This document shows, one piece after another, positions 1 through 64,000 of a DNA stretch of 64,000 nucleotides. The position numbers were made by a program, and so were the translations under genes. A model generated the notes under the pieces. It saw nothing but the letters and a program-made list of their open reading frames with translations, had not been told where the DNA came from and did no database searches. The DNA lies in the NCBI GenBank assembly GCA_903927025.1, contig CAIYLG010000062.1, forward strand, positions 62,001 through 126,000. Reading direction: 5' to 3'. Source of the DNA: an uncultured Armatimonadota bacterium. Lineage in GTDB: Bacteria; Armatimonadota; Fimbriimonadia; Fimbriimonadales; Fimbriimonadaceae. Positions within the stretch are counted from its first letter, which is position 1. Each line of letters starts with the position of its first letter.

Positions 1-1
1 T

Positions 2-661
2 TGCTTCTCCGTTTCCCATGACCTCAGGGGACCGCTTCGAGCGATCGATGGATTCAGCCACTCCATTCTGAAAAGCTTCGGAGATGAAATTGGGCCAGAC
101 GCTCGCCATGATCTTCAGCGGGTCCGATTGGCCAGCAAACGCATGTCGGAGCTAATCGATGCACTTCTCAGCCTCGCGCGACTGACGCGCCAGGAGCTTC
201 ATTGCCAAGAACTAGATCTCTCTTCAATCGCCCGCGCTATTGCAAGTGAGATGGAGATGGAATGGCCCACCAGGAAGGTCCACGTTAGGATTCAGCCGGG
301 GATGACAGCGTATGCCGACCCGAGGCTTGCTCAGATCCTGATTCAAAACCTTTTCAGCAATGCATGGAAGTTCACATCCAAACAGCCAATGGCGGAAATT
401 GTATTTGAAGCTCGCCAGTCCGCAGGAGAACTCGTGTACTCAATACGTGACAACGGTGCTGGCTTTGACATGTCATATGGGGACAAACTTTTCCAGCCCT
501 TCCAACGTCTTCACCATGAGTCTGAATTTCCCGGCAATGGCGTCGGGCTGGCTACAGTCAATCGGATCGTGACTCGACATGGTGGTCGAGCATTCGCGCA
601 GGGTCTCGTTCATCACGGAGCAACGATTTACTTTACGCTTCCAGGGTCGAAGTTAGGCTAG
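2..661 (+). CDS. Sensor histidine kinase, C-terminal part (5' truncated by window)
   Basis: The reading frame is open from the first bases, so this is the C-terminal 219 residues of a larger kinase. An H-box (VSHDLRGPLRAI) carries the presumed phosphorylated His at fragment residue 6. It is followed by a dimerisation helix, an N-box (NLFSNAWKF, about residue 116), a G1 box (DNGAGF, about 150) and a G2 box (GNGVGLA, about 178), ending shortly after. This is a HisKA plus HATPase_c core of the type common in bacteriophytochrome-like or PAS/GAF kinases. The sensor part lies outside the window, so the signal is unknown. No receiver domain follows, so the partner regulator is elsewhere. Confidence 0.9.
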   Translation, partial: CFSVSHDLRGPLRAIDGFSHSILKSFGDEIGPDARHDLQRVRLASKRMSELIDALLSLARLTRQELHCQELDLSSIARAIASEMEMEWPTRKVHVRIQPGMTAYADPRLAQILIQNLFSNAWKFTSKQPMAEIVFEARQSAGELVYSIRDNGAGFDMSYGDKLFQPFQRLHHESEFPGNGVGLATVNRIVTRHGGRAFAQGLVHHGATIYFTLPGSKLG

Positions 662-754
662 TTGGCTGCTTCAGTGTAAAGGATCGCGTAAGAAATCTCA
701 TAAGGCCCAGTTCGGTCCCCTATCCCAGGTTAGAATAGGAAGTTCCACACCAAA

Positions 755-1345
755 ATGAATCGGCTTATCAGCCTCTCGATATTAGCAGCCGCGCTAGCGG
801 CACCCGCCTTCGGAAAATTGCCGGAGGATGGTCCTGATTTGGGTGCCCATTCCGCATCACAATTGGCTGCTGACCTGATTCGGGATGCTGCGGGCTCAGA
901 TGGTGCATTCTTAGCCGCTGGGATCCTGAAGCCTAAGAGCCTGCAAAAGGACAACCTGGCGTCGATCCTCCAGTACCCCACCAACACTATCATTGTGCTG
1001 TCCCTTACTGGGACCCAGATTCGTGAGGCATTTGAGCGGTCTGTGTCGATGTATCCACAGCCAAATGAGGGGTTCCTTCAAATTTCCGGTTTTGAAGTAA
1101 CTTTCAAGAAAACAGGAGCACCTGAGCATCGCGTCGTTTCAATCAATGCCGGAACCGCGAAGCTAGATGACTCTAAGACCTACAACATCGCGATGCCGTC
1201 GACGCTCGCGCATGGAGGATTGGGTTACTTCAAGATATGGCAAAACGCCAAGACCGTAAAGGTACTGGACAAAACGACAGTCGAAGAAGTACTTCGAGGC
1301 AAGCGCGTTTCCGATACTGCGCCTCGCTGGTCGGTTGTTTCTTAG
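755..1345 (+). CDS. Secreted 5'-nucleotidase C-terminal-domain protein
   Basis: A 196-residue protein with an N-terminal signal peptide (hydrophobic residues 4-18, Ala-rich cleavage region ending AFG). The rest resembles the C-terminal substrate-binding domain of UshA/5'-nucleotidases: a hydrophobic segment followed by LTGTQIREAFERS and FLQISGFEVTF, the usual core blocks of that domain. The N-terminal metallophosphatase domain normally fused to it is absent, so by itself it should bind a ligand (a nucleoside-like molecule in the family) rather than hydrolyse it. A purine-rich AGGAAG lies about 13 bases before the ATG. The next gene overlaps its 3' end, suggesting co-expression. Function is inferred from the domain only. 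Confidence 0.7.
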   Translation: MNRLISLSILAAALAAPAFGKLPEDGPDLGAHSASQLAADLIRDAAGSDGAFLAAGILKPKSLQKDNLASILQYPTNTIIVLSLTGTQIREAFERSVSMYPQPNEGFLQISGFEVTFKKTGAPEHRVVSINAGTAKLDDSKTYNIAMPSTLAHGGLGYFKIWQNAKTVKVLDKTTVEEVLRGKRVSDTAPRWSVVS

Positions 1346-2241
1346 GGCTTACCACTCTTTACGGAACCACTCCCCTCAACGACGAGAAGTTCGATGCCGC
1401 CAAGGCACTTAAAGTTGTAAGTGAACTTGTCCAAAAGGGTCCGAGAAAGCCTGGTACTGAGTTTCACATCACTTGCCGAGACTATCTCCGCGACCTTCTC
1501 AAGGCCAACTGTGCTGAAACAAGGCTTCAGGAGTTCACCCACCGATGGTCGGTGACCGGGCAGGACTTGACGATGTGGAACATCATCGGGGATCAGAATT
1601 GGAAAGATGCGACGGTACGGGTGGCAGTCGTCGCACACTGGGATACCCATCCAACATCGGATCGCGATCCAGACCCAGCCAAGCAGGCGTTGTCCACACC
1701 CGGTGCCAATGCCAATGCGAGTGGAGTAGCCGTGATTGCCGAACTGGCGCGGGTTCTTAATGGCCACCTGCCAACCGGTTTGGGCGTCGAGTACGTCCTC
1801 ACGGATGGGGGCGATCTCGGACCGAAAACGGATGAAATGGGACTCGGTGCCGCCGCTTTCGTACGCGATCTCAAAGAAAGACCCAAGCCAGATTACGCAA
1901 TTGTCGTCGATATGATCGGTCAGAAAAACCTGAAGGTTCGGATGGAACTGAACAGCCTAAAGACCGCGAAGCAGCTCGAATACGCACTTTATCGGCAAGC
2001 AGCAAAACTCGGACTTGGAGAAACCTTCCCGATGGAATTCGGACTCCAAATATTTGACGATCACATTCCCCTGCATGCGGGTGGAATTCGTTCCATTGCC
2101 TTAATAGACTTCGAGTATCTGCTTCATTGGCACACTTCCACAGATACTGCAGATCAATGCTCGACGGAATCGTTGGCGGCGGTTGGTGCGCTGCTCCAGT
2201 CGTGGCTACAACAGGACCCTCCATTCAGCTACGGCAGCTAG
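1237..2241 (+). CDS. Degenerate M28-family (glutaminyl-cyclase-like) peptidase homologue, predicted inactive
   Basis: A 334-residue protein with the fold signature of M28 peptidases and bacterial glutaminyl cyclases: AHWDT (His134), a DPDPA block, GAN.NASGVAV, VDMIG, and DDHIPLHAGG (His276). Two metal-ligand positions are changed. The Asp of the usual GANDxASG motif is Ala159, and the Glu of the usual DGED motif is Gly192, so zinc binding and catalysis are unlikely. ATG at 1237 is the only ATG before the conserved region. It overlaps the previous gene by 109 bases and gives a long basic leader before a hydrophobic stretch (about residues 27-43). A non-ATG start near 1328 is possible. Probably exported with its upstream neighbour. 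Confidence 0.75.
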   Translation: MAKRQDRKGTGQNDSRRSTSRQARFRYCASLVGCFLGLTTLYGTTPLNDEKFDAAKALKVVSELVQKGPRKPGTEFHITCRDYLRDLLKANCAETRLQEFTHRWSVTGQDLTMWNIIGDQNWKDATVRVAVVAHWDTHPTSDRDPDPAKQALSTPGANANASGVAVIAELARVLNGHLPTGLGVEYVLTDGGDLGPKTDEMGLGAAAFVRDLKERPKPDYAIVVDMIGQKNLKVRMELNSLKTAKQLEYALYRQAAKLGLGETFPMEFGLQIFDDHIPLHAGGIRSIALIDFEYLLHWHTSTDTADQCSTESLAAVGALLQSWLQQDPPFSYGS

Positions 2242-2426
2242 AATTCAACAGGGCGGTGCGGCGATAATGGCTGTAGGCGCTAACTTCGGCAGGTTTAGTG
2301 CTGTGAGCACTTATGGCGGGGCTCAATTGGCCAAGGCTTGCGCAGATCTTTAGCTGACTGGGTTCAAGAAAGCGCTGAGGCGAAACACTGAACTGCCTTC
2401 CCGCATCCTATCTATTAAATCCGCTC

Positions 2427-4961
2427 ATGGCCGAGTTCTCGATTTCGAGCATTGAAAAGTTTCAAATTCCCGACTTGGGATCCGTGGAACTTGAGGACAC
2501 CGTTGCGGATCTTGGGCAGGCTCGGCGTCGCGAAATTCTCTTTTCAAGCGAAAACCGGACTGAGCTTGAGTGGATGGCAAGGGCCGCCGAGTACTACCAC
2601 GACGACGGATTGACTGGTGACTCTGATCGCTACTCAAGCCATCTGGGGATAGCAGCTCTTGAATCCGGAAACAATCGATATTTGGCTCGTGCCTATCTCT
2701 GGCAGCTTGTGTGCGCGATCCTCACGAGGAAGGATGCAAAGCTAAAACGACGCCTCATCCAGGTTCAGAAGCTCGAACAGTCTTCGCAGGATCCTTACGC
2801 AAAGGCCGTTCGTATGTTTGCGCAATCTCTGGCCGTTCAACGAGGCTACCCTTGGGACCCGACTTGGTCGAATAACGATTGGTGTGAAATCTTTGTGTCC
2901 TACAAGGTCGCTGCGGAGCTCTTCGAGCAGTGCGGCGACTTTGATATGGCTATTTGGGCGAGGATCGAATATGGAAACTCGATGCTCGCGCTTGGGCGGT
3001 ATATCACCGCAATTGAGTGGATCGAATCGGCACTCCAAATTGCTTCCCAAAACTCGGCTTGGAGATTCACCGGGCGAATGCTGGAATCCCTGGCAAGTGC
3101 CGCGATTGATCAGGGATATAGAACAGGTCTGGCTACCCTCCTTCAAAATGCGCTGTCCTGGTGCGAGTTCGTTGGTGATGAAGCGGGTCGAATTTCCTGC
3201 CTCATTTCATCCGCAAGACTGCTGACGTTCGAGATTCCGCCTGGCACCACGGAAGGAGCTGACGAGCCGGCTCGCCTCATCTCCGAAGCTTCGGCAAGAG
3301 CAAAGGTGGCTGGGTTTCTGTGGCATATCCAGAAAGCAGATGAGGCAAGCGTGCTCCTTCGAAAGAAGTGTGAGATTCGTGCGAGCCAAAAGGCACCTTC
3401 TTATGCTACAGAGCAGCCACTGTTTTTAGAGGAGCTGCCAGTTGACGTTTACCGAAAGATGAATTCCCGTCTTGAAGACGGTATTGCGGATTCCGCGGAC
3501 GGCTTTTTCATATTCACCGCTCTTAGAAACGATGAGTTTGTTTGCCGAGATTTCCTCAACGACTATCGAAACCTAACGGCAGCACGCCTTGTGGGCAAGA
3601 GTTCCACCGGAATACTGATCTACAGCGAGTACCGGGAGAATCCATTTCTTCAGGGACTCTCACACGCTCTGTGTGAAGCAGCAGACAAGCGAGCCACCTA
3701 TGATGACCTCATTGAGGTTCAGGTCAGCGGTGAGCGACATTGGTTTCGGCGAAGACTCACCCCAAGCGGAGACGGTGCGGTTCTCAAACTTCGAAATGTA
3801 ACTGCTGAGAGGCAGGTTGAAGATGCGCTTAAGCAAGCGGCTGAGACGGCAAGGAGATCTGAGAGATTGATGTCCGAATTCTTGGCAAATATGAGTCACG
3901 AAATTCGTACTCCGGTGAGCGGAATCATTGGTTTGGCGAGAATGCTCAGCGAGACGCCGCTTGATGATGCCCAATCTGGCTACATTCGAGATATTGTGAC
4001 TTCGGGGGACGGACTCCTCGAGCTCATTCGGGATGTGCTCGATCTTTCCAAACTCGACTCTGGCTTTATCACTATCGAGCCTGAATCGGTCATGCTGCAC
4101 GATCTCGCCGCCAGTACTGTTCGATTGTATAAGGGACAGGCGGCAGAACGAGGCATCGCGTTGAGATACGCAATTCAGGATGCAGTTCCCACTGCCGTGA
4201 CGGCAGACGGTACCCGGTTGCGGCAAATTCTCACGAACTTGATTGGCAACGCGCTCAAGTTCACGTCCGAAGGCTACGTAAGCCTAAGCCTGGAAACGGA
4301 TGGTGATGAGGTTCGATTTGTCGTCTCTGATACCGGTATGGGAATTCCCGAAGAGGACCTGCACTCCATTTTTGATCGCTACCACCAATCTCCCCACTCT
4401 TCCAAGCGTGTTGGCGGCAGCGGCCTTGGGCTTGCGATTTCGAAGCGACTCATTGAGCTCATGAGCGGAACCATCGAAGTTGAGTCTGAGGTCGGCAAGG
4501 GCAGCACGTTTGTCGTCCGGCTTCGACTTCCAAAATCCGAGGCGCCAAATGCAAAGGTCGCTCCCGTGGTTCCCGTCAGATTCGACGGAATCCGGGTGCT
4601 CCTAGCAGAGGACAATGAAGTGAATCGGATCGTCTCCGAGCATTTCCTCACCAAGCTTGGGTGTCAAGTGGCATGGGCGGCTGATGGATCAATCGCCCTG
4701 GAACTGTTCGAAACGGACCGACCCGACATCGTGTTTATGGACGTGCGGATGCCAGTTTTGGATGGCCTCGAGGCGACCCAAGAAATACGCCGCCGCGAAC
4801 AGCTTTCAGGTCGTCATACCCCCATCGTCGCCCTCACGGCTGGCGCCTTGATCGAAGAGCGCATGCGGTGCTTTGATGCCGGCATGGACGACTACCTGAC
4901 CAAGCCGTTCACTGACGAAGCCCTTCGAAGCATCCTCGCAAAGTGGGCACCGCGGAGCTAA
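2427..4961 (+). CDS. Hybrid sensor histidine kinase / response regulator
   Basis: An 844-residue cytoplasmic-looking protein with no membrane segment. Residues 1 to about 330 are helical and TPR-like. A PAS-like segment follows (about 345-460), then a short coiled linker. HisKA carries the H-box NMSHEIRTPVSG with His about residue 491. HATPase_c shows NLIGNALKFTS and DTGMGIPEEDL. The C-terminal receiver domain has VLLAEDNEVN, the phospho-acceptor Asp about 772 in FMDVRMPVLDG, and TKPF near the end. The His-to-Asp relay inside one chain implies a downstream phosphotransfer protein or another regulator not in the window. The TPR-like input suggests sensing through a protein partner. It converges on the proteasome-like gene with a 4-base overlap. 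Confidence 0.93.
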   Translation: MAEFSISSIEKFQIPDLGSVELEDTVADLGQARRREILFSSENRTELEWMARAAEYYHDDGLTGDSDRYSSHLGIAALESGNNRYLARAYLWQLVCAILTRKDAKLKRRLIQVQKLEQSSQDPYAKAVRMFAQSLAVQRGYPWDPTWSNNDWCEIFVSYKVAAELFEQCGDFDMAIWARIEYGNSMLALGRYITAIEWIESALQIASQNSAWRFTGRMLESLASAAIDQGYRTGLATLLQNALSWCEFVGDEAGRISCLISSARLLTFEIPPGTTEGADEPARLISEASARAKVAGFLWHIQKADEASVLLRKKCEIRASQKAPSYATEQPLFLEELPVDVYRKMNSRLEDGIADSADGFFIFTALRNDEFVCRDFLNDYRNLTAARLVGKSSTGILIYSEYRENPFLQGLSHALCEAADKRATYDDLIEVQVSGERHWFRRRLTPSGDGAVLKLRNVTAERQVEDALKQAAETARRSERLMSEFLANMSHEIRTPVSGIIGLARMLSETPLDDAQSGYIRDIVTSGDGLLELIRDVLDLSKLDSGFITIEPESVMLHDLAASTVRLYKGQAAERGIALRYAIQDAVPTAVTADGTRLRQILTNLIGNALKFTSEGYVSLSLETDGDEVRFVVSDTGMGIPEEDLHSIFDRYHQSPHSSKRVGGSGLGLAISKRLIELMSGTIEVESEVGKGSTFVVRLRLPKSEAPNAKVAPVVPVRFDGIRVLLAEDNEVNRIVSEHFLTKLGCQVAWAADGSIALELFETDRPDIVFMDVRMPVLDGLEATQEIRRREQLSGRHTPIVALTAGALIEERMRCFDAGMDDYLTKPFTDEALRSILAKWAPRS

Positions 4962-5644
4962 AGTTCTTCTGGTGTCAATAATCGGAAGCGATTGTCGCGG
5001 AGATTGCTCCTCTCAAGAAGTACCGCCTCAGGTCGCATGCCTTTGAGCGAATCTGATTCCGTCGAAGAGTCCCCTTCCTTGGTTAATTCGATCCACTTCT
5101 CCTGCACGGCCTTGAGTGCGTCCTCTGGCGACATCGAATATATGGAATCAAGCGAGGTTAAATCAAGATCTGCGAGTGCCTGGCCACCATCGATGAGAGC
5201 TGACCTTCTAGAAGTCGAAAAGTCGCCGTCGTAGTCAATCGTATAGTACAGATCGGTCTCCGGGGATTCGTTTACTTCCGCAAAAAGGCATTTTGCGACG
5301 ATTGGCGAACTCGAAAAATCAGAAAACGCCTTCTTGAGCGGGGCACTCATTGCTGTAGCTACCCTTTGGACGGTGACATCTTCTTCGCTGCGGCTAAAAC
5401 CTTCCTTGCTCGCAAATTCTAAGGCGGCGATTCGAACCGCCTCAACATCAGACTGCTGACCAATTCCGGCAAAGATGATCCGGTCGTAAATCTCATAGAC
5501 CTTGCGCGACTGTCGCCGGTAGGTGAAGACAAGGATTCCAGCCGGAATAGAGACGGCTATGACGGGCGCCCCCTGAGCAAGCTTTGCTTGAATGTACTGG
5601 GCGCGGTGCCCTATCCCTTCCTGCCAGTCGTAAGGCGTAAACAC
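4958..5644 (-). CDS. Proteasome alpha-subunit-like protein (PrcA type), orphan
   Basis: A 228-residue protein resembling bacterial 20S proteasome alpha subunits along its length. It has an N-terminal YDWQEGIGHR helix like the gate region, a strand pair ending in a GILVF-type turn, KVYEIYDRIIFAGIGQQSDVEAVR (the alpha-subunit helix block), EEDVTVQRVA, LFAEV, and a late helix followed by an acidic, Ser-rich tail. There is no N-terminal catalytic Thr, as expected for alpha. Known bacterial proteasomes also need a beta subunit, an Mpa/ARC ATPase, Pup and PafA, and none is in this window. The gene stands alone between convergent and divergent neighbours. It could instead be an Ntn-fold relative with another role. 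Confidence 0.7.
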   Translation of the reverse strand: MFTPYDWQEGIGHRAQYIQAKLAQGAPVIAVSIPAGILVFTYRRQSRKVYEIYDRIIFAGIGQQSDVEAVRIAALEFASKEGFSRSEEDVTVQRVATAMSAPLKKAFSDFSSSPIVAKCLFAEVNESPETDLYYTIDYDGDFSTSRRSALIDGGQALADLDLTSLDSIYSMSPEDALKAVQEKWIELTKEGDSSTESDSLKGMRPEAVLLERSNLRDNRFRLLTPEEL

Positions 5645-5777
5645 AACCCTTTATACTCCACAACGTTCGCTAACGACGGCAGCCTTCCGCAGATGCGGTT
5701 TCGCCGACGCTAGATCTGTTCAACTCCGAACCTTAGCCCTTGTTCGAGCGTCAGACGCTGTAGTCTTAGCGGGGGAT

Positions 5778-6893
5778 ATGAGTCAAACACGAAAACAGTC
5801 GGGCACTGACGGCCGCCAGGCTTGGTCATTTAGGGTTGCCACGATCGTGGGCATTCCTATCAGAATCCACTTCACGTTCATTCTGTTTTTAGCTTGGATT
5901 GGGCTGTCGGGAGGTTCCTCTGGTGGGGCTTCCATGAGCATTTTGGTCGCGGCTATCTTTGTCTGCGTCCTCCTTCACGAACTTGGGCACGCCCTCGTCG
6001 CGAAGAAGCTGGGAGTTCTCACCAGGGACATCACGCTCTATCCAATCGGCGGAGTTGCGATGCTCGATTCAAAACCCACCCCGCCCCAGGAACTCAAAAT
6101 CTCTTTGGCCGGCCCTGCCGTCAACTTGGTGCTGGCGGTTCTATTTTTCGTCTACACCCAAGCCACGCACTCACTAGTCCCTGTAAAGGGCGGTCTCCAA
6201 TCGGTGAGCCTTCCGCAAGCCTTGCTCATCGCTAACCTTACCCTTGCTGTTTTCAATATGATCCCCGCATTCCCGATGGACGGTGGGCGCGTTCTTAGAG
6301 CAGCACTGGGGCTTCGCCTTTCTGAAGCGCGGTCGACTCAAATTGCGGGTGGAATCGGTCAGGCACTCGCGGTGATGCTCGGCATTGTCGGCCTGTTCAC
6401 ACAGGGATATGTGCTGATGCTGATAGCATTCTTTGTGTTCGTCGGAGCCTCCCAGGAGATCCAGGCAACGGTGGCGAGGTCCATCCTGCACGGCCACATA
6501 TTGTCTGACGTGATGCAGACGTCCTTTGAAACGATTGCGAGCGGCGCTTCTCTTCAGTCTGCGGCCAATCGAGTCATTCACGGCACGCAGCGAGATTTCC
6601 CAGTCACCAACGGAGATGAAGTTTTAGGGATCCTGACTCGGAGTCAATTGGCGCTTGGTCTCGCCACTGATGGTGAGACAGCCTACGTCGCGGGATGGAT
6701 GGAACGGAAATTCAAGTCAGCGAATGCTGAAATGCCTCTTGAGGAGGCGGTGGAGCTTTTCACCCAATCAGACACAGCGCCCGTTCTGGTGTTTGAAGAG
6801 GAACGCCTCATTGGCATGGCGAGTCTTGAAAATATCAGCCAGTTTGTGATGCTGGAACACGCAAAATCTCGCGGCCACGCCGGACCGGGCTAA
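5778..6893 (+). CDS. Site-2 protease (M50 family) with C-terminal CBS domains
   Basis: A 371-residue polytopic membrane metalloprotease. The zinc site is LLHELGHAL (His67, Glu68, His71), and the third ligand is Asp168 in PAFPMDGGR. Hydrophobic segments fill residues about 25-230. The C-terminal third (about 240-360) is soluble and reads as a CBS pair, with IASGASLQSAANRVI and PVLVFEEERLIGMASL. This is the Rip3/SpoIVFB-like group, which cleaves membrane-embedded substrates, often anti-sigma factors or signalling proteins. CBS domains usually bind adenine nucleotides and could gate activity. The stop codon overlaps that of the convergent gene on the other strand. No substrate candidate is adjacent. 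Confidence 0.92.
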   Translation: MSQTRKQSGTDGRQAWSFRVATIVGIPIRIHFTFILFLAWIGLSGGSSGGASMSILVAAIFVCVLLHELGHALVAKKLGVLTRDITLYPIGGVAMLDSKPTPPQELKISLAGPAVNLVLAVLFFVYTQATHSLVPVKGGLQSVSLPQALLIANLTLAVFNMIPAFPMDGGRVLRAALGLRLSEARSTQIAGGIGQALAVMLGIVGLFTQGYVLMLIAFFVFVGASQEIQATVARSILHGHILSDVMQTSFETIASGASLQSAANRVIHGTQRDFPVTNGDEVLGILTRSQLALGLATDGETAYVAGWMERKFKSANAEMPLEEAVELFTQSDTAPVLVFEEERLIGMASLENISQFVMLEHAKSRGHAGPG

Positions 6894-7306
6894 GCGACCC
6901 CAGGTTCTTCGTCTTCAGGCTCGCGCAGTTCGCCTGTACCACGTCCCAAAACCGGCAATGTGTCGATGTCGATAACCTCTTCGCCGACGAGAGAGACATC
7001 CGGCAGGATTCGGATATGGATGGGAGCCGACACCCCAACCTTCAGTTGTCTCGCGACCCAACGCGCCGCCACGGCAACATGTGCCGTCTGCAGGCCCTCC
7101 GCTTCGATGGCACCATCTAGCCACACAAGGTGCCAACCGCCGGGGGTATCTGCTACATCGAAGCTACACACGATTTCGCCACTGAGCCGTTGCCCGACCC
7201 AGGCGCTGTCCGTTGCCTCCTCGATGAGAATATCGATACAAAATGCCTCCAAGTCGGGCGATTCGATCGAAAACGAGGAGGGCGGGGCTTGCTTATGTAT
7301 GGGCAT
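6890..7306 (-). CDS. Conserved-looking hypothetical protein, coupled to mnmG
   Basis: A 138-residue acidic protein of unknown function. I chose the ATG at 7306 rather than a longer frame. That start lies inside the last codons of mnmG (14-base overlap), the usual geometry for translational coupling, and the longer frame would run far into mnmG. No signal peptide or membrane span is visible. The sequence alternates hydrophobic strands with acidic stretches and ends in a Glu/Asp-rich tail (REPEDEEPG). I do not recognise a domain. Its 3' end overlaps the stop of the M50 protease gene on the opposite strand by four bases. Confidence 0.65.
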
Positions 7307-9191
7307 GTTGAAAGGTTCCTGAGCGGAGATAGCCGATGAGGAGAGCAATGTCACTCGGTCGCACTCCTGGAATTCGAGAAGCCTGACCGACGGTTCCCGG
7401 ACAAATCCTTGAGAGCTTTTCTCGGCTTTCAAAACTAAGACCCTTCATCGCCGCGTAATCGAAGGAAGACGGAATGCGAAGTTCTTCCAATCGTTTTGCC
7501 TGGAGCACCAATTTCTCTTGCCGTTGGATGTAGCCGTCGTACGCGCCGCTGAGCTGAAGCTGCTCGCGAACTTGCAGATCCTTCGAAATCTCAACTGACT
7601 TCCCCGCTCCTGCGGCGAGGTCAAGGACCAAGTCAAGCGTCATCTCGGGCCGCTTCAAAAGGTCAAACAGGGAAATCTTCCCAGTCAATCCTGCGGTTCC
7701 ACCAGCAGAGAGAGCCGCATTATCGGCGGGGTAGAGATAGGTCGACTCCAACTGGGCTCGTCCAGACTCAATTTGCTCTAATTTCTCACTGAAGCGCTCC
7801 CACCTGAAATCATCGCACAGTCCCACGGAGCGTGCAATCGGCGTCAGCCGCTGATCAGCATTGTCATGCCGGAGCAAAAGACGATGCTCAGCTCGTGCCG
7901 TGAGCATCCGATACGGATCCTCAACTCCTTTTGTGACGAGGTCGTCCACCATCACACCGATAAAACTCTGAGATCTTTCGAAGTCCACGGGCGGCTGGTC
8001 GGCCGCCCAGCAAGCGGCGTTGATACCCGCGACGATTCCTTGGCCACCGGCTTCTTCGTAACCGCTGGTACCGTTGAGCTGGCCCGCCAGGAAAAGTCCG
8101 TCCACGAGTTTTGACATGAGGTGGCTCGTTAGTTGAAGCGGATCGGCCATGTCGTACTCGACGGCATAGCCTGGACGCAGCATCTCAACATTCTCAAGGC
8201 CGGGAATGCGCTTCAGCAGGTCCAGCTGAACATCTGCTGGCAAGCTGGTTGACACACCCTGCACGTAAACCGATTCGGAGTCCCATTCTTCTTGTTCGAG
8301 GAAAATCGGATGACTTGACTTATCAGCGAAGCGTACAACTTTATCCTCAATACTTGGGCAATACCGAGGACCGATTCCCTCAATCTGCCCGGAGTACATC
8401 GCACTCTGATGGAGGTTCTCATGAATGAGCTGATGTACCTCTGGGGTTGTCCGAGTCTGCCAACAAGGCAGCAGAGGCGCCTTGGGAAACGTGCGATCGT
8501 GAATGTAGCTAAACGGACCGGCTTCCGGCTCGCTCTCAAGCTCAGGGGTCAGACTGAAGTTGATTGTTGAGAGCTTGATGCGGGGCGTCGTCCCAGTTTT
8601 GAACCGGCGAATCCTCACGCCAAGCTCCTTCAAGAAGCCAGACAAGTCCGTGGCAGCCTCATCTCCGTTCCTTGCCGCTACCGTCTTCTTTTGCCCCTCA
8701 TGACAAAGGCCGTTCAGAAATGTGCCGGTCGTGAGGACAACCGCACGTGACTGAAGTTCGTGAACGCCATTCCCGCTAACCATCAACAGCCCGGAGATCT
8801 GCCCGTTTTGGATTGTCGCGCGAAGAACCGTGCCCTCTATCAGCGTAAGGTTCGCCTGCTCTCGCATCACTTTCTGCATGATTTGCGGATAGAGAGATTT
8901 GCAAACGTGAGCTCGGACGGTTTGCACCGCGGGCCCTTTTCCAGTGCCAACGCGTCGGATATGAGTCAGGGCGTAGTCGGTGGTGATCCCCATCTGACCG
9001 CCTAGGGCGTCGATTTCTCGCGCAATGTGCCCCTTGGCAGGGCCGCCGATACTGCAGTTGCACGGCAGGTGTCCAATGCGATCAAGACGCATCGTGATAC
9101 AGGCCGTCCGCAATCCCATGCGGGCGGCTACGAGGGCCGCCTCAATTCCAGCATGCCCTGCTCCAACCACGATCACGTCAAAATTCGTCAA
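7293..9191 (-). CDS. mnmG: tRNA uridine-5-carboxymethylaminomethyl modification enzyme MnmG (GidA)
   Basis: A 632-residue protein of normal family length. The N-terminal FAD-binding Rossmann motif is [21 protein letters not shown]. The family signatures [17 protein letters not shown] and GRAQLE..YLYP regions are present, with the C-terminal helical GidA-associated domain ([10 protein letters not shown], then [11 protein letters not shown]). Together with the GTPase MnmE, MnmG installs the carboxymethylaminomethyl (or aminomethyl) group on U34 of several tRNAs, using FAD, NADH and methylene-tetrahydrofolate. MnmE is not in this window. The gene heads a two-gene leftward unit with the small unknown protein. 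Its 5' side is divergent from moaD. Confidence 0.97.
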
Positions 9192-9264
9192 GGATAGGAG
9201 TGTACTGCAGGCAACTTCCGGCGAAATTGCTGAGATCGCCGTGACGCAGCCGCATACTTATTCC

Positions 9265-9492
9265 ATGACCGATTGGAAAGTGCAGATGTTTGCCTACCTG
9301 CGGGAACGGCACGGTGATTCCGTAACGGTCTCAGCGGAGCCGACAGTTGGCTCCGTGCTACAGGCACTTGCCTCCACAGGGGTCAGCATTGAGGCTTGCC
9401 GAATTGCGATCGGGGATGAATTCGCACACGCACAAGATGCCATTCCCATCGGGAGCCAGCTATCGCTCATTCCCCCCGTCAGCGGCGGATAA
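9265..9492 (+). CDS. moaD: Molybdopterin synthase sulfur-carrier subunit MoaD
   Basis: A 75-residue ubiquitin-like protein ending in Gly-Gly (PPVSGG), the C-terminus that is adenylated and thiocarboxylated in MoaD. ATG at 9265 gives the usual MoaD size. A longer upstream frame would overlap the 5' end of mnmG and is rejected. The fold cues are an opening strand (VQMFAYLRE), LASTGVS and AIPIGSQLSLIPPVSGG. MoaE, its partner in molybdopterin synthase, lies 490 bases downstream on the same strand, with an opposite-strand gene between. The pair inserts two sulfurs into precursor Z. Confidence 0.88.
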   Translation: MTDWKVQMFAYLRERHGDSVTVSAEPTVGSVLQALASTGVSIEACRIAIGDEFAHAQDAIPIGSQLSLIPPVSGG

Positions 9493-9495
9493 TTC

Positions 9496-9963
9496 TTACC
9501 AGCGATCCGCGAGGACAGCTGCTACTTTGCTTAGCAAGGATTCGTCCGAAGCGTCGAACGCACCCACGGAATGGCCGTCTATATCAATCTGTCCGAGAGT
9601 CACGGCCCCTTTCTTTATCAGGACAACGATTTCTGATCGAGTAAGGGTGCTGCATGCAAGGTAGTTAGTCAATTCTCGAACGTCTTCGATCACCTGGTTG
9701 CGATCTTCGGCGACAGCCGTTCCGCAGACTCCACGTCCTACGGGGATCTGGGTGTGGTCCGTAGCAGCTCCCACGTATTCGTCAAGAACCAACGTGTCAC
9801 CTTCCAAACGATAGATTCCAGACCAATTGTAGGTTTGAAGGGAGTCGAGCAACTCCATCGAAAACTTCCTGAGAGCAGCGCCCTGGAGAGAGGAGCCTTG
9901 AAGGGTCGAGAGAATTCTTTCTTCGTCGTGGGCAGAGATCATAGACTCATTTTGGCCGCCCAA
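9496..9963 (-). CDS. GAF-domain protein, free methionine-(R)-sulfoxide reductase-like
   Basis: A 155-residue single-domain GAF protein. It shows YNWSGIYRLEGDTLVLDEYVG, then PVGRGVCGTAVAED (Cys80) and NYLACSTLTRSEIVVLI (Cys104), the two blocks that carry catalytic and resolving cysteines in fRMsr enzymes. The third cysteine of the E. coli enzyme, about ten residues before the first of these, is not seen. fRMsr reduces free methionine-R-sulfoxide in the cytoplasm. An alternative start is Met8. The gene sits on the minus strand between moaD (3 bases from its stop) and moaE (16 bases from its start), so its mRNA would be antisense to neither gene but its promoter must share the moaE 5' gap. Confidence 0.75.
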   Translation of the reverse strand: MGGQNESMISAHDEERILSTLQGSSLQGAALRKFSMELLDSLQTYNWSGIYRLEGDTLVLDEYVGAATDHTQIPVGRGVCGTAVAEDRNQVIEDVRELTNYLACSTLTRSEIVVLIKKGAVTLGQIDIDGHSVGAFDASDESLLSKVAAVLADRW

Positions 9964-9979
9964 GGCTCAGAATAGGTGG

Positions 9980-10411
9980 ATGGGCGAAGTTAAGGCTGTG
10001 CGGCTCCAAACGGGCGAAATCGATGCGACAGAGCTCTCCATGGCTGTCAAAGACGCGACTCTCGGTGGAGTCGTTCTGTTTTCAGGTGAGATACGCAGTC
10101 TGACCGGGGATACAGAAACCAGTCAACTCGTGTATGAAGCCCATGAATCGATGGCGCTTCACCAAATGTCCAAAATTGCGGCGGAGGCAGCGGAGCGATG
10201 GGATGCCAACGTGGCAGTTTGTCATCGCCTGGGCCTTTTAATGCCAGGTGATACAGCTGTTGTTTGCGTCGCAGCCTGTGCGCACCGAGCTGCCGCCTTT
10301 GAGTGTTGCAGGTTCCTAATTGACCGCATCAAGGAAGACGTACCAATCTGGAAGAAGGAGTTCGGCTCACAGGGCGAGGCATGGATAGCGGGGGACAGTC
10401 GCGTCTCCTAG
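9980..10411 (+). CDS. moaE: Molybdopterin synthase catalytic subunit MoaE
   Basis: A 143-residue protein, the normal size for MoaE. Recognisable blocks are VVLFSGEIRS, YEAHESMALHQM, HRLGLLMPGDTAVVC, HRAAAFECCRFLIDRIK and VPIWKKEF, the last holding the conserved lysines (125-126) near which the MoaD C-terminus reacts. With MoaD it converts cyclic pyranopterin monophosphate to molybdopterin in the cytoplasm. No molybdoenzyme or other moa gene is in the window. The short 5' gap (16 bases to the divergent GAF gene) implies overlapping promoters or an ATG close to the transcript start. Confidence 0.95.
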   Translation: MGEVKAVRLQTGEIDATELSMAVKDATLGGVVLFSGEIRSLTGDTETSQLVYEAHESMALHQMSKIAAEAAERWDANVAVCHRLGLLMPGDTAVVCVAACAHRAAAFECCRFLIDRIKEDVPIWKKEFGSQGEAWIAGDSRVS

Positions 10412-10565
10412 CCTGGATCCCTTCGATCCGATCACAAGCTGATCAAAACTCCTAATTGTTGCGAAGCCTGAGCTTAGGGACACCTTACGAGCAGCGCATT
10501 TTTGTGTCCCACTTTTCCCCGGCGGGTACCATCAACTCTGTTCCCCACTCTTCCAGACCGGGGAT

Positions 10566-11570
10566 ATGGCGTCTGAAATGAGCACACAGCAAGTAGATGT
10601 AACAATTATCGGCGGCGGCCCCTGCGGTCTGTTCGCGAGCTTTTATGCAGGTCTGCGCGGCATGTCCGTTCGAATCATTGACTCTCTGCCAGAACTTGGC
10701 GGCCAGCTCACTGCACTGTATCCAGAAAAGTACGTCTACGATGTCCCTGGATTCCCAAAGGTCTTGGCTAAAGACCTCGCCAAGGACCTAATCACCCAAG
10801 GCACCCAGTTTCATCCGGAACTCGTGTTGGAGGAGACGGCAACGGAGATTCAAAAGACGGATGAGGGATACATTCTCCGAACTGCCAGTGGGCTTGAACT
10901 CCCAACGAAGACCGTAATCATTTCTGCTGGGGCGGGCGCATTCAGCCCAACCAAGATCGGCATCGACAGAGAAGACGAATTTGTTGGCAAAGGAATCCAC
11001 TATGGAGTCAAGGACAAGGCCACGTTTCAAGGGAAGAAGCTGGCGATCGTCGGGGGCGGAGACAGTGCCTTTGACTGGTGTCTCAACCTAGATGACACCG
11101 CTGACGCCATTACGCTGGTTCACCGACGGGACGTGTTCAAAGCCCATGAGGACAGCATCGAAAAGGTAAAGGCCAGCCGCGTCGACATGAAGATTTGGTA
11201 CGCAGTAAAGGAGCTTCACGGGAACGGCTCGCTGACCGGCGTGACCCTTGAACACACCCAGACCAAGGAACAGGAGCACTTCCCTTGCGATGCGGTCATC
11301 GTCAACATCGGGTTCAAGTCAAGCCTGGGTCCGATCAAGGAATGGGGACTCAACATCGTGAAGAACCAGATTCAAGTGGACAACCACTATGAGACCAATC
11401 TTCCTGGCGTGTTCGCCGTTGGAGACGTCTGCACATTCGACGGAAAGCTTAAGCTCATAGCCACTGGAGTCGGAGAGGCCGCAACTGCTGTCTGCTTTGC
11501 GAAAACTTATATCGACCCTGACGCCAAGCTGTTCCCTGGGCACAGCTCCGACATGGAAATCAGCCACTAA
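10566..11570 (+). CDS. Ferredoxin/flavodoxin--NADP+ reductase, thioredoxin-reductase-like type
   Basis: A 334-residue two-dinucleotide-domain flavoprotein. FAD motif: VTIIGGGPCGLFASFYAG near the N-terminus, followed by ELGGQL.ALYPEKYVYDVPGFP, characteristic of YumC-type FNRs. NADP motif: KKLAIVGGGDSAFDWCLNL in the middle. The C-terminal FAD segment is GVFAVGDVCTFDGKLKLIATGVGEAA. The CxxC redox pair of true thioredoxin reductases is missing from the NADPH domain, which separates the two families. It should pass electrons between NADPH and ferredoxin or flavodoxin in the cytoplasm. It appears to be a single gene with about 150 bases of upstream non-coding DNA. Confidence 0.93.
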   Translation: MASEMSTQQVDVTIIGGGPCGLFASFYAGLRGMSVRIIDSLPELGGQLTALYPEKYVYDVPGFPKVLAKDLAKDLITQGTQFHPELVLEETATEIQKTDEGYILRTASGLELPTKTVIISAGAGAFSPTKIGIDREDEFVGKGIHYGVKDKATFQGKKLAIVGGGDSAFDWCLNLDDTADAITLVHRRDVFKAHEDSIEKVKASRVDMKIWYAVKELHGNGSLTGVTLEHTQTKEQEHFPCDAVIVNIGFKSSLGPIKEWGLNIVKNQIQVDNHYETNLPGVFAVGDVCTFDGKLKLIATGVGEAATAVCFAKTYIDPDAKLFPGHSSDMEISH

Positions 11571-11596
11571 AACTGGCGTTACCTTCGGCCGACGAT

Positions 11597-12853
11597 TTAG
11601 ACGATGTGCCGCATGATCTCAGCCAAATCTGCAGTTGAATTCGCAAACAGACTTAGCGTCGCGGCGAAGTAGAGATAGGTAGCGACCCTTCCTGCGATTT
11701 TGATTCTGGGATTCTGACGGTATGCCAAAAGTTGCTGTTTGGACATCTTCGCCTTAAGGGCTACTCCGCCGTAGTGAATGGCTACCACTCCCAGCCCTTG
11801 GGAAATGCCGAAGAGTACAAAGTGTGTCTCTACCCCGTGCCAGAGACCAATCAGGATGAACACGGTCATGATTGCCGCGGCAATAGCATTGTTCACGGAT
11901 ACGCTTGGCCATCGGGTGCAGATTGCCTTGACCATCGGAGTAAACACCATATCTCGCATCCAAGTGGAAAGAGATATGTGCCACTTTGACCAGAATTCCT
12001 GAAAATTACGTGATCCAAATGGATTGTTGAAGTTTTCAGCCACCTGGATTCCACAGAGTGAACTCGCACCGATCGCCACATCGCACAGGCCTGAGAAGTT
12101 GCAGTACAGGAACAGCGGATAAACCAGAACCGCGACGAGCAAGTCTAATTTAGAGTGAAGATGTCCATTGCGCATGAACGCTGGGCCATAGCCAATCTCT
12201 GAAAGGATAGTCGAGAAGAGCAGATACTTTAGGAGGCCCCTGATCATCCTAAGAATATTGGGAAGATGCTCGATCTGGACTTCTCGGGCTCGCTTTGCGC
12301 TGTCAATGAAGAGGCCGTAGGGCGAGATCGGTCCAACAATCATCAGCGGAACGAAGAAGCTGAAAGACAGATACTGAGCGAGTGAGGGCATCTCAACCGC
12401 CTTGTTCCGCACTTCGGTAACCATGAAGCACAGTCGAAACGCAACGTAGGATATCCCGACAAAAATGAACGTGATCGACCCATTCTTTTGAGAATGAGTC
12501 AGAAATGGAATCAAGTCCCGAGCCAACAACAGACTAAAAATAGGTGATGCGTAGGCTGCCGCCCAATTCCTGTCTGACCTGTGGGCAAACGAAAGCGTGG
12601 CAAAGCTAAACAGCACCAAAGCGATATAGACCGCAAAGATTGTGCTGGCATAGATGAAGAACTTTGCCGGCCCTTCAAGCACGTGGTGCTTGTATCCCAT
12701 CGAGAAGGCAAGCATTAGGCTCGAAAATACACTGACGCCTGCAAGAATCGGCCACTTGGGACCGGATGCTGACTTCAGAAGTGGACGAGCCAATAAAGGG
12801 AACAGACAGAATGCCAGCAACAGATAGCCGAATTCGTCAATCTTAACTAGCAA
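11597..12853 (-). CDS. MBOAT-family membrane O-acyltransferase (DltB/AlgI-like)
   Basis: A 418-residue polytopic protein. The MBOAT signature blocks are NFSGLCDVAIG, EFWSKWHISLSTWMRDMVF and IGLWHGVETHF with the catalytic His339. In DltB and AlgI these proteins take an acyl group from a cytoplasmic donor through the membrane to the outside. The start is TTG at 12853, one base after the stop of the 39-residue microprotein gene, so translation is probably coupled. The DltD/AlgJ-like SGNH gene is immediately upstream in the same unit. The C-terminus (ADLAEIMRHIV) has no Tyr-containing shuttle motif of its own, which fits the microprotein carrying that motif. Confidence 0.9.
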   Translation of the reverse strand: MLVKIDEFGYLLLAFCLFPLLARPLLKSASGPKWPILAGVSVFSSLMLAFSMGYKHHVLEGPAKFFIYASTIFAVYIALVLFSFATLSFAHRSDRNWAAAYASPIFSLLLARDLIPFLTHSQKNGSITFIFVGISYVAFRLCFMVTEVRNKAVEMPSLAQYLSFSFFVPLMIVGPISPYGLFIDSAKRAREVQIEHLPNILRMIRGLLKYLLFSTILSEIGYGPAFMRNGHLHSKLDLLVAVLVYPLFLYCNFSGLCDVAIGASSLCGIQVAENFNNPFGSRNFQEFWSKWHISLSTWMRDMVFTPMVKAICTRWPSVSVNNAIAAAIMTVFILIGLWHGVETHFVLFGISQGLGVVAIHYGGVALKAKMSKQQLLAYRQNPRIKIAGRVATYLYFAATLSLFANSTADLAEIMRHIV

Positions 12854-12854
12854 C

Positions 12855-12974
12855 CTAAAATCCCCCGTACACGGTATCCACCATCAGCGCGTTTACCGGC
12901 ATCACCAGGATGAGCCCCAGCAGGATGACCGCGAACAGTACAAACAACATCTCCAGTGGACGCAATCGCTTCAC
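12855..12974 (-). CDS. 39-residue membrane microprotein, DltX-like acyl-shuttle candidate
   Basis: A short reading frame between the SGNH and MBOAT genes. The GTG start overlaps the SGNH stop (GTGA), and the TAG stop lies one base before the MBOAT TTG. It encodes a basic N-terminus (Lys2, Arg3, Arg5), one hydrophobic span at about residues 9-31, and a short tail. By the positive-inside rule the C-terminus faces out. The last six residues are TVYGGF, with Tyr36 four residues from the end. DltX proteins end in an F-x-Y-x-x-F-type hexapeptide whose Tyr accepts the acyl group from DltB; here Thr replaces the first Phe. Position, topology and motif all fit an acyl shuttle. No homology search was possible. 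Confidence 0.72.
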   Translation of the reverse strand: MKRLRPLEMLFVLFAVILLGLILVMPVNALMVDTVYGGF

Positions 12975-14041
12975 TTCTGCGCTCCCGGTCGGTTAGTGCC
13001 AGCAAACACCGAGTAAAGGGCGGGAATTACCTTTGCACTGTAAATCGCCGCGCCTTCCGCATTGAGGTGCAAGGGATCTTGGAAATACTTCTTCTCCGCC
13101 TCTTTCCCAGAGATTTGCCCGAATAAATCGGCCTTTGACGTGGCCACTATTGATTGGCCGGGATCCAAGACTTCCTTCGGCAGGTTCACACGAATGGGAT
13201 CACTGTCGAGGTCCCGAGACATGGGCAGATTTACCAGTAAAACCTTCGCTCCGTGGTCCTTCGCCAGCTTTAGAATCTTCGAAAACATGAGCCCAAAATA
13301 GCCACTTTTGCCAGCCGAAGTCGAATCAAAATTCAACCGGTCGCTACCAGGCGAAAAAAGATATCTCTCCGCGGAATCTTCAAATGTGATTGACAAGGGA
13401 TCAATTTTCCCGTATCGGTGGACAACATCTTCATCGAGGCCATCTGTCGTCTTTTCGTGCTTGGACAGCACGTTGGGTCGAATCGCATTGAGAAACTGAC
13501 GAGGACCGTTTAGAACCATCTCTCCGTAAATCGCGGCTTTGTGCCCAAGCGACATGCCCTCATAAAGCTCCGGAACTTCACCGAATCGCAAAATATCGCA
13601 AATGCTCTCATCGGGTGAGTTTTGAGCCTGAAACCGCTCTGGCATGGCAAGTACGATCAGCTTAGTGTGATGAGTTTGCAGATAGTCGCGGATTTCTAAA
13701 TAGTGGACGTCGGGCTTGGAACGCAGAAGATAAAGATATCGAATCTTCGCCTCACGGCCTAATTTCTGGGTGAAATATCGATTAACGACGACCGGCCTTA
13801 ATGCGGTACACATCGTTGAAGATCCCACAAGAATTGCGTCGGAATCGTCTTGATTGTCGAAGATCGTGGACTCAATACTTCCGCCATCCCCTCGAACGGC
13901 GGGCAGTCCCATATACACCTGTTGCCTAGACGGAAGAGCAACTAAGCTCAATACGACCGGAAGTAGGAGCAGGGAAGCAGAAACAACTGTATATAAACGG
14001 AGTCGAATAACATCTGACTTCGCAGGCAACGAGCTTTCCAT
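12971..14041 (-). CDS. Membrane-anchored SGNH-fold acyltransferase partner (DltD/AlgJ-like)
   Basis: A 356-residue protein with one N-terminal membrane anchor (about residues 18-37) and a large extracytoplasmic domain. A serine motif ILVGSSTM (Ser74/75) and a C-terminal DPLHLNAEG block (Asp322 and His325, the SGNH DxxH pair) mark an SGNH/GDSL-type hydrolase or transferase. In DltD and AlgJ/AlgX such proteins receive an acyl group and pass it to the polymer. It is the first gene of a three-gene leftward unit (SGNH, microprotein, MBOAT) and is divergent from fkbH across a 347-base gap. The acceptor polymer is inferred to be a surface polysaccharide from the neighbouring sugar genes. Confidence 0.8.
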   Translation of the reverse strand: MESSLPAKSDVIRLRLYTVVSASLLLLPVVLSLVALPSRQQVYMGLPAVRGDGGSIESTIFDNQDDSDAILVGSSTMCTALRPVVVNRYFTQKLGREAKIRYLYLLRSKPDVHYLEIRDYLQTHHTKLIVLAMPERFQAQNSPDESICDILRFGEVPELYEGMSLGHKAAIYGEMVLNGPRQFLNAIRPNVLSKHEKTTDGLDEDVVHRYGKIDPLSITFEDSAERYLFSPGSDRLNFDSTSAGKSGYFGLMFSKILKLAKDHGAKVLLVNLPMSRDLDSDPIRVNLPKEVLDPGQSIVATSKADLFGQISGKEAEKKYFQDPLHLNAEGAAIYSAKVIPALYSVFAGTNRPGAQK

Positions 14042-14388
14042 CGTGGTGGCAATTTCTGAACAAATATGTGGCTATTTTCGATGGATCACTTCTTTCCATC
14101 GTTACAGCCAGTCCTAAGCAATCGACTGTCTTTGGCTTCGTTCAGCACGCTGATCTTCACCAGAAGCAGACTTTTTTGACCCGCATCCTGCCGACCGGCA
14201 GAACCACTTTAGGCACATAGCCATTCGGTTCTAGCGTACGACATAATAGGGTCAGCCTGGGTCCCCGTGCTTCCAGCGTTGGTGCATTGGATCCGCTTGC
14301 TTTGTCTTATACCCTTTTGCGCGAGCGCGATTGGAGGGATACCGACTTTAGCTGGGTTCTTTAGACGACTGGATGATTTTGGAACAAT
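14042..14388. promoter_or_regulatory. Divergent intergenic region between the SGNH/MBOAT unit and fkbH
   Basis: A 347-base non-coding gap between two divergent units, so it should hold promoters for both. I see a CATAAT hexamer at 14242-14247 that could be a rightward -10 element, though without a convincing -35. A short palindrome, CTGCCG-AC-CGGCAG, lies at 14188-14201. No small gene or RNA was recognised. Assignment as a shared control region rests on gene orientation. Confidence 0.4.
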
Positions 14389-16248
14389 ATGGCTGAAACT
14401 GATTTGAGCTCACTCAAGGACCTGTTGCGGGCTCGGGATACGCGGTTCGCAACTGAGTTGGTCCGATTAACGAAAGGCTGCTCGGATTTCCAAGATGCGT
14501 TGACTCTCCATACACTCAGACGCCGAGGAACCTCAATCGGGGTTATTTCTGCTTCCGCCACAAAAATAAAGTTGGCGATTATTGGAGCAGCAACGCTTAG
14601 ACCACTTGCCGACCTTATTGAGCACTTCACCACTGTCCTCGTCGGGGCCGAGGTTGACCTCTGGGTGGGTGAATTTGACAACTACACCTTCGAGATCATG
14701 GAGCCTGAAAGTGAGCTTTTTGAGTTCAAGCCCGACTATGTGGTTCTACTGCCCAGTGAGCAAAGATGTCGCTTTGGCGGTCACGAGGAAGCCTCAACCG
14801 AAGCGCAGGTCGCCGAGACAGAGCGGGCGGCAGACGGAATCCTTGAGCTCGCCAAGACGATCCGAAATACATGTGGGGCAGAGGTGCTGGTGTCCAACTT
14901 TAGACTTCCTGCCTCTTACGACCCCGGTCCTGCTCGATGGGCATCCCTGAAATCTGACTACGCGTTTCGAAAGATGGTGAATACGCAGCTCGGCTTAAGA
15001 GCGCCGCAATACGTGCATCTTGTTGACGTTGAGTTTCTGGCCAACCGAATGGGAACGGTCAACACGATTGATGACCGCACGTGGTTCGAAAGCAAGCAGC
15101 CCTACTCTTCACCACTTCTCGTCGAAGTTGCCAAGGAAGTGTCCCTGGTCCTAAAGGGACTGAGAACGGCGCCCAAGAAAGTTATCGTTCTTGATCTGGA
15201 CAATACGGTCTGGGGCGGAATCATTGGAGATGACGGTCTTGAGGGCATTGAGATCGGCACGACCTCACCGAGAGGTGAGGCATTCCGTGCGTTCCAGCAG
15301 TATCTGCTTGGCCTAACGCGCAGAGGCGTCCTTTTGGCGGTCTGTAGCAAAAATGATCACGAGAAGGCCGTTGAGCCGTTCCTGAGACACCCCGAAATGG
15401 TGTTGCGGCTGGAGAATATTGTCAACTTCAAGGCCAACTGGGATCCCAAATCAGAGAACATCCGGCAGATTGCCACTGAGTTAAATCTCGGATTGGACAG
15501 CTTCGTCTTCATGGACGACAACCCCGCGGAAATTGAAATCGTTCGCCAATTTGTGCCGGAAGTCACTTGCATCTGGGCCGGTGACGACCCCAGCCTCTTC
15601 ATCCCGATGCTTCAGAATTCACGCCTTTTTGAATATCGGAATCTAACTGCCGAGGACATGAAGCGGGTTGTCCAGTATCAACAAGAGGCAAAGCGACAGG
15701 AACTCGCCAGCACGGCAACGGACATGGGGTCGTATCTCAGCTCACTAGAGATGGTGGCAAAGGTGAGCAACTTCAACTCGCTTGACACTCCGCGAATTTC
15801 TCAGCTGATCAACAAGTCCAATCAGTTCAATCTCACAACGATTCGCCGCTCCGAAGCAGAAGTCCAAGCCGTATCAACTGATCCAGATCACTCAGCATTT
15901 ACCATTCGCCTGTCAGATCGCTTTGGCGATCATGGCCTCATCGCGGTCGTTGTCCTACGAAGAGAAGACACCTCCTGCATCGTGGACACTTGGCTCATGA
16001 GCTGTAGGGTCCTTAAAAGGCAGGTTGAGGAATTGACGCTCAATATCATTAATAAAAGGGCTGAGACACTCGGCTGTGATTCTGTCGTAGGCATCTATCG
16101 TCCAACTGCAAAAAATGGAATGGTTAGGGACCTATACCCAAAGCTTGGCTTCGCATTGATGGCTGAATCAGATGAAGAGGTACGCTTCAACCTCAAAGTG
16201 AGCGAATTCAAGCCGTTTGAGACAAAAATCAGCGCAGGTGACTTTTAG
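14389..16248 (+). CDS. FkbH-family HAD protein (glyceryl-carrier-protein loading enzyme)
   Basis: A 619-residue protein with the FkbH three-part layout: an N-terminal SGNH-like region, a central HAD domain and a C-terminal GNAT-like part. The HAD motif is VIVLDLDNTVWGG (Asp269, Asp271), followed by GIIGDDG and later FMDDNPAE. The C-terminal block is LSDRFGDHGLIAVV..WLMSCRVLKRQVE. Characterised FkbH-type proteins take the glyceryl group from 1,3-bisphosphoglycerate, dephosphorylate it and load it on a carrier protein. A carrier-protein gene starts one base after the stop, fitting that role. In glycan clusters FkbH-like proteins may load related small acyl groups. The substrate here is therefore likely, not proven, to be glyceryl. 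Confidence 0.9.
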   Translation: MAETDLSSLKDLLRARDTRFATELVRLTKGCSDFQDALTLHTLRRRGTSIGVISASATKIKLAIIGAATLRPLADLIEHFTTVLVGAEVDLWVGEFDNYTFEIMEPESELFEFKPDYVVLLPSEQRCRFGGHEEASTEAQVAETERAADGILELAKTIRNTCGAEVLVSNFRLPASYDPGPARWASLKSDYAFRKMVNTQLGLRAPQYVHLVDVEFLANRMGTVNTIDDRTWFESKQPYSSPLLVEVAKEVSLVLKGLRTAPKKVIVLDLDNTVWGGIIGDDGLEGIEIGTTSPRGEAFRAFQQYLLGLTRRGVLLAVCSKNDHEKAVEPFLRHPEMVLRLENIVNFKANWDPKSENIRQIATELNLGLDSFVFMDDNPAEIEIVRQFVPEVTCIWAGDDPSLFIPMLQNSRLFEYRNLTAEDMKRVVQYQQEAKRQELASTATDMGSYLSSLEMVAKVSNFNSLDTPRISQLINKSNQFNLTTIRRSEAEVQAVSTDPDHSAFTIRLSDRFGDHGLIAVVVLRREDTSCIVDTWLMSCRVLKRQVEELTLNIINKRAETLGCDSVVGIYRPTAKNGMVRDLYPKLGFALMAESDEEVRFNLKVSEFKPFETKISAGDF

Positions 16249-16249
16249 T

Positions 16250-16486
16250 TTGGAACAATCAGAAATTCTTGCAAGGCTACAGAAAGTTTTCGATAACGTC
16301 TTCCTTGACGAAGTTGTGGTCACTCCTGAACTTACGGCAAAGGATGTTGAAGAGTGGGACTCTCTTATTCACGTATCCCTCGTCTTAGCGATTGAAAATG
16401 AATTCAAAATTCGCTTCCGGGTTGGCGAAGTTGAATCCGCTAAGAATGTTGGAGACTTAGCAAAACTCATTCACGCGAAATTTTAA
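16250..16486 (+). CDS. Acyl carrier protein partner of FkbH
   Basis: A 78-residue carrier protein with the 4'-phosphopantetheine attachment motif EEWDSLIHVSLV (Ser38) and an acidic helix III region (VESAKNVGDLAKLI). The TTG at 16250 is preferred because AGGTGA lies at 16236-16241 and it gives a normal ACP length. A second TTG at 16217 would overlap fkbH by 32 bases. It sits one base after the fkbH stop, so the two are surely co-translated. The protein should carry the acyl thioester made by FkbH in the cytoplasm and present it to the MBOAT protein, as DltC does for DltB, or to an unidentified enzyme. Confidence 0.88.
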   Translation: MEQSEILARLQKVFDNVFLDEVVVTPELTAKDVEEWDSLIHVSLVLAIENEFKIRFRVGEVESAKNVGDLAKLIHAKF

Positions 16487-16718
16487 TGGGTTTTCTGTTT
16501 GCTGAAGGGATAACCAAAACCTAATATCTGAAGCTCTAGATGTATGTGATTATTGAGTGACCTTCTTTACGAGAGCAGTATCGCCAACAATTGTTTCGCC
16601 TTTAGCGCCATCAAATGATTCTATCTATGGGATAAGAACCCATTCGACCGATTTGTATCTCTAACTTCGATCAAGCTTCCTTGTATATGCCGCATCGAGC
16701 GGCAAAGTTGAATATCCA
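16487..16718. other. AT-richer intergenic gap before the epimerase gene
   Basis: These 232 bases are visibly more AT-rich than the surroundings and hold no gene I can support. A small hairpin, GCCGC-ATCGA-GCGGC, lies at about 16689-16703, some 15 bases before the epimerase start, and could affect initiation. No clear terminator follows the carrier-protein gene. Confidence 0.35.
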
Positions 16719-17702
16719 ATGTCTGAAAAGCTCTTAACTCCTGAAATCGGCAGCGTTCTCGTCACCGGAGGCGCTGGGTTCATCGGCAGCACCGTGGTAG
16801 ATATGTTGCTGTCCCAAGGCTACAAAACGACGGTTCTAGACAACTTCTCCAACGGCAGAAGAGAATTCGTTAGCCATCACAGCGATGACCCAAATTTCAA
16901 ACTGGTCGAAGGGGACATCCTAGACGAGAGCCTGGTCAAGGAACTCGTGCAGGATGCGGATCTTGTTTGGCATCTTGCTGCGAATACAGACATCATTGGT
17001 GGCCACGATCAGCCCCGTCGAGATCTTCGCGACTGTGTGATGGGAACGTTCAACGTCGTAGACGCTATTCGGGTGACCGGCCCTCGTCCGCTTCTGTTCT
17101 CTTCGACTGGCGCCGTCTACGGACAGCTCTGTGTGGATATATCCGTGAATGAGGGATCCGGCCCGTTGTTGCCCGTCTCCACCTATGCCGCAGGCAAAAT
17201 CGGCAGCGAGGCATTCATATCCGCTTTCTGCAACCTCTACGGAATTCGAGCCTGGATCTTCCGCTTCGGCAACGTTATCGGCTCACGGATGACTCACGGA
17301 GTGATTTATGACTTCGTACACAGGCTAAAGCAGGACCCAAGCAGGTTGCTGATTCGTGGTGACGGTCGGCAGGAAAAGAACTACTTCCTGGTGGAAGAGT
17401 GCATCGATGGAATGGGATATGCGTTCAAGAACATCGCCATGACCGACGACCAGCCCTGCGATATTTTCAATCTTGGCACCTCATCGGTAACCCGAGTCGT
17501 CGAACTAGCCCAGATCGTTAAAGAGGAGATGGGCCTACCAGACGCCGAACTCGTTATTGAGGGCACAAAGAAGGCCTGGCCGGGTGATCAGCCCCGCGTC
17601 CACATCGACGTAGATAAAATGACTAACCTTGGCTGGAAGGCAAAGCTCTCTTCGGACCAAGCCGTTCGGATTGCTGTGAAGAGACTTCTCACCGAGGTTT
17701 AA
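16719..17702 (+). CDS. NAD-dependent sugar-nucleotide epimerase/dehydratase
   Basis: A 327-residue extended SDR. The N-terminal NAD-binding motif is VTGGAGFIGSTVVDML. The catalytic Ser/Thr and Tyr-x3-Lys are seen in LFSSTGAVYG and STYAAGKIGSEAF. The closest groups are UDP-glucose/UDP-glucuronate 4-epimerases and related nucleotide-sugar dehydratases. The exact substrate cannot be read from sequence. The nucleotidyltransferase gene starts three bases after the stop, so both probably make one activated sugar for the surface polysaccharide. It differs from the GalE homologue at 21782-22765, so the island has two such enzymes. Confidence 0.88.
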   Translation: MSEKLLTPEIGSVLVTGGAGFIGSTVVDMLLSQGYKTTVLDNFSNGRREFVSHHSDDPNFKLVEGDILDESLVKELVQDADLVWHLAANTDIIGGHDQPRRDLRDCVMGTFNVVDAIRVTGPRPLLFSSTGAVYGQLCVDISVNEGSGPLLPVSTYAAGKIGSEAFISAFCNLYGIRAWIFRFGNVIGSRMTHGVIYDFVHRLKQDPSRLLIRGDGRQEKNYFLVEECIDGMGYAFKNIAMTDDQPCDIFNLGTSSVTRVVELAQIVKEEMGLPDAELVIEGTKKAWPGDQPRVHIDVDKMTNLGWKAKLSSDQAVRIAVKRLLTEV

Positions 17703-17705
17703 CCC

Positions 17706-18410
17706 ATGCAGATCGTGATCCTTGCCGGAGGACTCGGAACCCGCTTAAAAGAGATTTCTGAAGGGCGACCTAAAGCCATGATGATCGTCGGCGGGCGCCC
17801 CTTCCTTGAATACCAATTTGAGCAGCTCGCCAGCTTCGGGCTAACCCGCATCCTGATGCTCATCGGCTATGGGGGAGAGATGATCCGGGAGTACGTCGGA
17901 TCTGGCTCAAAATGGGGTGTTGAAGTGGATTACGTCCAGGAAGATCCCTCCAGCCTCTTGGGAACAGGTGGGGCGCTGATCAACGCGCTTCCTAAACTGG
18001 AAGCTGAGTTCATGACTCTCTACGGCGACTCCTACCTTCCTGTCGATTTTCGCGACGTGGTGTCGCACTATCAAAGCCGCGACGTTCCGTACCTGATGAC
18101 GGTGTACAAGAACGATGGGCTTTGGGATGCGAGCAACACCCGCATCGATGGGGACTGGGTGACCTACTACAACAAGAAGGCACTTCCTGGTGATGCTGAC
18201 TATATCGACTACGGCATGTCTGTGATTCGCCGAGAAGTTATGGAGAGGTACGCCTCAGAACCCCTTCCCTTAGATATGGCCCGAATTCAGAGTGACCTCG
18301 TCGCCTCCAAGGAGATGGGGGCGCTGGAAGTCACTGAGCGCTTCTATGAGATTGGAAAACCTTCCGCGCTTCTTGAGTTCGAAGAGTGGATTCTGAAGCA
18401 GGGTTCTTAG
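17706..18410 (+). CDS. Sugar-1-phosphate nucleotidyltransferase (HddC/RmlA-like)
   Basis: A 234-residue single-domain nucleotidyltransferase. The nucleotide-binding signature is VILAGGLGTRLKEISEGRPKAMM, followed by GGRPFLEYQFEQL, LGTGGALINALP and LYGDSYL, where the Asp binds metal. The pattern resembles D-glycero-D-manno-heptose-1-phosphate guanylyltransferases and related enzymes. It would join a sugar phosphate to an NTP in the cytoplasm. It is coupled to the epimerase upstream. With the isomerase, kinase and transaldolase on the other strand it could complete a nucleotide-activated heptose pathway, but sugar and nucleotide specificity are unproven. Confidence 0.85.
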   Translation: MQIVILAGGLGTRLKEISEGRPKAMMIVGGRPFLEYQFEQLASFGLTRILMLIGYGGEMIREYVGSGSKWGVEVDYVQEDPSSLLGTGGALINALPKLEAEFMTLYGDSYLPVDFRDVVSHYQSRDVPYLMTVYKNDGLWDASNTRIDGDWVTYYNKKALPGDADYIDYGMSVIRREVMERYASEPLPLDMARIQSDLVASKEMGALEVTERFYEIGKPSALLEFEEWILKQGS

Positions 18411-18419
18411 AAACCTGCC

Positions 18420-19496
18420 CTAGCGAAGCTTCTCCATAAACTCAACGGCTTCCGCCATCCGCTTCCGAAATCCAAAATTCTCAGTGGCTCGAACCCTACC
18501 CGCCTCAGCGATACGGTTGCGCTCATCATCGTGAGCCAAGTAGTACTTGATCTTGTCTCGGCACTCTTCTGTGGAAGCGAAGAAGGCGGCTTCCTTGTCT
18601 GGCTCAAAAAGGCTCATCTGCTTTTCCGTGGCCTCACCCAAAAACAGAGTGCCGCACGCGGGAACTTCAAACAGCCGAGCCGTGTACCGGTCTAGGTTCG
18701 AGTGTGAGACGAACCCGAGCGAAATCTTTGAATTGGATACGGTTTGACGATATCCGTCGTCAGAGAGCGATCCGTGCAAGAGATGCTTCCTATCGGCAAA
18801 TAGCGGTGTTCGATCCCATCTTGCCCCGTAAATGTCCACTGGGACTCCAAGTTTGCCGGTCAGTTCATCGAGAACGCTCACTCTCTGATCAAGAGCGGTG
18901 CCCACGAACATGACGTCATGAGTCATGCTCGGATCTCCGTTGGTCTCGGGATAAAACAGATCCTCCGGATAGCCGGTCAAAAAGACCTGAACATTCTTGG
19001 CCCCACGTTTTGAATATTCTTTGACGTCACTCTCTCGCTTGACGAGGTGAGCGTCGTAAGCAGGCATAGCATCGAAGAAGCGACGCCATCCGTAGTCCGC
19101 GAACCTTCTGGGACCGAAGGGATTGTCATCTTGGTAGGAGATGATTGGAACCCCAGGGAGCTTCTTTTTCAGCGCGACAAGCGTTCGCTTCCCCACCATC
19201 CGCGGCCACTCCAGCCAAATGACGTCCGGTTTGCCCGCCTCGGCAGCATCCGTCAGAAGCTGGTGCATCTGCGCTTCATGAGAAGCCAGGAGCCTTTCGT
19301 AAATCGCCGCAGGCATAAACCGCCTGGTGTAGGCAAGATAACGAGACTCAGACTGGGCAACCGTCGAGGAGACACGAATGATCTGGTGTCCAAGTTGCTC
19401 TAGGGCGGTGAGTCGCTGGACTCCCGATTGCCAAGGTTTCTCAATGACGCCAGAAAATAGGATCTTCAAGTTATTGCCCACCGGTGGTTTCCACAC
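18420..19496 (-). CDS. CgeB-like glycosyltransferase
   Basis: About 358 residues, GT-B-like. The N-terminal strand is KILFSGVIEKPW. A mid-region DVIWLEWPRMVG follows, and the C-terminal part (LFEVPACGTLFLGEATE..LF.PDKEAAFF) matches the glycosyl-transferase 1_2 / CgeB group. The last 60 residues (CRDKIKYYLAHDDERNRIAEAGRVRA) are the usual terminal helix region. The start could be GTG 19496, GTG 19481 or TTG 19469. A strong leftward terminator ends at 19499, just before the gene, leaving almost no room for a private promoter. It probably adds a sugar to the surface polysaccharide repeat. Confidence 0.75.
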   Translation of the reverse strand: MWKPPVGNNLKILFSGVIEKPWQSGVQRLTALEQLGHQIIRVSSTVAQSESRYLAYTRRFMPAAIYERLLASHEAQMHQLLTDAAEAGKPDVIWLEWPRMVGKRTLVALKKKLPGVPIISYQDDNPFGPRRFADYGWRRFFDAMPAYDAHLVKRESDVKEYSKRGAKNVQVFLTGYPEDLFYPETNGDPSMTHDVMFVGTALDQRVSVLDELTGKLGVPVDIYGARWDRTPLFADRKHLLHGSLSDDGYRQTVSNSKISLGFVSHSNLDRYTARLFEVPACGTLFLGEATEKQMSLFEPDKEAAFFASTEECRDKIKYYLAHDDERNRIAEAGRVRATENFGFRKRMAEAVEFMEKLR

Positions 19497-19498
19497 CT

Positions 19499-19544
19499 TA
19501 AAAACGATTCACCCCAGCACGATAGATCAACGGTGCTGGGGTGA
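19499..19544 (-). terminator. Rho-independent terminator after the transaldolase gene
   Basis: A perfect 12-bp stem (19509-19520 with 19533-19544, CACCCCAGCAC type) with a 12-base loop. On the minus strand it is followed by a T-run (A-run at 19500-19504 on the plus strand). It lies 17 bases beyond the transaldolase stop and only a few bases before the glycosyltransferase start. Confidence 0.88.
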
Positions 19545-19560
19545 TGAGTCAAGCGACGGT

Positions 19561-20274
19561 TTAGAGTTTGAAGCCAGCTTTCTGGCCGTCCGCGTAGAAC
19601 ATCTTAACGGTGTCCAGCGAGTAATCCGTAAGGTCCTTGCCTACTAGCGACAGCTTTTTGAGCGTGTCGTGAGTGACGGTGATGACATGACATCCGATGG
19701 CATCTGCTTGGAAGATATTGAGAAGCTCTCTTGGGCTCGCCCAGATCAACTCCAGGTTAGGCACCAGCTTCAGCATCTCTACGGAGGCACACATCAGCGG
19801 CAGTGGATCCACTCCGGTATCAGCGATTCGTCCCGCAAACACTGAGACATAGCTTGCTGGGGTGCCTTCGAGACATGGGACGATATCTCGAACCTGCGCA
19901 AGTGTCATTAACGCAGTCACGTTCAGCTTGAACCCTTCAGAGGCAAGCTTCTTGACGAGGGGCCCTGCATCTTCACCTTTGGTATTTGTGATTGGAAGCT
20001 TGACGTAAACGTTGGAGCCCCAAGAGCCGATCTTTCTAGCCTGTCGCTCCATTTCATCAAAGTCGTCCGCGAAGACTTCGAATGAGAATGGCTTGTCTGG
20101 AATCTCTGCAACCAAGTCTCGACAGAATGCTTCGTAGTCAGGAATTCCAACCTTGGCCATCAGGGTTGGGTTCGTGGTGAAACCCTTGATCGTCGGGTTT
20201 TGGTTGAGTTCGAGGATGCCTGCTTTTTCAGCACCATCTGCGAAAATCTTAATCTTGAGGTCTGCAATGCTCAT
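19561..20274 (-). CDS. Transaldolase (short, fructose-6-phosphate-aldolase-like class)
   Basis: A 237-residue (beta/alpha)8 enzyme of the small transaldolase class. Seen are NPTIKGFTTNPTLMAKVG, VYVKLPITNTKGED with the presumed Schiff-base Lys, and NVTALMTLAQV. Transaldolase moves a dihydroxyacetone unit between sugar phosphates, making or using sedoheptulose 7-phosphate. It is embedded in a leftward sugar operon directly after a GmhA-like isomerase whose substrate is sedoheptulose 7-phosphate, which suggests a dedicated supply of that precursor. A terminator follows. It could also serve the central pentose phosphate pathway. Confidence 0.87.
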   Translation of the reverse strand: MSIADLKIKIFADGAEKAGILELNQNPTIKGFTTNPTLMAKVGIPDYEAFCRDLVAEIPDKPFSFEVFADDFDEMERQARKIGSWGSNVYVKLPITNTKGEDAGPLVKKLASEGFKLNVTALMTLAQVRDIVPCLEGTPASYVSVFAGRIADTGVDPLPLMCASVEMLKLVPNLELIWASPRELLNIFQADAIGCHVITVTHDTLKKLSLVGKDLTDYSLDTVKMFYADGQKAGFKL

Positions 20275-20303
20275 ATTGAATTTCTCGAGCTGTCGGCTCC
20301 GAA

Positions 20304-20900
20304 CTACTTAATCGACTCCCACTTGGCGACATTCCCCTGAAGCGCTGGGTGCGAAACGAGGAGGTGCCATACGACTGCCTGGAATGATTCTGTGTGCGGA
20401 GTCACAGAGCCGCTGTTGACAGTTGGAACGATCACGCAAGCGTCGGCAACCTGGGCACAGTAGCCGCCATCTCGACCAACCACGCCGATGATCTTTGCGC
20501 CCACTTCTTTAGCAACCTGAAGCGCCCGTACGAGGTTTGGACTAACGTTGTGCTCGAGGGAGCCGCCACCTACGGAGAAGACAAGAAGCATATCCTTGCT
20601 GGATAGCTTGCTTCCCTTGAGGTATGAAGCGAAGACGGTTTCCCACCCTTCGTCATTCGTGCGAGCAGTCAACTCGGAGACATTGTCAGTGGGAGCATAA
20701 GATTCAATTCCGACAATCTTTCTAAAGTCGTTAACGGCGTGACCTGCATGGCCAGCTCCACCACCAACTCCAAGGATAAACAAACGTCCCCCGGAGGCTT
20801 TCAGGTCGACTAGCAACTCGACCATCTTGTCGATCGTTGCGACGTTCAGCTGCTCAAGAATCTCGATGGATTCCTTAATATGGCTCTCAGTAAAACTCAT
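20304..20900 (-). CDS. SIS-domain sugar isomerase, phosphoheptose-isomerase (GmhA)-like
   Basis: A 198-residue single SIS domain. Key blocks are RLFILGVGGGAGHAGHAVNDFRKI, a Ser-rich phosphate-binding loop region (LLVFSVGGGSLEHN), KIIGVVGRDGG and TPHTESFQAVVWHLL. GmhA converts sedoheptulose 7-phosphate to D-glycero-D-manno-heptose 7-phosphate in the cytoplasm. I chose ATG 20900 because GAGGGGAGG lies about 14 bases upstream; an in-frame TTG at 20927 would put that motif inside the gene. It lies between the nucleotidyltransferase and transaldolase genes on the same strand. A different keto-aldo sugar phosphate is possible. Confidence 0.82.
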   Translation of the reverse strand: MSFTESHIKESIEILEQLNVATIDKMVELLVDLKASGGRLFILGVGGGAGHAGHAVNDFRKIVGIESYAPTDNVSELTARTNDEGWETVFASYLKGSKLSSKDMLLVFSVGGGSLEHNVSPNLVRALQVAKEVGAKIIGVVGRDGGYCAQVADACVIVPTVNSGSVTPHTESFQAVVWHLLVSHPALQGNVAKWESIK

Positions 20901-21032
20901 TTTGGTCGAAAGACCTCCCCTCTTCAAAAATGGTCGAATCGCTCAAATTGGCGGTTCAGACTTTTACAAAACTGTTGCCCCAAAAAGGTACCGTCTCGAC
21001 CAAAGATTACACTTCCGAGTGTACCAGCACCA

Positions 21033-21773
21033 TCATTCTGCTAATCCAATTCTCTTCGCGAACTCTTGTGCACCACTATAAGCTTCTAAAGTGCCGATAT
21101 CTAGAATTTCGCCCTCTGCATAATAGGCCTTCATCTGACCAACTAACCGGGGAATCACATCCCTGCCGAGGTCAAACGGCAGTCCTAGTTCTGATTGGAT
21201 TTCTCCAATTTGGCGGAGGATGGCAGGATCCATAGCGTAGATTCCTGCCGCAGCTAAATCACTTTGCGGATGAGCGGGCTTTTCAATAAAACTTGTCACC
21301 GTTCCATCGTCCGCAACAGTGGCGATTCCCCTTCTCCACGGCTCATCTTGATGGGCCACAGTGAGCGTAAACGGGAAGTTATGAGTGGCATGGAAGTCCA
21401 GCACGGACGACACTTTCTGACTCACAAGCAGGTCGCCGTAAATACTGACGATGACATCGGCATCCGAAGCCCATTCGGCACACGCAGCCAGGGTCCCCCC
21501 GCTCCCTAAAAGTTCCGGTTCGAACAGAAGGTCGACCTTAGGAAGTTTTCCTGATCTGCCGGACACATAATCCTCCACAACTTCGTGAAGCCAGTGTGTA
21601 TTCACGAGCACCTCAGAGATCCCGGCCTCGGTGAGGTTGTCGAACCAGTAGTCCATCAACGGGCGCCCCAAAATTGGCAATAGACATTTTGGGACGGTAT
21701 CTGTGATCGGCCGGATTCGATTACCGAGTCCAGCGCACAGGAGCACTGCTTTTGCCCTAACGGATTGGCCCAT
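21033..21773 (-). CDS. Sugar nucleotidyltransferase (NTP_transferase)
   Basis: A 246-residue nucleotidyltransferase starting at ATG 21773, eight bases after the galE-like stop. An upstream in-frame start would overlap galE. Signature blocks are AVLLCAGLGNRIRPITDTVPKCLLP, GRPLMDYWFDNL, LLGSGGTLAACAEW and SIYGDLLV, the last with the metal-binding Asp. It belongs with glucose-1-phosphate thymidylyl-/mannose-1-phosphate guanylyl-type enzymes. It sits in the hddA-like, galE-like, this gene, gmhA-like order, so it probably activates the sugar handled by that operon. The plus-strand cluster holds another enzyme of the same kind. Confidence 0.85.
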   Translation of the reverse strand: MGQSVRAKAVLLCAGLGNRIRPITDTVPKCLLPILGRPLMDYWFDNLTEAGISEVLVNTHWLHEVVEDYVSGRSGKLPKVDLLFEPELLGSGGTLAACAEWASDADVIVSIYGDLLVSQKVSSVLDFHATHNFPFTLTVAHQDEPWRRGIATVADDGTVTSFIEKPAHPQSDLAAAGIYAMDPAILRQIGEIQSELGLPFDLGRDVIPRLVGQMKAYYAEGEILDIGTLEAYSGAQEFAKRIGLAE

Positions 21774-21781
21774 AACCGCCG

Positions 21782-22765
21782 CTAAACCGTGGCATATCCA
21801 TTCGGATGGGCCAATCTCCACTTGTAGGCAGATTCGACCATATCATCCAGAGATGAGATCTTAGGGTTCCAACCGAGCATAGAACTCGCTCGGTTGTAGC
21901 TTGCAATCAGCGTGGGTGGGTCCCCTGGCCGTCGGTCTGCCATAACGACTTTAAAGTCTCTCGAAGTGACCCGCTTCACTGAATTGATGACTTCTAAGAT
22001 GGAGTAGCCCTTGCCGTTCCCAAGGCTAAACGCCTTGCCGTTTGCAGAATCCATGAGTTTGAGTCCAAGGATATGAGCTTCCGCGATATCCGATACATGA
22101 ATGTAGTCTCGGACGCACGTGCCGTCTGGAGTTTCATAGTCACTTCCGAAAACGGACAGGGATTCTCGGCGTCCCAACGCCGCGTCCAAAGCAATCGGAA
22201 TGAGGTGATTCTCAAAAATCCGGTCCTCGCCGCGAGATTCCGTTGCTCCACAGGCATTGAAGTACCGAAACGATACGTGACGGAGTCCATGCGCGTCTGC
22301 GTACCATTTGAGCAGGCGCTCAAACACTAGTTTGGACTCTCCGTAGGCATTAACCGGCTCCAAAGGATCGTCCTCGAGGATCGGAATATTTCTCGGAGTC
22401 CCATACACTGCGGCAGTCGAAGAGAAAATAATGTTTTGAACACCGGAAAGCCGCATCGCTTCAACAAGGTTGATGCTACCGGTGACGTTCTTGTGAAACG
22501 CGCGCCCTGGGTTCTCCATCGAAATGGCAATGAGAGCTTCCGCCGCGAAGTGGAATACGGCATCAACCGGATTGGATCTCATATAGTCAATCAGCCACTC
22601 GCGATCTAGGATCGACCCTTCAGTGAATTCGATCCCAGGATAAGGGCCCCCTGACTTGCTGTTGTCAAAGTTATCGACACCAAGAACCTTGTGCCCTTCA
22701 GACACAAGCCGCTCCGACACAACTGAGCCGATGTATCCGGCCGCTCCAGTCACAAGAATCTTCAT
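21782..22765 (-). CDS. galE: UDP-glucose 4-epimerase (GalE-like)
   Basis: A 327-residue extended SDR of normal GalE length. It has VTGAAGYIGSVVSERL at the N-terminus, FHFAAEALIAISMENP, IFSSTAAVYGTPRNIPI and AYGESKLVFE with the catalytic Tyr-x3-Lys. A FRYFNACGA block and DYIHVSDIAEAHILGL are typical of GalE. It interconverts UDP-glucose and UDP-galactose, or the N-acetyl forms, in the cytoplasm. The gene is 21 bases downstream of the GHMP kinase gene and 8 bases upstream of a nucleotidyltransferase gene, within one leftward operon. The symbol is by family resemblance. Confidence 0.92.
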   Translation of the reverse strand: MKILVTGAAGYIGSVVSERLVSEGHKVLGVDNFDNSKSGGPYPGIEFTEGSILDREWLIDYMRSNPVDAVFHFAAEALIAISMENPGRAFHKNVTGSINLVEAMRLSGVQNIIFSSTAAVYGTPRNIPILEDDPLEPVNAYGESKLVFERLLKWYADAHGLRHVSFRYFNACGATESRGEDRIFENHLIPIALDAALGRRESLSVFGSDYETPDGTCVRDYIHVSDIAEAHILGLKLMDSANGKAFSLGNGKGYSILEVINSVKRVTSRDFKVVMADRRPGDPPTLIASYNRASSMLGWNPKISSLDDMVESAYKWRLAHPNGYATV

Positions 22766-22786
22766 CTCATTCGCAATCGTCGCACA

Positions 22787-23770
22787 CTAGTGCGGAATCA
22801 GCACCTTGGTGCCTTCGAAGTCAAACCGAAATCTTACTTCTTCAAGCCCGGCTTCCTTCATGGCTGCCCGCAAACGGCTCTTTTCTTCACAGTAGAACAT
22901 AAGGAATCCGCCGCCACCAGCACCGATAAGCTTTCCACCAGCCGCTCCGTTCTTCATTCCAAGTTCGTACCAGGAATCGATGTCTGGATTGCTCATGCCA
23001 CCGGACCGCTTGCGCTTGTGCTCCCAATGCACATTCATCAGGCGTGCAAATTCGTCCAGGTCTCCCCTTTCAAGGGCGGCCTTGTTTTGGTAGCCCAGTT
23101 CCTTGATGAAGTGCAGGTTATCCAGCATGGAAGAATCCTTCGACTTGCTCTTTTCATTCTGGTCCTTCAGAATTGCGGACGCGGATCTTGAAGTTTTTGT
23201 AAAGAACAGAAGCAGATTGTCTTCCAGCGTGAACAGAGTTTCCTGCGAGACGTTGAGAGGATAGGCCTTTACAGTGTCGTCGGGGTTGAACTCGAAGCAA
23301 GTCAGGCCGCCGAACGCAGCTATGTACTGATCCTGCTTTCCGATGGGCTCCCCGAGTCGGTCAATCTCGACATGACAGGCTTGCTCGGCCAGTTCCGCGG
23401 TGTGGAGAATCGTCTTACGGTGTGTGTGAATCGACTTCAGGAGCGCCGTGGTAAAGCTTCCAGATGAACCCATGCCGGTGCCGGCTGGAATATCAGCGGA
23501 CGAAGCAATCTCCACCCAAGGTGGCGTACATGGGAGCATCGTCAGACACTCACGAACGATCGGATGCTGAATTTCTTGGACCGAAGTGACACACTCAAAC
23601 TTGGAGTACTTCACCGTAATCTCTTCACGAAACGGCTGGCTCAACGTGATGTAGATGTACTTGTCCACGGCCGCAGCGATTAAAAAACCGCCGTATTCAC
23701 GATAGTAGGATGGAAGGTCGGTGCCGCCGCCTCCCAATGTAATTCTTAATGGGCTTCGAGTGATGATCAC
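22787..23770 (-). CDS. GHMP-family sugar kinase, D-glycero-D-manno-heptose 7-phosphate kinase (HddA)-like
   Basis: A 327-residue GHMP kinase. It has IITRSPLRITLGGGGTDLPSYY at the N-terminus, the ATP loop PAGTGMGSSGSFTTALL and the C-terminal GAAGGKLIGAGGGGFLMFY. This pattern is typical of HddA-type kinases, which make D-glycero-alpha-D-manno-heptose 1,7-bisphosphate. Fucokinase/mannokinase relatives share the motifs. It is the first gene of a five-gene leftward unit with galE-like, nucleotidyltransferase, gmhA-like and transaldolase genes. A GmhB-type bisphosphate phosphatase, needed next in the heptose route, is not seen in the window. Confidence 0.83.
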   Translation of the reverse strand: MIITRSPLRITLGGGGTDLPSYYREYGGFLIAAAVDKYIYITLSQPFREEITVKYSKFECVTSVQEIQHPIVRECLTMLPCTPPWVEIASSADIPAGTGMGSSGSFTTALLKSIHTHRKTILHTAELAEQACHVEIDRLGEPIGKQDQYIAAFGGLTCFEFNPDDTVKAYPLNVSQETLFTLEDNLLLFFTKTSRSASAILKDQNEKSKSKDSSMLDNLHFIKELGYQNKAALERGDLDEFARLMNVHWEHKRKRSGGMSNPDIDSWYELGMKNGAAGGKLIGAGGGGFLMFYCEEKSRLRAAMKEAGLEEVRFRFDFEGTKVLIPH

Positions 23771-23870
23771 AGATTTAGTCCGAATTCAAATTATACTAAC
23801 TCTGAATCCCTTCTCCCCAAGGAGATGGGTTCAATGGGGACTCCGTTCAGACACTAAGTAGAGGAAGACC

Positions 23871-23891
23871 TGTTGCAGTTTGACTGCAACA
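23871..23891 (-). terminator. Terminator-like hairpin after the GT2 gene
   Basis: A perfect 9-bp stem with a 3-base loop (TGTTGCAGT / ACTGCAACA), seven bases beyond the stop of the leftward GT2 gene. There is no strong T-run, so it may be a weak terminator or an mRNA 3'-end stabiliser. Confidence 0.5.
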
Positions 23892-23897
23892 TATCCA

Positions 23898-24725
23898 TCA
23901 AACTCCCTTCTTCTTTTCTTGAACTTTAAACACGATCATGGTTTCGTACATCGCAATGAGTCTCGCGTAGGTCAGGCCGGCCCGACCATCCAAGAATCCT
24001 CCTTTGAGGACATATAGGATTAGGAACTTAAGCTGCGGCCGAAAAGGCATTTTGTAGTACAGCTTTTTCATGTGCATGCGCTTGTCTTGCATCGATCGCC
24101 CAAAGAACAGCTCCTTCCAGGAAAAGGGAGTGTCATCACCAGTCTGCTGCATCAATATTTCAGCTTCAGTGCTACTGTAAAGGTTGTGTCTTTCAAACCA
24201 TTGTGACAAGCCTTTACTGAACGGGAAGTGATCAAGGTAGCCGGGCAATACGCCGATTGGGCCATCTGGCATCGGAATGGGGTGAACTTTGCGACCGAAG
24301 GCCATCTTCTTGTGGAGAAAGAATCTTTGATAATAGGGGGTCGATTGAGTGTGCTTCAACCAGGTGCCCATAAAGAAATCTCTGCGGCGAACGTTGTAAG
24401 AGACTTCTGGCCCCGGATTCTCAACGACCTTCTTCATGGCCTCGAGGAGACTGGGTGTGATGCGCTCGTCCGCGTCAATGTAGAAAACCCAATCGTACTT
24501 ATAGGGCAGGTTGCGCAAAGCCCAGTTTTGGTGGTCTCCCCAGTGGTCCAGCTTGCGGGTGGCAACATTTGCACCTGCTTTTTTTGCTAGCTCGACCGTC
24601 CCATCATCCGATTCTGAGTCTAGAACGTGAATATCGTCAGTGAACGAGACAGACTCCAGGCATCCTGGCATATTGTTCTCTTCGTTCTTGGTGAGGATAA
24701 GGACCGAAATTGGCAGCTTGGTCAT
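23898..24725 (-). CDS. Family 2 glycosyltransferase (WaaE/KdtX-like)
   Basis: A 275-residue GT-A enzyme. It opens with ISVLILTKNEENNMPGCLES, has DIHVLDSESDDGT and LDHWGDHQNWALR, and a DxD motif in VFYIDADERITP. The C-terminal region has RRRDFFMGTWLKH..YYQRFF and KGLSQWFERHNLYS, matching the group that includes the LPS-core glucosyltransferase WaaE. The C-terminal hydrophobic segment (LKFLILYVLKGGFLDG) may attach it to the membrane. It is 50 bases downstream of the initiating sugar transferase gene, so the two probably act in one repeat-unit pathway on the cytoplasmic face. Confidence 0.87.
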   Translation of the reverse strand: MTKLPISVLILTKNEENNMPGCLESVSFTDDIHVLDSESDDGTVELAKKAGANVATRKLDHWGDHQNWALRNLPYKYDWVFYIDADERITPSLLEAMKKVVENPGPEVSYNVRRRDFFMGTWLKHTQSTPYYQRFFLHKKMAFGRKVHPIPMPDGPIGVLPGYLDHFPFSKGLSQWFERHNLYSSTEAEILMQQTGDDTPFSWKELFFGRSMQDKRMHMKKLYYKMPFRPQLKFLILYVLKGGFLDGRAGLTYARLIAMYETMIVFKVQEKKKGV

Positions 24726-24775
24726 GGATATCGGCAGACAGGTAGATACGTTACCAGTCAGCCCAAAATATCCTA

Positions 24776-25501
24776 CTAATATGCCCCGCGACCAGTTAAG
24801 ACCGCAGGAAACGCCAACAGGAATATTTTCAAATCAAGCCAAAGGGACCGATTGATAACGTATTCAATATCCGAGGATACCCAGTCTTCAAAATTCAATT
24901 CAGACCTTCCACGAATTTCCCGCAGGCACAGTAGACCGGGCTTAACTAACAGCCTAGCTTCCTGGGGTGAAACGTAGCACGCTACCTCTGACGGAAGGTG
25001 GGGCCTTGGACCTACGATAGACATCTTTCCGCTGAGGACGCAGAAGAGTTGCGGCACCTCATCAATCGAGAACTTGCGGATCCACTTACCGACTCGAGTG
25101 ATGCGAGGATCGCCTTTAATCTTAAAATGGGCTCCCTGCGCTTCGTTCTGCTGCTTTAGCTCCTCTCGGATCTTGTCAGCCATGATGTGCATGCTTCGGA
25201 ACTTGAAAAATCGGAAGCCTGCTCCACACATTCCGACCCGAGTCTGGAAGTAGAGCATTGGACCCCGATCCTCCAGCCATATGAGGAGCATCGTCAGCAG
25301 AATGATCGGCAAGAAGAGCGTGAGGGCTGTGAGCGCGATGAAAATATCTGCCAGACGCTTTACGAGGGAGTACCCGACCCTATTGACGAGCGGTGCCGCA
25401 GGCACCCTCATCACATGACCTTCCAGCACCACATGGCGCACGGAAGGGCCATACAGTGCTCCATTCCCGGAAATCCCCAGATTCTTTTCTACGTATTGCA
25501 T
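24776..25501 (-). CDS. Undecaprenyl-phosphate sugar-1-phosphate transferase (initiating PGT)
   Basis: A 241-residue bacterial sugar transferase of the WcaJ/RfbP catalytic-domain type. One hydrophobic hairpin (about residues 48-70) is followed by a catalytic domain with YFQTRVG, FKFRSMH, the DPRITRVGKWIRKFSIDEVPQL block and SIVGPRPHLPSEV. A late LLVKPGLLCLREIRGRSEL segment completes it. It transfers a sugar phosphate from a nucleotide sugar to undecaprenyl phosphate, the first step of polysaccharide repeat assembly at the inner membrane. The large N-terminal multi-span domain of WcaJ is absent, as in minimal PglC/WcaJ-C enzymes. It is the first gene of a leftward unit. Confidence 0.92.
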   Translation of the reverse strand: MQYVEKNLGISGNGALYGPSVRHVVLEGHVMRVPAAPLVNRVGYSLVKRLADIFIALTALTLFLPIILLTMLLIWLEDRGPMLYFQTRVGMCGAGFRFFKFRSMHIMADKIREELKQQNEAQGAHFKIKGDPRITRVGKWIRKFSIDEVPQLFCVLSGKMSIVGPRPHLPSEVACYVSPQEARLLVKPGLLCLREIRGRSELNFEDWVSSDIEYVINRSLWLDLKIFLLAFPAVLTGRGAY

Positions 25502-25804
25502 GTACGTCCTTACAAGGCGACGGTGAATACATCGATTCTGAATCGCAACTTCATCGGAACGATTGCGGCCAGTTTAGCCCCTGCCGCTCAGCTATTTCAA
25601 TTTTATCAAGTACCTAGTAAATACTACTGCTTCAAGTCGAGATTCCGATGGATATTCCACCGGAGTCACCCAACAATGCGGAGCAATTCAGCACCAGCAC
25701 ACAAACAGTTGGCACCGTTTGGGCACAGGGGGAGTATAGTCGGTGACGGCCGCAGAGTCAAGTCGGCTGCAACCTTTTGCCCATATCGCACGGAGACGAT
25801 AAAG
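25502..25804. promoter_or_regulatory. Divergent gap between the sugar transferase and a hypothetical gene
   Basis: About 300 bases with no gene I can support. The centre (about 25590-25630) is AT-rich and may hold the leftward promoter of the sugar-transferase unit. On the right, GGAG at 25792-25795 is the ribosome-binding site of the next gene. A frame that stays open through this gap and antisense to the sugar transferase gene is treated as chance. Confidence 0.35.
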
Positions 25805-26236
25805 ATGATGAATAGCCTTGTATTTGCGACAGAAGGGACATGGGATACGACTACCCTGTTCAACAACGGAGAGGAAGTGCTTGCAACGCGACTGTTTGTA
25901 AGCCTGCGGAGAAAGCGCGGATGGGTCGGGAACGATCAGGGTGGAGAACTAACGGCCACACTGACCCTCCAGGACGACCCGGACGAAGAATTGGGAATCT
26001 TCCCTGGTTCACTCGAAATCCAAGTACCGCGAAACAATATTTTAATTGTCAACCGCGACCCTCATTTCGCATTCGAAAGCACTCAAATCTACTATCAAGA
26101 GATTGAAGTTACAATGAGTGTGGCCGAACTCTACTTGGAGATCGACGCGGATGAGAACATTACTCAGTGCTACGTCAGCCTCTTCCAAGGTCATGGCATT
26201 GGCAGCGGGGCGGCTGAAACCTTTACTCTCCTTTAA
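25805..26236 (+). CDS. Hypothetical protein, beta-rich
   Basis: A 143-residue protein starting at ATG 25805 (or the adjacent ATG 25808), nine bases after GGAG. I do not recognise a family. It has no signal peptide or membrane segment. The sequence alternates short hydrophobic strands with acidic turns (LTLQDDPDEELG, LYLEIDADEN), which suggests a compact beta fold. Met-Met is followed by NSLVFATEGTWDT. The next gene, a secreted Gly/Ser-rich protein, begins 16 bases downstream, so the two may be co-transcribed. Confidence 0.6.
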   Translation: MMNSLVFATEGTWDTTTLFNNGEEVLATRLFVSLRRKRGWVGNDQGGELTATLTLQDDPDEELGIFPGSLEIQVPRNNILIVNRDPHFAFESTQIYYQEIEVTMSVAELYLEIDADENITQCYVSLFQGHGIGSGAAETFTLL

Positions 26237-26252
26237 TCGTGGTGATATTCAG

Positions 26253-26873
26253 ATGAACAGAAAGCCTCGTTTCCTGAGCATAGTGGCAGCCATCCTGTTG
26301 GCAGCCACGATGCTGATACCGGTTGAGTCGTTCGCACAGCGGCGTGGCGGGTCGTTCGGCGGCAGATCTTTCGGCGGTGGATTCTCCGGTGGCAGATCCT
26401 CTGGAGGATCGTTCGGCAGAAGCTTCAGCGGTTCCGGGAGTTCAACGCGCAGCGGTTCGTTCACCCGACCTGGAAGCGGCAGCTTCACAAGATCTGGAAC
26501 CGGCTCGTTCGGACGTAGCGGCACGTCCTCCAGCTCCTTTGGTCGAGCAAGGACATTTACCTCCACTCAATCTCGCGGCGGCTCGCCATTTCAGCCAAGG
26601 GCGTCCTACTACGGTCCTGGATTCCACAGCTACGGTGGAGGCTACTACTACAACGGATATGGAGTCCGCTACTATGGCGGCGGATATGGCAGCTACTGGT
26701 TCCACCCAGCGTGGTATTACTGGATGCCGTTCCACCCGGCGTTCTTCTACAGCCCACCCATGCTGGTGAACGGCTACTACGAGCCTGGCGGATTCAGCTT
26801 CATACGACTTCTTCTGGCTCTGGCAATCTTTGGCGTGTTCTTCTGGATACTGGCAAGGATCTTCTCCCGCTAA
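26253..26873 (+). CDS. Secreted or membrane Gly/Ser/Arg-rich low-complexity protein
   Basis: A 206-residue protein. A signal peptide (residues 1 to about 27, ending SFA-Q) is followed by about 80 residues of Gly/Ser/Arg/Phe repeats, including several copies of SGSFTR and GGSFG-type units. Next is a Tyr/Gly-rich stretch (YGGGYYY, YGGGYG), then a hydrophobic C-terminal span (FIRLLLALAIFGVFFWIL) ending in basic residues. The start is the ATG at 26253, 16 bases after the previous stop; a longer frame would erase the signal peptide. The layout suggests a surface-exposed, possibly phase-separating or adhesive tail anchored at the C-terminus. No enzyme domain is visible. Confidence 0.7.
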   Translation: MNRKPRFLSIVAAILLAATMLIPVESFAQRRGGSFGGRSFGGGFSGGRSSGGSFGRSFSGSGSSTRSGSFTRPGSGSFTRSGTGSFGRSGTSSSSFGRARTFTSTQSRGGSPFQPRASYYGPGFHSYGGGYYYNGYGVRYYGGGYGSYWFHPAWYYWMPFHPAFFYSPPMLVNGYYEPGGFSFIRLLLALAIFGVFFWILARIFSR

Positions 26874-26928
26874 AAGAGAACCACCCCAAAACCAGTAATT
26901 CAGCCTAGCTCCTTCAACCAACTTGGCT

Positions 26929-26961
26929 TAGCTGTACGTGAAGCACATTCACGTACAGCTA
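26929..26961 (+). terminator. Perfect inverted repeat, probable terminator
   Basis: A perfect 13-bp stem (TAGCTGTACGTGA with its complement) and a 7-base loop, 56 bases beyond the stop of the Gly/Ser-rich protein gene. Only a short AT-rich tail follows, so termination may be weak or protein-assisted. A regulator binding site is also possible given the symmetry. Confidence 0.6.
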
Positions 26962-27037
26962 TTGTTATGCCTGAGCCATTCTGCGGCTACAGAGTCGAAG
27001 CGGGTAACCTCTAGCTTCGAATAAGGAAATTAGGGCA

Positions 27038-28102
27038 TTGACTACGTCACAGATTCAACAGCATCTCGGCTCCGAGGAATCACTCCTCACGCACGTCTCA
27101 ACGACGATCCCGAAGGAGACTCTCCACCTTCCCAGCCCCGACTTTGTCGACCAAATCTTCAGTGTGAGCGACCGAAACATTCAGGTTCTCCGCTCCATCC
27201 AGACCCTTTACGGTCACGGTCGGCTTGCCAACACGGGTTATCTCAGCATTCTCCCAGTGGACCAGGGAATTGAGCACAGCGCAGGTGCAAGCTTCGCTGC
27301 AAACCCCGCCTACTTCGATCCTGAGAACATCGTCAAGCTGGCGATTGAAGGCGGATGCAACGCCGTTGCCTCGACGCTTGGTGTTCTTGGAGCGGTGAGC
27401 CGCAAGTACGCACACAAGATTCCTTTCGTTGTCAAAGTCAATCACAACGAGCTCATGACCTACCCGAATAAGTTCGACCAGGTCATGTTTGCGAACGTAG
27501 AGCAGGCATGGAACATGGGCGCTGTGGCAATTGGCGCAACCATCTACTTTGGCAGCGACGAGGCTACAAGACAGATTCAAGAGGTTTCGCAGGCCTTCGC
27601 TCATGCCCATGAGTTGGGACTTGCCACCATCCTTTGGTGCTATCTCCGAAATCCTTCGTTCAAGAAGGACAAGGACTACCACGTTTCAGCCGACCTTACC
27701 GGTCAGGCAAACCACCTTGGCGCAACCATCCAGGCGGACATTCTCAAGCAGAAGATGCCTGAGAACAACGGCGGCTACAAAGCGCTGAAGGGTGAGGCGG
27801 GCGATTACGGTAAGACCGACGAGCGAGTCTATTCAAAGCTGAGCTCGGACAATCCGATTGATCTGACCCGCTACCAAGTGGCCAATGGCTACATGGGACG
27901 AATCGGACTAATCAACAGCGGCGGTGCTTCCGGTGCGAACGACCTCGCAGAAGCTATTCGAACTGCAGTCATCAACAAGCGTGCAGGTGGTCAGGGTCTG
28001 ATCAGCGGACGCAAAGCCTTCCAGAAGCCGATTGCCCAAGGCGTTGAGCTTCTCAATGCCATCCAGGATGTTTACCTGGACGCTAACGTCACGATCGCCT
28101 AA
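27038..28102 (+). CDS. fbaB: Fructose-bisphosphate aldolase class I (FbaB/DhnA type)
   Basis: A 354-residue class I aldolase of the archaeal/FbaB type. Visible are [19 protein letters not shown], a region ending in [21 protein letters not shown], and [17 protein letters not shown] for phosphate binding. These enzymes form a Schiff base and cleave fructose 1,6-bisphosphate to dihydroxyacetone phosphate and glyceraldehyde 3-phosphate in the cytoplasm. The start is TTG at 27038 with AAGGAAA about nine bases upstream. The CvfB-like gene begins six bases after the stop, so the two form a unit. Confidence 0.93.
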
Positions 28103-28107
28103 ATTAG

Positions 28108-28944
28108 ATGATCGCCATCGGTAGCTACAACAGCCTCGAAATCGTCCGCAAGGTCGATTTCGGGGTCTACCTTTCCGATGGCGAAACTGATGTCCTCCTT
28201 CCGTTGAGGCAGGTCCCAGAAAGGGCGGGCCAAGGTGAAGTCCTCCGGGTCTTCGTCTATACCGACTCTGAGGACAGACCCATCGCCACTACATACACCC
28301 CCAAGGCAGTTGCTGGCGAGTTTGGCTTCCTCGAAGCCAAGAGCGTAGGTTCATTTGGAGCATTTGTGGACTGGGGTCTGGATAAGGACCTACTCGTTCC
28401 GTTCTCGGAGCAGCGCTACCCATTGATGGAGGGCCGCTCGTATGTGGTCCGCGTGCTCGTGGACAAGCTCACAAACCGGGTTATCGGCAGCACAAAGCTA
28501 TCGAAATATCTAACCGAGGACACGTCTCTCTTATCCGAGGGACAGGAAGTAGATGCATTTTTCTTCCAGCACACAGACGATGGCACCATGGCAATCGTGA
28601 ACGGCAAGTACCGGGCGGCACTGTTTCCGGATGAGATCTTTGAGCGCCTTCGCGTGGGTGAAAGGCGGCGTGCCTACATTAAGAAGATTCGTGAAGACGG
28701 CAAGCTCAGCCTGTCCCTGAGTCCACAGGGATATGAAGCGATCGCTTCTAAAGCTCCGTCCATCATCGACTTGTTGAAGCGGAACGGGGGATTTCTGCCG
28801 TATAGCGATTCTACGAGCCCGGAGACGATCCGGGCTGTATTCGGGATGAGCAAAGGATCCTTCAAAAAGCTGATCGGCGGACTGCTGCGCGATGGCAAGA
28901 TTGAAATCTCCTATCACGGCATCAGGCTCATCGATAAAAAGTAG
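28108..28944 (+). CDS. S1-domain RNA-binding protein, CvfB-like
   Basis: A 278-residue protein with tandem S1-like OB folds and a C-terminal winged-helix region. The first block has VRKVDFGVYLSDGETDVLLPL, the second AKSVGSFGAFVDWGLDKDLLVPFSEQ, the third GKYRAALFPDEIFERLRVGERRRAYIKKIREDGKLSLSL. The end (AVFGMSKGSFKKLIGGLLRDGKI) is the typical winged helix of CvfB/YitL. The S. aureus homologue binds RNA and affects virulence gene expression; a general role in RNA handling is inferred. It follows fbaB by six bases. Confidence 0.88.
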   Translation: MIAIGSYNSLEIVRKVDFGVYLSDGETDVLLPLRQVPERAGQGEVLRVFVYTDSEDRPIATTYTPKAVAGEFGFLEAKSVGSFGAFVDWGLDKDLLVPFSEQRYPLMEGRSYVVRVLVDKLTNRVIGSTKLSKYLTEDTSLLSEGQEVDAFFFQHTDDGTMAIVNGKYRAALFPDEIFERLRVGERRRAYIKKIREDGKLSLSLSPQGYEAIASKAPSIIDLLKRNGGFLPYSDSTSPETIRAVFGMSKGSFKKLIGGLLRDGKIEISYHGIRLIDKK

Positions 28945-29030
28945 GCACTCAACCCATTCATAATCGGTACATCAGCCGATTTCAGCAACCGAGAGTCCTT
29001 CTATTTCTGGGTTCCAGCCTGGTATTTGCC

Positions 29031-29309
29031 ATGGTGGCAGGAGCCCTTTGGCCCGTTCGAATTGTCTCCGAAGCATTTCTCATCGCCTCCGCCTTGAGTG
29101 CCGTTGGATTTCTGGTCACCTTCTTCACGCGCGAAAGCTATGATTTGGGTGAGCTCAGGCAACTTCACGACAAGGAACAGTTGCGCGCCATCGAACTAAC
29201 GGAGCAGGGTGACTTCGATGGAGTTCAATGTCTTGCCTGCGGTGAGCTCTACAGTGCCCGCTTCCCCGTTTGTCCCTCTTGCGGCTCCTCTCCTGGTCGA
29301 ATCGGCTAA
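29031..29309 (+). CDS. Small membrane protein with C-terminal zinc ribbon
   Basis: About 92 residues from ATG 29031. A hydrophobic span (AFLIASALSAVGFLVTFF) is followed by a charged linker and a CLACGELY..FPVCPSCG zinc-ribbon motif with four cysteines. The frame continues upstream of the ATG with another hydrophobic stretch (LLFLGSSLVFAM), so the true start may be a non-ATG codon near 28956-29007, giving two membrane spans. The ribbon would be cytoplasmic in a two-span model. Function is unknown; such ribbons often bind nucleic acid or partner proteins. Confidence 0.6.
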   Translation: MVAGALWPVRIVSEAFLIASALSAVGFLVTFFTRESYDLGELRQLHDKEQLRAIELTEQGDFDGVQCLACGELYSARFPVCPSCGSSPGRIG

Positions 29310-29410
29310 TTTTGTCTCACCGTATTTTGGCGAGTAAGAATAGTGCCAGCGTTCCAACCTTTACGTCTTCCTTACCTACAGTAGGAGGCACCCTGGCGTA
29401 GAACCTAACG

Positions 29411-30214
29411 ATGGTTAAAAGAATGCTTGCGGGATCGCTGGTTGCGATTCTGTTGATTGGTTGCGGCGGCGGCGGCGGAAATTCGGGAACGGCCAACGTT
29501 TATGGCGTGAACGCAATTCCAAATTTGGGAACGGTTTCCATTACGGCGAACGGGTCCGTGATCTTAAATGGGGCCGGGTACCTTTCCACGTCCTCTGCAT
29601 TCGTTGGAGTGGGATCTGGCACCAATGCAACGATCTTCCTGACGAATTCCTCAGGCACTCAGCTTGCGTCTGGCTCGACAACCCTTACCGCCGGTGACTA
29701 CTACAGTGCGTTTTCCATCGGGAATGCCGTCAACCAGTACGTGTTCGTGTATCCGACCGATGTCTCTGCTCCAACCGCCAATACAGCAAAAATCAGCTTC
29801 GTGAATTGTTCGGTACTGCAGCCTTCAATTGACGTCTACGTTGCCCCTCAAGGTGCCACTACTCTGGGGACCGCCGCGATCAGTTCGATGACCCCGTTCA
29901 ACTCTGGCCAAGAGGTTTCCGGTCTCACTGCGGGCACGGTCTACACCGTCCAGTTCAATGTCGCTGGAACAAACGTTTCGTTGGGATCCACAACGGTCAC
30001 TACAGGTACCACCCCTGCGACGAATGAGATTCAACTGGTAGCGATCACGGATAGCCAGACGGGGACTTCACCTGCACAGACAGTTCTTCCTGTGATTCCG
30101 GTTCCTGTCATCGCTGGCGCTGGCGCGCCAAAGAATCAGGCTAAACCGATGGTGGTGGGACACCCTGGCATGAATGCCTTTCCAGCTTCCATGACTCTGG
30201 CAGCAAAGCACTAG
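29411..30214 (+). CDS. Lipoprotein with DUF4397-type beta domains
   Basis: A 267-residue lipoprotein. The signal peptide ends in a lipobox (LLIGC, Cys19), followed by a poly-Gly spacer. Two domain-sized repeats rich in Val/Thr/Ala follow, with SIDVYVAPQGATTL and LTAGTVYTVQFN, the pattern of DUF4397 domains, which adopt an immunoglobulin-like fold. Neutral and Thr/Ser-rich, it is probably anchored on the outer face of a membrane. The Pro-rich C-terminus (VLPVIPVPVI) may be extended. A strong bidirectional terminator follows. The role is unknown; structural or adhesive functions are usual guesses. Confidence 0.75.
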   Translation: MVKRMLAGSLVAILLIGCGGGGGNSGTANVYGVNAIPNLGTVSITANGSVILNGAGYLSTSSAFVGVGSGTNATIFLTNSSGTQLASGSTTLTAGDYYSAFSIGNAVNQYVFVYPTDVSAPTANTAKISFVNCSVLQPSIDVYVAPQGATTLGTAAISSMTPFNSGQEVSGLTAGTVYTVQFNVAGTNVSLGSTTVTTGTTPATNEIQLVAITDSQTGTSPAQTVLPVIPVPVIAGAGAPKNQAKPMVVGHPGMNAFPASMTLAAKH

Positions 30215-30234
30215 CGCAAGCTAAACCTTGCCCT

Positions 30235-30274
30235 GAAATTGGCCCGCAGATTCAGCAATCTGCGGGCCAATTTC
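30235..30274. terminator. Bidirectional intrinsic terminator
   Basis: A perfect 18-bp stem (30235-30252 with 30257-30274) closed by a CAGC tetraloop. The core is the 12-bp GC-rich GGCCCGCAGATT, and the outer A-rich/T-rich arms act as the U-tract in both directions. It lies 21 bases past the lipoprotein stop and 45 before the GH95 start. Confidence 0.9.
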
Positions 30275-30318
30275 ACTTCTCATATTGCCTCCATTTGCAA
30301 AGCAACCCATAATCGCCT

Positions 30319-32739
30319 ATGCTCGCGGCACTCGCACTGATAGCAATGCAAACGAACTCACGCTCACAATCGATTTGGTTCCAAAAGCCAGCGGCGAGCT
30401 TTGAGTCATCGCTTCCGGTTGGCAATGGAAGATTGGGAGGGATGCTCTTTGGAGATCCTAAGGGTGACCGAGTGATCCTGAATGAGATCTCAATGTGGTC
30501 GGGCCAACCCGCTGAGCAGAATCGCAAGGATGCATGGCAAAAGCGCGGGCATATTGTCGAGCTTCTAAAGAAAGGCAAGAATTCCGAAGCAGAGTCCCTG
30601 ATGAATTCTGCTTTTACCTGCGATGGCCCCGGAAGTGAAGCAGGCGGCCCCTACGGGACTTATCAGATTCTCGGCGATCTCCATGTCGACTTCCCTGGCT
30701 CATCTCAGACTCCGCCGAGCTACCGTCGTGAACTTGACCTATCAACCGCAACTGCGCATGTGGAGATTGAAGATCTTGGCGGGAGGCAGACTCGTGAACT
30801 CATAGCGTCCGCCCCAGATCAGGTGTTGGCATATTACATCAAGTCTTCTGCGGCGAACGGACTCAACTTCACTACTCATCTCACGCGACCTGAGCGTGCC
30901 ACCGTAAGAGCCCAGGGAGCAGATGAACTTGCGATGGAGGGCAGACTCAGCAACGGTTCTGGAGGAGACGGACTCGCCTATATCGCACGCTTAAAGGTTG
31001 TTCTTCCGCATCACGGCAGTGTCTCGATAACGGATGGAAAGGTTGCCGTCACCGGGGCGGATGAAGTCCTGCTTCTCGTCACCGCTGGCACCAACTACTC
31101 TGGCCCAATTAGTGGTCGGCATTTGGGGCAAAACTACCGCGAGATCACTAAGCATCAGTTGGAGTCTGCGGCAAAGAAGGGATGGGCCCGGCTGTATGCG
31201 GATCACGTCAAGGACTTCCAGAAACTGTACAACCGAGTTTCATTCAATCTCGGTGGAAGCAATCGAGCTGAACTGTCAACACCGGAAAGACTACAAGAAT
31301 TTTGGAAGGATGGCGACGACAATGGGCTCCCGGCACTGTACATGCAGTTCGGCAGGTACCTCCTCATTAGTTCGAGCCGCGAAGGCGGCTTGCCAGCCAA
31401 CCTGCAGGGTCTATGGACAGCCGACCTTCAAACCCCGTGGAACGGCGACTACCATCTAGATATCAACGTTCAGATGAACTACTGGCTGGCGGAATCCACA
31501 AATCTGAGCGAATGCCACCTGCCGCTCACAAGCCTGGTCGAAGCGCTGGTACTTCCGGGCTCTCACACGGCAAAGGAGTATTACAACGCACCGGGTTGGG
31601 TTGCCCACGTCATTACAAACCCCTGGGCCTTCACCGCCCCAGGTGAAAGCGCCTCTTGGGGGAGCACCTGTACGGGTTCTGGCTGGCTGTGCGAACACCT
31701 ATGGGAGCACTATGTCTACACCCGTGATCGTGCATACCTCCGCCGGATTTACCCCATCTTGAAGGGCGCTTCCGAGTGTTTTCTGTCGATGCTCACCGAG
31801 GAGCCTGCCCACGGTTGGCTGGTGACGGGCCCGAGCAACTCACCAGAAAATGCCTTTCGCATGGCCGATGGAACCGTCGCGCACACCTGCTTGGGGCCAA
31901 CCATGGACGAACAGATCCTTAGGGAGCTGTTCGAAAACACGGCTGACGCGGCGAAAGAACTTAGCTTAGATCCTGAATTCTCAGCCAAGCTGGATGCCAC
32001 TCGGAGCCGTTTGGCGCCAACACAGATCAGCCCTGACGGGCGCATCCAGGAATGGCTTGAACCGTATGCTGAAGTCGAAGTCCACCATCGCCACACATCC
32101 CACCTGTATGGCTTGTATCCATCCGATCAGATCACGAAGCACGGCACTCCAGAACTGGCGGCCGCCGCTCAGAAGACACTTGAGACCAGGGGAGATGAAA
32201 GCACAGGTTGGAGCATGGCTTGGAAGATATGCTTCTGGGCCCGTCTGGGAGATGGCAACCACGCGGAGGGCCTCATTCATCGGCTCCTGAAGCCAACTGG
32301 AGCAAAGGGCTACAACATGACCAACGGAGGGGGGACCTACCCGAATCTGTTTGATGCGCATCCTCCTTTTCAAATCGACGGAAACTTCGGAGCTACTGCT
32401 GGAATCGCCGAAATGTTGGTGCAGAGTAACCGAGAACGTGCCGGTGAGGGATACACGCTGAGCCTCCTCCCCGCCCTGCCTGATAAATGGCACTCTGGCT
32501 CGATCTCGGGCCTCTGTTCTCGAGACGGCCTCGCCGTTGATTTGGAATGGTCGGCGGGGCAATTGACGAAGGCTGTGCTCAAGCCTCGACATCGGACCGC
32601 TGGGATCGTTCGACTCCGTACGAAAACTCCTGTGATCGTCCGAATAGGCGGCAAAGAGGTCGACGTCCAGCACGGCCCAGCGGGTGTCATAACCTTTCGC
32701 CTCGCCGGTACGGAATCTGCGGTCCTAAACCCAGCCTGA
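30319..32739 (+). CDS. GH95-family alpha-L-fucosidase (or alpha-L-galactosidase)
   Basis: An 806-residue glycoside hydrolase with a short N-terminal hydrophobic leader. The opening WFQKPAASFESSLPVGNGRLGGMLFG..VILNEISMWSGQ is diagnostic of GH95, and the (alpha/alpha)6 catalytic barrel contains LQGLWTADLQTPWNGDYHLDINVQMNYW, then GPSNSPENAF and RHTSHLYGLYP. The late NLFDAHPPFQIDGNFGATAGIAEML motif includes the conserved Asp near the active site. These inverting enzymes release terminal alpha-1,2-fucose, or L-galactose, from plant or host glycans. Secretion is likely from the leader but the cleavage site is unclear. It appears to be an isolated transcription unit. Confidence 0.92.
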   Translation: MLAALALIAMQTNSRSQSIWFQKPAASFESSLPVGNGRLGGMLFGDPKGDRVILNEISMWSGQPAEQNRKDAWQKRGHIVELLKKGKNSEAESLMNSAFTCDGPGSEAGGPYGTYQILGDLHVDFPGSSQTPPSYRRELDLSTATAHVEIEDLGGRQTRELIASAPDQVLAYYIKSSAANGLNFTTHLTRPERATVRAQGADELAMEGRLSNGSGGDGLAYIARLKVVLPHHGSVSITDGKVAVTGADEVLLLVTAGTNYSGPISGRHLGQNYREITKHQLESAAKKGWARLYADHVKDFQKLYNRVSFNLGGSNRAELSTPERLQEFWKDGDDNGLPALYMQFGRYLLISSSREGGLPANLQGLWTADLQTPWNGDYHLDINVQMNYWLAESTNLSECHLPLTSLVEALVLPGSHTAKEYYNAPGWVAHVITNPWAFTAPGESASWGSTCTGSGWLCEHLWEHYVYTRDRAYLRRIYPILKGASECFLSMLTEEPAHGWLVTGPSNSPENAFRMADGTVAHTCLGPTMDEQILRELFENTADAAKELSLDPEFSAKLDATRSRLAPTQISPDGRIQEWLEPYAEVEVHHRHTSHLYGLYPSDQITKHGTPELAAAAQKTLETRGDESTGWSMAWKICFWARLGDGNHAEGLIHRLLKPTGAKGYNMTNGGGTYPNLFDAHPPFQIDGNFGATAGIAEMLVQSNRERAGEGYTLSLLPALPDKWHSGSISGLCSRDGLAVDLEWSAGQLTKAVLKPRHRTAGIVRLRTKTPVIVRIGGKEVDVQHGPAGVITFRLAGTESAVLNPA

Positions 32740-32774
32740 CGCTGGGAGCATTTCCTCAGTTAGAATGACTTCTT

Positions 32775-33386
32775 ATGGGTGGGATCATTCGGTTGGCTCG
32801 ATTGGAAGACGCGCCGCAGATTGCTGATATCTATCGTCCGTTCGTGGAAGCGAGCCCCGTATCATTCGAGGCGTCCGCTCCCGACTCGGTGGAGACCTCC
32901 AATCGAATCGAAGGTGTGACGGCTAAATACCCGTGGCTAGTCTGTGAAGTGGATGGCGCGGTGGCAGGGTACGCATATGCGAGCCAGCATCGCGTGCGAT
33001 TTCACTATCAATGGTCTATCGATTGCAGCGTCTATGTCCACCCGGACTACCGGAAACTGGGCATCGCATCGGCTCTCTATACTTCACTCATCGAAATCGT
33101 AAGATATCAAGGCTACATCAGCGCCTTTGCGGGGATTACACTGCCGAACGAGGCCAGTGTTGGCTTCCACAGCTCAATGGGATTTATCCCAATTGGCGTC
33201 TATAAAAACGTTGGATTTAAGCTTGATCGGTGGCACAGCGTTGGTTGGTGGCAGCTTCAGCTTCATGAACCCACGACTCCGCCGCCCCAGATTCGCCTAA
33301 TGAATGAGGTGCTAGACACTCCAACCTGGAACCAGGCAATTGAGGACGGGGAGCAGAAGTTGAGGGGACGTGCCAGCAAGACATGA
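32775..33386 (+). CDS. GNAT N-acetyltransferase (phosphinothricin-acetyltransferase-like)
   Basis: A 203-residue GNAT protein. It has IIRLARLEDAPQIADIYRPFVEASPVSFE at the N-terminus, SIDCSVYVHPDYRKLGIASALY carrying the acetyl-CoA loop, and the C-terminal GFHSSMGFIPIGVYKNVGFKLDRWHSVGWWQ, typical of the Pat/Bar group. These enzymes acetylate amino groups of glutamate analogues or other small molecules in the cytoplasm. The true substrate is unknown. A 35-residue C-terminal extension beyond the usual Pat length is present. The stop overlaps the next start (ATGA). Confidence 0.87.
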   Translation: MGGIIRLARLEDAPQIADIYRPFVEASPVSFEASAPDSVETSNRIEGVTAKYPWLVCEVDGAVAGYAYASQHRVRFHYQWSIDCSVYVHPDYRKLGIASALYTSLIEIVRYQGYISAFAGITLPNEASVGFHSSMGFIPIGVYKNVGFKLDRWHSVGWWQLQLHEPTTPPPQIRLMNEVLDTPTWNQAIEDGEQKLRGRASKT

Positions 33387-33853
33387 TGGACAACCGAAGT
33401 GAAGAAGAAATCCGGATCCTTGAGTCCTTTCGGGTGTGTCGCGAAGAGATCCACCACGAATACGACATTCTTGGCTCTAGGCTGAACTCTTACATCACGT
33501 CTCAGGCCTTTCTGGTCACTGGCTATGCCATGTCCATGTCGAACCTCAACCCCGTCACTGGCCACGAGTTCCGTCTCGTTTTTCCAATTCTGCTTAGTGT
33601 CGTTTCAATCCTGCTCTCGCTGAGAGCCCTGCCCGGAATCACGGGCGCCTGCTTCGTTTTGTCAAAGTGGCACGATCGCCAGGCAGAACTCTTTGATAAA
33701 GGTGTCGGCCTAGCGGACTACCACGTGCTCAAACAAACGAACGTCAAGGAGATCCACGAGCGAAACCTTTGGTTCGCCAGCACATCTCCGTTCATCTTTA
33801 TGACAGCTTGGGCAATCATGGCGATGTTCGCCATTTACCTCTTCACCGTCTAG
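33383..33853 (+). CDS. Hypothetical membrane protein, two-helix type
   Basis: A 156-residue protein with an N-terminal charged helix, hydrophobic spans at about residues 48-62, 68-92 and 135-156, and a central charged stretch (SKWHDRQAELFDK). The ATGA overlap with the acetyltransferase gene indicates coupled translation. The sequence resembles small RipA-like inner-membrane proteins only loosely, and I do not assign a family. Both convergent neighbours end close together near 33855. Confidence 0.6.
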   Translation: MMDNRSEEEIRILESFRVCREEIHHEYDILGSRLNSYITSQAFLVTGYAMSMSNLNPVTGHEFRLVFPILLSVVSILLSLRALPGITGACFVLSKWHDRQAELFDKGVGLADYHVLKQTNVKEIHERNLWFASTSPFIFMTAWAIMAMFAIYLFTV

Positions 33854-33855
33854 TC

Positions 33856-35154
33856 TTACTGAGCCTTTAGCTGAGGACTATATCGAGGATAGCCATAGTC
33901 GTTGGTGTCTCCGGTGAGATTTCGAGGAGGCGATCCGTCGGTCGGAACTTCGAAGATGGAACGGTGCTTGTTCGGTGTGGTGACCGCAATCAGAATATGG
34001 GCTCCGTCCGGTGCCCAACTCGGTTCGTGCACCTCTCCGCCAAATTGCATTCCCTTATACTTCGCGTCCCCTTTCGCAGACAGCGTGGCAAGGGCCATCG
34101 GACTCAGGTCGCCATTAGGATCCTTTTTGCCCAAGACAATCGCCAAGGCCGTGCCATCTGGGCTGATCGCGGGTGACGTGAATGTGACTTGTCCCGCATT
34201 CGCAGCAAGGATCATGCTCTTGGTAAAGTCGAAGTAGCCGATACCGTTCACAAAAGGCTTATTTCTCTTCTTGCCATCCTTGTCTACGGCGGCAGAAGGG
34301 TCTGGGAACTGGAAGCCTGTCACGCAGAAGATGAGCGTTCCATCTTTAGGACTCACAGCCAAATCAATGTGGTCGCCAGCGATGATGGGGCTAGGTTGCA
34401 GAAGCTTCCCATCAGGTTGTAGCCGCATATCCTGATAAATCAGAATTTCTCCTGACTCACGGCGCATCACTGCGGCGATGCAGTGATGGCCATTGCACCA
34501 CTGGGCGTCTCTAAAGCTTGTTCCAAGAGTTCCGTAAACTCCCTCAAATTGGCCCTCTGTTCCGGATTCATCACCCTTGGAAGTCTGAGTGATCTCCTTG
34601 GAGGTGGGCGGCAGAACCTGACTTGTGGACTGGTTCGATGGATCAAACTCTTGAACCAGGCCTCCCGTAATGATCAGACCCTTAGCGGTGCCATCGGAGT
34701 CTTCCGTCGGCTGAGCAGGAAATCGAAGATTGCTTCGAGCACGGGTTCCGATCGTCCTTTGCTCCGCATCAGCAATATCCGGCGCCCATCGGTAAAGGTT
34801 GAAGTTGTGATCCTTGCGGTCGCTCACAAAGTAGAGGAAGTTCCCTTTCGGAGACCACGCAAGATCTCGATCGGCAGTGCCTGTGATGTGCCCAGTATCC
34901 TTATGGATCTTGCCATCTGGTGAAATCAGCACCGCCTGTTGAGACTGGGATGTGAATTCAACCGCAGAAATCCAACCCACCGAGTTCGCAGAGTGGAGTC
35001 CGCCCAGGTCAGACCTGACCTTGAGGAACCAGTAAAGTCCTCCAGCAAGGCTGCCGAACACAATCACTAGAAAAAGCGTTCGATACGTGAGGGTCTTGCT
35101 GATTTTTGGAATCAGCGACTTTGAATTCGTTTCGGGGGTACCCATAGCAATCAA
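33856..35154 (-). CDS. Membrane-anchored beta-propeller (PD40/TolB-like) protein
   Basis: A 432-residue protein with one N-terminal membrane segment (about residues 26-46) and an external beta-propeller. PD40-like repeats are visible in LAWSPKGNFLYFVSD, AVSPKDGTLIFCVTG, PAISPDGTALAIVLG and PSWAPDGAHILIAV. These are the WD40-like blades found in TolB and related proteins. It starts one base after the fmt stop and is the last gene of a long leftward run. The propeller probably binds a peptide or polymer outside the membrane; no enzyme motif is visible. Confidence 0.82.
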   Translation of the reverse strand: MIAMGTPETNSKSLIPKISKTLTYRTLFLVIVFGSLAGGLYWFLKVRSDLGGLHSANSVGWISAVEFTSQSQQAVLISPDGKIHKDTGHITGTADRDLAWSPKGNFLYFVSDRKDHNFNLYRWAPDIADAEQRTIGTRARSNLRFPAQPTEDSDGTAKGLIITGGLVQEFDPSNQSTSQVLPPTSKEITQTSKGDESGTEGQFEGVYGTLGTSFRDAQWCNGHHCIAAVMRRESGEILIYQDMRLQPDGKLLQPSPIIAGDHIDLAVSPKDGTLIFCVTGFQFPDPSAAVDKDGKKRNKPFVNGIGYFDFTKSMILAANAGQVTFTSPAISPDGTALAIVLGKKDPNGDLSPMALATLSAKGDAKYKGMQFGGEVHEPSWAPDGAHILIAVTTPNKHRSIFEVPTDGSPPRNLTGDTNDYGYPRYSPQLKAQ

Positions 35155-36063
35155 TCAAACTAAGCTCGAACCTGGGCGCAAGCGTGCCCCGTTCGCAAAA
35201 TCCTTCCCAGACATCCTCTTTTTACCTTCTGGCTGAACTTCCAGGAGTTCAAGCGCTCCGTCTGAGCACGCAACCGTTAACGGTGAGGAAGCCAGAACAG
35301 TTCCAGGCTCTCCGATCGCGGTGCAGGCGCGAGAGGACCAAATCCTCAATACTCCTGCGGAAGTCCGAACAAACGCTCCGGGCGACGGAGTAAATCCGCG
35401 CACCCTATTGTGTTCCACCTCAGCGGAGCGGAAGAAGCTAACTTCAGCTTCAGCCTTCTCGATCTTGGGAGCATTCGTCGCTGCCGATCCGTCCTGAGGG
35501 ACTCGCACGTAGTCTCCCCTGAGAATTTTTGGCATCCACTCGACTGCGAGTTCCGCGGCTAGGACGGCCAACCGGTCTTGTAGCTCACCGTAGGACTCCT
35601 CTGGCCCGATCGGCGTTCGCACGATCGAGATAACGTCTCCAGTATCCATTCCTCGATCCATCTGCATCAGCGTCACTCCTGATTCGACCTCGCCTTCGAT
35701 AATGCAGCGCTGAATCGGAGCGGCTCCACGATACCGAGGAAGAATAGATCCATGTAGGTTTATCCCCCCAATTCTTGCGGAATCCAAAACCTTCTGGGAG
35801 AGAATCTGACCGTAACTAGCAACCACCAAAGCGTCCGCCCTTTCCAGGAGCAATCTCTCCACAAACTCTGGGGCACGAGTTTTTTCCGGTGTTTCAACGG
35901 GAATGCCCAGTTCAAGTGCCAAAAGCTTTGCCGGCGACGGTTGAAGCCGCATACCGCGTCCGCTCGGACGGTCTGGCTGAGTAACCACGAGCGAAACGGA
36001 GGAAGCAAGCGCGCGTAGCGCCGGCAGGGCAAAAGATCCGGTACCGAAATAAACAAGAGACAT
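35155..36063 (-). CDS. fmt: Methionyl-tRNA formyltransferase
   Basis: A 302-residue enzyme of normal length. It has LVYFGTGSFALPAL at the N-terminus, VTQPDRPSGRGMRLQPSPAK, INLHGSILPRYRGAAPIQ (the formyl-folate binding block with the catalytic Asn/His region), and GDVISI followed by the C-terminal OB domain (VRGFTPSPGAFV). It formylates Met-tRNA(fMet) using 10-formyl-tetrahydrofolate, the substrate step before initiation. def follows the expected arrangement, 18 bases upstream on the same strand. The pairing with def and prmC makes this a translation-related operon. Confidence 0.95.
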   Translation of the reverse strand: MSLVYFGTGSFALPALRALASSVSLVVTQPDRPSGRGMRLQPSPAKLLALELGIPVETPEKTRAPEFVERLLLERADALVVASYGQILSQKVLDSARIGGINLHGSILPRYRGAAPIQRCIIEGEVESGVTLMQMDRGMDTGDVISIVRTPIGPEESYGELQDRLAVLAAELAVEWMPKILRGDYVRVPQDGSAATNAPKIEKAEAEVSFFRSAEVEHNRVRGFTPSPGAFVRTSAGVLRIWSSRACTAIGEPGTVLASSPLTVACSDGALELLEVQPEGKKRMSGKDFANGARLRPGSSLV

Positions 36064-36081
36064 CAGTTCGCTGCCGCGGTG

Positions 36082-36666
36082 CTACTCAACGTCTGGGGTC
36101 GAGCCGTCTGGATGCATCCAATGCAGTGTCTCCTGAATCACTTTGTCGATAAACAAAATGCCCTCAAGGTGATCGACTTCGTGTTGGACGATCCGGGCTG
36201 GCATTCCTTCCAGCTCATAAGTCAGCTCCCTGCCCCTACGGTCCGTCGCTTCCACTTCGATGTAGTCGTATCGTTTGACATCGCCATACAGTCCGGGAAT
36301 GCTTAGGCAACCCTCTTGGCCAATTTGCTCGCCCTCGGCCTTTACGATCTTAGGGTTGATCAGTGCGGTGGGTCGCATCCCCTCTGGAGCGATGACGATG
36401 AGCCTCTGAAGCAGCCCCACTTGGGGAGCGGCCAGCCCAACCCCGTTTGCCTTGCGCATGATTCTCATCATGTCGTCAATCAAGAGGTTTGTCTTCTTAG
36501 TAATCTTTGGGATGTCCAAGGCAACCTGTCGAAGCACTTCGGCAGGAATCTTTACAACCGGATGCTCCCGGTCGTGGACATAGAGATGCCTATATTCGTC
36601 CGGGACGACGATCTGCATTCCAACGATTATGTCTTGTGCAGTCAAGAAATGCTCCCCTAACTCCAT
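36082..36666 (-). CDS. def: Peptide deformylase
   Basis: A 194-residue metalloenzyme. All three motifs are present: GVGLAAPQVGL, EGCLSIPG with the Cys ligand, and HEVDHLEG with two His ligands and the catalytic Glu. It removes the formyl group from nascent chains. I keep the ATG at 36666, because GGAGG lies seven bases upstream; an alternative start at 36618 has no such site. The first codons overlap the end of prmC by 10 bases, indicating coupling. The N-terminus is longer than in minimal deformylases by about 20 residues. Confidence 0.95.
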   Translation of the reverse strand: MELGEHFLTAQDIIVGMQIVVPDEYRHLYVHDREHPVVKIPAEVLRQVALDIPKITKKTNLLIDDMMRIMRKANGVGLAAPQVGLLQRLIVIAPEGMRPTALINPKIVKAEGEQIGQEGCLSIPGLYGDVKRYDYIEVEATDRRGRELTYELEGMPARIVQHEVDHLEGILFIDKVIQETLHWMHPDGSTPDVE

Positions 36667-37496
36667 TCGCCCGCCTCCATTACGACAACCCGCGCAATTC
36701 CAGCAAGGTCGGGCACCGTTTGAACCGGTCTCCAGTCGAAAGATTTCAGCAGTTCAGTCACCCTAGCTGCCTGAGTATGTCCCACCTCAAGAAAGAGTCG
36801 GCCCCAAGGGGCAATACAGCCCCTAGCTTCATCGGCAATTCGCTGATAGAATGCCAATCCAGAATCTCCCGCGAAGAGGGCAAGCGATGGCTCAAACTCC
36901 CTAACCTCTTCAGGCAAAGATTCATGGACGCCGATATAGGGTGGATTAGAAACGATGATATCAAACTTGCGATCTCCAAGTTCCTGGAATCCATCTGACT
37001 TCACAATCTCCACGTCTACATTGAGATGTTCAGCGTTTAAGCTTGCCCAACGGAGAGCGGCATCGGATAGATCTGAACAGACCACCTTGGCTGCAGGCAA
37101 TTCAAGTTTAAGCGTTTCCCCAATGCAGCCCGATCCAGTACACAGATCAAGGATAGAGAGTTCATCTGAGCGAGACTGACTGCAGTGCGCGAGCACCGAT
37201 TCCACCAAAGTTTCCGTATCCTGCCGAGGTATGAGAACTCCGGAACCTACAAGAAATCTTCTTCCAAAGAATTCTCGCCAGCCCAAAAGATACGAGAGCG
37301 GCTCATGGGCAAGGCGCCTCTGGAGCAACCCCTCTCCTGCCAGTTCCGGAAAGTCCTCTTCAGCATGCGCGAACAGCCAAGTTCGATCCACCAGCAGTAC
37401 GTGGGCGGCAAGAAGCTGTGCTTCTAAAGCAGGAGCCTCAATGCCAACTCCCAAGAGTCTTGCCTGCGCCGATTGGATCCACTCACGAATCGTCAT
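36657..37496 (-). CDS. prmC: Release factor N5-glutamine methyltransferase PrmC (HemK)
   Basis: A 279-residue class I methyltransferase. The N-terminal helical domain is followed by the SAM motif ILDLCTGSGCIGETL and the substrate motif IIVSNPPYIGVHESLPEEVREFEPSLALF, with the NPPY that binds the target Gln. It methylates the GGQ motif of RF1 and RF2 in the cytoplasm. The gene lies 9 bases downstream of hflX and overlaps def. The N-terminal domain PRxDTETL block (LIPRQDTETLVES) is also present. Its length and order of motifs are normal. Confidence 0.95.
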   Translation of the reverse strand: MTIREWIQSAQARLLGVGIEAPALEAQLLAAHVLLVDRTWLFAHAEEDFPELAGEGLLQRRLAHEPLSYLLGWREFFGRRFLVGSGVLIPRQDTETLVESVLAHCSQSRSDELSILDLCTGSGCIGETLKLELPAAKVVCSDLSDAALRWASLNAEHLNVDVEIVKSDGFQELGDRKFDIIVSNPPYIGVHESLPEEVREFEPSLALFAGDSGLAFYQRIADEARGCIAPWGRLFLEVGHTQAARVTELLKSFDWRPVQTVPDLAGIARVVVMEAGEWS

Positions 37497-37505
37497 GCCG
37501 GAAAG

Positions 37506-38774
37506 TTATTCAATGGCGAACTGCGCGAGCTTGTAACGCATCTCCTCAACCAACTCGGCTTCGACATAGATTCCCTGCTCGCCATACTCTTCCTTAAGCA
37601 CTCGTCCGTAGTCATAGCACTCCTGTAGGAGGTGCTGGTGCGCATAGGGGATCATCACCTTTACGGCGCCAAGAAGCTCTTGGACCATCTTCTTGATCGC
37701 AGTCTGTAGGTCTGCCATACCCTCCCCGGTTAAGGAGGAGATTGCGACACTGTCGGGCCACTCTGCGACGATCCTGCGCAGCGCAGCTTGATCAGGAACA
37801 ATATCTATCTTATTGAACAGGGTGAGCATCGGCTTATCTTGAGCGCCGAGTGTTTCCAGAGTCGACAAGACTGCATCTCGCTGGACTTCCCACGCAGGAT
37901 TTGAAAGATCCACCACATGAAGCACGAAATCAGAGTAGGTCACCTCTTCCAATGTCGATTGGAACGCGGCAACAAGGTGCGTCGGTAGGTTGCGAATAAA
38001 TCCGACGGTGTCCGTGAGAAAGAGCGCATACCCATCAGGAAGGTCAATTTTTCTCGTCGTAGGGTCCAGGGTCGCAAATGGCATGGCATCAACGAGCACA
38101 TCTGTCCCCGCCATCCGATTCATCAGTGTCGACTTCCCTGCGCTGGTGTAACCCACAATTGAGGCAAATGGAAACGGATGCTTGCGCCGGCTCGCACGCT
38201 GCTGGTCTCGCACGCGCTTGACTTCTTCGATTTCTCCCTTGAGAACAGAGATCTTGTCGCGCACAAGCCGCTTATCGGATTCCAGCTTTGTTTCGCCCGG
38301 ACCACGCATTCCGATACCACCCTTTTGGCGCTCGAACTTCGTGTACACACTCATGAGCTTGGGCATCATGTAGGTCAGCTGAGCCAGTTCTACCTGGAGC
38401 ATGCCTTCCCTGGTTCGTGCTCGGCGGGCAAAGATGTCCAGGATCAGCTGGGTTCGATCAACAACTTTGCAGCCAAAGGCTTCCTCAAGGTTGCGCTGCT
38501 GCATGCCGCTGACTTCGGCATCGATGAGGACAACATCAGCCCTCGTCTCTTTGGCTAGCATCGAGATTTCCTCGACCTTTCCTTTGCCGACAAATGTTCC
38601 CTTGTAGGGACGATCCAGCCTCTGTCGAATACTGGCGACTGGCTCGACATTGGCAGCTTCACAAAGCCCCTGAAGCTCATCTTCGACGACTTGGTCTTCG
38701 GAGGCGTCCTCGTTGATGTAAACGAGGACTGCTGTTTCGATTGGTAATTCTAGGTTTGCGAGGGCTTTTGCCAT
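37506..38774 (-). CDS. hflX: Ribosome-splitting GTPase HflX
   Basis: A 422-residue GTPase. The N-terminal HflX domain contains DVVLIDAEVSGMQQRNLEEAFGCKVVDRTQLILDIFARRARTREG (cited in part), followed by a coiled helix, then G1 VGYTSAGKSTLMN, G3 DTVGFI and G4 FNKID. HflX binds the 50S subunit and splits stalled ribosomes under stress. The order of motifs and overall length are normal. It lies between the outer-membrane barrel gene and prmC in the leftward run, close to the translation genes def and fmt. Confidence 0.95.
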   Translation of the reverse strand: MAKALANLELPIETAVLVYINEDASEDQVVEDELQGLCEAANVEPVASIRQRLDRPYKGTFVGKGKVEEISMLAKETRADVVLIDAEVSGMQQRNLEEAFGCKVVDRTQLILDIFARRARTREGMLQVELAQLTYMMPKLMSVYTKFERQKGGIGMRGPGETKLESDKRLVRDKISVLKGEIEEVKRVRDQQRASRRKHPFPFASIVGYTSAGKSTLMNRMAGTDVLVDAMPFATLDPTTRKIDLPDGYALFLTDTVGFIRNLPTHLVAAFQSTLEEVTYSDFVLHVVDLSNPAWEVQRDAVLSTLETLGAQDKPMLTLFNKIDIVPDQAALRRIVAEWPDSVAISSLTGEGMADLQTAIKKMVQELLGAVKVMIPYAHQHLLQECYDYGRVLKEEYGEQGIYVEAELVEEMRYKLAQFAIE

Positions 38775-38848
38775 TCAGTTTTGTTCCGCGAGTGAAACAA
38801 ACGGCAAGCCCAGCAATGTCACAGCCCTGAGGGTCAATGACGCTTGTA

Positions 38849-39403
38849 TTAGAGGCTGAACAGCGAATAGGTCGCTGACAGACTCCAACCGCTGAAGCTC
38901 AAACCGCTTGATGGAGTGAAATAGTTGTAGGCGGCAGAGACTTTGATCTTGTTGCTGAGCAGAATTCCACCTTCAATTCCGTAGGTGGCGCCAAATGCTT
39001 TTGCCGAATCATGCTCGCCCGATGAAAGGTCGGTGATGCTGTAATCATAGTACGCAACGCCCGCAAACGGCCTCACATAAGGCAGAAACTTCGAGCTGGT
39101 GTCTGTCCCAAAATGATACTCATATCCGTATGTGAAGGGCAGAACGAACAGCTTGTTCCCGTTTCCGTTCGCAATGATCAGGTTGTACTGCGGCGTGATC
39201 GATCCTTCTGCAGGTCGCTTCGTGGAGGCTCCGCCCAGACCAAACTGAATTGCCTGGTTGCCAAGATCGTGTCGAACCTGGGAACTTGTGGGCGTGTAGA
39301 TACCGACAGAAACGCCGATACCTGTTTGAGAATTCTGTTGGGCGTTTGCCATCGACGCGACGGCGAGAAGCACAGAGGCAGCTGCTAGAGACTTAATCTT
39401 CAT
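38849..39403 (-). CDS. Outer-membrane beta-barrel protein, OmpA/opacity-like size
   Basis: A 184-residue protein with a signal peptide (KSLAAASVLLAVASMANA, then Gln) and alternating amphipathic strands consistent with an 8-stranded barrel. It ends in a hydrophobic strand terminating in Phe-Ser-Leu (SLSATYSLFSL), close to the terminal aromatic rule. Strand-like segments include LFVLPFTYGYEYHFG and IKVSAAYNYF. I prefer ATG 39403; the upstream GTG at 39412 is possible. It implies an outer membrane in the host. It is 18 bases after the creatininase-like stop. Confidence 0.78.
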   Translation of the reverse strand: MKIKSLAAASVLLAVASMANAQQNSQTGIGVSVGIYTPTSSQVRHDLGNQAIQFGLGGASTKRPAEGSITPQYNLIIANGNGNKLFVLPFTYGYEYHFGTDTSSKFLPYVRPFAGVAYYDYSITDLSSGEHDSAKAFGATYGIEGGILLSNKIKVSAAYNYFTPSSGLSFSGWSLSATYSLFSL

Positions 39404-39421
39404 GTTTGACACCCGGGCGGA

Positions 39422-40183
39422 TTACAACCCTCGAAGAACATACCCGTTTGCCAGGGCGGATAGATCCGAGACTAACCCCGAACATGCCGCGTCGAAAATC
39501 TTTTCTCCCTTCTCCGCATTGGCCAGGGTCGCAAAACCAAAGGAACCCTGCTCTGTAATCTCATCGAAGTGATGCACAAGGCCAGAAATTGGAGGTGACG
39601 GAGCGAGGCCATCATCACGCAGTAGTTCGATCTGTACGAGACCTGGATGCAGGTGGAGCATTAAACTGGCCTCTGCCTCACAAGCGTGGCGCATCTGTTT
39701 GAGCGGGCCAGTGAGGGTTTCGGAGATGCAGCTTTGAGCGAAGTCATAGTAGGCACGATGCGCAAAGGTCACTTCGGGATGGCTCTGCTTGAGATGTCTC
39801 AAGACGATGGCGTTCGGTTCGGTGTTCCCACCGTGACCGTTCAAAAGATAGAACTTGTGAAACCCGAACCCCAATAACGACTCCACAACGCTTTCAATCG
39901 CGAGCTGGTAAGCCGAGAAACTCGCGCTCAAAGTTCCACAGAATCCAAGGTGGTGGGCACTTGCACCCAGCCACAGAGTTGGCGTCAGGAGGACTCGGTC
40001 CTGTAGCTTTGATTCGATCCGCTCAGCCACAGCCGTCACGATCAAGGAATCGGTAAAGAGAGGAAGCGCCGGACCGTGCTGCTCAAGGGAACCCGTCGGG
40101 ATGACGACAACTCCATCGCGGCTAAATGTGTCGGCTGTTTGCCATGTTGCTTCGTGAAGCTTCACCCAACAAGGATACAGCAC
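39422..40183 (-). CDS. Creatininase-family amidohydrolase
   Basis: A 253-residue creatininase-type protein. The metal-binding blocks are PTGSLEQHGPALPLFTDSLI (Glu, His, Asp ligands), SAHHLGFCGTLS, and LLNGHGGNTEPN. The C-terminal AEASLMLHLHPGLV region is also typical. The family includes creatinine amidohydrolase and MftE-like peptidases acting on modified peptides, so the substrate cannot be fixed. The start is GTG 40183; GTG 40165, beginning VKLHEATW, matches the family N-terminus better and is an equal choice. It lies 18 bases downstream of dnaA. Confidence 0.87.
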   Translation of the reverse strand: MLYPCWVKLHEATWQTADTFSRDGVVVIPTGSLEQHGPALPLFTDSLIVTAVAERIESKLQDRVLLTPTLWLGASAHHLGFCGTLSASFSAYQLAIESVVESLLGFGFHKFYLLNGHGGNTEPNAIVLRHLKQSHPEVTFAHRAYYDFAQSCISETLTGPLKQMRHACEAEASLMLHLHPGLVQIELLRDDGLAPSPPISGLVHHFDEITEQGSFGFATLANAEKGEKIFDAACSGLVSDLSALANGYVLRGL

Positions 40184-40201
40184 CGAGAACTCGAGGAAAC
40201 C

Positions 40202-41578
40202 TCAACTCTCTGGGTCAAGGTTTCGAATCAGCATTTTGACGGCGGCCTTAAGGTCTTTGTCTTGGTGCATCATCTCGGAAATCTTGGTATAGCCGTGCAT
40301 CATCGACGTGTGGTCCCGATCGCCGAACAAGCCGCCAATATGCTTCCAAGAGTCGCCAGTGATTTCTCGTGTGATGAACACCGCGACGTGGCGGGCATGG
40401 ACGATGGGTGCCTTGCGCGAAATGCCTCTAATCTCGTCTGAAGAGATCCGGAAGTGCTTCCCTACGGCATCCACGATCTGATTGAATCCGGGTTTGGCAA
40501 GCGCACCAGCTCTGAAGTATTGCTCAACCATTTCCTGTGCTAAGTCCAGAGAAATCTGCATCCCCTCAACGCTGGCTTGGGCAGTAAGCTTGGTCAGAGC
40601 GCCTTCTAGCTTTCGGATATTCCCAGGAACGTTCTCAGCCAGATACATGGCAATCGTGTGGGGGAGCTCAATTCGCTCCTGGGCAGCCTTTGTCAGGAGG
40701 ATCGCACACCGAGTCTCCGTGTCCGGCATCTGGATATCCGCTACGAGTCCCGACTCAAAGCGAGATCGAAGCCGCTCTTCCATGAGGAAAAGATCTTTGG
40801 GCGGCCGGTCTGAGCTCAGTACGATCTGTTTGCCCAGCGAATACAGGTAGTTGAAAGTGTGAAAAATCTCTTCCTGGGTCTTATCTTTGCCAGCGATGAA
40901 CTGAATATCGTCGACTAGCCAGACGGCAACTGCGCGCTGAGATTTACGGAAACTGTCAATCCTGCCGTTCTGCAGTGCGTTGACGAACTCTTCCGCGAAC
41001 TGCTGAGCACTCACGTAGACCAGCGGCGTCTTGGGATTCACATCGAGAATGTCGCGAGCAATGGAGTGCAGAAGGTGCGTTTTCCCGAGGCCCGATGCGC
41101 CGTAGATGAAAAGCGGGTTGTACTTCTTGCCAGGCGCGGCGGCAACTGCCTTCGCCCCTGCAAAAGCGAGTCGATTGCTCTGCCCTCGAACGAAGGTATC
41201 AAACGAGAATCGCTCTGACGGCTGAAAGCGACTGTTGATTTCGGTCGCAACGGGGATTGGGGAAACCGTTGTAATCGGTGCGACTTTCTTCTCTTGCGCT
41301 TGAAGAACCAACTCGATGACGACATGGCCGCCAATCTCATCAGACAGCAGGCTTTGAATCGTGCCAAGGTATCGCTCCTTGACCCACTCCATCACAAACC
41401 GCCCAGGGACGTTCACATGAGCAACGCCGCCGCGGAGGCCAACTGGCTCTAGCGGGCGAATAAATCGATCAAACCATGCGGTCGGCAATTCGGGCGCAAG
41501 ACGCTTGAGCACACCTGCCCATGCTTGCTGGAGATCGTTGCCGTGGCTGCTGGTTTCATCGTTAAAAAGGTTTGTCAT
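40202..41578 (-). CDS. dnaA: Chromosomal replication initiator DnaA
   Basis: A 458-residue initiator from ATG 41578. Domain I helix block (LQQAWAGVLKRLAPE), a variable linker, domain III with Walker A GASGLGKTHLLHSI, Walker B VWLVDDIQFIAGK, and sensor-type segments, then domain IV with ISRKAPIVHARHVAVFITREITGDSW and the signature DRDHTSMMHGYTKI. It binds DnaA boxes and opens the origin. A longer frame upstream would add 36 unconserved residues and is rejected. dnaN and gyrB are not adjacent, so the origin region is not of the classical dnaA-dnaN type. It heads a long leftward run. Confidence 0.97.
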   Translation of the reverse strand: MTNLFNDETSSHGNDLQQAWAGVLKRLAPELPTAWFDRFIRPLEPVGLRGGVAHVNVPGRFVMEWVKERYLGTIQSLLSDEIGGHVVIELVLQAQEKKVAPITTVSPIPVATEINSRFQPSERFSFDTFVRGQSNRLAFAGAKAVAAAPGKKYNPLFIYGASGLGKTHLLHSIARDILDVNPKTPLVYVSAQQFAEEFVNALQNGRIDSFRKSQRAVAVWLVDDIQFIAGKDKTQEEIFHTFNYLYSLGKQIVLSSDRPPKDLFLMEERLRSRFESGLVADIQMPDTETRCAILLTKAAQERIELPHTIAMYLAENVPGNIRKLEGALTKLTAQASVEGMQISLDLAQEMVEQYFRAGALAKPGFNQIVDAVGKHFRISSDEIRGISRKAPIVHARHVAVFITREITGDSWKHIGGLFGDRDHTSMMHGYTKISEMMHQDKDLKAAVKMLIRNLDPES

Positions 41579-41789
41579 GGTAGCGTCTGAGGGACGACTA
41601 TTCGTCCGGTTGGGGATCGGATTATACACGTGCTGGTGCAGCCCTGACGAACTTTTATCAGAACTCACAGCAGTCAAAATTGGCAAAGAATCGGGTTCTT
41701 ATGCCTTGTGAACGCCGTAGAAGATCCATATACAGTTTTTTCCTGCATTTTTCGATGTTTTTCGGCATATTCTCAAACATGTATGACAG
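41579..41789. promoter_or_regulatory. dnaA upstream gap, weak origin candidate
   Basis: A 211-base divergent gap between dnaA and the thiamin pyrophosphokinase gene. One near-match to a DnaA box is TTATACACG at 41622-41630 (8 of 9 with TTATNCACA). An AT-rich tract runs from about 41728 to 41775. I find no cluster of boxes, so it may be only the dnaA promoter with an autoregulatory site. Confidence 0.3.
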
Positions 41790-42521
41790 ATGTCTACAGA
41801 GTTCAGCGACCTGATAATGCAGCGGATTCAGGACCCGTTTTCAGCCCGAGTACTATACAAAGCGGTGGCCACAAAGCTTAACAAACCAAGAGTGCTGGGA
41901 GTACTTGGAGGGAACGATTTTCCCTCTGAAAGGCTCAAAATGTGGGCAGAAACTGCCGACCAAATTTTCGCGGCAGATGGTGGCGCAAACTTGCTCCGAA
42001 TGGTTGGAATCACACCATTGTTGACTTTGGGGGATCTGGATTCGATCGAGCCTGAGAGTGCAGCGTCACAGTTAGAACTTATCCATATCGCTGACCAAGA
42101 CTCCTCCGACTGCGACAAACTCCTGGCATATGTGTCGGGACGAGGAATTGAGGCGATTACTCTAATCTGTGTCGAAGGAGATCTGGTCGACCATCTGCTC
42201 GGTTCTCTGTTTAGCGCCACAAAATCGGATCTTGAAATTCGGCTCGCATTAAGAAGAGGGACAGGACATATCCTTCGCGGTCCAGTCCAAACTGAGTACT
42301 CGATTCCCAAAGGATCAAGGCTGTCGCTTCTACCGATTTCAGACTGCAGCGAAGTTTCCCTTGAGGGCACCGAATGGCAGCTTGATCAGGCTGAAATGAG
42401 CACCACGGGTCTTTCGAGTTTGTCAAATAAGGCAACCGGAAGGGTTAAGGTCTCAATGTCAACCGGCACCGCGGTCCTTATCGCGAGTCATCCAGATTTA
42501 GAAACTCCACACTGGGAGTAG
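41790..42521 (+). CDS. Thiamin pyrophosphokinase
   Basis: A 243-residue protein of the ThiN/TPK fold. Motifs are ADGGANLLRMVGITPLLTLGDLDSIEPES, HIADQDSSDCDKLLAYV, and CVEGDLVDHLLGSLFSA, which correspond to the ATP and thiamin site blocks; the usual GRxDH is here GDLVDH. The C-terminal beta domain has LSNKATGRVKVSMSTGTAVL. It phosphorylates thiamin to thiamin diphosphate in the cytoplasm. The start at 41790 is favoured, with Met10 as an alternative. The family also includes a DUF115-like group, so specificity is likely but not certain. Confidence 0.82.
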   Translation: MSTEFSDLIMQRIQDPFSARVLYKAVATKLNKPRVLGVLGGNDFPSERLKMWAETADQIFAADGGANLLRMVGITPLLTLGDLDSIEPESAASQLELIHIADQDSSDCDKLLAYVSGRGIEAITLICVEGDLVDHLLGSLFSATKSDLEIRLALRRGTGHILRGPVQTEYSIPKGSRLSLLPISDCSEVSLEGTEWQLDQAEMSTTGLSSLSNKATGRVKVSMSTGTAVLIASHPDLETPHWE

Positions 42522-42563
42522 CAGAAACCTGCGAATCTCTTCCGGTCATGGCAAAATGGCGAG

Positions 42564-44000
42564 GTGAGTCAGCCTGCCCTCAACCTCGGTCCGCTCGATG
42601 CGACGGTTGTCGGGCTATTCCTCGCCTCCATCCTTGCTCTGGGATTCTCGGCGAAGGTTCGTGATAATTCGGTCCTTCAATATCTTGCCGCAGGGCGGAG
42701 TCTGTCGATGCCCGCTTTTGTCGCGACGCTCGTAAGCACCTGGTACGGTGGCGTGCTTGCGGTGGGCGACTCAGTAAAGTCATTCGGCATAGGCGGCATC
42801 CTGCTCAATGGGGTCCCTTACTACGCATTTGCAATCGGTTATGCCGTCTACTTTGCCCGGAAAGTGCGCGACGCAGACCAAATCAGCATTCCAGAGCGCC
42901 TGGCTCAGCGATGGGGCAAGACTGCGGGGCTAACCGCCGCCTTACTTGTCTTCATGCTGGCTGTGCCGGCTGCGCATGTATTGATGCTGGGCACGATGGT
43001 TCACCTGTTCACAGGGTGGAGTCTTCCGATCTCAGTGATCGTGGCAACCGCTGCAGGGACGTTGTTTCTTTACAAGGGAGGCTTGCTTGCCGACGTTCGG
43101 GCCGGGTTGCTGGCCTTCGTCATGATGTATCTCGGGTTCTTTGTAATTGCGGGATGGTGCCTCACTCACTATTCCATGACGGACGTGGTTCAGCACCTTT
43201 CAAAAACCCAGAAGCAGTGGGACGGTGGCGCTGGCATCTTGGGTTTTGTCTCTTTCTTCATAGGTGCCTCGTGGACGATGGTCGACCCTGGTTTCCACCA
43301 GAGGGTCGCAAGTGCCAAATCGCCAGCAACCGCCCAGAAGGGCCTGTACGTTTGCGTTCTGTTTTGGATGCTGTTTGACGTCCTGAGCACCATTACCGGC
43401 CTTTACGCTATCTCGATTCTCAGTCCGAATCTAAGCGGGTTGGAATTCTTCCCGCGCTTGGGCGGCCAAGTGCTTCCAGTGGGATTGAGGGCGATCTTCT
43501 TCTGCGGATTGACCGGAACCATCCTTTCAGCGATGGTTGGTTACACCCTTGTCAGTGGGGCCACTTTTGGACGCGAATTCTTTTCCAGGCTGAACCCGGG
43601 TTGGAATGATGCGCAGATTAAAACGGCTACCCGAGCAGGTTTTGCCGTTTCCTGTGTTGTCGCAGTTGGCATTGCTCTCAACGTCCAGAACGTGGTTTTG
43701 GACTTGTGGTACGCCTATAGCGGTGCGGTCGTCGGTGCGTTGCTGTTGCCAGTCTGCGCGATCTATCTGCGCCGATTCTGCCAATTTGTGCCGGCCAGAT
43801 GGGCCATTGCCTCTATGGCAGGGGCATTTTTTACTAGTTTCGGTTGGCTTATCTATTGTAAGAGAACTGACAACGCTTACTTTGAAGTCTCTATAAAAGG
43901 ACAGACCTTCATGCTCGGCACCATAGTGCCGGGCCTGGTGATCTCAGCAATACTGCTTGGTATCGGTGAGACGATGGGCAGGAGGGCTACAAAAACATGA
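42564..44000 (+). CDS. Sodium:solute symporter (SSS family)
   Basis: A 478-residue membrane transporter with about 13 predicted spans. The SSS-type core is seen in YLAAGRSLSMPAFVATLVSTWYGG near the start, ISIPERLAQRWG, FFIGASWTMVDPGFHQRVASAKSP and the late LSAMVGYTLVSGATFGREFF. Such proteins use a sodium gradient to import sugars, amino acids, vitamins or carboxylates; the substrate is unknown. The start is GTG 42564 with GAGG close upstream. It overlaps the FHA gene (ATGA), so regulation of the transporter by phosphoprotein binding is conceivable. Confidence 0.9.
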   Translation: MSQPALNLGPLDATVVGLFLASILALGFSAKVRDNSVLQYLAAGRSLSMPAFVATLVSTWYGGVLAVGDSVKSFGIGGILLNGVPYYAFAIGYAVYFARKVRDADQISIPERLAQRWGKTAGLTAALLVFMLAVPAAHVLMLGTMVHLFTGWSLPISVIVATAAGTLFLYKGGLLADVRAGLLAFVMMYLGFFVIAGWCLTHYSMTDVVQHLSKTQKQWDGGAGILGFVSFFIGASWTMVDPGFHQRVASAKSPATAQKGLYVCVLFWMLFDVLSTITGLYAISILSPNLSGLEFFPRLGGQVLPVGLRAIFFCGLTGTILSAMVGYTLVSGATFGREFFSRLNPGWNDAQIKTATRAGFAVSCVVAVGIALNVQNVVLDLWYAYSGAVVGALLLPVCAIYLRRFCQFVPARWAIASMAGAFFTSFGWLIYCKRTDNAYFEVSIKGQTFMLGTIVPGLVISAILLGIGETMGRRATKT

Positions 44001-44419
44001 CAGATGAAATCCAGGAACCAACGGCTAATGAGGAGCACATCCTCAGTGAAGAGCATGCTGAAGTCGTAGAATCAACTACCCCGGCAGCCACAGGAGCGAA
44101 AATCGTTCTGAAGCGTGGCGGAGTCCTAACCGACTTGGCGTATGAAATTCATTCACCAGCGACGATTGGTCGATTCGACCCAAGCGTTGGGCCAATCGAT
44201 GTGGACTTGGGCCCGCAGCCCGAAGGCGCCTATGTGAGTCGCAAGCACGCTAAAATCGTTTCTGAGGACGGCGTCTGGAAGGTTGTCGACCTTGGCTCCA
44301 GCAATGGCACGTTTGTGCTGAAAGATGACTTTGAGCGAGTAGATGAAGCTGAGTTGAGCGATGGGCAGGAATTTGCCCTAGGAAATGCACGCTTCGTATT
44401 TCAACTCGTTGGAGCCTAA
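43997..44419 (+). CDS. FHA-domain protein
   Basis: A 140-residue protein. Acidic, Glu-rich residues 1-35 lead into one FHA domain: SPATIGRFDPSVG, EGAYVSRKHAKIVSEDG (the Ser-x-x-His phosphothreonine-binding pair) and VVDLGSSNGTFVL. FHA domains bind phosphothreonine peptides made by Ser/Thr kinases, so the protein is probably an adaptor in a Thr-phosphorylation system; no such kinase is in the window. Coupled to the symporter gene by a 4-base overlap. A terminator follows. Confidence 0.9.
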   Translation: MTDEIQEPTANEEHILSEEHAEVVESTTPAATGAKIVLKRGGVLTDLAYEIHSPATIGRFDPSVGPIDVDLGPQPEGAYVSRKHAKIVSEDGVWKVVDLGSSNGTFVLKDDFERVDEAELSDGQEFALGNARFVFQLVGA

Positions 44420-44428
44420 GGATCCTAA

Positions 44429-44456
44429 CAGCGCTGGAATCACCCTTCCAGCGCTG
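44429..44456. terminator. Bidirectional terminator between FHA gene and purM
   Basis: A perfect 11-bp GC-rich stem (CAGCGCTGGAA with its complement) and a 6-base loop, placed between convergent stops. Its right arm abuts the purM stop codon. T-tracts on both sides are short. Confidence 0.7.
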
Positions 44457-45497
44457 CTATAGAATCTGCACTTCGTGCGAGCCAGGCTGAACCTCGCCAA
44501 TAATCGCGGCAGATTCTCCAGCATCGTTCAATCGCTGAACCACTGCGGGTGCAATCATTCGGTCCGCAATCATCACCATGCCGATACCCATGTTGAAGGC
44601 GCGGTACATCTCTGTCTCCGCAATCCCGCCAGTTTGCTGAATAAGCTGGAAGATCGGCAACGGCGTCCAGGATCGTTTTTCAATCGTGACCCGAACGTCG
44701 GAGGGCAACACGCGGGGAATATTATCGTAAAGACCTCCACCCGTGATATGCGCTACCGCGTATACGCTCTCTGTATCTTGCAGGATCGGATACACAGCGT
44801 TGAAATAGCATCGGTGCGGTCGCAGAAGTTCTGCGCCGATGGTCCTGCCCAGGCCGGGCATCTGATCTCGGACGGAGAGTCCGCCGACTTCGAACAGAGC
44901 TCGTCTTGCCAGTGAATATCCGTTGGTGTGAAGCCCGTTGCTGGCGATACCAATCACGGAATCTCCCACCTGCATCTTTCCGCGAGGGAGCTTACGATCC
45001 TGATCGACGACTCCGACAATGGAGCCGACTAGGTCGATCTCATCCTCGGTATAGACGCCTGGCATTTCCGCCGTCTCGCCACCGATCAGCGAAGCGCCCA
45101 CTTCGCCACAGGCCTCCGCCATCCCCTGGACGATCTCTTCGAAGACCAGTCCCTGGAGCCTTGAGCAGCCAAAGTAGTCAAGGAAGAAGAGGGGCCGGGC
45201 CCCTTGGCAAAGAATGTCGTTCACACAGTGGTTCACGATGTCTCGCCCGAGATTCGTATGGTCGCCCAGCATGGCCGCCACCTTGGTCTTAGTCCCTACG
45301 CCGTCAATCGAGCTGACAAGCAGGGGCTTTTCCATGTCGCCAAAGTTAGCGCGGAACAGTGCTCCAAATCCGCCGACACCAGCAACAACATCCTCGGTGT
45401 AGGTGTCCTTAACGCTTCCCAGCACCGCTCTTAGCGCACGCTGCGCCTGGTCAATATCGACTCCTGAGGACCGGTACGTGAGCTGTTCGTCTGACAT
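44457..45497 (-). CDS. purM: Phosphoribosylformylglycinamidine cyclo-ligase
   Basis: A 346-residue enzyme, normal length when started at ATG 45497 (MSDEQLTYRSSGVD). Signature blocks are YRSSGVDIDQAQRAL, VSSIDGVGTKTKVA, LIGGETAEMPGVY and a late AHITGGGLYDNIPRVL. It closes the imidazole ring in purine biosynthesis, converting FGAM to AIR with ATP. The longer upstream frame to 45530 is not supported. dapB lies upstream on the same strand (stop at 45562, 64 bases away) and the two may be co-transcribed. Confidence 0.96.
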   Translation of the reverse strand: MSDEQLTYRSSGVDIDQAQRALRAVLGSVKDTYTEDVVAGVGGFGALFRANFGDMEKPLLVSSIDGVGTKTKVAAMLGDHTNLGRDIVNHCVNDILCQGARPLFFLDYFGCSRLQGLVFEEIVQGMAEACGEVGASLIGGETAEMPGVYTEDEIDLVGSIVGVVDQDRKLPRGKMQVGDSVIGIASNGLHTNGYSLARRALFEVGGLSVRDQMPGLGRTIGAELLRPHRCYFNAVYPILQDTESVYAVAHITGGGLYDNIPRVLPSDVRVTIEKRSWTPLPIFQLIQQTGGIAETEMYRAFNMGIGMVMIADRMIAPAVVQRLNDAGESAAIIGEVQPGSHEVQIL

Positions 45498-45561
45498 CCA
45501 ACAGAGGGTACCCGCGAGAGGCACCTCCATCAGATAAGGAACGCCTTAGCGCAGGCGAATC

Positions 45562-46368
45562 CTAGAACAGGATCTTATCAAGACCGATCGTTAAACCGCT
45601 CAGACTTTTGACGGTTTTTGCACAAAGCTTAACACCCTGCATAAACGACGCTCGGTCCAGGGAATCGTGTCGAATCGTCAGCGTCTCGCCCGGCCCGCCG
45701 AAGATCACTTCCTGATGGGCAAGGAGTCCTGGAAGTCGCACGGAGTGAACAGGAACTTCGGAAACCGAGCCACCGCGCGCGCCTTCAGCTTTAAGAAGCG
45801 GCTTAGGCAATGGAGTAGGAGCCGAGGTACGAGCTTTGCCAATTTTCTCGGCGGTCAGCATCGCCGTTCCACTTGGGGCATCCTCCTTTCGGTCGTGGTG
45901 GAATTCAATAATCTCCGCGTCGGGCAGCCATTTCGCAGCGATCTCCGCAAAGTGCATCATCAGCACCGCCCCAATGGCAAAGTTGGGCACATACATACCG
46001 GGGGTTTTTGAGTCCAGGCAGAGCTTCTCCATTTCCGCAAGGTGAGCGCCGGAGATTCCGGTCATCCCGAAGACAAAGGAAACATTTCTCTCCGTTGCCC
46101 ACTTCGCGTGCTCCAGCGCAACGGATTGGTGGGAAAACTCGATAGTCACATCGGGTTTGGTCCGATCCAGAGCTGCTGCCAGATCCTCCTCGACGAGAAC
46201 GTTTGGACCGAGGTGACCGGCGAGTTCTCGAGTGCTTGAGCCAATCTCAGAGCGATCTACCGCCGCTACCAACTCAAACGCTGGATCTGAACATACTGCG
46301 CGAAGGACTTCTCGTCCCATTCTTCCGGCGGCACCCACGACGACGACTCGAAGTCTCTGCTGTTCCAT
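45562..46368 (-). CDS. dapB: 4-hydroxy-tetrahydrodipicolinate reductase
   Basis: A 268-residue enzyme from ATG 46368. The NAD(P) motif is VVVGAAGRMGREVLRAV, followed by IEFSHQSVALEHAKWA, FGMTGIS and NFAIGAVLMMHFAEIAAKW, then EIIEFHHDRKEDAPSGTA, the catalytic His-His and substrate-binding block. The late VPVHSVRLPGLLAHQEVIFGG is also typical. It reduces the dihydrodipicolinate precursor in lysine and diaminopimelate synthesis in the cytoplasm. A longer frame to 46425 is rejected because it adds unconserved residues. Confidence 0.95.
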   Translation of the reverse strand: MEQQRLRVVVVGAAGRMGREVLRAVCSDPAFELVAAVDRSEIGSSTRELAGHLGPNVLVEEDLAAALDRTKPDVTIEFSHQSVALEHAKWATERNVSFVFGMTGISGAHLAEMEKLCLDSKTPGMYVPNFAIGAVLMMHFAEIAAKWLPDAEIIEFHHDRKEDAPSGTAMLTAEKIGKARTSAPTPLPKPLLKAEGARGGSVSEVPVHSVRLPGLLAHQEVIFGGPGETLTIRHDSLDRASFMQGVKLCAKTVKSLSGLTIGLDKILF

Positions 46369-46393
46369 TGCTTCGAGAGTTGTACCGGAAAAC

Positions 46394-47056
46394 CTAGAAT
46401 CGCTTCTCAGTTCGCAACGGGCCATTCTTCATGAGCACGGGCTGTCCTTTGTCGTCCAAAAATACATTCCGGACGTTCCCATCCCGGATATCTCTCACTT
46501 CGTTCGCTTCAATTTGTCGGCCGCTGACCGTGATCCATCGCCTTCCCACAAATGTGGTCTCCACGACTTGCCACTTGGCATGCTCAATGTCAAAGACGGT
46601 GCTCATCGCTCGAGTTCCTGGCTGAGGCACAACTTTGCTGAACCAAAGATCGCTGGCATCCGCTCGGCTATAGCCAGGAATCGGCGGAAATGTGTGTTCT
46701 GTTTTGAGCTGATGATCTTTGTATTCCGTGACGATCGCATTTCCGCTGCGATCATATCGAACTCGCCAGACGATGGAGGTCCGAATGCTGGAACTCTCCT
46801 GATCAAACTGCTCTTCCTCCGAAATGGGATAGGCGTTTGTATCCACCACCTTTGTGCTGAACACTCGGATCTTCGTTTGGGCGTCATCCTTTGCCCAAAG
46901 CTTCATTTCGCGAGTTCTATGGCCCTTGCGATCCGTGCTCTCCTTATAGCTGCCAAAACCAACCTTGTCACCACCTTGATAGAGGTCGAGCTTTATCTCA
47001 AGCTGGGAGTGGCCAAGGAGCAGGGTGGCCATGGGTATCGCGAGTGCCTTGATCAT
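46394..47056 (-). CDS. Hypothetical exported protein
   Basis: A 220-residue protein with a short N-terminal hydrophobic segment (IKALAIPMATLLLG) likely to be a signal peptide. The mature part is rich in charged beta-strand-like runs (LEIKLDLYQGGDKVGFGSYK, IRTSIVWRVRYDRSG) and ends GRQIEANEVRDIRDGNVRNVFLDDKGQPVLMKNG. No family is recognised. It resembles secreted proteins that act as adaptors or substrate binders only by composition. It lies nine bases downstream of the flavin oxidoreductase gene and just upstream of dapB, all leftward. Confidence 0.65.
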   Translation of the reverse strand: MIKALAIPMATLLLGHSQLEIKLDLYQGGDKVGFGSYKESTDRKGHRTREMKLWAKDDAQTKIRVFSTKVVDTNAYPISEEEQFDQESSSIRTSIVWRVRYDRSGNAIVTEYKDHQLKTEHTFPPIPGYSRADASDLWFSKVVPQPGTRAMSTVFDIEHAKWQVVETTFVGRRWITVSGRQIEANEVRDIRDGNVRNVFLDDKGQPVLMKNGPLRTEKRF

Positions 47057-47065
47057 ATGGAACGG

Positions 47066-48040
47066 TCAAACATCTTCTACCAGCATCTTTGCGGTTCGTG
47101 TTCCGACCTCGAACGCATCCTCAACGTGTCCGCCTAAAAGTGCGTCACTCGCAACAAGAAGTCGAGCCCCAGGTTGGTTTACGTGCTCAAAGCTAGCGTA
47201 GTTCTCTGGCTGGGAATATTTCCAGCGCTTCACGCTTGCCGCAATAGGGCTATCAAACGCCGAACCATACAGCCGCTCTACAAAGCCAACCACATTTTGA
47301 ATGACCTTCTCATCCGCCATGTCGTAGTGGCTCAGGCTGTACGCAGCACTTAACTGAGCCCCCATTGCAGAGCAGCCATCGGGGGCGCGACCTGGTGACT
47401 TCACCGATTCATGGCAGAGCCATGTCATCGGGTGGACCTGATCTGGGTCGAGAAGCGCATGGTAGTTGACGGGAGGTAGTTCGGCCTTGAATCCAAGCAG
47501 GACCGAAAGGCATGGGCGGTACTTCACATTTGCTACCGGCCGACTCTCACCCATCCCCCACAGCAGGAGGGATGTCTGAGGAATTGGTGCGGTGAGAATC
47601 ACCGCATCGAACTCCTCGCCTAAAATCCGGAATCCTTTGCCAAGCTTTTCAATTGTGTCCACCTGAGTGTTTAGCCGCACATCTAGATCCTCGGCGAGGA
47701 GCTTTGCAAACGTCGTGTTTCCACGCAGATAGGTGTACCGGTCAGCGCCACCGGTATGCCCTTGACTCACTCTCAGTCCGGAATGAACATAAATCGGCTT
47801 CTCAACCTTTATCAGTTCTGCCGTGCTGATTTCGTGGAGCAAGACGTGTTCAATTGCCTTACCACGAGGGGCAATGCTGGTTGCCCCGGTATCCCAGATG
47901 AACCCCGAGTCTCTTCGTGTAGCAACACGCCCGCCAAGTCCCTGACTCTTCTCGAAAACACAGACTGCGTGTCCGTCCCGGTGCAGATGGCGAGCCGCCG
48001 AGAGTCCACAAATGCCCGCTCCAACAATTCCAATCCTCAA
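47066..48040 (-). CDS. FAD-dependent amine-oxidase/renalase-like oxidoreductase
   Basis: A 324-residue flavoprotein. FAD motif: IGIVGAGICGLSAARHLHRDGHAVCVFEKSQGLGGR at the N-terminus, then TRRDSGFIWDTGATSIAP, as in renalase-like NAD(P)-dependent amine oxidases. The middle has VILTAPIPQTSLLL and the C-terminal FAD segment ARLLVASDALLGGHVEDAF. Such enzymes oxidise small amines or reduced pyridine-nucleotide forms; the substrate is unknown. It appears cytoplasmic and is followed by the exported hypothetical protein. Confidence 0.83.
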   Translation of the reverse strand: MRIGIVGAGICGLSAARHLHRDGHAVCVFEKSQGLGGRVATRRDSGFIWDTGATSIAPRGKAIEHVLLHEISTAELIKVEKPIYVHSGLRVSQGHTGGADRYTYLRGNTTFAKLLAEDLDVRLNTQVDTIEKLGKGFRILGEEFDAVILTAPIPQTSLLLWGMGESRPVANVKYRPCLSVLLGFKAELPPVNYHALLDPDQVHPMTWLCHESVKSPGRAPDGCSAMGAQLSAAYSLSHYDMADEKVIQNVVGFVERLYGSAFDSPIAASVKRWKYSQPENYASFEHVNQPGARLLVASDALLGGHVEDAFEVGTRTAKMLVEDV

Positions 48041-48201
48041 TTGTTCACTTCCATGCGGCTTGTTTCAGCCGATTCATGGGGCAGCTTCCATGCCCAATAG
48101 CTCATGCTACCGGTTGATGGGCCCAGGGAGCACACATTCAGCCGTGAGATCGTTCATACAATTCGCATCCTAACTCGATTTATGGCCGTACAATAGGCGT
48201 C

Positions 48202-48807
48202 ATGTCAGCCCCCGGACAGCGGTTCTACGATGAGGATGAGGCGGAGGAGATCCTCCACTTAGCGGCCTCCATTTCTTCATCGGACGGAAAGATGTCCTAT
48301 GAGCGGCTCCTTGAGACAGCTGCCGAGCTTGGAATTACACCGGAGGCAGTCGAGGCGGCCGAAAAGAAGGTTGTTTCTGAAAGACAGGATCGGCTGCTGA
48401 AAGCACAGTTTGCAGCCGCACAACGCCAGGCACTCGTCGCGCACCTCATCTCGTACGTATCGGTTCAGGTGGGCCTTTTTGCCATCAACATGCTCACTTC
48501 ACCCCATGAACTGTGGTTCTACTGGCCGATGTTGGCCTGGGGGATTGGCCTTTTCACACATGCACTCTCGTATCTCTTCCCTAACCGCAGCAACTACAAC
48601 ACAGAATTTGCAAAGTGGAAGGCCACCAAAGATTCCAGCATCAACTCTGAAGGCGCCTCCAGTGCAAGCAGAGGTTACGGCCCCAATGTCGTCGTTGGCG
48701 TTCATCTGGGCGGCAGAAGCTACGAGGAAAGGCTACAGGATCGACTTGAGCGTGCAAAGGCGCGCATCGACCGCATCGAGAGCAGAAGCCGCATTAATCG
48801 CCTTTAG
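48202..48807 (+). CDS. 2TM-domain protein with N-terminal helical region
   Basis: A 201-residue protein. The N-terminal 75 residues are helical and acidic (EDEAEEILHLAASISSSDGKMSYERLLETAAELG), then come two membrane spans in the 2TM pattern (LVAHLISYVSVQVGLFAINML and LWFYWPMLAWGIGLFTHALSYLFP). A C-terminal charged coiled tail follows (RLQDRLERAKARIDRIESR). Such small 2TM proteins are common but uncharacterised. The short C-terminal coil could mediate oligomerisation. Confidence 0.75.
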   Translation: MSAPGQRFYDEDEAEEILHLAASISSSDGKMSYERLLETAAELGITPEAVEAAEKKVVSERQDRLLKAQFAAAQRQALVAHLISYVSVQVGLFAINMLTSPHELWFYWPMLAWGIGLFTHALSYLFPNRSNYNTEFAKWKATKDSSINSEGASSASRGYGPNVVVGVHLGGRSYEERLQDRLERAKARIDRIESRSRINRL

Positions 48808-48866
48808 CTGAACTTCCCTCAGAAGTTCTAACAATAAAATCGTAAAAACTGGCTTAGACTCAGGCT

Positions 48867-49202
48867 GTGGTTCTCACCACGGAAGCTCTAAATCGCACGC
48901 CAGCTGACGAATTCCGTGAATACCGGCTGGAACTACGGGCCCGACTTAAGCGAAGTGGGCTTGGCTATGGGGTGGCTGTGCCACTTCTGTTGGTGCTCTG
49001 CGAAGCCTCGACAATATCTCTGGCGATAGCCGGTGTCTGGACACTTTTGCTGATTGGAGAAATGAGAGCGGCATTCAGCCAAGCCGATCCATCGGACGAT
49101 CCATGCTTTGTGCGATGGAAGCGGAGGCAACTTTGGATCTCCGCCGGAAAAGGGGATCGTCACAGCTTAGAACAGCTTCAAAAACCCAAGTGGCCGGATT
49201 GA
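48867..49202 (+). CDS. Hypothetical small membrane protein
   Basis: A 111-residue protein from GTG 48867. Residues 36-65 form one or two hydrophobic spans (VAVPLLLVLCEASTISLAIAGVWTLLLIG), and both ends are charged. The C-terminal tail contains FVRWKRRQLWISAGKGD. No family is recognised. It lies 59 bases downstream of the 2TM-domain gene on the same strand, so the two may function together. Confidence 0.55.
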   Translation: MVLTTEALNRTPADEFREYRLELRARLKRSGLGYGVAVPLLLVLCEASTISLAIAGVWTLLLIGEMRAAFSQADPSDDPCFVRWKRRQLWISAGKGDRHSLEQLQKPKWPD

Positions 49203-49337
49203 GAAATTGATATACTGAAGTCGTCACAGGAAGCAGAGCTCTGTTTTCCCGCTTTGCAGGCAACCGAAGTCGACCCTCGCAACCAGCTCCCTGTGCAGCG
49301 CGTTGACGCGCACCCAAATCAACACGCGAGGTGAAGC

Positions 49338-49733
49338 TTGAACAAAGCTTGGCTATATTGTTCGTTGCTTGCTGTGGCGGCGCTGGGCGTCTCCGCGGCC
49401 ACTTTATTTTACGATTCGAATCAGTTCGACTTTATGAGTGGAGCCGAGAAGATCGGATCCACCGGCCGTTTCTGCACTTCGAAGGGAGTTGGATCAGTCC
49501 AATCCTTCAATTTGCACGTACCGTACGAGCGCGCCTGGAGCGAAGCTGAGACAGAACTGTGCGAAAAGAATGGCTGGCGCCTGTCCGGCGTTTCGCACGA
49601 GTCGCAAATCTTTGATCACAACGGGATGGAATCGATTTCCATTTCTCCAGGACGCGTCAATAACGATCTGGACTTTCTAGACGGGACTGACGCAACTGAT
49701 ACCTTCGTCGTCATTAGAAAGCGGAACCAGTAG
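49338..49733 (+). CDS. Hypothetical exported or membrane-anchored protein
   Basis: A 131-residue protein from TTG 49338, with GAGG four to seven bases upstream. An N-terminal hydrophobic segment (YCSLLAVAALGVSAATLF) looks like a signal peptide or anchor. The mature part has two Cys (RFCTSKGVG, AETELCEKNGW) that could form a disulfide outside the cytoplasm. No family is recognised. A terminator-like hairpin follows. Confidence 0.55.
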   Translation: MNKAWLYCSLLAVAALGVSAATLFYDSNQFDFMSGAEKIGSTGRFCTSKGVGSVQSFNLHVPYERAWSEAETELCEKNGWRLSGVSHESQIFDHNGMESISISPGRVNNDLDFLDGTDATDTFVVIRKRNQ

Positions 49734-49750
49734 TCCGCAAAATGACAGTT

Positions 49751-49776
49751 GCCGATCCTGTGTTAACAGGATCGGC
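49751..49776 (+). terminator. Terminator-like hairpin
   Basis: An 11-bp GC-rich stem (GCCGATCCTGT with its complement) with a 4-base loop, 17 bases after the stop of the exported hypothetical gene. It has no clear T-run. Confidence 0.55.
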
Positions 49777-49838
49777 GACGGGACCCGCTTCTCTGAAAGC
49801 GCCCTTCTTGCTGGATACAGGCCCCGTATACTGTAGGC

Positions 49839-50549
49839 ATGTCCGTCAAAGAGTTCTCTCTCCGAGTCCCGGCCAGCTGTCGCCCTGGTGACGAGCATAA
49901 GACTCAGCGCGCCTTCAGCGAAAGCGTTGAAGAGTATGTTGAGGGAATCTTTCGCCTTCAAAACGAAGTGGACCGAGTGTCCACCGGCGAGATTGCGGTT
50001 TACATGTGCGTGAGCGCGGGTTCCGCTACGACCATGGTGAAGAAGCTCGCCGAGCTTGGACTGGTTGAGCACGCTCCGTACCAAGGAATTCGACTCACCG
50101 AATTTGGCGAGAAGGTTGCCAAGCAGCTTACTCGTGCCCATCGCATTCTAGAGCGCTTCCTGGTGGATCACCTAGAACTGCCCTGGAACGACGTTCATGA
50201 ACTGGCGTGCAAGCTTGAGCACTACATTTCCGAGGACATTATTGACCGCATCGACGAAAAACTTGGCCACCCAAAAACCTGCCCCCACGGCAACCTCGTG
50301 AATGCCGATGATGCCGACCCCAGCACTCGCCTCCAAGATGCAAAGGCGGGAAGGCTCAAGGTTTTTCGGATTAGCGACGAACGGGTGGAATTTCTACAGC
50401 ACCTTGAAGAACTTGGACTCAAGCCAGGGGTGGAGTTTGAAGCCATTGGCAGCAGCCAGATCGACTCCCTGATCCACCTCAACATTGCTGGAAAGCCGGC
50501 AACAGTGGGCAAACAGGTATCCAGGCACGTTTGGGTCGTCCCTGCTTAA
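49839..50549 (+). CDS. DtxR/MntR-family metal-dependent regulator
   Basis: A 236-residue regulator. The N-terminal winged helix (SVEEYVEGIFRLQNEVDRVSTGEIAVYMCVSAGSATTMVKKLAELGLVEH) is typical, followed by a metal-binding and dimerisation domain (ERFLVDHLELPWNDVHELACKLEHYISEDIIDRIDE) and a C-terminal FeoA/SH3-like domain (LGLKPGVEFEAIG). It should repress iron or manganese genes when metal is bound. The LEHYISED stretch is the ligand-rich core of the family. No target operon is adjacent. Confidence 0.92.
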   Translation: MSVKEFSLRVPASCRPGDEHKTQRAFSESVEEYVEGIFRLQNEVDRVSTGEIAVYMCVSAGSATTMVKKLAELGLVEHAPYQGIRLTEFGEKVAKQLTRAHRILERFLVDHLELPWNDVHELACKLEHYISEDIIDRIDEKLGHPKTCPHGNLVNADDADPSTRLQDAKAGRLKVFRISDERVEFLQHLEELGLKPGVEFEAIGSSQIDSLIHLNIAGKPATVGKQVSRHVWVVPA

Positions 50550-50586
50550 GGCAATTGGAACTGCGCGACGGTAGACTCGGTTTGTT

Positions 50587-51330
50587 TTGTCCGTGCCTCA
50601 CCTCAGCGTGGTCGTCCCCGCTTACAACGAAGAGAAGCGTCTACCGCGCACCCTTGCCCGCCTGTTTCAGTATTACGAGGCGCAGGCATATTCGTATGAG
50701 GTCATCGTGGTCTCAGACGGCAGCCAAGATGGGACAGCGAAGCTTGTGGCGGACTTTGCCGAATCGCACCCGACTTTTCGATTGATCGACTATTCGCCCA
50801 ACCACGGAAAGGGATACGCCGTCCGAACCGGAATACTTGCCGCAAACGGAGAGCAGATCCTTTTCTGCGATGCGGACATGGCCACCCCTCAGGAAGAAAC
50901 CGAGAAACTGATTCCTCACATGGAGGCTGGAGCAGATGTTGCCATCGGGAGCCGGCCGCTCAAAGAGAGCAACCTAGAGAAGCACCAGCCTTTTCTCAGG
51001 GAGATGTTCGGCCGGACGGCGAACAAGGCAATCCAGTTGCTGGCTGTCCCCGGGATCAAGGACACGCAGTGCGGCTTCAAAATGTTCACAAACAAGGCCG
51101 CCCATGATATCTTCAGCCGTTGCAAGCTGGATGAGTTTGGCTTTGACTTTGAGTGCCTGATGGTCGCGCGGGACCTCGGATATCGAATCGATGAAGTCCC
51201 CATTCGCTGGTTGGACCAGGAAGGCTCAAAGGTAGTCCTGATGAGGGACGGCCCGCGTGCATTGCGCGACCTCCTGAAAATTCGCCTCGCCGGCAGGCGC
51301 GGACGGCTGAAGAAGCGCGCAGAAAGCTAG
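50587..51330 (+). CDS. Family 2 glycosyltransferase, dolichyl-phosphate-glucosyltransferase-like
   Basis: A 247-residue GT-A enzyme starting at TTG 50587 or GTG 50593. It has LSVVVPAYNEEKRLPRTLARLFQYY, VIVVSDGSQDGTAKLV, HGKGYAVRTGIL, FCDADMATP with the DxD motif, and GIKDTQCGFKMF. This is the Alg5/DPM1-like group, which makes polyprenyl-phosphate sugars for use on the far side of the membrane. It has no C-terminal membrane spans, so it works at the cytoplasmic face with a separate partner. The methyltransferase gene follows after seven bases. Confidence 0.9.
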   Translation: MSVPHLSVVVPAYNEEKRLPRTLARLFQYYEAQAYSYEVIVVSDGSQDGTAKLVADFAESHPTFRLIDYSPNHGKGYAVRTGILAANGEQILFCDADMATPQEETEKLIPHMEAGADVAIGSRPLKESNLEKHQPFLREMFGRTANKAIQLLAVPGIKDTQCGFKMFTNKAAHDIFSRCKLDEFGFDFECLMVARDLGYRIDEVPIRWLDQEGSKVVLMRDGPRALRDLLKIRLAGRRGRLKKRAES

Positions 51331-51337
51331 GAGATAA

Positions 51338-52084
51338 GTGAACCCAGGCGAATACACAAAGATGTTTGAGCTTGAGGACCGCTATTGGTGGTTCGTGGGT
51401 CGTCGTCGCCTGGCGCTGAAGCTCCTGCGTTCGCACGTTTCAAAGAGTAATCCAGATGTTCTTGATTTAGGCTGCGGAACCGGTGTCGTTCTGCGAGAGT
51501 TGGCGGCTTGGGCAAAGCCAGTCGGCCTCGACATGAGCGACCTTGCCCTCGATTTTTGCCAGAAGCGATCCTTAAGTCGGCTGATACAAGGTGATGGGGC
51601 CAAACTTCCCGTCCGGGATGAGTCGGTGGATGCAATCATCGGCCTCGACATTTTCGAGCACATCGAGGACGACAATGCGGCTTTTGCGGAAGCCTATAGG
51701 GTCCTGCGCCCCGGTGGAATTCTGGTCCTTAGCGTCCCCGCGTTCAAAAGCCTTTGGGGTCCGCACGATGTTGCCTTGATGCACTTCCGCCGATATCGCA
51801 AATCCGAAGTGAAGCAGGGGCTGGAGCGTGCCGGCTTTCGCGTTCGAAGAACTAGCTATTCCGTTTTCTTCCTCTTTCCTATCGTTGTCGTCTGGAGACT
51901 CTTCGAGAAGCGAAAGAGCGGTCCAGCAAAGGCATCTCTTGTGACCGTCCCCAATTGGATCAACAGTACGCTGATTTCCCTGCAAAATTTAGAGGCGAGA
52001 ATGGTATCCACAATGGACCTTCCCTGGGGAAGCAGCGTCATAGCAGTAGCTGAGCGCGTAGAATCAGTCGACAGAATCTCATGA
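51338..52084 (+). CDS. Class I SAM-dependent methyltransferase
   Basis: A 248-residue methyltransferase. The N-terminal MFELEDRYWWFVGRRRL precedes SAM motif I (DVLDLGCGTGVVLREL), then VDAIIGLDIFEHIEDD and LRPGGILVLSVPAF. The C-terminal 60 residues carry a hydrophobic segment (YSVFFLFPIVVVWRLF) that probably anchors it to a membrane. The combination with a GT2 gene upstream suggests that it methylates a lipid-linked or polysaccharide substrate. The gene ends overlapping mqnA by four bases. Confidence 0.88.
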   Translation: MNPGEYTKMFELEDRYWWFVGRRRLALKLLRSHVSKSNPDVLDLGCGTGVVLRELAAWAKPVGLDMSDLALDFCQKRSLSRLIQGDGAKLPVRDESVDAIIGLDIFEHIEDDNAAFAEAYRVLRPGGILVLSVPAFKSLWGPHDVALMHFRRYRKSEVKQGLERAGFRVRRTSYSVFFLFPIVVVWRLFEKRKSGPAKASLVTVPNWINSTLISLQNLEARMVSTMDLPWGSSVIAVAERVESVDRIS

Positions 52085-52941
52085 CTTACACCGTAGGAAG
52101 CGTTCCCTATCTCAATGCAAAGCCGCTGGTGCGGATGTTCGAAGAACTTGGCGACGACAGTCCCGTCAAGGTGATCTACGACGTCCCTTCAAGGTTGCCA
52201 AAGCTTCTGGAAGAGGGCACCGTCCAAGCGATCATGGTCTCGAGCATCGAGGCGCTGAAGCAGCCTGGGAAAAGAATTGCGCAAGGTGTATGCATCGGTA
52301 CCCAAAAGGATGTGATGAGCGTCCGCATCTTCAGCAAGGTGTCGCCCAAGCGAATTGAGACACTGGCCCTTGACCAAAGCTCAATGACCAGCAATGCCCT
52401 TGCCAGAATCATCCTCAAGGAGCGATACGACGTCGCTCCAGAGGTTTCCTACGCCGCGCCCAACCTCCAAGAAATGCTCGCCAACCATGACGCCTGCGTG
52501 CTGATCGGAGACAACGGAATGCGAGAGGAGGGGCCCGGCCTTCATGTGCTCGATCTCGGTCTCGAATGGCATCGGCTTAAAGGCCTGCCCTTCGTTTGGG
52601 CCGTTTGGCTTGGAAACGAAGGGCTAGATCCGATTCTTTCAAAGCACCTTGTCAGCGCTGAACTTTGGGGACGCGCAAATATCGATCGAGTCCTCGCCAC
52701 CGCCCCCGCCGAAACCGGGCTTCCCTTTGCCACCTGCGAGCGATACCTCCACCGCATCATGCACTACCAGCTTGAGGACAAAGAGCTTCACGGGCTTAAG
52801 GAATTTGGACGAGAGCTTCATAAATTCGGCCTAGTCGATCCAGTCCACTTCCCCGCTCTCATTGCTCCTGATTTCTCACAAGAGCTCAAGTCAGCAAAAG
52901 AACACGGCGCCGCGTGGGCCATGAACCCAAACCAGCTGTAG
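52081..52941 (+). CDS. mqnA: Chorismate dehydratase MqnA (futalosine menaquinone pathway)
   Basis: A 286-residue periplasmic-binding-fold enzyme. It has VGSVPYLNAKPLV at the N-terminus, VPSRLPKLLEEG, MVSSIEALK and, later, LDQSSMTSNALARIIL, ACVLIGDNGM and LGLEWHRLKGLPFVWAVW, the standard MqnA blocks. MqnA removes water from chorismate, the first step toward 6-amino-6-deoxyfutalosine and menaquinone. It shows that the host makes menaquinone by the futalosine route; mqnB, C, D and E are not in the window. ATGA overlap with the upstream methyltransferase gene. Confidence 0.93.
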   Translation: MTYTVGSVPYLNAKPLVRMFEELGDDSPVKVIYDVPSRLPKLLEEGTVQAIMVSSIEALKQPGKRIAQGVCIGTQKDVMSVRIFSKVSPKRIETLALDQSSMTSNALARIILKERYDVAPEVSYAAPNLQEMLANHDACVLIGDNGMREEGPGLHVLDLGLEWHRLKGLPFVWAVWLGNEGLDPILSKHLVSAELWGRANIDRVLATAPAETGLPFATCERYLHRIMHYQLEDKELHGLKEFGRELHKFGLVDPVHFPALIAPDFSQELKSAKEHGAAWAMNPNQL

Positions 52942-53113
52942 GCTCGAGTACTTGGGCACCCCGGTCGGGGAGTTCGAAATGATAATATCGCCATCCAGCA
53001 TTCGGTTGAGTCGCGACGAAGAATCCGCACATCGGTCGTGAGCCGAGTTCACTCATTGCATTCCGAGATGTATGCTTGCTTCGCGAGCGCATATCGGCGA
53101 TCGCAAGAGAGCC

Positions 53114-54808
53114 ATGCAGTCCGATTCATCCTCACCATCCCGCCGGGACGTTCTGAAAGGAGCTGCCGCTTTTGCCGCAGCCGCCACCCCGCTTGCTTCG
53201 TCCGCACTTACGTCTATGAGCGCTGACTCCTTCCTCAACTTGCATCGGTCACCCGATGTCGTTCGTGCATTCGGGCCAAATCACGCTGAAATCGCGCTCA
53301 ATAGCGCGCCAGGTGGTTGGGAAGCAGAAGGGGTCCGAATTCAATACTCGGCAGACCCGAAAGGCTCAGTGGCAAGGCTGGAAAGCAAAGGCAAGGTCAG
53401 CCTTATTCAGTTGCGCTGGAAAGGTGACCTCCATGCTATCAAGCGGGTCCTCGGCGACCACTGGGAGCGCTCCTACGGAGACTTGGAGTGGCGGGGTCAA
53501 GTTGCGGGCCGGACCATGCCATGGTACTTCCTTGCCCATGATGGAACCGCAACTCACAGTTATGGAGTCGCAATTGGCCCCAAGGCGTTCTGCTTCTGGA
53601 ACATGGATGCTGAGGGCATCAGCCTTTGGCTCGACGTGCGTTCTGGCGGAGCGCCGGTTGAGCTGGGAGACCGAGTCCTTGAAGTCGCCAAGGTCGTGAC
53701 TCGTCCAGGACGAGGCGGAGAGTCTCCGTTCCAAGCGGCGACGGCCTTCTGCCATCTGATGAGCCCCTCCCCACGATTGCCGAGCAAACCAGTCTATGGC
53801 ACCAATGACTGGAACTATGCCTACGGCAACAACAGTCGCGACTTGATCGAAAAGGTCAGCGGACTCGTCTCTGAACTATCACCTTCCAACGACAATCGGC
53901 CCTACTCCGTCATCGACGAGGGATGGGCGATGGGGCCGTACAACAACAGTTTTGGCCACGGACCATGGGAAGGAAACCCTAGATTTGGCGACATGGGAAC
54001 AGTTGCCACCAGTCTCAAGAAGATTGGAGTACGACCCGGAATTTGGTTCAGGCCCCTCACGCCATTGCCAGACACTCCGGAATCCTGGCGTCTCAGCCGG
54101 GACAAATCTTATCTTGACCCCACGATCCCAGACGTCCTTGAGCACGTGAAGACCCATATCCGACGCTTTGCCGATTGGGGGTACGAAATGGTGAAGCACG
54201 ACTTCTCCACCTGGGACGTGACAGGTAGGTGGGGATTTGAAATGGGCCCCTCTCCAACCCACGACGGCTGGCACCTCCACGATCGGTCAAAGACCACAGC
54301 AGAAGCCCTCACCGGTCTATATCAAGCACTAAGAGACGCCGCAGGAACAGTTAGCCTGATTGGGTGCAACACTGTTGGCCACCTTGCGGCCGGCTTCCAT
54401 GAACTTCAGCGAACCGGAGACGATACCAGCGGTCGAAGCTGGAACCGAAATCGGCGCATGGGTGTGAATACCCTCGCCTTCCGTGCCGCCCAGCATCGCT
54501 CCTTCTTCGAAGTGGATCCGGACATCGTGTCGATTACTCAGCAGATCCCTTGGTTCTTGGTTGAGCAGTGGCTTCGGCTGGTTTCCGAGAGCGGAGCGGC
54601 ACTGTTTGTCGCGATGGACCCTTCAATTGTCGAGGAGAAGCACCGAATTGCGCTTAAAAAGGCCCTCACTATAGCCGCGACGACCCAAAAGATTGGCGAG
54701 CCTCTAGACTGGCTGGAAACGGATTGCCCGCGGCGCTGGAAACTCCGAGATAAGACAGTTGAGTTCGAGTGGATGGGACAAAATGGTGCCTGGCCCTTTG
54801 GAGACTGA
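53114..54808 (+). CDS. Tat-exported alpha-galactosidase-like glycoside hydrolase (clan GH-D)
   Basis: A 564-residue protein from ATG 53114, with a twin-arginine signal (SRRDVLKG, then a hydrophobic Ala-rich stretch). The catalytic barrel has YSVIDEGWAMG, GIWFRPLTPL, YEMVKHDFSTWDV (the K-x-D-type strand with the presumed nucleophile Asp) and, later, RTGDDTSGRSW with a possible acid/base Asp. This matches the GH27/GH36/GH31-like alpha-galactosidase type, though the exact family is uncertain. It is exported folded. The GH32 gene starts eight bases after its stop, so they form a secreted sugar-hydrolase pair. Confidence 0.78.
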   Translation: MQSDSSSPSRRDVLKGAAAFAAAATPLASSALTSMSADSFLNLHRSPDVVRAFGPNHAEIALNSAPGGWEAEGVRIQYSADPKGSVARLESKGKVSLIQLRWKGDLHAIKRVLGDHWERSYGDLEWRGQVAGRTMPWYFLAHDGTATHSYGVAIGPKAFCFWNMDAEGISLWLDVRSGGAPVELGDRVLEVAKVVTRPGRGGESPFQAATAFCHLMSPSPRLPSKPVYGTNDWNYAYGNNSRDLIEKVSGLVSELSPSNDNRPYSVIDEGWAMGPYNNSFGHGPWEGNPRFGDMGTVATSLKKIGVRPGIWFRPLTPLPDTPESWRLSRDKSYLDPTIPDVLEHVKTHIRRFADWGYEMVKHDFSTWDVTGRWGFEMGPSPTHDGWHLHDRSKTTAEALTGLYQALRDAAGTVSLIGCNTVGHLAAGFHELQRTGDDTSGRSWNRNRRMGVNTLAFRAAQHRSFFEVDPDIVSITQQIPWFLVEQWLRLVSESGAALFVAMDPSIVEEKHRIALKKALTIAATTQKIGEPLDWLETDCPRRWKLRDKTVEFEWMGQNGAWPFGD

Positions 54809-54816
54809 CTGGAACC

Positions 54817-56223
54817 ATGAACCTATCCCTCGCTGCCTCCCTCTTGTTCCTCACTCACTTTCAAGCAACGCCTAAAGCCATGCCTGATCCCAACCTCTAC
54901 CAAGAATCACTCAGGCCACAGTTCCACTTCACCGCACGACAGTGGACCACACACAAGCTGAATCCTCAGCGCCATGAGGAGGGATGGGTTAACGACTTAA
55001 ACGGCCTCATCTACTACGATGGTGAATACCACCTGTTTGCCCAGAGGTGGGCTACCTGCTGGATTCATGCGGTCAGCAAAGACTTGGTGCACTGGACCGA
55101 GATTCAGCCTGCATTCTGGGAAGAGAGCCTTGGCAGCGGAGTTCAGTCCGGCACCTGTGTGATCGATTACGACAACACATCCGGCCTTTCTCCTGACAAG
55201 GCCAACCCGCCGATGGTTGCCTTTTGGTCGCGGTTTGACAACAACAGCCAGTGCATCTGCTACAGCCTGGACCATGGTCGCACCTGGACACGCTACGCAG
55301 GCAATCCGCACATGCACCACCCTGAGCGCGATCCCAAAGTTTTTTGGTACGCGCCCGACAAGCACTGGGTGATGATGATGTATGGTGACGGCCAGTATCA
55401 TGTGCTCACCTCCGCGGACCTCCTGCACTGGAAGGATGAACACAACCCTATCCCCAACAGCTATGAGTGCCCTGACTTCTTCGAGTTGCCGATTGATGGC
55501 AACTCAAAGAGCAAGAAGTGGGTTCTCATCCAGGGCAACGGCAACTACTCCATAGGCACCTTCAACGGAACCAAATTCACCGAAGAAGTCGGCAGGTTCC
55601 CCTGTGACATTGGCCCTCATTTCTATGCAACCCAGAGTTGGGCTAACACAGAAACGGGAGATGGTCGGCGTGTGCAGACCGCATGGATGGCTGGCTCAGA
55701 TTTCCCAGACATGCCGTTCAACCAGCAGATCTCCTTCCCATGCGAACTTAAGCTGAAGACGACTCCTGCCGGACTGCGTGTCTTCCGAAAGCCGATCAAG
55801 GAAATCGCCTCAATCCATGGCTCCAGTCATGCCTGGAAGAACAAGACCCTTGCCGCTGGTGAGACCCTAATGCTTGCCTCCACCGGAGACCTCTACCATC
55901 TCAAGGCAGATGTGGAGATTCCCGAAGGATCCAAACTTATCCTCAATTTGAGAGGCGAGAAAGTGGTGATCGGCTCGAAGTCACTCGAGTCAGGCGGGCG
56001 CTCGAAAGACGTGCAGGGTCACATCCAATCGATCGAGATTCTGCTCGATAGAGGCTCCATTGAGGCATTTGCCAACAGCGGAGAAATCTCATCCACGCGT
56101 TATGCGGTACCTACAGGCTCCGGCATCTCGCTGACGTGCGAGGGTCAGCCGGTGGTGATAAAGGGCGCGCATCTCTATGCGCTGAAGTCTATCTGGCCCA
56201 AGAACATCCCTACCGTCCGGTAA
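54817..56223 (+). CDS. GH32-family beta-fructosidase/levanase-like enzyme
   Basis: A 468-residue enzyme from ATG 54817, with a signal peptide (LSLAASLLFLTHFQA). The five-bladed propeller motifs of GH32 are WVNDLNGLIYYDGEYHLF (nucleophile Asp; the usual NDPNG has Leu for Pro), RDPKVFWY (transition-state Asp), and YECPDFFEL (acid/base Glu in the EC motif). The C-terminal beta-sandwich is present, with IEILLDRGSIEAFAN. It should release fructose from fructans, sucrose or inulin-type substrates outside the cell. The catalytic residues are intact, so it is probably active. Confidence 0.88.
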   Translation: MNLSLAASLLFLTHFQATPKAMPDPNLYQESLRPQFHFTARQWTTHKLNPQRHEEGWVNDLNGLIYYDGEYHLFAQRWATCWIHAVSKDLVHWTEIQPAFWEESLGSGVQSGTCVIDYDNTSGLSPDKANPPMVAFWSRFDNNSQCICYSLDHGRTWTRYAGNPHMHHPERDPKVFWYAPDKHWVMMMYGDGQYHVLTSADLLHWKDEHNPIPNSYECPDFFELPIDGNSKSKKWVLIQGNGNYSIGTFNGTKFTEEVGRFPCDIGPHFYATQSWANTETGDGRRVQTAWMAGSDFPDMPFNQQISFPCELKLKTTPAGLRVFRKPIKEIASIHGSSHAWKNKTLAAGETLMLASTGDLYHLKADVEIPEGSKLILNLRGEKVVIGSKSLESGGRSKDVQGHIQSIEILLDRGSIEAFANSGEISSTRYAVPTGSGISLTCEGQPVVIKGAHLYALKSIWPKNIPTVR

Positions 56224-56245
56224 GTGCGAGTTCACAAAGAAGATC

Positions 56246-56267
56246 TCCTCACCGATATTGGTGAGGA
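56246..56267. terminator. Hairpin between convergent GH32 and flavoprotein genes
   Basis: An 8-bp stem (TCCTCACC with its complement) and a 6-base loop, 22 bases past the GH32 stop and 17 bases from the stop of the leftward flavoprotein gene. It may terminate both. Confidence 0.55.
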
Positions 56268-56284
56268 CCCCTCATTGATTTCGC

Positions 56285-58000
56285 CTATGCCTTGAGTGCA
56301 CCAGGTGCTGGATCCGTGTTGTTCTGGATAAACCCGTTGTCTTTGCTGAAGTCAGCGACAATCGGCGTCGCACCATCGTACGCCTTTGCCTTGACCCATC
56401 CATCACGGGTCATGGCCTCTAGCGTCTCAACGAGGTTCGCATGGAACGCGGCGTTGTACACCTGCCCGGTCTTGGCCATCTCTTTTTGGATATAGGATGC
56501 CGCCACATCGAGCTGGGGCGACTGTTTAAGGCCCTCAACCACCCAGGCAAAGGTTCCAACCATGGGGAGCGTCTTTCCATTCCGCCGAAATCCGGGGATG
56601 CGAAGGACTCTTCCCTCGTGATAGTAGGCGTTCTCTACCGGCTCTGCGTCTCGCAAATTGAGGAGGAACACGCTCTTGCCATCGACCATTGTTTCTGGAG
56701 GCTTCGCGGAAAGGCGCTTCGTGATCAGCGAAATGCCGCCAAGACTGAACAGGGCGATGCCGCCAACGGTCATGTCTGTCTCGACAAATCCGCCCGTTCC
56801 CAGCCACTGAAATGCCGCTTCGGCATCCAGTTCTAGACCCGCATCCTTCGCGATCTCAGAGGTGTACTGCTTGAGGTCGCTGAAGTGGGCGTTCGCGGAG
56901 TACCAATAGTCCGCAAACCGGATGTGCTGGAGAATTTTTCGACGATTGGATCGCTCATATTGCCTAAGGAGCCAATCTTTATTGCCAGTCAGATCTGCTT
57001 CGAGAATCGTATATGCTGCTTCGCGAGCCGTTGAATGAGCAAGGCTCATCCCTGCCGCCAAGATAGGATCGGCAAAACCCGCCGCTTCTCCCACGATCAG
57101 CCAGTTTTCACCAGCCATCCGCTCCGCGATAAAGGACCAATCCTTCGTGGTGGAGAGCTTTCCTTCTCGCGTACCGTTCTTTGTCAGCTCCCGGATGCGT
57201 GGCTCTTCCGCAATTGCCTTTAGCAAAAGCTCTTCTGGTTTCAGTCCGCTCTGCTTGTAGTAATCAGCAGGACAGATGAACCCTATGGAAGTTCGGGTGG
57301 GGCCAAGAGGGATGAACCATATCCATCCGTAGCCTAGAGACATCACCTGAACGCGGGTGCCGCCGACGCCAATGTTAACCGCCCACTCGGCATTTTGCCA
57401 GTAGTCCCAAATCGCGATATTCTTGAGGTTGCTGGGCTCCTCGACTTTGACTCCGACCGCTCGTCTCAACAGCGCCGAGTTTCCTGATCCATCAATGTAG
57501 TAGCGCGCGGTGACGACTTCTCCGCTTTCCAAGACCAGATTGTCAATCTTGTCTCCCGTGCAGTTGATCTCCCGGACTTGCGTCGGCTGACGAACTTCAA
57601 CACCGAGTTCACGGGCATGATCCAACAGGATCGTGTCGTAGATCGCGCGGTCAACTTGAAAGGCGGTCTTGGTTCTCTGGCCTTCAAATTTCGCAGGACG
57701 AGGCTCGTCTTTTAGTTCGGCTCCCGAAAGGAAATTGAAGTCCCAAAGATCGTCGCTGGTTCCCCAACGGTAGGTCGCTCCGACTTTGATCGGAAAATTT
57801 GCGGCCTCGACTTTGTCCCAAACGCCGAGCTCGTCTAGAACTCCGCTGATCATGGGAAGCTGGCTTTCGCCAACATGGTCGCGCGGAAACTCCTCGCGCT
57901 CAAAAATAGCTACCTTAAGTGACGGATTGTACTTTTTGAGGAGTCCCCCGCAAGTGCTGCCTGCGGGACCTCCACCGATGATGGCAACATCGTAATTCAT
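56285..58000 (-). CDS. Flavin-dependent halogenase-like FAD oxidoreductase
   Basis: A 571-residue flavoprotein. The FAD motif is VAIIGGGPAGSTCGG, followed by FPRDHVGESQLP, a Lys72 in PIKVGATYRWG, and W-x-W-x-I-P at residues 226-231 (GWIWFIPL). The late GEAAGFADPILAAGMSLAHSTAREA block binds FAD. The W-x-W-x-I-P motif and the Lys are hallmarks of FADH2-dependent halogenases, although related geranylgeranyl-reductase-like enzymes share the HVGES and DP blocks. An additional C-terminal domain (about 380-571) is of unknown function. No flavin reductase is adjacent. Halogenation is possible but not shown. Confidence 0.75.
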   Translation of the reverse strand: MNYDVAIIGGGPAGSTCGGLLKKYNPSLKVAIFEREEFPRDHVGESQLPMISGVLDELGVWDKVEAANFPIKVGATYRWGTSDDLWDFNFLSGAELKDEPRPAKFEGQRTKTAFQVDRAIYDTILLDHARELGVEVRQPTQVREINCTGDKIDNLVLESGEVVTARYYIDGSGNSALLRRAVGVKVEEPSNLKNIAIWDYWQNAEWAVNIGVGGTRVQVMSLGYGWIWFIPLGPTRTSIGFICPADYYKQSGLKPEELLLKAIAEEPRIRELTKNGTREGKLSTTKDWSFIAERMAGENWLIVGEAAGFADPILAAGMSLAHSTAREAAYTILEADLTGNKDWLLRQYERSNRRKILQHIRFADYWYSANAHFSDLKQYTSEIAKDAGLELDAEAAFQWLGTGGFVETDMTVGGIALFSLGGISLITKRLSAKPPETMVDGKSVFLLNLRDAEPVENAYYHEGRVLRIPGFRRNGKTLPMVGTFAWVVEGLKQSPQLDVAASYIQKEMAKTGQVYNAAFHANLVETLEAMTRDGWVKAKAYDGATPIVADFSKDNGFIQNNTDPAPGALKA

Positions 58001-58030
58001 ATTTTTTGCCCCTTGTCAGGGCGCTCTAAG

Positions 58031-58228
58031 CTAGTTGCCGCCCTTCTTGTGAGCTTTGTCGAATGCTTCCTGAGCTTGAGGAGGCAGGCCTGGGACGCCT
58101 GTGCTGGACTTCTTGGTTGCGCCAGGAGCGGCAGGCATCTGCTGAGTGTCGCCAGACTTATCTGCGCCGCATCCAACGACCGCAAATCCAAGCGCAGCGA
58201 TTGAAAGAATCAGAACTGTTTTTTTCAT
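58031..58228 (-). CDS. Small lipoprotein
   Basis: A 65-residue lipoprotein with signal peptide and lipobox (AVVGC, Cys20), then a short charged and Pro-rich mature part (QMPAAPG, VPGLPPQAQEAFDKAHKKGG). No domain is recognised. It lies between the prepilin-like gene and the flavoprotein gene, 30 bases upstream of the latter. It is probably anchored to a membrane and may be an assembly or stability factor. Confidence 0.7.
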   Translation of the reverse strand: MKKTVLILSIAALGFAVVGCGADKSGDTQQMPAAPGATKKSSTGVPGLPPQAQEAFDKAHKKGGN

Positions 58229-58253
58229 GGATATCTCATGGGACGCACTAAAG

Positions 58254-58285
58254 TGGCGCCGGATCGCTGAGCGAACCCGGCGCCA
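58254..58285 (-). terminator. Terminator after the prepilin-like gene
   Basis: A 9-bp GC-rich outer stem (TGGCGCCGG with its complement) enclosing a small inner hairpin (TCGC-TGA-GCGA), nine bases beyond the prepilin-like gene stop. A weak T-containing tail follows on the minus strand. Confidence 0.7.
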
Positions 58286-58293
58286 ATTCAGAC

Positions 58294-59172
58294 TTACTTG
58301 TACTCGGTGAAGAAGCCGGAAGCTGCAGCTGCCTGGCGATCTGCCTGAGTAGTCTTCTGACCGGTGAGGTCATTCGTGGTGAGGTAGCTGGCCCAGTCGT
58401 CGCCGGTTGGATCCTGGGTGCGAAGAGTGGCGTTGTATGCCTTGCTCTTTGCGTGGCCATCAGCCCATACGAACGCGACCTGCTTGCCTACGGCATGGAT
58501 TGGACCATTGCCTGCTGCAGGGCAAGTTGCCGAGCTGGCTCCGTTGGCGGTCATGCACCAGCCGTTGTACTGGTTGCCTGCGGTAGGACCGCCGAGAGCT
58601 CCGTAGAACGTTCCCCAGTCCCAAGGCATATCGTTCCACTGTGCGCGGCTCGGAGTGATGAGGATGGTGCCTGCAACATCCTGAACTGCCGACAGGTTGC
58701 TCTGTCCGTTCTTGTCATCGTTGCCGAATGCGCAAGCGCCGTCTGCAAAGCCGACGATGGAAGTGTTGACTGCCCAAACGCTTGGGAGGGTGGAGTTAGG
58801 AACACCGCCGCCGCCGTCTGCGAATGTCCAGTAGGTCTTCTCCTGGAAAGTGTTGGTTGGGTCGGAGATGATTCCGTTGCTCTTAGCAAGGTAAGGGTTC
58901 AGAGCCCATCGCCAGTTGTAGAACTCGCCTGAGATGGAGCCCCAGTCGCAAGATGGCTCAGCTGGGAAGCCGAAGTACGACTTGACGACGTTGTCGTCGT
59001 TGTCGTTCATGTACATCTGGCTTGCCAGAGAAATCTGCTTTGCGTTGCTGAGGGCGACGGTCTTCTTAGCAGCCAGCTTTGCCTGTGCAAAAACCGGGAA
59101 AAGGATAGCGGCCAAGATCGCAATGATAGCGATAACGACTAGAAGTTCAATGAGAGTAAATGCCTTTCGCAT
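58294..59172 (-). CDS. Prepilin-type N-terminal methylation-domain protein (H-x9-DG family)
   Basis: A 292-residue protein with a class III signal: [24 protein letters not shown] after a short basic leader, the type IV pilin-like cleavage and methylation segment. The remaining body is beta-rich, with a late [17 protein letters not shown] block that gives the H-x9-DG motif of the family. Members are abundant in Planctomycetes and Armatimonadota; their role is largely unknown. It needs a prepilin peptidase, not seen here. It follows the LacI gene by six bases, with AGGAGG inside the lacI 3' end as its likely ribosome-binding site. Confidence 0.88.
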
Positions 59173-59178
59173 GAGAAG

Positions 59179-60195
59179 TTATTTGTCCTCCTGTGGACAG
59201 GATGTGGAAGCTCTAACAATGAGCTCAGTTTCGAATAGAAAGCCATCGGGACGCACCTGCGTATCGATGTAATTGACGAGTGCTGACATCGCGGCGGCGC
59301 CAATCTCGGTGAGAGGCTGACGAACCGACGTGATCGGTGGATAAAAAGAAGATGTAATCGGCGAGTTGTCAAATCCAACTACGCTGAGGTCGCGTGGAAT
59401 CTGGAGACCGAGTTCCGCAGCTGCCTTGCACAGACCCAAGGCGCTTTCGTCGTTCCCGCAGAACACCGCGGTAGGACGATCAGTTGATGCGAGAAGTTTC
59501 AATCCGCTCTCGTAGCCGCCTGTGTGCGTAAAGTCTCCGACAACAACCCACTCAGGTCGCACGATGAGGCTATGGTCGCTCATAGCGGAATTAAACGCAT
59601 CAAGACGCTCAATCCCGTCGTCCATGCCCTGCGAACCTGCAACGTGGGCGATTTTGGTGTGGCCCAGTTCCACAAGGTGGGTGACGGCTTTATGAACTCC
59701 GCTTCGGTTTTCGCATCCGTAGCTTGGAACGTTGCGGTCATCATGCGACGTGACCACAACCGGAATTTCGGTACCAACTAGTTCGATTGCGTTCGACTCC
59801 CGGCGCGGGGCCAGGAAAATCAACCCATCCGCTCGGCCATCCAGCAGCGTATCCGCGAACGCCTCCGGTTTGTTGATGTCATATCTTGTGTAGATGATCA
59901 CATCGTGGGAGAGGATCTCCGCGGTGTTGAGGATGCCGTTGAGAACACCCTGGAAGTAGGGAGTTAAGGCGAGGTTGATGCTTGCCTCGGTGGGAACAAC
60001 TCCAATCGTGTGGCTTCGGCGAGTGATCAGCGAACGGGCGATCCGGTTCGGCCGGTAGTTCAGTTCCTTCGCCGTCTCCAGGACGCGCTGCTTGACGTCG
60101 TCAGGAACGGGGCGAGGTCCGCCGTTAAGGGCATAGCTAACCGTACTCGTGCTGATGCTCAGCTTGCGTGCTATATCCTTGATCGTCGCTGCCAT
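59179..60195 (-). CDS. LacI-family transcriptional regulator
   Basis: A 338-residue regulator. The N-terminal HTH and hinge (TIKDIARKLSISTSTVSYALNGGPRPVPDDVKQRVLETAKELNYRPNRIARSL, cited in part) are typical, and a periplasmic-binding-like effector domain follows, with a late PRDLSVVGFDNSPITSSFYPPITSVRQP. The effector is probably a sugar. The palindromes just upstream (60202-60228) look like its own operator. It is transcribed leftward into the prepilin-like gene, with which it may form a unit. Targets could include the nearby glycoside hydrolase genes. Confidence 0.93.
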   Translation of the reverse strand: MAATIKDIARKLSISTSTVSYALNGGPRPVPDDVKQRVLETAKELNYRPNRIARSLITRRSHTIGVVPTEASINLALTPYFQGVLNGILNTAEILSHDVIIYTRYDINKPEAFADTLLDGRADGLIFLAPRRESNAIELVGTEIPVVVTSHDDRNVPSYGCENRSGVHKAVTHLVELGHTKIAHVAGSQGMDDGIERLDAFNSAMSDHSLIVRPEWVVVGDFTHTGGYESGLKLLASTDRPTAVFCGNDESALGLCKAAAELGLQIPRDLSVVGFDNSPITSSFYPPITSVRQPLTEIGAAAMSALVNYIDTQVRPDGFLFETELIVRASTSCPQEDK

Positions 60196-60201
60196 AGGGA
60201 C

Positions 60202-60228
60202 TGAAAACGTTTCGCGAATCGTTTCGCT
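60202..60228. promoter_or_regulatory. LacI-type operator candidate
   Basis: Two overlapping palindromic elements lie just upstream of the lacI start: AAACGTTT at 60205-60212, with the CG centre usual for LacI-family sites, and GCGAATCGTTTCGC at 60214-60227. Position and symmetry suggest autoregulation. Confidence 0.55.
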
Positions 60229-60430
60229 TGCGTTAGGGGCACATTATACAACAAGGTTTTCCAAGATGCCACCTGTCCTCAAAAAATGGGAATATCTCTA
60301 ATTTTTACGAGGGCCCTTAGGTTCAATCGAGTCTAGAGGACGTTGTAACTGAACCGCCAGCTTGATATTCAGACCTGCCCAGCCATCGGCCACAATCACT
60401 CTTCTTGCACCATTTTCCGCACTAGACGCC

Positions 60431-60853
60431 ATGCTGCTGATTTCAACGACCCACCAACCTGCAACCGACCTCGGGTACTTGCTCTATAAAAATCCCGAGC
60501 GCAACTTTTCGGATGACGTCTCGTTCGGCAAAGTACATGTCGTCTATCCAGAAGCAACAGAAGGCCGAACAACAGCGGCCGTGCTTCTTGAAGTTGATTC
60601 GGTGCAGATCGTACGCAGGGGAAGGCATGGGTATGGGTCGCTTGCAAACTACGTAAATGACCGACCCTATGCGGCAAGCTCCTTCCTAAGCGTCGCCATC
60701 GCGGAGGTTTTCGGCACCGCAATGTCCGGTAAGAGCAAAGAGCGGCAGGCGCTGGCGGAGACCGCGATCCCGTTGGAAATTCGTGTCCCTGTGCTCACCT
60801 GCCGTGCAGGGATTGATCGACTATCCAGACTATTTGAACCTCTCGGCTACTAG
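60431..60853 (+). CDS. hen1: Hen1 N-terminal part, ended by in-frame amber codon
   Basis: A 140-residue piece of bacterial Hen1, the 3'-terminal RNA ribose 2'-O-methyltransferase. It begins MLLISTTHQPATDLGYLLYK, then SFGKVHVVYPEATEGRTTAAVLLEVD, YVNDRPYAASSFLSVAIAEVFG and LSRLFEPLGY, the N-terminal region of the family that supports the Pnkp ligase. It stops at a TAG (60851-60853) in the same frame as the following methyltransferase piece. With that codon read through, the two parts make 465 codons, the normal full Hen1 length. The chosen start is ATG 60431. No strong ribosome-binding site is visible. Confidence 0.85.
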   Translation: MLLISTTHQPATDLGYLLYKNPERNFSDDVSFGKVHVVYPEATEGRTTAAVLLEVDSVQIVRRGRHGYGSLANYVNDRPYAASSFLSVAIAEVFGTAMSGKSKERQALAETAIPLEIRVPVLTCRAGIDRLSRLFEPLGY

Positions 60854-61828
60854 GTGTCAGTCAACCAAACCGCCCTTGATGAGGAATTTCCAGAATGGGG
60901 ACCAACCCCGTACGTAGACCTCACCCTGAGAGGCACTGTCCTCCTCAGGGATGCGCTTCGTCATCTCTATCTGCTCCTGCCGGTGCTGGACAGCAAGAAG
61001 CACTACTATCTGGATAGACAGGAAGTGGACAAGATTCTCACAAAGGGCGAAGGTTGGCTGGCAAGCCATCCCGAGCGAGACTGGATCGTCAGATCTGCAC
61101 TTGGACGCAAGCCGTCGCTGGTTCGCGAGGCTCTGGAGCAGCTGGCCAACGTGGAGGACTCGCTGGAGTCCGAGAACAACGCGGTCGATGAGGCGTTTGT
61201 GGAGCCTCTGGCAACGGAAATACTTCCACCTCGAAAGCAGTCACTTCATCGGACGCGTCATCAAAGGGTTATCGAGAAAGTTCAGGAATTCAAACCCAAA
61301 ACGGTGGTCGATTTAGGTTGTGGTGAGGGGGGCCTGATCAGAGACCTCATCAAGGTTCAGGGAATCGAACGGATCCTAGGGATGGACGTGAGCTACTTTG
61401 TACTGGAGAAGGCGATGCGCCAGCTTCGGCTTGAGGATGCGGGCCCTCGCATTCAGGAGAGGGTCCAACTTATCCATGGCAGCCTGATGTATCGGGATGC
61501 GCGCATTGAGGGTTTCGACCTTTGCACGATTGTCGAAGTCATCGAACACCTCGATCCGCCGCGACTGAGCGCATTTGAGCGGGTTGTCTTCGAATACGCC
61601 AAGCCCAAGACCATTCTGTTGACCACTCCAAACCGTGAATACAACGCCGTTTACGAAATAGAGCGTCTTCGCCACGATGACCATCGATTCGAGTGGAACC
61701 GCGACGAGTTCCTCAATTGGGCGAATGGGATCGCGAGCCGATTCGGCTTCAAGGTGACTATCGAAGGAATCGGAGACGAGCATCCAGAGTTTGGATGCCC
61801 AAGCCAGATGGCGGTGTTCACCCAGTGA
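60854..61828 (+). CDS. hen1: Hen1 C-terminal part with RNA 2'-O-methyltransferase domain
   Basis: The remaining 324 residues of Hen1, in the same frame, starting at a GTG immediately after the TAG. The middle region (LRGTVLLRDALRHLYLLLPVLDSKKHYY) is the conserved rest of the N-terminal half. The methyltransferase has VVDLGCGEGG for SAM, then EVIEHLD (Glu228, Glu231, His232) and RHDDHRFEW (His277), the four metal-binding residues. It marks 3' ends so that RNA repaired by Pnkp cannot be cut again. The stop overlaps the pnkp start (GTGA). Whether the GTG is used for restart is unknown; no ribosome-binding site is seen. Confidence 0.88.
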   Translation: MSVNQTALDEEFPEWGPTPYVDLTLRGTVLLRDALRHLYLLLPVLDSKKHYYLDRQEVDKILTKGEGWLASHPERDWIVRSALGRKPSLVREALEQLANVEDSLESENNAVDEAFVEPLATEILPPRKQSLHRTRHQRVIEKVQEFKPKTVVDLGCGEGGLIRDLIKVQGIERILGMDVSYFVLEKAMRQLRLEDAGPRIQERVQLIHGSLMYRDARIEGFDLCTIVEVIEHLDPPRLSAFERVVFEYAKPKTILLTTPNREYNAVYEIERLRHDDHRFEWNRDEFLNWANGIASRFGFKVTIEGIGDEHPEFGCPSQMAVFTQ

Positions 61829-64000
61829 AGCTTCAAATCCCAGAATTCTCGCTTGTCGTGCTGATCGGCACCACCGGTTCGGGCAAGTCCAGCTTCGCGC
61901 GAAAGCACTTTCTGCAAACTCAGGTCCTCAGCAGCGATACCTATCGCGGTTTTCTCAGCGATGACGAGAACGATCAGACGATCACTCCTCATGCGTTTGA
62001 GGCACTGCATTACATGCTGGGCAAGAGGCTGCAACTTGGTCGGCTCACTGTCGTGGACGCCACAAACGTCCAGGCCGCTAATCGCAAATCTCTGACCGCC
62101 ATCGCTTCAAAGTGGCATGCCCTCAAGGTCGCAATCATCCTGGACGTGCCCGAGCGAACCTGTGCTGACCGAAACCAAGAGCGTGCCGATCGTGCCTTTG
62201 GGCCCCACGTTCTGCGCAACCAGCGGAACGATCTGAGGCGCACATTCTCTGAGATCAAGCGCGAGGGTTTCCACAAGATTTATATCCTGAAGCCGGAAGA
62301 TATTGAGTCTGCCGAATTGGTTACAGAGCGCATCTGGAGCCGAAGATTGGACGAGCATGGCCCCTTCGACATCGTCGGGGACGTGCACGGCTGCCTGGCC
62401 GAGCTCCAGGAATTGGTTGGCAAACTTGGCTACGAAGGCGACGAGAGCTGGTCCCACCCGACAGGACGCAAACTCTTCTTCGTAGGCGACTTGGTCGACC
62501 GCGGACCCGATTCCACGAGAGTTCTGCGGCGTGTGATGAAGACTGTACAGGAGGGCAACGCTTTCTGCGTGCCCGGAAATCACGACGTCAAACTTGCTAA
62601 GGCGCTGTCCGGATCAAAGGTAAATCTCAGCCACGGCCTGGAGCAGACGATGGCGCAATTGGCGGAAGAGACGCCGGAGTTCCGCCTGGAGGTTGCTCAG
62701 TTTATTGATAGCCTTGTCAGCCATGCATTGCTGGATGGCGGAAACCTCTGCGTTGCCCATGCCGGGCTCCGAGAAGAGATGCAGGGACGCGGCTCCAAAG
62801 TCGTGCGCGAATTCGCCCTTTATGGCGAGACCACCGGAGAAATTGACGAGTTTGGCCTCCCTGTCCGCTATCAATGGGCAAAGGACTACCGCGGAAAGGC
62901 GCTCGTGGTGTTTGGACATACCCCGGTCCCGAGCGCCGAGTTCTTCAACAACACCATTGATCTCGACACCGGATGCTGCTTCGGTGGCAAGCTGACTGCC
63001 CTCCGCTACCCTGAGAGAGAAGTCGTCAGCGTGCCTGCCCTTGCGACCTATGCGGAGCCGGTGCGTTCCATTCAGGCTCAGGCGGTTCCGGTGGTTGACG
63101 ACCTGCTGGACATCTCGGATGTCATAGGACGGAGAGGCATTGAATCTCGGCTTGACGGAAGAATCACCATCCGAGAGGAAAACGCAATCGCGGCACTGGA
63201 GGTGATGTCTCGCTTCGCCGCGGATCCACGTTGGCTTATCTACCTTCCCCCCACGATGTCCCCTTGCGAAACATCGAACCGAGATGGATTCCTCGAGTAC
63301 CCAACTCAGGCTCTCGACTACTATCGCGGAGCTCGCGTAGAGTCCGTGGTGTGTGAGGAGAAGCACATGGGGTCCCGTGCAGTTGCCGTCGTGTGCAGGG
63401 ATGCCGAGACAGCATTCAAGAGGTTCCGGGTAGATACCGGCGAAACTGGAATCGTGACCACCCGAACCGGTCGACGCTTCTTTGACGACTCAGTTCTTGA
63501 AGCAGAGATCCTTCGCCGCATCGCAAGCGCATGCGAGGCGAGTGGGGTATTCGATCGCTTGTCTTCACCCTGGCTCCTCATCGACTTGGAGCTGATGCCG
63601 TGGTCGGCAAAGGCCGTCGGTCTTCTGCGCGAGCAGTACGCACCTGTCGCCGCGTCGGCCTCCACGCAGGCGAGCGTCCTCTCGGAGGTCGCCGCGAAAT
63701 TAGCTTCACGGGGGCTGGACAGTGAAGGAACATACGCAGAAATGGCGGCGGGACGGAAGGCCACGTCCGAAGCTTTTCGGGCCGCCTATCGGCGGTACTG
63801 CTGGAGCGTCGGCTCAATCGACGACCTCAAACTGGCTCCCTTTCACCTGCTCGCCAGTGAGGGCAAAGTCCACACCGATATGACCCATCAGTGGCACATG
63901 GGAATCCTTGCCGATCTCTGCGATGCGGACACTTCCCTGTTCCGCAAGACTCCCTACCGAATGGTTTCACTCGAATCGGAGACTGAGGTTCAAGACTTAT
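61825..64000 (+). CDS. pnkp: Bacterial polynucleotide kinase-phosphatase-ligase Pnkp (3' truncated by window)
   Basis: At least 725 residues, open to the end of the window. The start is GTG 61825, overlapping the hen1 stop as GTGA. The N-terminal kinase has the P-loop GTTGSGKS (residues 15-22). The middle binuclear phosphatase has DIVGDVHGC, GDLVDRGPDS, VPGNHD, AHAGL and FGHTP. The C-terminal ligase-type adenylyltransferase has Lys513 in EEKHMGSRA. Pnkp heals and seals cut RNA ends together with Hen1. Bacterial homologues are about 850-900 residues, so the missing part is about 130-170. All visible active-site residues are intact. Confidence 0.96.
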   Translation, partial: MKLQIPEFSLVVLIGTTGSGKSSFARKHFLQTQVLSSDTYRGFLSDDENDQTITPHAFEALHYMLGKRLQLGRLTVVDATNVQAANRKSLTAIASKWHALKVAIILDVPERTCADRNQERADRAFGPHVLRNQRNDLRRTFSEIKREGFHKIYILKPEDIESAELVTERIWSRRLDEHGPFDIVGDVHGCLAELQELVGKLGYEGDESWSHPTGRKLFFVGDLVDRGPDSTRVLRRVMKTVQEGNAFCVPGNHDVKLAKALSGSKVNLSHGLEQTMAQLAEETPEFRLEVAQFIDSLVSHALLDGGNLCVAHAGLREEMQGRGSKVVREFALYGETTGEIDEFGLPVRYQWAKDYRGKALVVFGHTPVPSAEFFNNTIDLDTGCCFGGKLTALRYPEREVVSVPALATYAEPVRSIQAQAVPVVDDLLDISDVIGRRGIESRLDGRITIREENAIAALEVMSRFAADPRWLIYLPPTMSPCETSNRDGFLEYPTQALDYYRGARVESVVCEEKHMGSRAVAVVCRDAETAFKRFRVDTGETGIVTTRTGRRFFDDSVLEAEILRRIASACEASGVFDRLSSPWLLIDLELMPWSAKAVGLLREQYAPVAASASTQASVLSEVAAKLASRGLDSEGTYAEMAAGRKATSEAFRAAYRRYCWSVGSIDDLKLAPFHLLASEGKVHTDMTHQWHMGILADLCDADTSLFRKTPYRMVSLESETEVQDL

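Follow-up and report, generated by a model that had tools for sequence, protein, structure and literature searches.

The question raised by this locus, which lies in a window of 64,000 nucleotides (the whole stretch of DNA analysed) from an uncultured Armatimonadota bacterium, is whether an FkbH loader and its acyl carrier protein feed a Dlt-like membrane machinery, or whether two unrelated gene units adjoin each other. It is probable that the locus encodes an extracytoplasmic acylation system that follows the logic of Dlt with an exchanged donor, FkbH supplying a glyceryl-carrier and a glycan serving as the acceptor.

Gene organisation and protein families of the locus

All five open reading frames were verified at the coordinates given in Table 1, and the layout of the preliminary description, with a leftward SGNH, microprotein and MBOAT unit divergent from a rightward FkbH and carrier unit, holds in every frame. 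The GTG start of the microprotein gene overlaps the stop codon of the SGNH gene and its own stop lies 1 bp from the TTG start of the MBOAT gene, so that these three genes are tightly packed. The carrier gene similarly begins 1 bp past the FkbH stop, its start being ambiguous (TTG at 16217 or 16250). A scan of positions 11400-16800, including the divergent region, gave promoter-like matches at or below chance level. Genes for sugar epimerases, nucleotidyltransferases, a SIS-domain isomerase, a GHMP kinase and glycosyltransferases follow at 16.7-24.7 kb, and these sugar-nucleotide and glycosyltransferase neighbours suggest that the acceptor is perhaps a surface glycan made by their products.

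Table 1. Coordinates, strand and basis of assignment of the features of the locus (positions within the window)
Feature	Position	Strand	Basis
MBOAT acyltransferase, DltB-like, 418 aa	11597-12853	-	PF03062, TIGR04091, PDB match, aligned H339
MBOAT catalytic-type His339 (WHG)	11837-11839	-	
DltX-like membrane microprotein, 39 aa	12855-12974	-	motif, alignment
Microprotein C-terminal acyl-shuttle-like motif TVYGGF	12858-12875 (Tyr36 at 12867-12869)	-	
SGNH-like exported transferase (putative DltD/PatB role), 356 aa	12971-14041	-	motifs and gene order
SGNH-like GSS block I, Ser75	13817-13819	-	
SGNH-like DPLH block V, His325	13067-13069	-	
Intergenic region between divergent units, 347 bp	14042-14388		
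FkbH (HAD-IIIC) acyl loader, 619 aa	14389-16248	+	TIGR01686, PF21211, invariant residues, 3slr
FkbH invariant Cys539	16003-16005	+	
Acyl carrier protein, 78 aa	16250-16486	+	PF00550 just below cut-off, NF002148, 2lml
Carrier DSL motif, Ser38	16361-16363	+	

Family models make the MBOAT and FkbH assignments secure, and the match to 2lml does so for the carrier. FkbH scores 312 bits against TIGR01686, above the cut-off of 147, matches PF21211 and 3slr (E=4e-56), and is composed of FkbH_N, a HAD domain with D269/D271 and a C-terminal domain with Cys539; D269, D271, S320-K321-N322 and C539 are invariant across 31 FkbH proteins. In polyketide pathways FkbH loads glyceryl from 1,3-bisphosphoglycerate (PMC7489565). 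The carrier reaches 20.6 bits against the PP-binding model PF00550 (cut-off 20.8), matches NF002148 and gives a clear match (E=7e-16) to 2lml, a 'Putative acyl carrier protein', with the DSL serine present.

The MBOAT matches PF03062 with 73 bits (E=3e-20), and DltB was the only significant match in a PDB search, with 8jem and 6bug as the nearest structures. Against the DltB model TIGR04091 it scores 168 bits, short of the family cut-off of 375. H339 is kept in 19 of 20 aligned MBOATs, and the protein ends in ...AEIMRHIV without a YxxF motif of its own. A scan of genome contigs with this MBOAT alone returned only two distant Bacillota relatives. A second MBOAT, encoded elsewhere in the same genome, has a PatA-like form and ends in FIYFIF.

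Dlt itself was rejected on the family thresholds of DltA and DltB, neither of which is reached: the best match to DltA (TIGR01734) in the whole genome is 50 bits for a cut-off of 560, with none near the locus. A true Dlt D-alanylation in which another enzyme charges the carrier with D-Ala is likewise very improbable, since no over-threshold DltA occurs in the genome, the MBOAT stays far under the DltB cut-off and the carrier adjoins FkbH and matches DltC weakly, even if a DltB-like MBOAT with a DltX-like microprotein, and an SGNH-microprotein-MBOAT order shared with a Klebsiella electrica plasmid locus that contains a DltD-annotated gene, speak in its favour.

Recurrent clustering of FkbH with MBOAT genes

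Over-threshold FkbH occurs in 18 of 291 genomes of the phylum and a DltB-model match in 69 of the 291. FkbH and an MBOAT gene lie within 10 kb in at least three of the 18 (the window and two other species, G089 and G151), a lower bound owing to short contigs, where about 0.06 cases (0.064, estimated from MBOAT counts and genome sizes) are expected by chance (Poisson p 4e-5). By these gene positions, the linkage is not a chance association. A separate microprotein is present in all three genomes. The G089 cluster is arranged on one strand within 5 kb as FkbH-ACP-MBOAT-microprotein-SGNH-like, and that of G151, joined from two contigs by an exact 141-bp end overlap, also occupies one strand, with a 721 aa ORF and a 538 aa membrane-type ORF inserted between FkbH-ACP and MBOAT-microprotein-SGNH-like.

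The clustering recurs in unrelated lineages. Among Proteobacteria, which were sampled through plasmids only, Sinorhizobium meliloti pSymB, Rhodobacteraceae SC52 and Tistrella pTM1 carry adjacent genes for FkbH, ACP, an MBOAT with a fused YxxF motif and an SGNH-like protein. The same four components, again with YxxF fused to the MBOAT, are adjacent in two Bacillota, G292 (a Lachnospiraceae MAG) and G434, which are 2 of the 10 over-threshold FkbH genomes in the Bacillota sample. In a further genome, G251, the five-part layout is retained with an AMP-binding ligase instead of FkbH. In the FkbH tree, 7 of 8 MBOAT-linked FkbH proteins fall into one group of 14 (support 99/99), with polyketide-linked FkbH placed outside. 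The MBOAT tree groups the window protein with those of G089 and Tistrella, all FkbH-linked (92/93), and places this group weakly beside the DltB group (79/86) on long branches. A single clade of all MBOATs with a separate microprotein was rejected by a tree test (p 0.006), with long branches here as well.

Most FkbH/ACP pairs of the phylum sit away from any MBOAT: one, in G119, is flanked by genes reading as acyltransferase-3 proteins and another, in G012, adjoins a ketosynthase-like gene. Since the pairs occur beside such other kinds of gene, the pair appears to be a donor module with several users. The preliminary description, which had made co-occurrence within 10 kb its test and rare association its refutation, escapes that refutation only in part: the linked cases far outnumber chance expectation, but most FkbH/ACP pairs of the phylum lie apart from any MBOAT.

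These same observations bear on the alternative that the locus consists of two independent neighbours, an ordinary O-acetylation unit fed by acetyl-CoA, and an FkbH/ACP pair whose glyceryl (or further processed) product would go to a cytoplasmic sugar or to another acyltransferase of the adjacent glycan cluster. The divergent gene arrangement fits it, as do FkbH/ACP pairs that lack an MBOAT and adjoin acyltransferase-3, WcbI-type or GNAT-type look-alikes, and the use of acetyl-CoA by PatA-type MBOATs (PMC12148441). It is nevertheless unlikely, given the one-strand clusters of G089 and G151, the FkbH-ACP-MBOAT-SGNH clusters in two other phyla, the excess of linked cases in the phylum, a window MBOAT without the GG[NS]R segment that is usual in MBOATs for which no carrier is known (see below), and a separate microprotein, which acyl-CoA-using MBOAT/SGNH pathways are reported to lack (PMC12148441). 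The units in the window are divergent and do not form one operon, which leaves room for a coincidental neighbour.

Docking segment, shuttle motif and SGNH-like protein

The horizontal helix HC of DltB is the docking site of the carrier DltC, with Met302, Val305, Ile306 and Met309 as contact residues (PMC11035591). The window MBOAT has a segment of DltB type at this place: it aligns gap-free through helix HC, with most contact residues differing, and may thus be said to keep a segment resembling the DltC-docking helix. Most fused MBOATs without a known carrier have GG[NS]R there, a segment absent in 10 of 12 carrier-linked MBOATs, that of the window included (Fisher p ~3e-5, uncorrected for relatedness), in a contrast that was spotted post hoc and for which many loci do not extend far enough to rule out a carrier gene close by. 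Two FkbH-linked MBOATs, those of G151 and G434, keep a GGS[RK] segment.

The microprotein, for which database searches gave no match, has a basic N-terminus, a single hydrophobic stretch and the C-terminal sequence TVYGGF. DltX and fused MBOATs share the acyl-shuttle motif FXYXXF, whose Tyr carries the acyl group (PMC12148441); the window motif keeps this Tyr and the last Phe, with the first Phe replaced by Thr, and so agrees with the motif of DltX. The shuttle Tyr motif of the broad MBOAT-SGNH systems is hence present, on a separate microprotein. With a basic N-terminus ahead of the hydrophobic stretch, the Tyr would be expected on the outer side of the membrane. Among the 476 window ORFs of 30-60 aa, the microprotein is the only one with a YxxF ending. 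In an alignment of seven microproteins (window, G089, G151, G251, Leptolinea, the Klebsiella electrica plasmid and the true DltX of Enterococcus) the Tyr and Phe of YxxF are the only invariant positions; this set was partly chosen by such endings, so its invariance is no independent test, while the window's own case is independent.

The SGNH-like protein found no match in Pfam or NCBIfam, including the DltD family, and no significant match in the PDB, and relatives were absent from the 291 genomes of the phylum and from plasmids. It has an N-terminal hydrophobic segment, a GSS block I and a DxxH block V, and G73 and H325 are the only invariant positions in an alignment with partner SGNH-like proteins. 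Its putative SGNH assignment draws on the block I/V motifs, gene position and this alignment. An AlphaFold prediction from the single sequence had a mean pLDDT of 37.5 and gave no usable model, and profile-profile comparison with the Bacillota partner SGNH proteins aligned block I alone, at 5% probability. An MBOAT with a catalytic-type His adjacent to an exported protein that is SGNH-like by its motifs only would make the locus a member of the broad MBOAT-SGNH class. Against the donor-swapped reading stand the replaced first Phe of the shuttle motif, the family-less SGNH protein, GGS[RK] in G151 and G434, and the MBOAT-free FkbH/ACP pairs.

Proposed transfer route and relation to known systems

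The Dlt-like logic and FkbH/ACP linkage put forward in the preliminary description gain support from the one-strand clusters, their Alphaproteobacteria and Bacillota counterparts and the microprotein with its shuttle motif. In the proposed route, by analogy with FkbH biochemistry, FkbH would move glyceryl from 1,3-bisphosphoglycerate to the phosphopantetheine arm of the carrier, and the glyceryl-carrier would bind the DltB-like MBOAT from the inner side of the membrane. The conserved His of the MBOAT would then transfer the acyl group onto the 39-residue microprotein, at the Tyr close to its outer C-terminus. From there the acyl group would move to the Ser of the SGNH protein, which is predicted to be anchored in the membrane and would esterify a hydroxyl of an extracytoplasmic glycan. 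This order of transfers is drawn by analogy with known pathways, as is the choice of glyceryl as the acyl group, for which a modified C3 acid may substitute. A rather unlikely variant, overlapping with the donor-swapped reading, is a carrier-fed MBOAT whose glyceryl undergoes oxidation, methylation or some other change while on the carrier, ahead of transfer: methoxymalonyl-type pathways begin with FkbH (PMC7489565), and FkbH/ACP has a methyltransferase as neighbour in Tistrella and a VOC-family protein in S. meliloti, SC52 and G434, whereas the annotated window genes at 9.5-24.7 kb include no dehydrogenase pair, pathway methyltransferase or VOC gene.

With Dlt teichoic acid D-alanylation (DltA-DltB-DltC-DltD-DltX), the donor-swapped system would share an MBOAT nearest to DltB, a carrier, a YxxF microprotein, an SGNH protein and the expected order of transfer; it differs in having FkbH and not an adenylating DltA as the loader, a sub-threshold MBOAT, an SGNH protein unrecognisable as DltD and presumably another acyl group. 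PatA/PatB and other MBOAT-SGNH systems resemble it in the MBOAT/SGNH pair and the acyl-Tyr shuttle motif, yet they draw on acetyl-CoA, work without a carrier and carry the motif fused to the MBOAT (PMC12148441). The FkbH/ACP modules that serve tetronate and methoxymalonyl polyketide pathways likewise place a free-standing carrier after FkbH and presumably yield the same glyceryl-carrier product, which there enters polyketide chemistry, whereas in the window FkbH and its carrier are partnered by a membrane transferase and an exported one. The Klebsiella electrica plasmid locus, ordered as a gene annotated DltD, microprotein, MBOAT, AMP-binding protein and carrier, in a host without teichoic acids, matches in the SGNH-microprotein-MBOAT order, the carrier and a microprotein ending in FEYQKF; its loader is AMP-binding where that of the window is FkbH.

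No paper linking FkbH to an MBOAT envelope system was found in the literature searched, in agreement with the preliminary description, which could not name a described system for this combination; the two papers containing both FkbH and MBOAT concern aeruginosin-type peptides, with the two acting at separate steps. The chances are about even that the loci represent an undescribed and widespread class, which would form glyceryl esters on envelope glycans via a glyceryl-carrier and would make the Dlt machine a modular one, with FkbH or an adenylating ligase as the loader and the shuttle Tyr on a microprotein or fused to the MBOAT. Non-Dlt MBOAT-SGNH systems are stated to have neither a carrier protein nor a DltX-like microprotein (PMC12148441), a rule that the FkbH-MBOAT loci appear to break. 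Such loci could offer a path from a glycolytic intermediate to ester groups on surface glycans. Glyceryl esters occur on bacterial exopolysaccharides such as gellan, and FkbH-MBOAT systems could explain them. The cluster of Sinorhizobium meliloti makes the proposal testable in a standard laboratory organism.

Dlt-like clusters and microproteins

A five-part cluster in G251, a genome of the same phylum as the window, resembles Dlt in layout but differs in the loader, an AMP-binding enzyme that is acetate-CoA-ligase-like. Genes of a comparable kind, flanked by insertion sequences, are carried on a plasmid of the Gram-negative Klebsiella electrica, and in the Leptolinea plasmid the MBOAT is without a fused motif and is immediately preceded by a separate microprotein.

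Features compared, with microprotein ends where present
Feature	Coordinates	Content	End
G251 cluster	L091:455-4891	AMP-binding enzyme, carrier, SGNH-like protein, MBOAT, microprotein	FVYARF
Klebsiella electrica plasmid	L154:4649-8701	DltD-annotated gene, 40-aa microprotein, MBOAT, AMP-binding protein, carrier	FEYQKF
Leptolinea plasmid (Chloroflexota)	L151:5361-6960	47-aa microprotein, MBOAT	WIYQGF
S. meliloti pSymB 'TonB-dependent receptor'	L107:2386-3615, L159:8267-9496	GGST, DPGH blocks	
VOC-family proteins	L139:7240-7629, L106:11350-11778, L159:5843-6310		
G119 FkbH/ACP region	L094:6653-12920	FkbH/ACP, acyltransferase-3-like genes	
Sugar-nucleotide cluster	window 16719-24725	SIS-domain isomerase, GHMP kinase, nucleotidyltransferases, epimerases, transaldolase, glycosyltransferases	

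Neighbours of MBOAT and FkbH/ACP genes

The MBOAT-adjoining pSymB gene occupies the SGNH position and encodes SGNH-type blocks, and its receptor label is probably a misannotation. The sugar-nucleotide cluster beside the window system is similar to heptose-type pathways. VOC-family proteins recur close to FkbH/ACP/MBOAT clusters; none was seen close to the window system among the annotated genes at 9.5-24.7 kb. In G119, also of this phylum, two genes read from the sequence as acyltransferase-3-like membrane proteins flank FkbH/ACP, one on each side, and because of this placement it is suggested that the acyltransferase-3 family may also receive glyceryl-carrier as donor.

Follow-up and report, generated by a model that had tools for sequence, protein, structure and literature searches.

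A 39-residue microprotein as a probable detached acyl shuttle of an MBOAT-SGNH system in an Armatimonadota bacterium

Results

The microprotein gene and its reading frame

The microprotein gene lies on the minus strand (12974..12855) of a 64-kb window, the whole stretch of Armatimonadota DNA that was analyzed. It starts with GTG and codes for 39 amino acids and a stop codon (VKRLRPLEMLFVLFAVILLGLILVMPVNALMVDTVYGGF). As in the original prediction, the frame sits between an SGNH-like gene (14041..12971, minus), with which it shares 4 nt (GTGA), and an MBOAT gene (12853..11597, minus), whose TTG start follows the microprotein stop codon after a 1-nt gap. The encoded protein has a basic N-terminus and a single hydrophobic span (Kyte-Doolittle 3.25 over 17 residues), also as predicted, and ends in TVYGGF (codons 12858..12875, minus). 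Tyr36 (codon 12867-12869, minus) is residue -4 and Phe39 is residue -1. An RBS-like GGGAG is found 7 nt upstream of the start codon. Another RBS-like element, GGGGGA, is 7 nt upstream of the MBOAT start and corresponds to both Gly codons of YGGF, which likely double as the ribosome site of the MBOAT gene. The 39-residue membrane microprotein was overlooked by gene finders.

To judge how readily such a frame arises, short ORFs and shuffled sequences were compared with it. The window holds 547 ORFs of 30-70 amino acids, eight with a strong membrane span; only the microprotein combines a span with Tyr(-4) and Phe(-1). When the gap sequence was shuffled the frame stayed open in 21% of cases, and none of 200,000 shuffles gave an open frame with both a span and the Y..F ending. 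From its sequence, then, the frame is taken to be a real gene and not a chance one.

Genes neighboring the microprotein

The neighboring MBOAT (11597..12853, minus) is 418 amino acids long and DltB-like. It matches Pfam MBOAT (3e-20), and is fitted far better by the NCBIfam profile TIGR04091 LTA_dltB (3e-49), where its 168 bits fall under the equivalog cut-off of 375. The closest solved structures, compared by sequence, are of DltB (8jem, 6bug). The enzyme retains the conserved LWHG histidine (His339), and its C-terminus, AEIMRHIV, has no Tyr motif, bearing out the predicted lack of a shuttle tail. On the other side of the microprotein gene, the SGNH-like gene (12971..14041, minus) codes for a putative extracytoplasmic acyltransferase. 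No family profile or structure matched this protein; the assignment comes from two motifs read in the sequence (GSSTM in the GSS block, and DPLH), the gene position and an N-terminal membrane anchor.

An intergenic region (14042..14388) separates these three genes from a divergently transcribed unit. It begins with a gene for an FkbH-type loading enzyme (14389..16248, plus), which scores 312 bits against TIGR01686 (cut-off 147) and is the sole FkbH copy in the genome. Overlapping its 3' end is an acyl carrier protein (ACP) gene (16217..16486, plus; start codon uncertain) with a DSL attachment site and matches to ACP profiles of 1e-6 to 1e-4. A TIGR01686 match above cut-off next to an ACP with the attachment serine is what characterizes an FkbH glyceryl-ACP loading pair. 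Neither gene was part of the original prediction, and with them the locus reads as a carrier-fed, probably glyceryl, system.

Beyond FkbH and the ACP lie sugar nucleotide genes encoding an epimerase/dehydratase, two nucleotidyltransferases, a glycosyltransferase, a GmhA-like isomerase and GalE. With these genes the locus looks like a surface-polysaccharide island, and the acyl acceptor is probably that polysaccharide. Inside the island, at 19561-20927 (minus), a transaldolase gene (TIGR02134, above cut-off) adjoins a gene for a GmhA-like sugar isomerase, a pair hinting at an unusual heptose-type sugar.

Detached shuttles accompany tail-less MBOATs in the phylum

Using the MBOAT as query, we searched 291 genomes of the phylum, examined the flanks and classified 96 distinct MBOATs. 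An own Y-x-x-F tail, mostly FIYFQF, is present in 82 of the 96, and no detached shuttle lies within 2 kb of any of these 82. The other 14 lack an intact tail, and in 10 of them a small ORF with a span and a Y-x-x-F ending is encoded nearby. The co-occurrence of detached shuttles with tail-less MBOATs is significant (Fisher p 9e-11, 96 MBOATs), as counted by a criterion fixed after the first examples had been seen and with three same-genus loci that are not independent. Besides the window (TVYGGF), detached shuttles are found in genomes G203 (VLYQAF), G114 (FIYVDF) and G250 (FVYARF) and in three genomes of one genus (FIYIDF). Those of G118 (FIYIDF), 1.7 kb from an MBOAT cut by the contig end, and G104 (FFYQRF), with a partial MBOAT, complete the group together with G247 (NVYARF), where the shuttle is 804 nt away before an SGNH gene.

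The four MBOATs without a shuttle comprise two fused-length genes with damaged tails, one gene broken by an in-frame TAG and one exception to the rule, a 416-aa tail-less MBOAT in G247 (L170:1176-2426), for which no shuttle was detectable on its short contig. The two fused-length MBOATs (L195:1914-3299 and L176:2090-3583) have the tail Tyr changed to Cys (FLCFRF) or the tail lost; they may be broken genes, sequence errors or cases of altered chemistry. At another locus (L043:54-344, minus), the shuttle gene is followed downstream by two more small ORFs that end in ESKFIYIDF, an arrangement resembling a repeat of the shuttle's C-terminal end.

In an alignment of ten shuttles, no columns other than Tyr36 and Phe39 are invariant. 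The original prediction had pointed out that the first Phe is replaced by Thr. The substitution is present and is not a defect, as V, Y, S, N or W are also found at this position in detached and fused shuttles. In a sample of 11,355 short ORFs (1.88 Mb) there are 11 distinct ones with a span, Y(-4) and F(-1), all at tail-less MBOATs or real DltX; as the sample was centered on MBOAT and FkbH loci, this measures specificity and not a genome-wide rate. No close orthologue of the microprotein, the MBOAT or the SGNH-like protein was found in the genus or in the species-representative collection, and the relatives are distant (24-32% identity), with tree positions on long branches. Conservation at related loci, the check proposed with the original prediction, came out in its favor, in the form of a detached one-span Y-x-x-F protein usually encoded near a tail-less MBOAT and not of strict orthologues.

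FkbH and ACP with detached and fused shuttles

FkbH, an ACP, a tail-less MBOAT and a microprotein occur together in three separate places. One is the window. In G203, of the same phylum, a single operon has the order FkbH-ACP-MBOAT-microprotein-SGNH. The third is a contig (L262) coding for FkbH, ACP, MBOAT and a microprotein ending in YVYGGF, with the following gene cut by the contig end. This contig is classed as viral and is unrelated to the window; a scan for FkbH across viral contigs found no relative.

Tistrella mobilis also encodes FkbH, an ACP and an MBOAT, with the shuttle at the C-terminus of the latter (...FIYAGF). As its sequence reads, this MBOAT is a natural fusion of the shuttle. 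In an MBOAT tree built without the tail columns, those of the window, G203 and Tistrella form one group (97/92) on long branches. When L262 was added, their union was neither rejected nor proven (p 0.50). One clade (100/99) holds most of the fused MBOATs, and the Tistrella tail lies outside it. Therefore, on these trees, the shuttle has switched between the detached and fused states at least twice.

Fused tails are also found with FkbH elsewhere. An FkbH is encoded with an MBOAT on S. meliloti pSymB (FLYQGF) and in Rhodobacteraceae SC52 (FIYFNF), and in Bacillota 22 of 40 FkbH loci pair FkbH with an MBOAT, all with fused tails. Carrier-fed systems are thus not always accompanied by a detached shuttle, as the fused-tail FkbH-ACP-MBOAT arrangement is common in Bacillota and present in Alphaproteobacteria. 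Residues -3 and -2 of the tail (GG, AG or QG in FkbH systems) looked suggestive as a mark of the cargo, an idea set aside since other FkbH-linked tails read FIYFKF, FIYFQF and SIYDDF.

FkbH and ACP genes repeatedly adjoin a fused-tail MBOAT gene in Bacillota (L134, L136, L222-L256) and Alphaproteobacteria (L098, L100, L211), suggesting a common acyl-ACP-fed, perhaps glyceryl, surface modification module that is apparently undescribed. A VOC-family gene recurs by alphaproteobacterial FkbH-ACP loci (L098:1843-2310, L100:10350-10778, L104:8271-8738), two of them with an MBOAT.

Discussion

A proposed route for the acyl group

We propose, with a probability of roughly 84% judged from the sequences, that the microprotein serves an MBOAT-SGNH surface acylation system as its detached acyl-shuttle subunit. 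Of the features by which this class is recognized, the window encodes an MBOAT with the catalytic His (His339) and no other acceptor tail, and a partner carrying the Tyr hexapeptide; the adjacent SGNH-like protein has candidate Ser and Asp-x-x-His motifs (GSSTM and DPLH). Acyl transfer through a shuttle Tyr is established for DltX and PatA (PMC12148441). Enzymes of the FkbH family make glyceryl-S-ACP from 1,3-bisphosphoglycerate (PMC7489565). FkbH would load an acyl group, most likely glycerate, onto the neighboring ACP, and the tail-less DltB-like MBOAT would take it from the ACP at the cytoplasmic side and transfer it to Tyr36 of the extracytoplasmic C-terminal TVYGGF. The tail could then swing to the SGNH protein, whose serine would accept the acyl group, and the SGNH protein would hand it to the surface polysaccharide. 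The analysis shows the genes, their motifs and setting, and the co-occurrence of tail-less MBOATs with detached shuttles; the topology, the acyl-Tyr36, the glycerate cargo, the acceptor and each chemical step are what we infer from them. Because of the divergent FkbH and ACP genes, we expect the donor to be glyceryl-ACP and not D-alanyl-DltC; that glycerate is the cargo is the reading we lean toward.

The shuttle could instead carry D-alanine, a product of oxidation or methylation of glyceryl-ACP, or some other acyl group. The MBOAT is nearest to DltB, the ACP matches DltC weakly, and the products of FkbH commonly undergo further modification in other pathways (PMC7489565). Set against this, no DltA-like ligase adjoins the operon, no oxidase or methyltransferase is encoded within the unit, and FkbH is both the only loading enzyme at the locus and the only FkbH in the genome, leaving a different cargo unlikely but worth keeping in mind. 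We think it very improbable that the microprotein is a genuine DltX from a D-alanylation operon, despite its matching length, topology and tail plan and the DltB-like MBOAT. The Pfam DltX profile did not match the microprotein at E up to 10, while two annotated DltX proteins run alongside it reached 57.9 and 57.6 bits. From the dlt set of DltA, DltB, DltC and DltD, the locus has only the DltB-like MBOAT, below the equivalog cut-off; DltA is missing, and the SGNH-like protein showed no relation to DltD by phmmer.

Other explanations give the microprotein no acyl group to carry. Membrane complexes are often stabilized by small single-span proteins, and the microprotein might likewise be a structural or assembly subunit joining the MBOAT and the SGNH protein. 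We consider this improbable given that no columns but Tyr and the final Phe are invariant in the ten aligned shuttles, and that the window MBOAT is without another acceptor tail while 82 of the 96 MBOATs in the phylum have one. Only 39 codons long, with its final Gly codons coinciding with the MBOAT ribosome site and no close orthologue for a selection test, the frame might even be a chance ORF or a translational spacer between coupled genes. Its uniqueness among the short ORFs of the window, its failure to appear in the shuffles and the presence of the same part with the same tail at independent loci make that scarcely credible.

If the microprotein is an acyl shuttle, the consequences reach beyond this locus. 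It is an evenly balanced question whether FkbH-ACP-MBOAT-SGNH systems make up a widespread undescribed class that moves glycerate across the membrane in the form of a glyceryl-tyrosine ester, with a modular shuttle that is either fused or a separate, usually unannotated, microprotein. In the literature, FkbH together with an MBOAT was found only in cyanobacterial natural-product work, and a text search for HAD-IIIC with MBOAT found nothing; both searches covered freely readable papers, so the class may be published elsewhere. DltX, of the D-alanine pathway, is the one small protein so far credited with carrying an acyl group across the membrane; the key paper on this role is reportedly that of Schultz et al. 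2023, which may also list detached motifs outside Dlt. The Y-x-x-F shuttle would then be a modular part present in several phyla, and inspecting the neighborhood of MBOATs without their own Y-x-x-F tail offers a rule for finding missed small genes. The probable glycerate-transfer chemistry on bacterial surface polymers is directly testable.

Comparison with known MBOAT systems

In the D-alanine pathway, DltB takes D-alanine off DltC and places it on the Tyr of DltX, and DltX passes it to DltD (PMC12148441). Like DltX (PF12459), the microprotein is about 40-50 amino acids long, with a basic N-terminus, one span and a C-terminal Y-x-x-F, and it sits beside a DltB-type MBOAT without its own tail. 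It differs in having Thr for the first Phe of FXYXXF, with the Tyr and last Phe present, and in its gene lying between those for the SGNH protein and the MBOAT, whereas the DltX gene precedes dltA. Loading would be by FkbH instead of DltA. The microprotein thus works, as we read it, in the manner of DltX, yet falls outside the Pfam DltX family. In the dlt operons of Gram-negative bacteria, DltX shares the topology but no sequence similarity, and the small DltX gene is frequently missed in annotation (PMC5541007). In Lactobacillus crispatus and Enterococcus casseliflavus, the annotated DltX ends in FIYNEF. On a Ligilactobacillus murinus plasmid (L200:3938-5346), a lone DltB homologue directly follows a bactofencin A gene, with no DltX annotated.

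A plasmid of Klebsiella electrica (L020) encodes DltD, a 40-aa protein (...FEYQKF), an MBOAT, an AMP ligase and an ACP. The window shares with it the order DltD/SGNH-microprotein-MBOAT and the 4-nt overlap. This plasmid locus is of the Gram-negative dlt-like kind with a non-homologous DltX, and has an AMP-binding ligase with its ACP where the window has FkbH. A Leptolinea (Chloroflexota) plasmid codes for a 47-aa protein (...WIYQGF), annotated as hypothetical (L202:12140-12283), 5 nt before a tail-less MBOAT; no carrier protein was seen near this locus.

The fused modules of Tistrella, S. meliloti pSymB, SC52 and Bacillota resemble the window in having FkbH, ACP and MBOAT as neighbors. An SGNH-like neighbor was read by eye in the three Alphaproteobacteria (Tistrella, S. 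meliloti and SC52). Tails in these modules include FIYAGF, FLYQGF and FIYGGF, and there the shuttle is the MBOAT C-terminus, unlike the separate shuttle of the window. PatA likewise transfers the acetyl group of acetyl-CoA to its own C-terminal Tyr, and PatB unloads it (PMC12148441). Like PatA/PatB, the window system would pair an MBOAT and an SGNH protein with a Tyr hexapeptide as acyl carrier, here as read from the genes. In PatA the hexapeptide belongs to the MBOAT itself, carried on two additional helices, and acetyl-CoA serves as the donor, whereas the window encodes a separate microprotein and an ACP. Non-Dlt MBOAT pathways have been stated to have neither a microprotein of the DltX type nor a carrier protein (PMC12148441). 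We find this statement too narrow, because the window locus and its relatives have a microprotein and a carrier outside Dlt.
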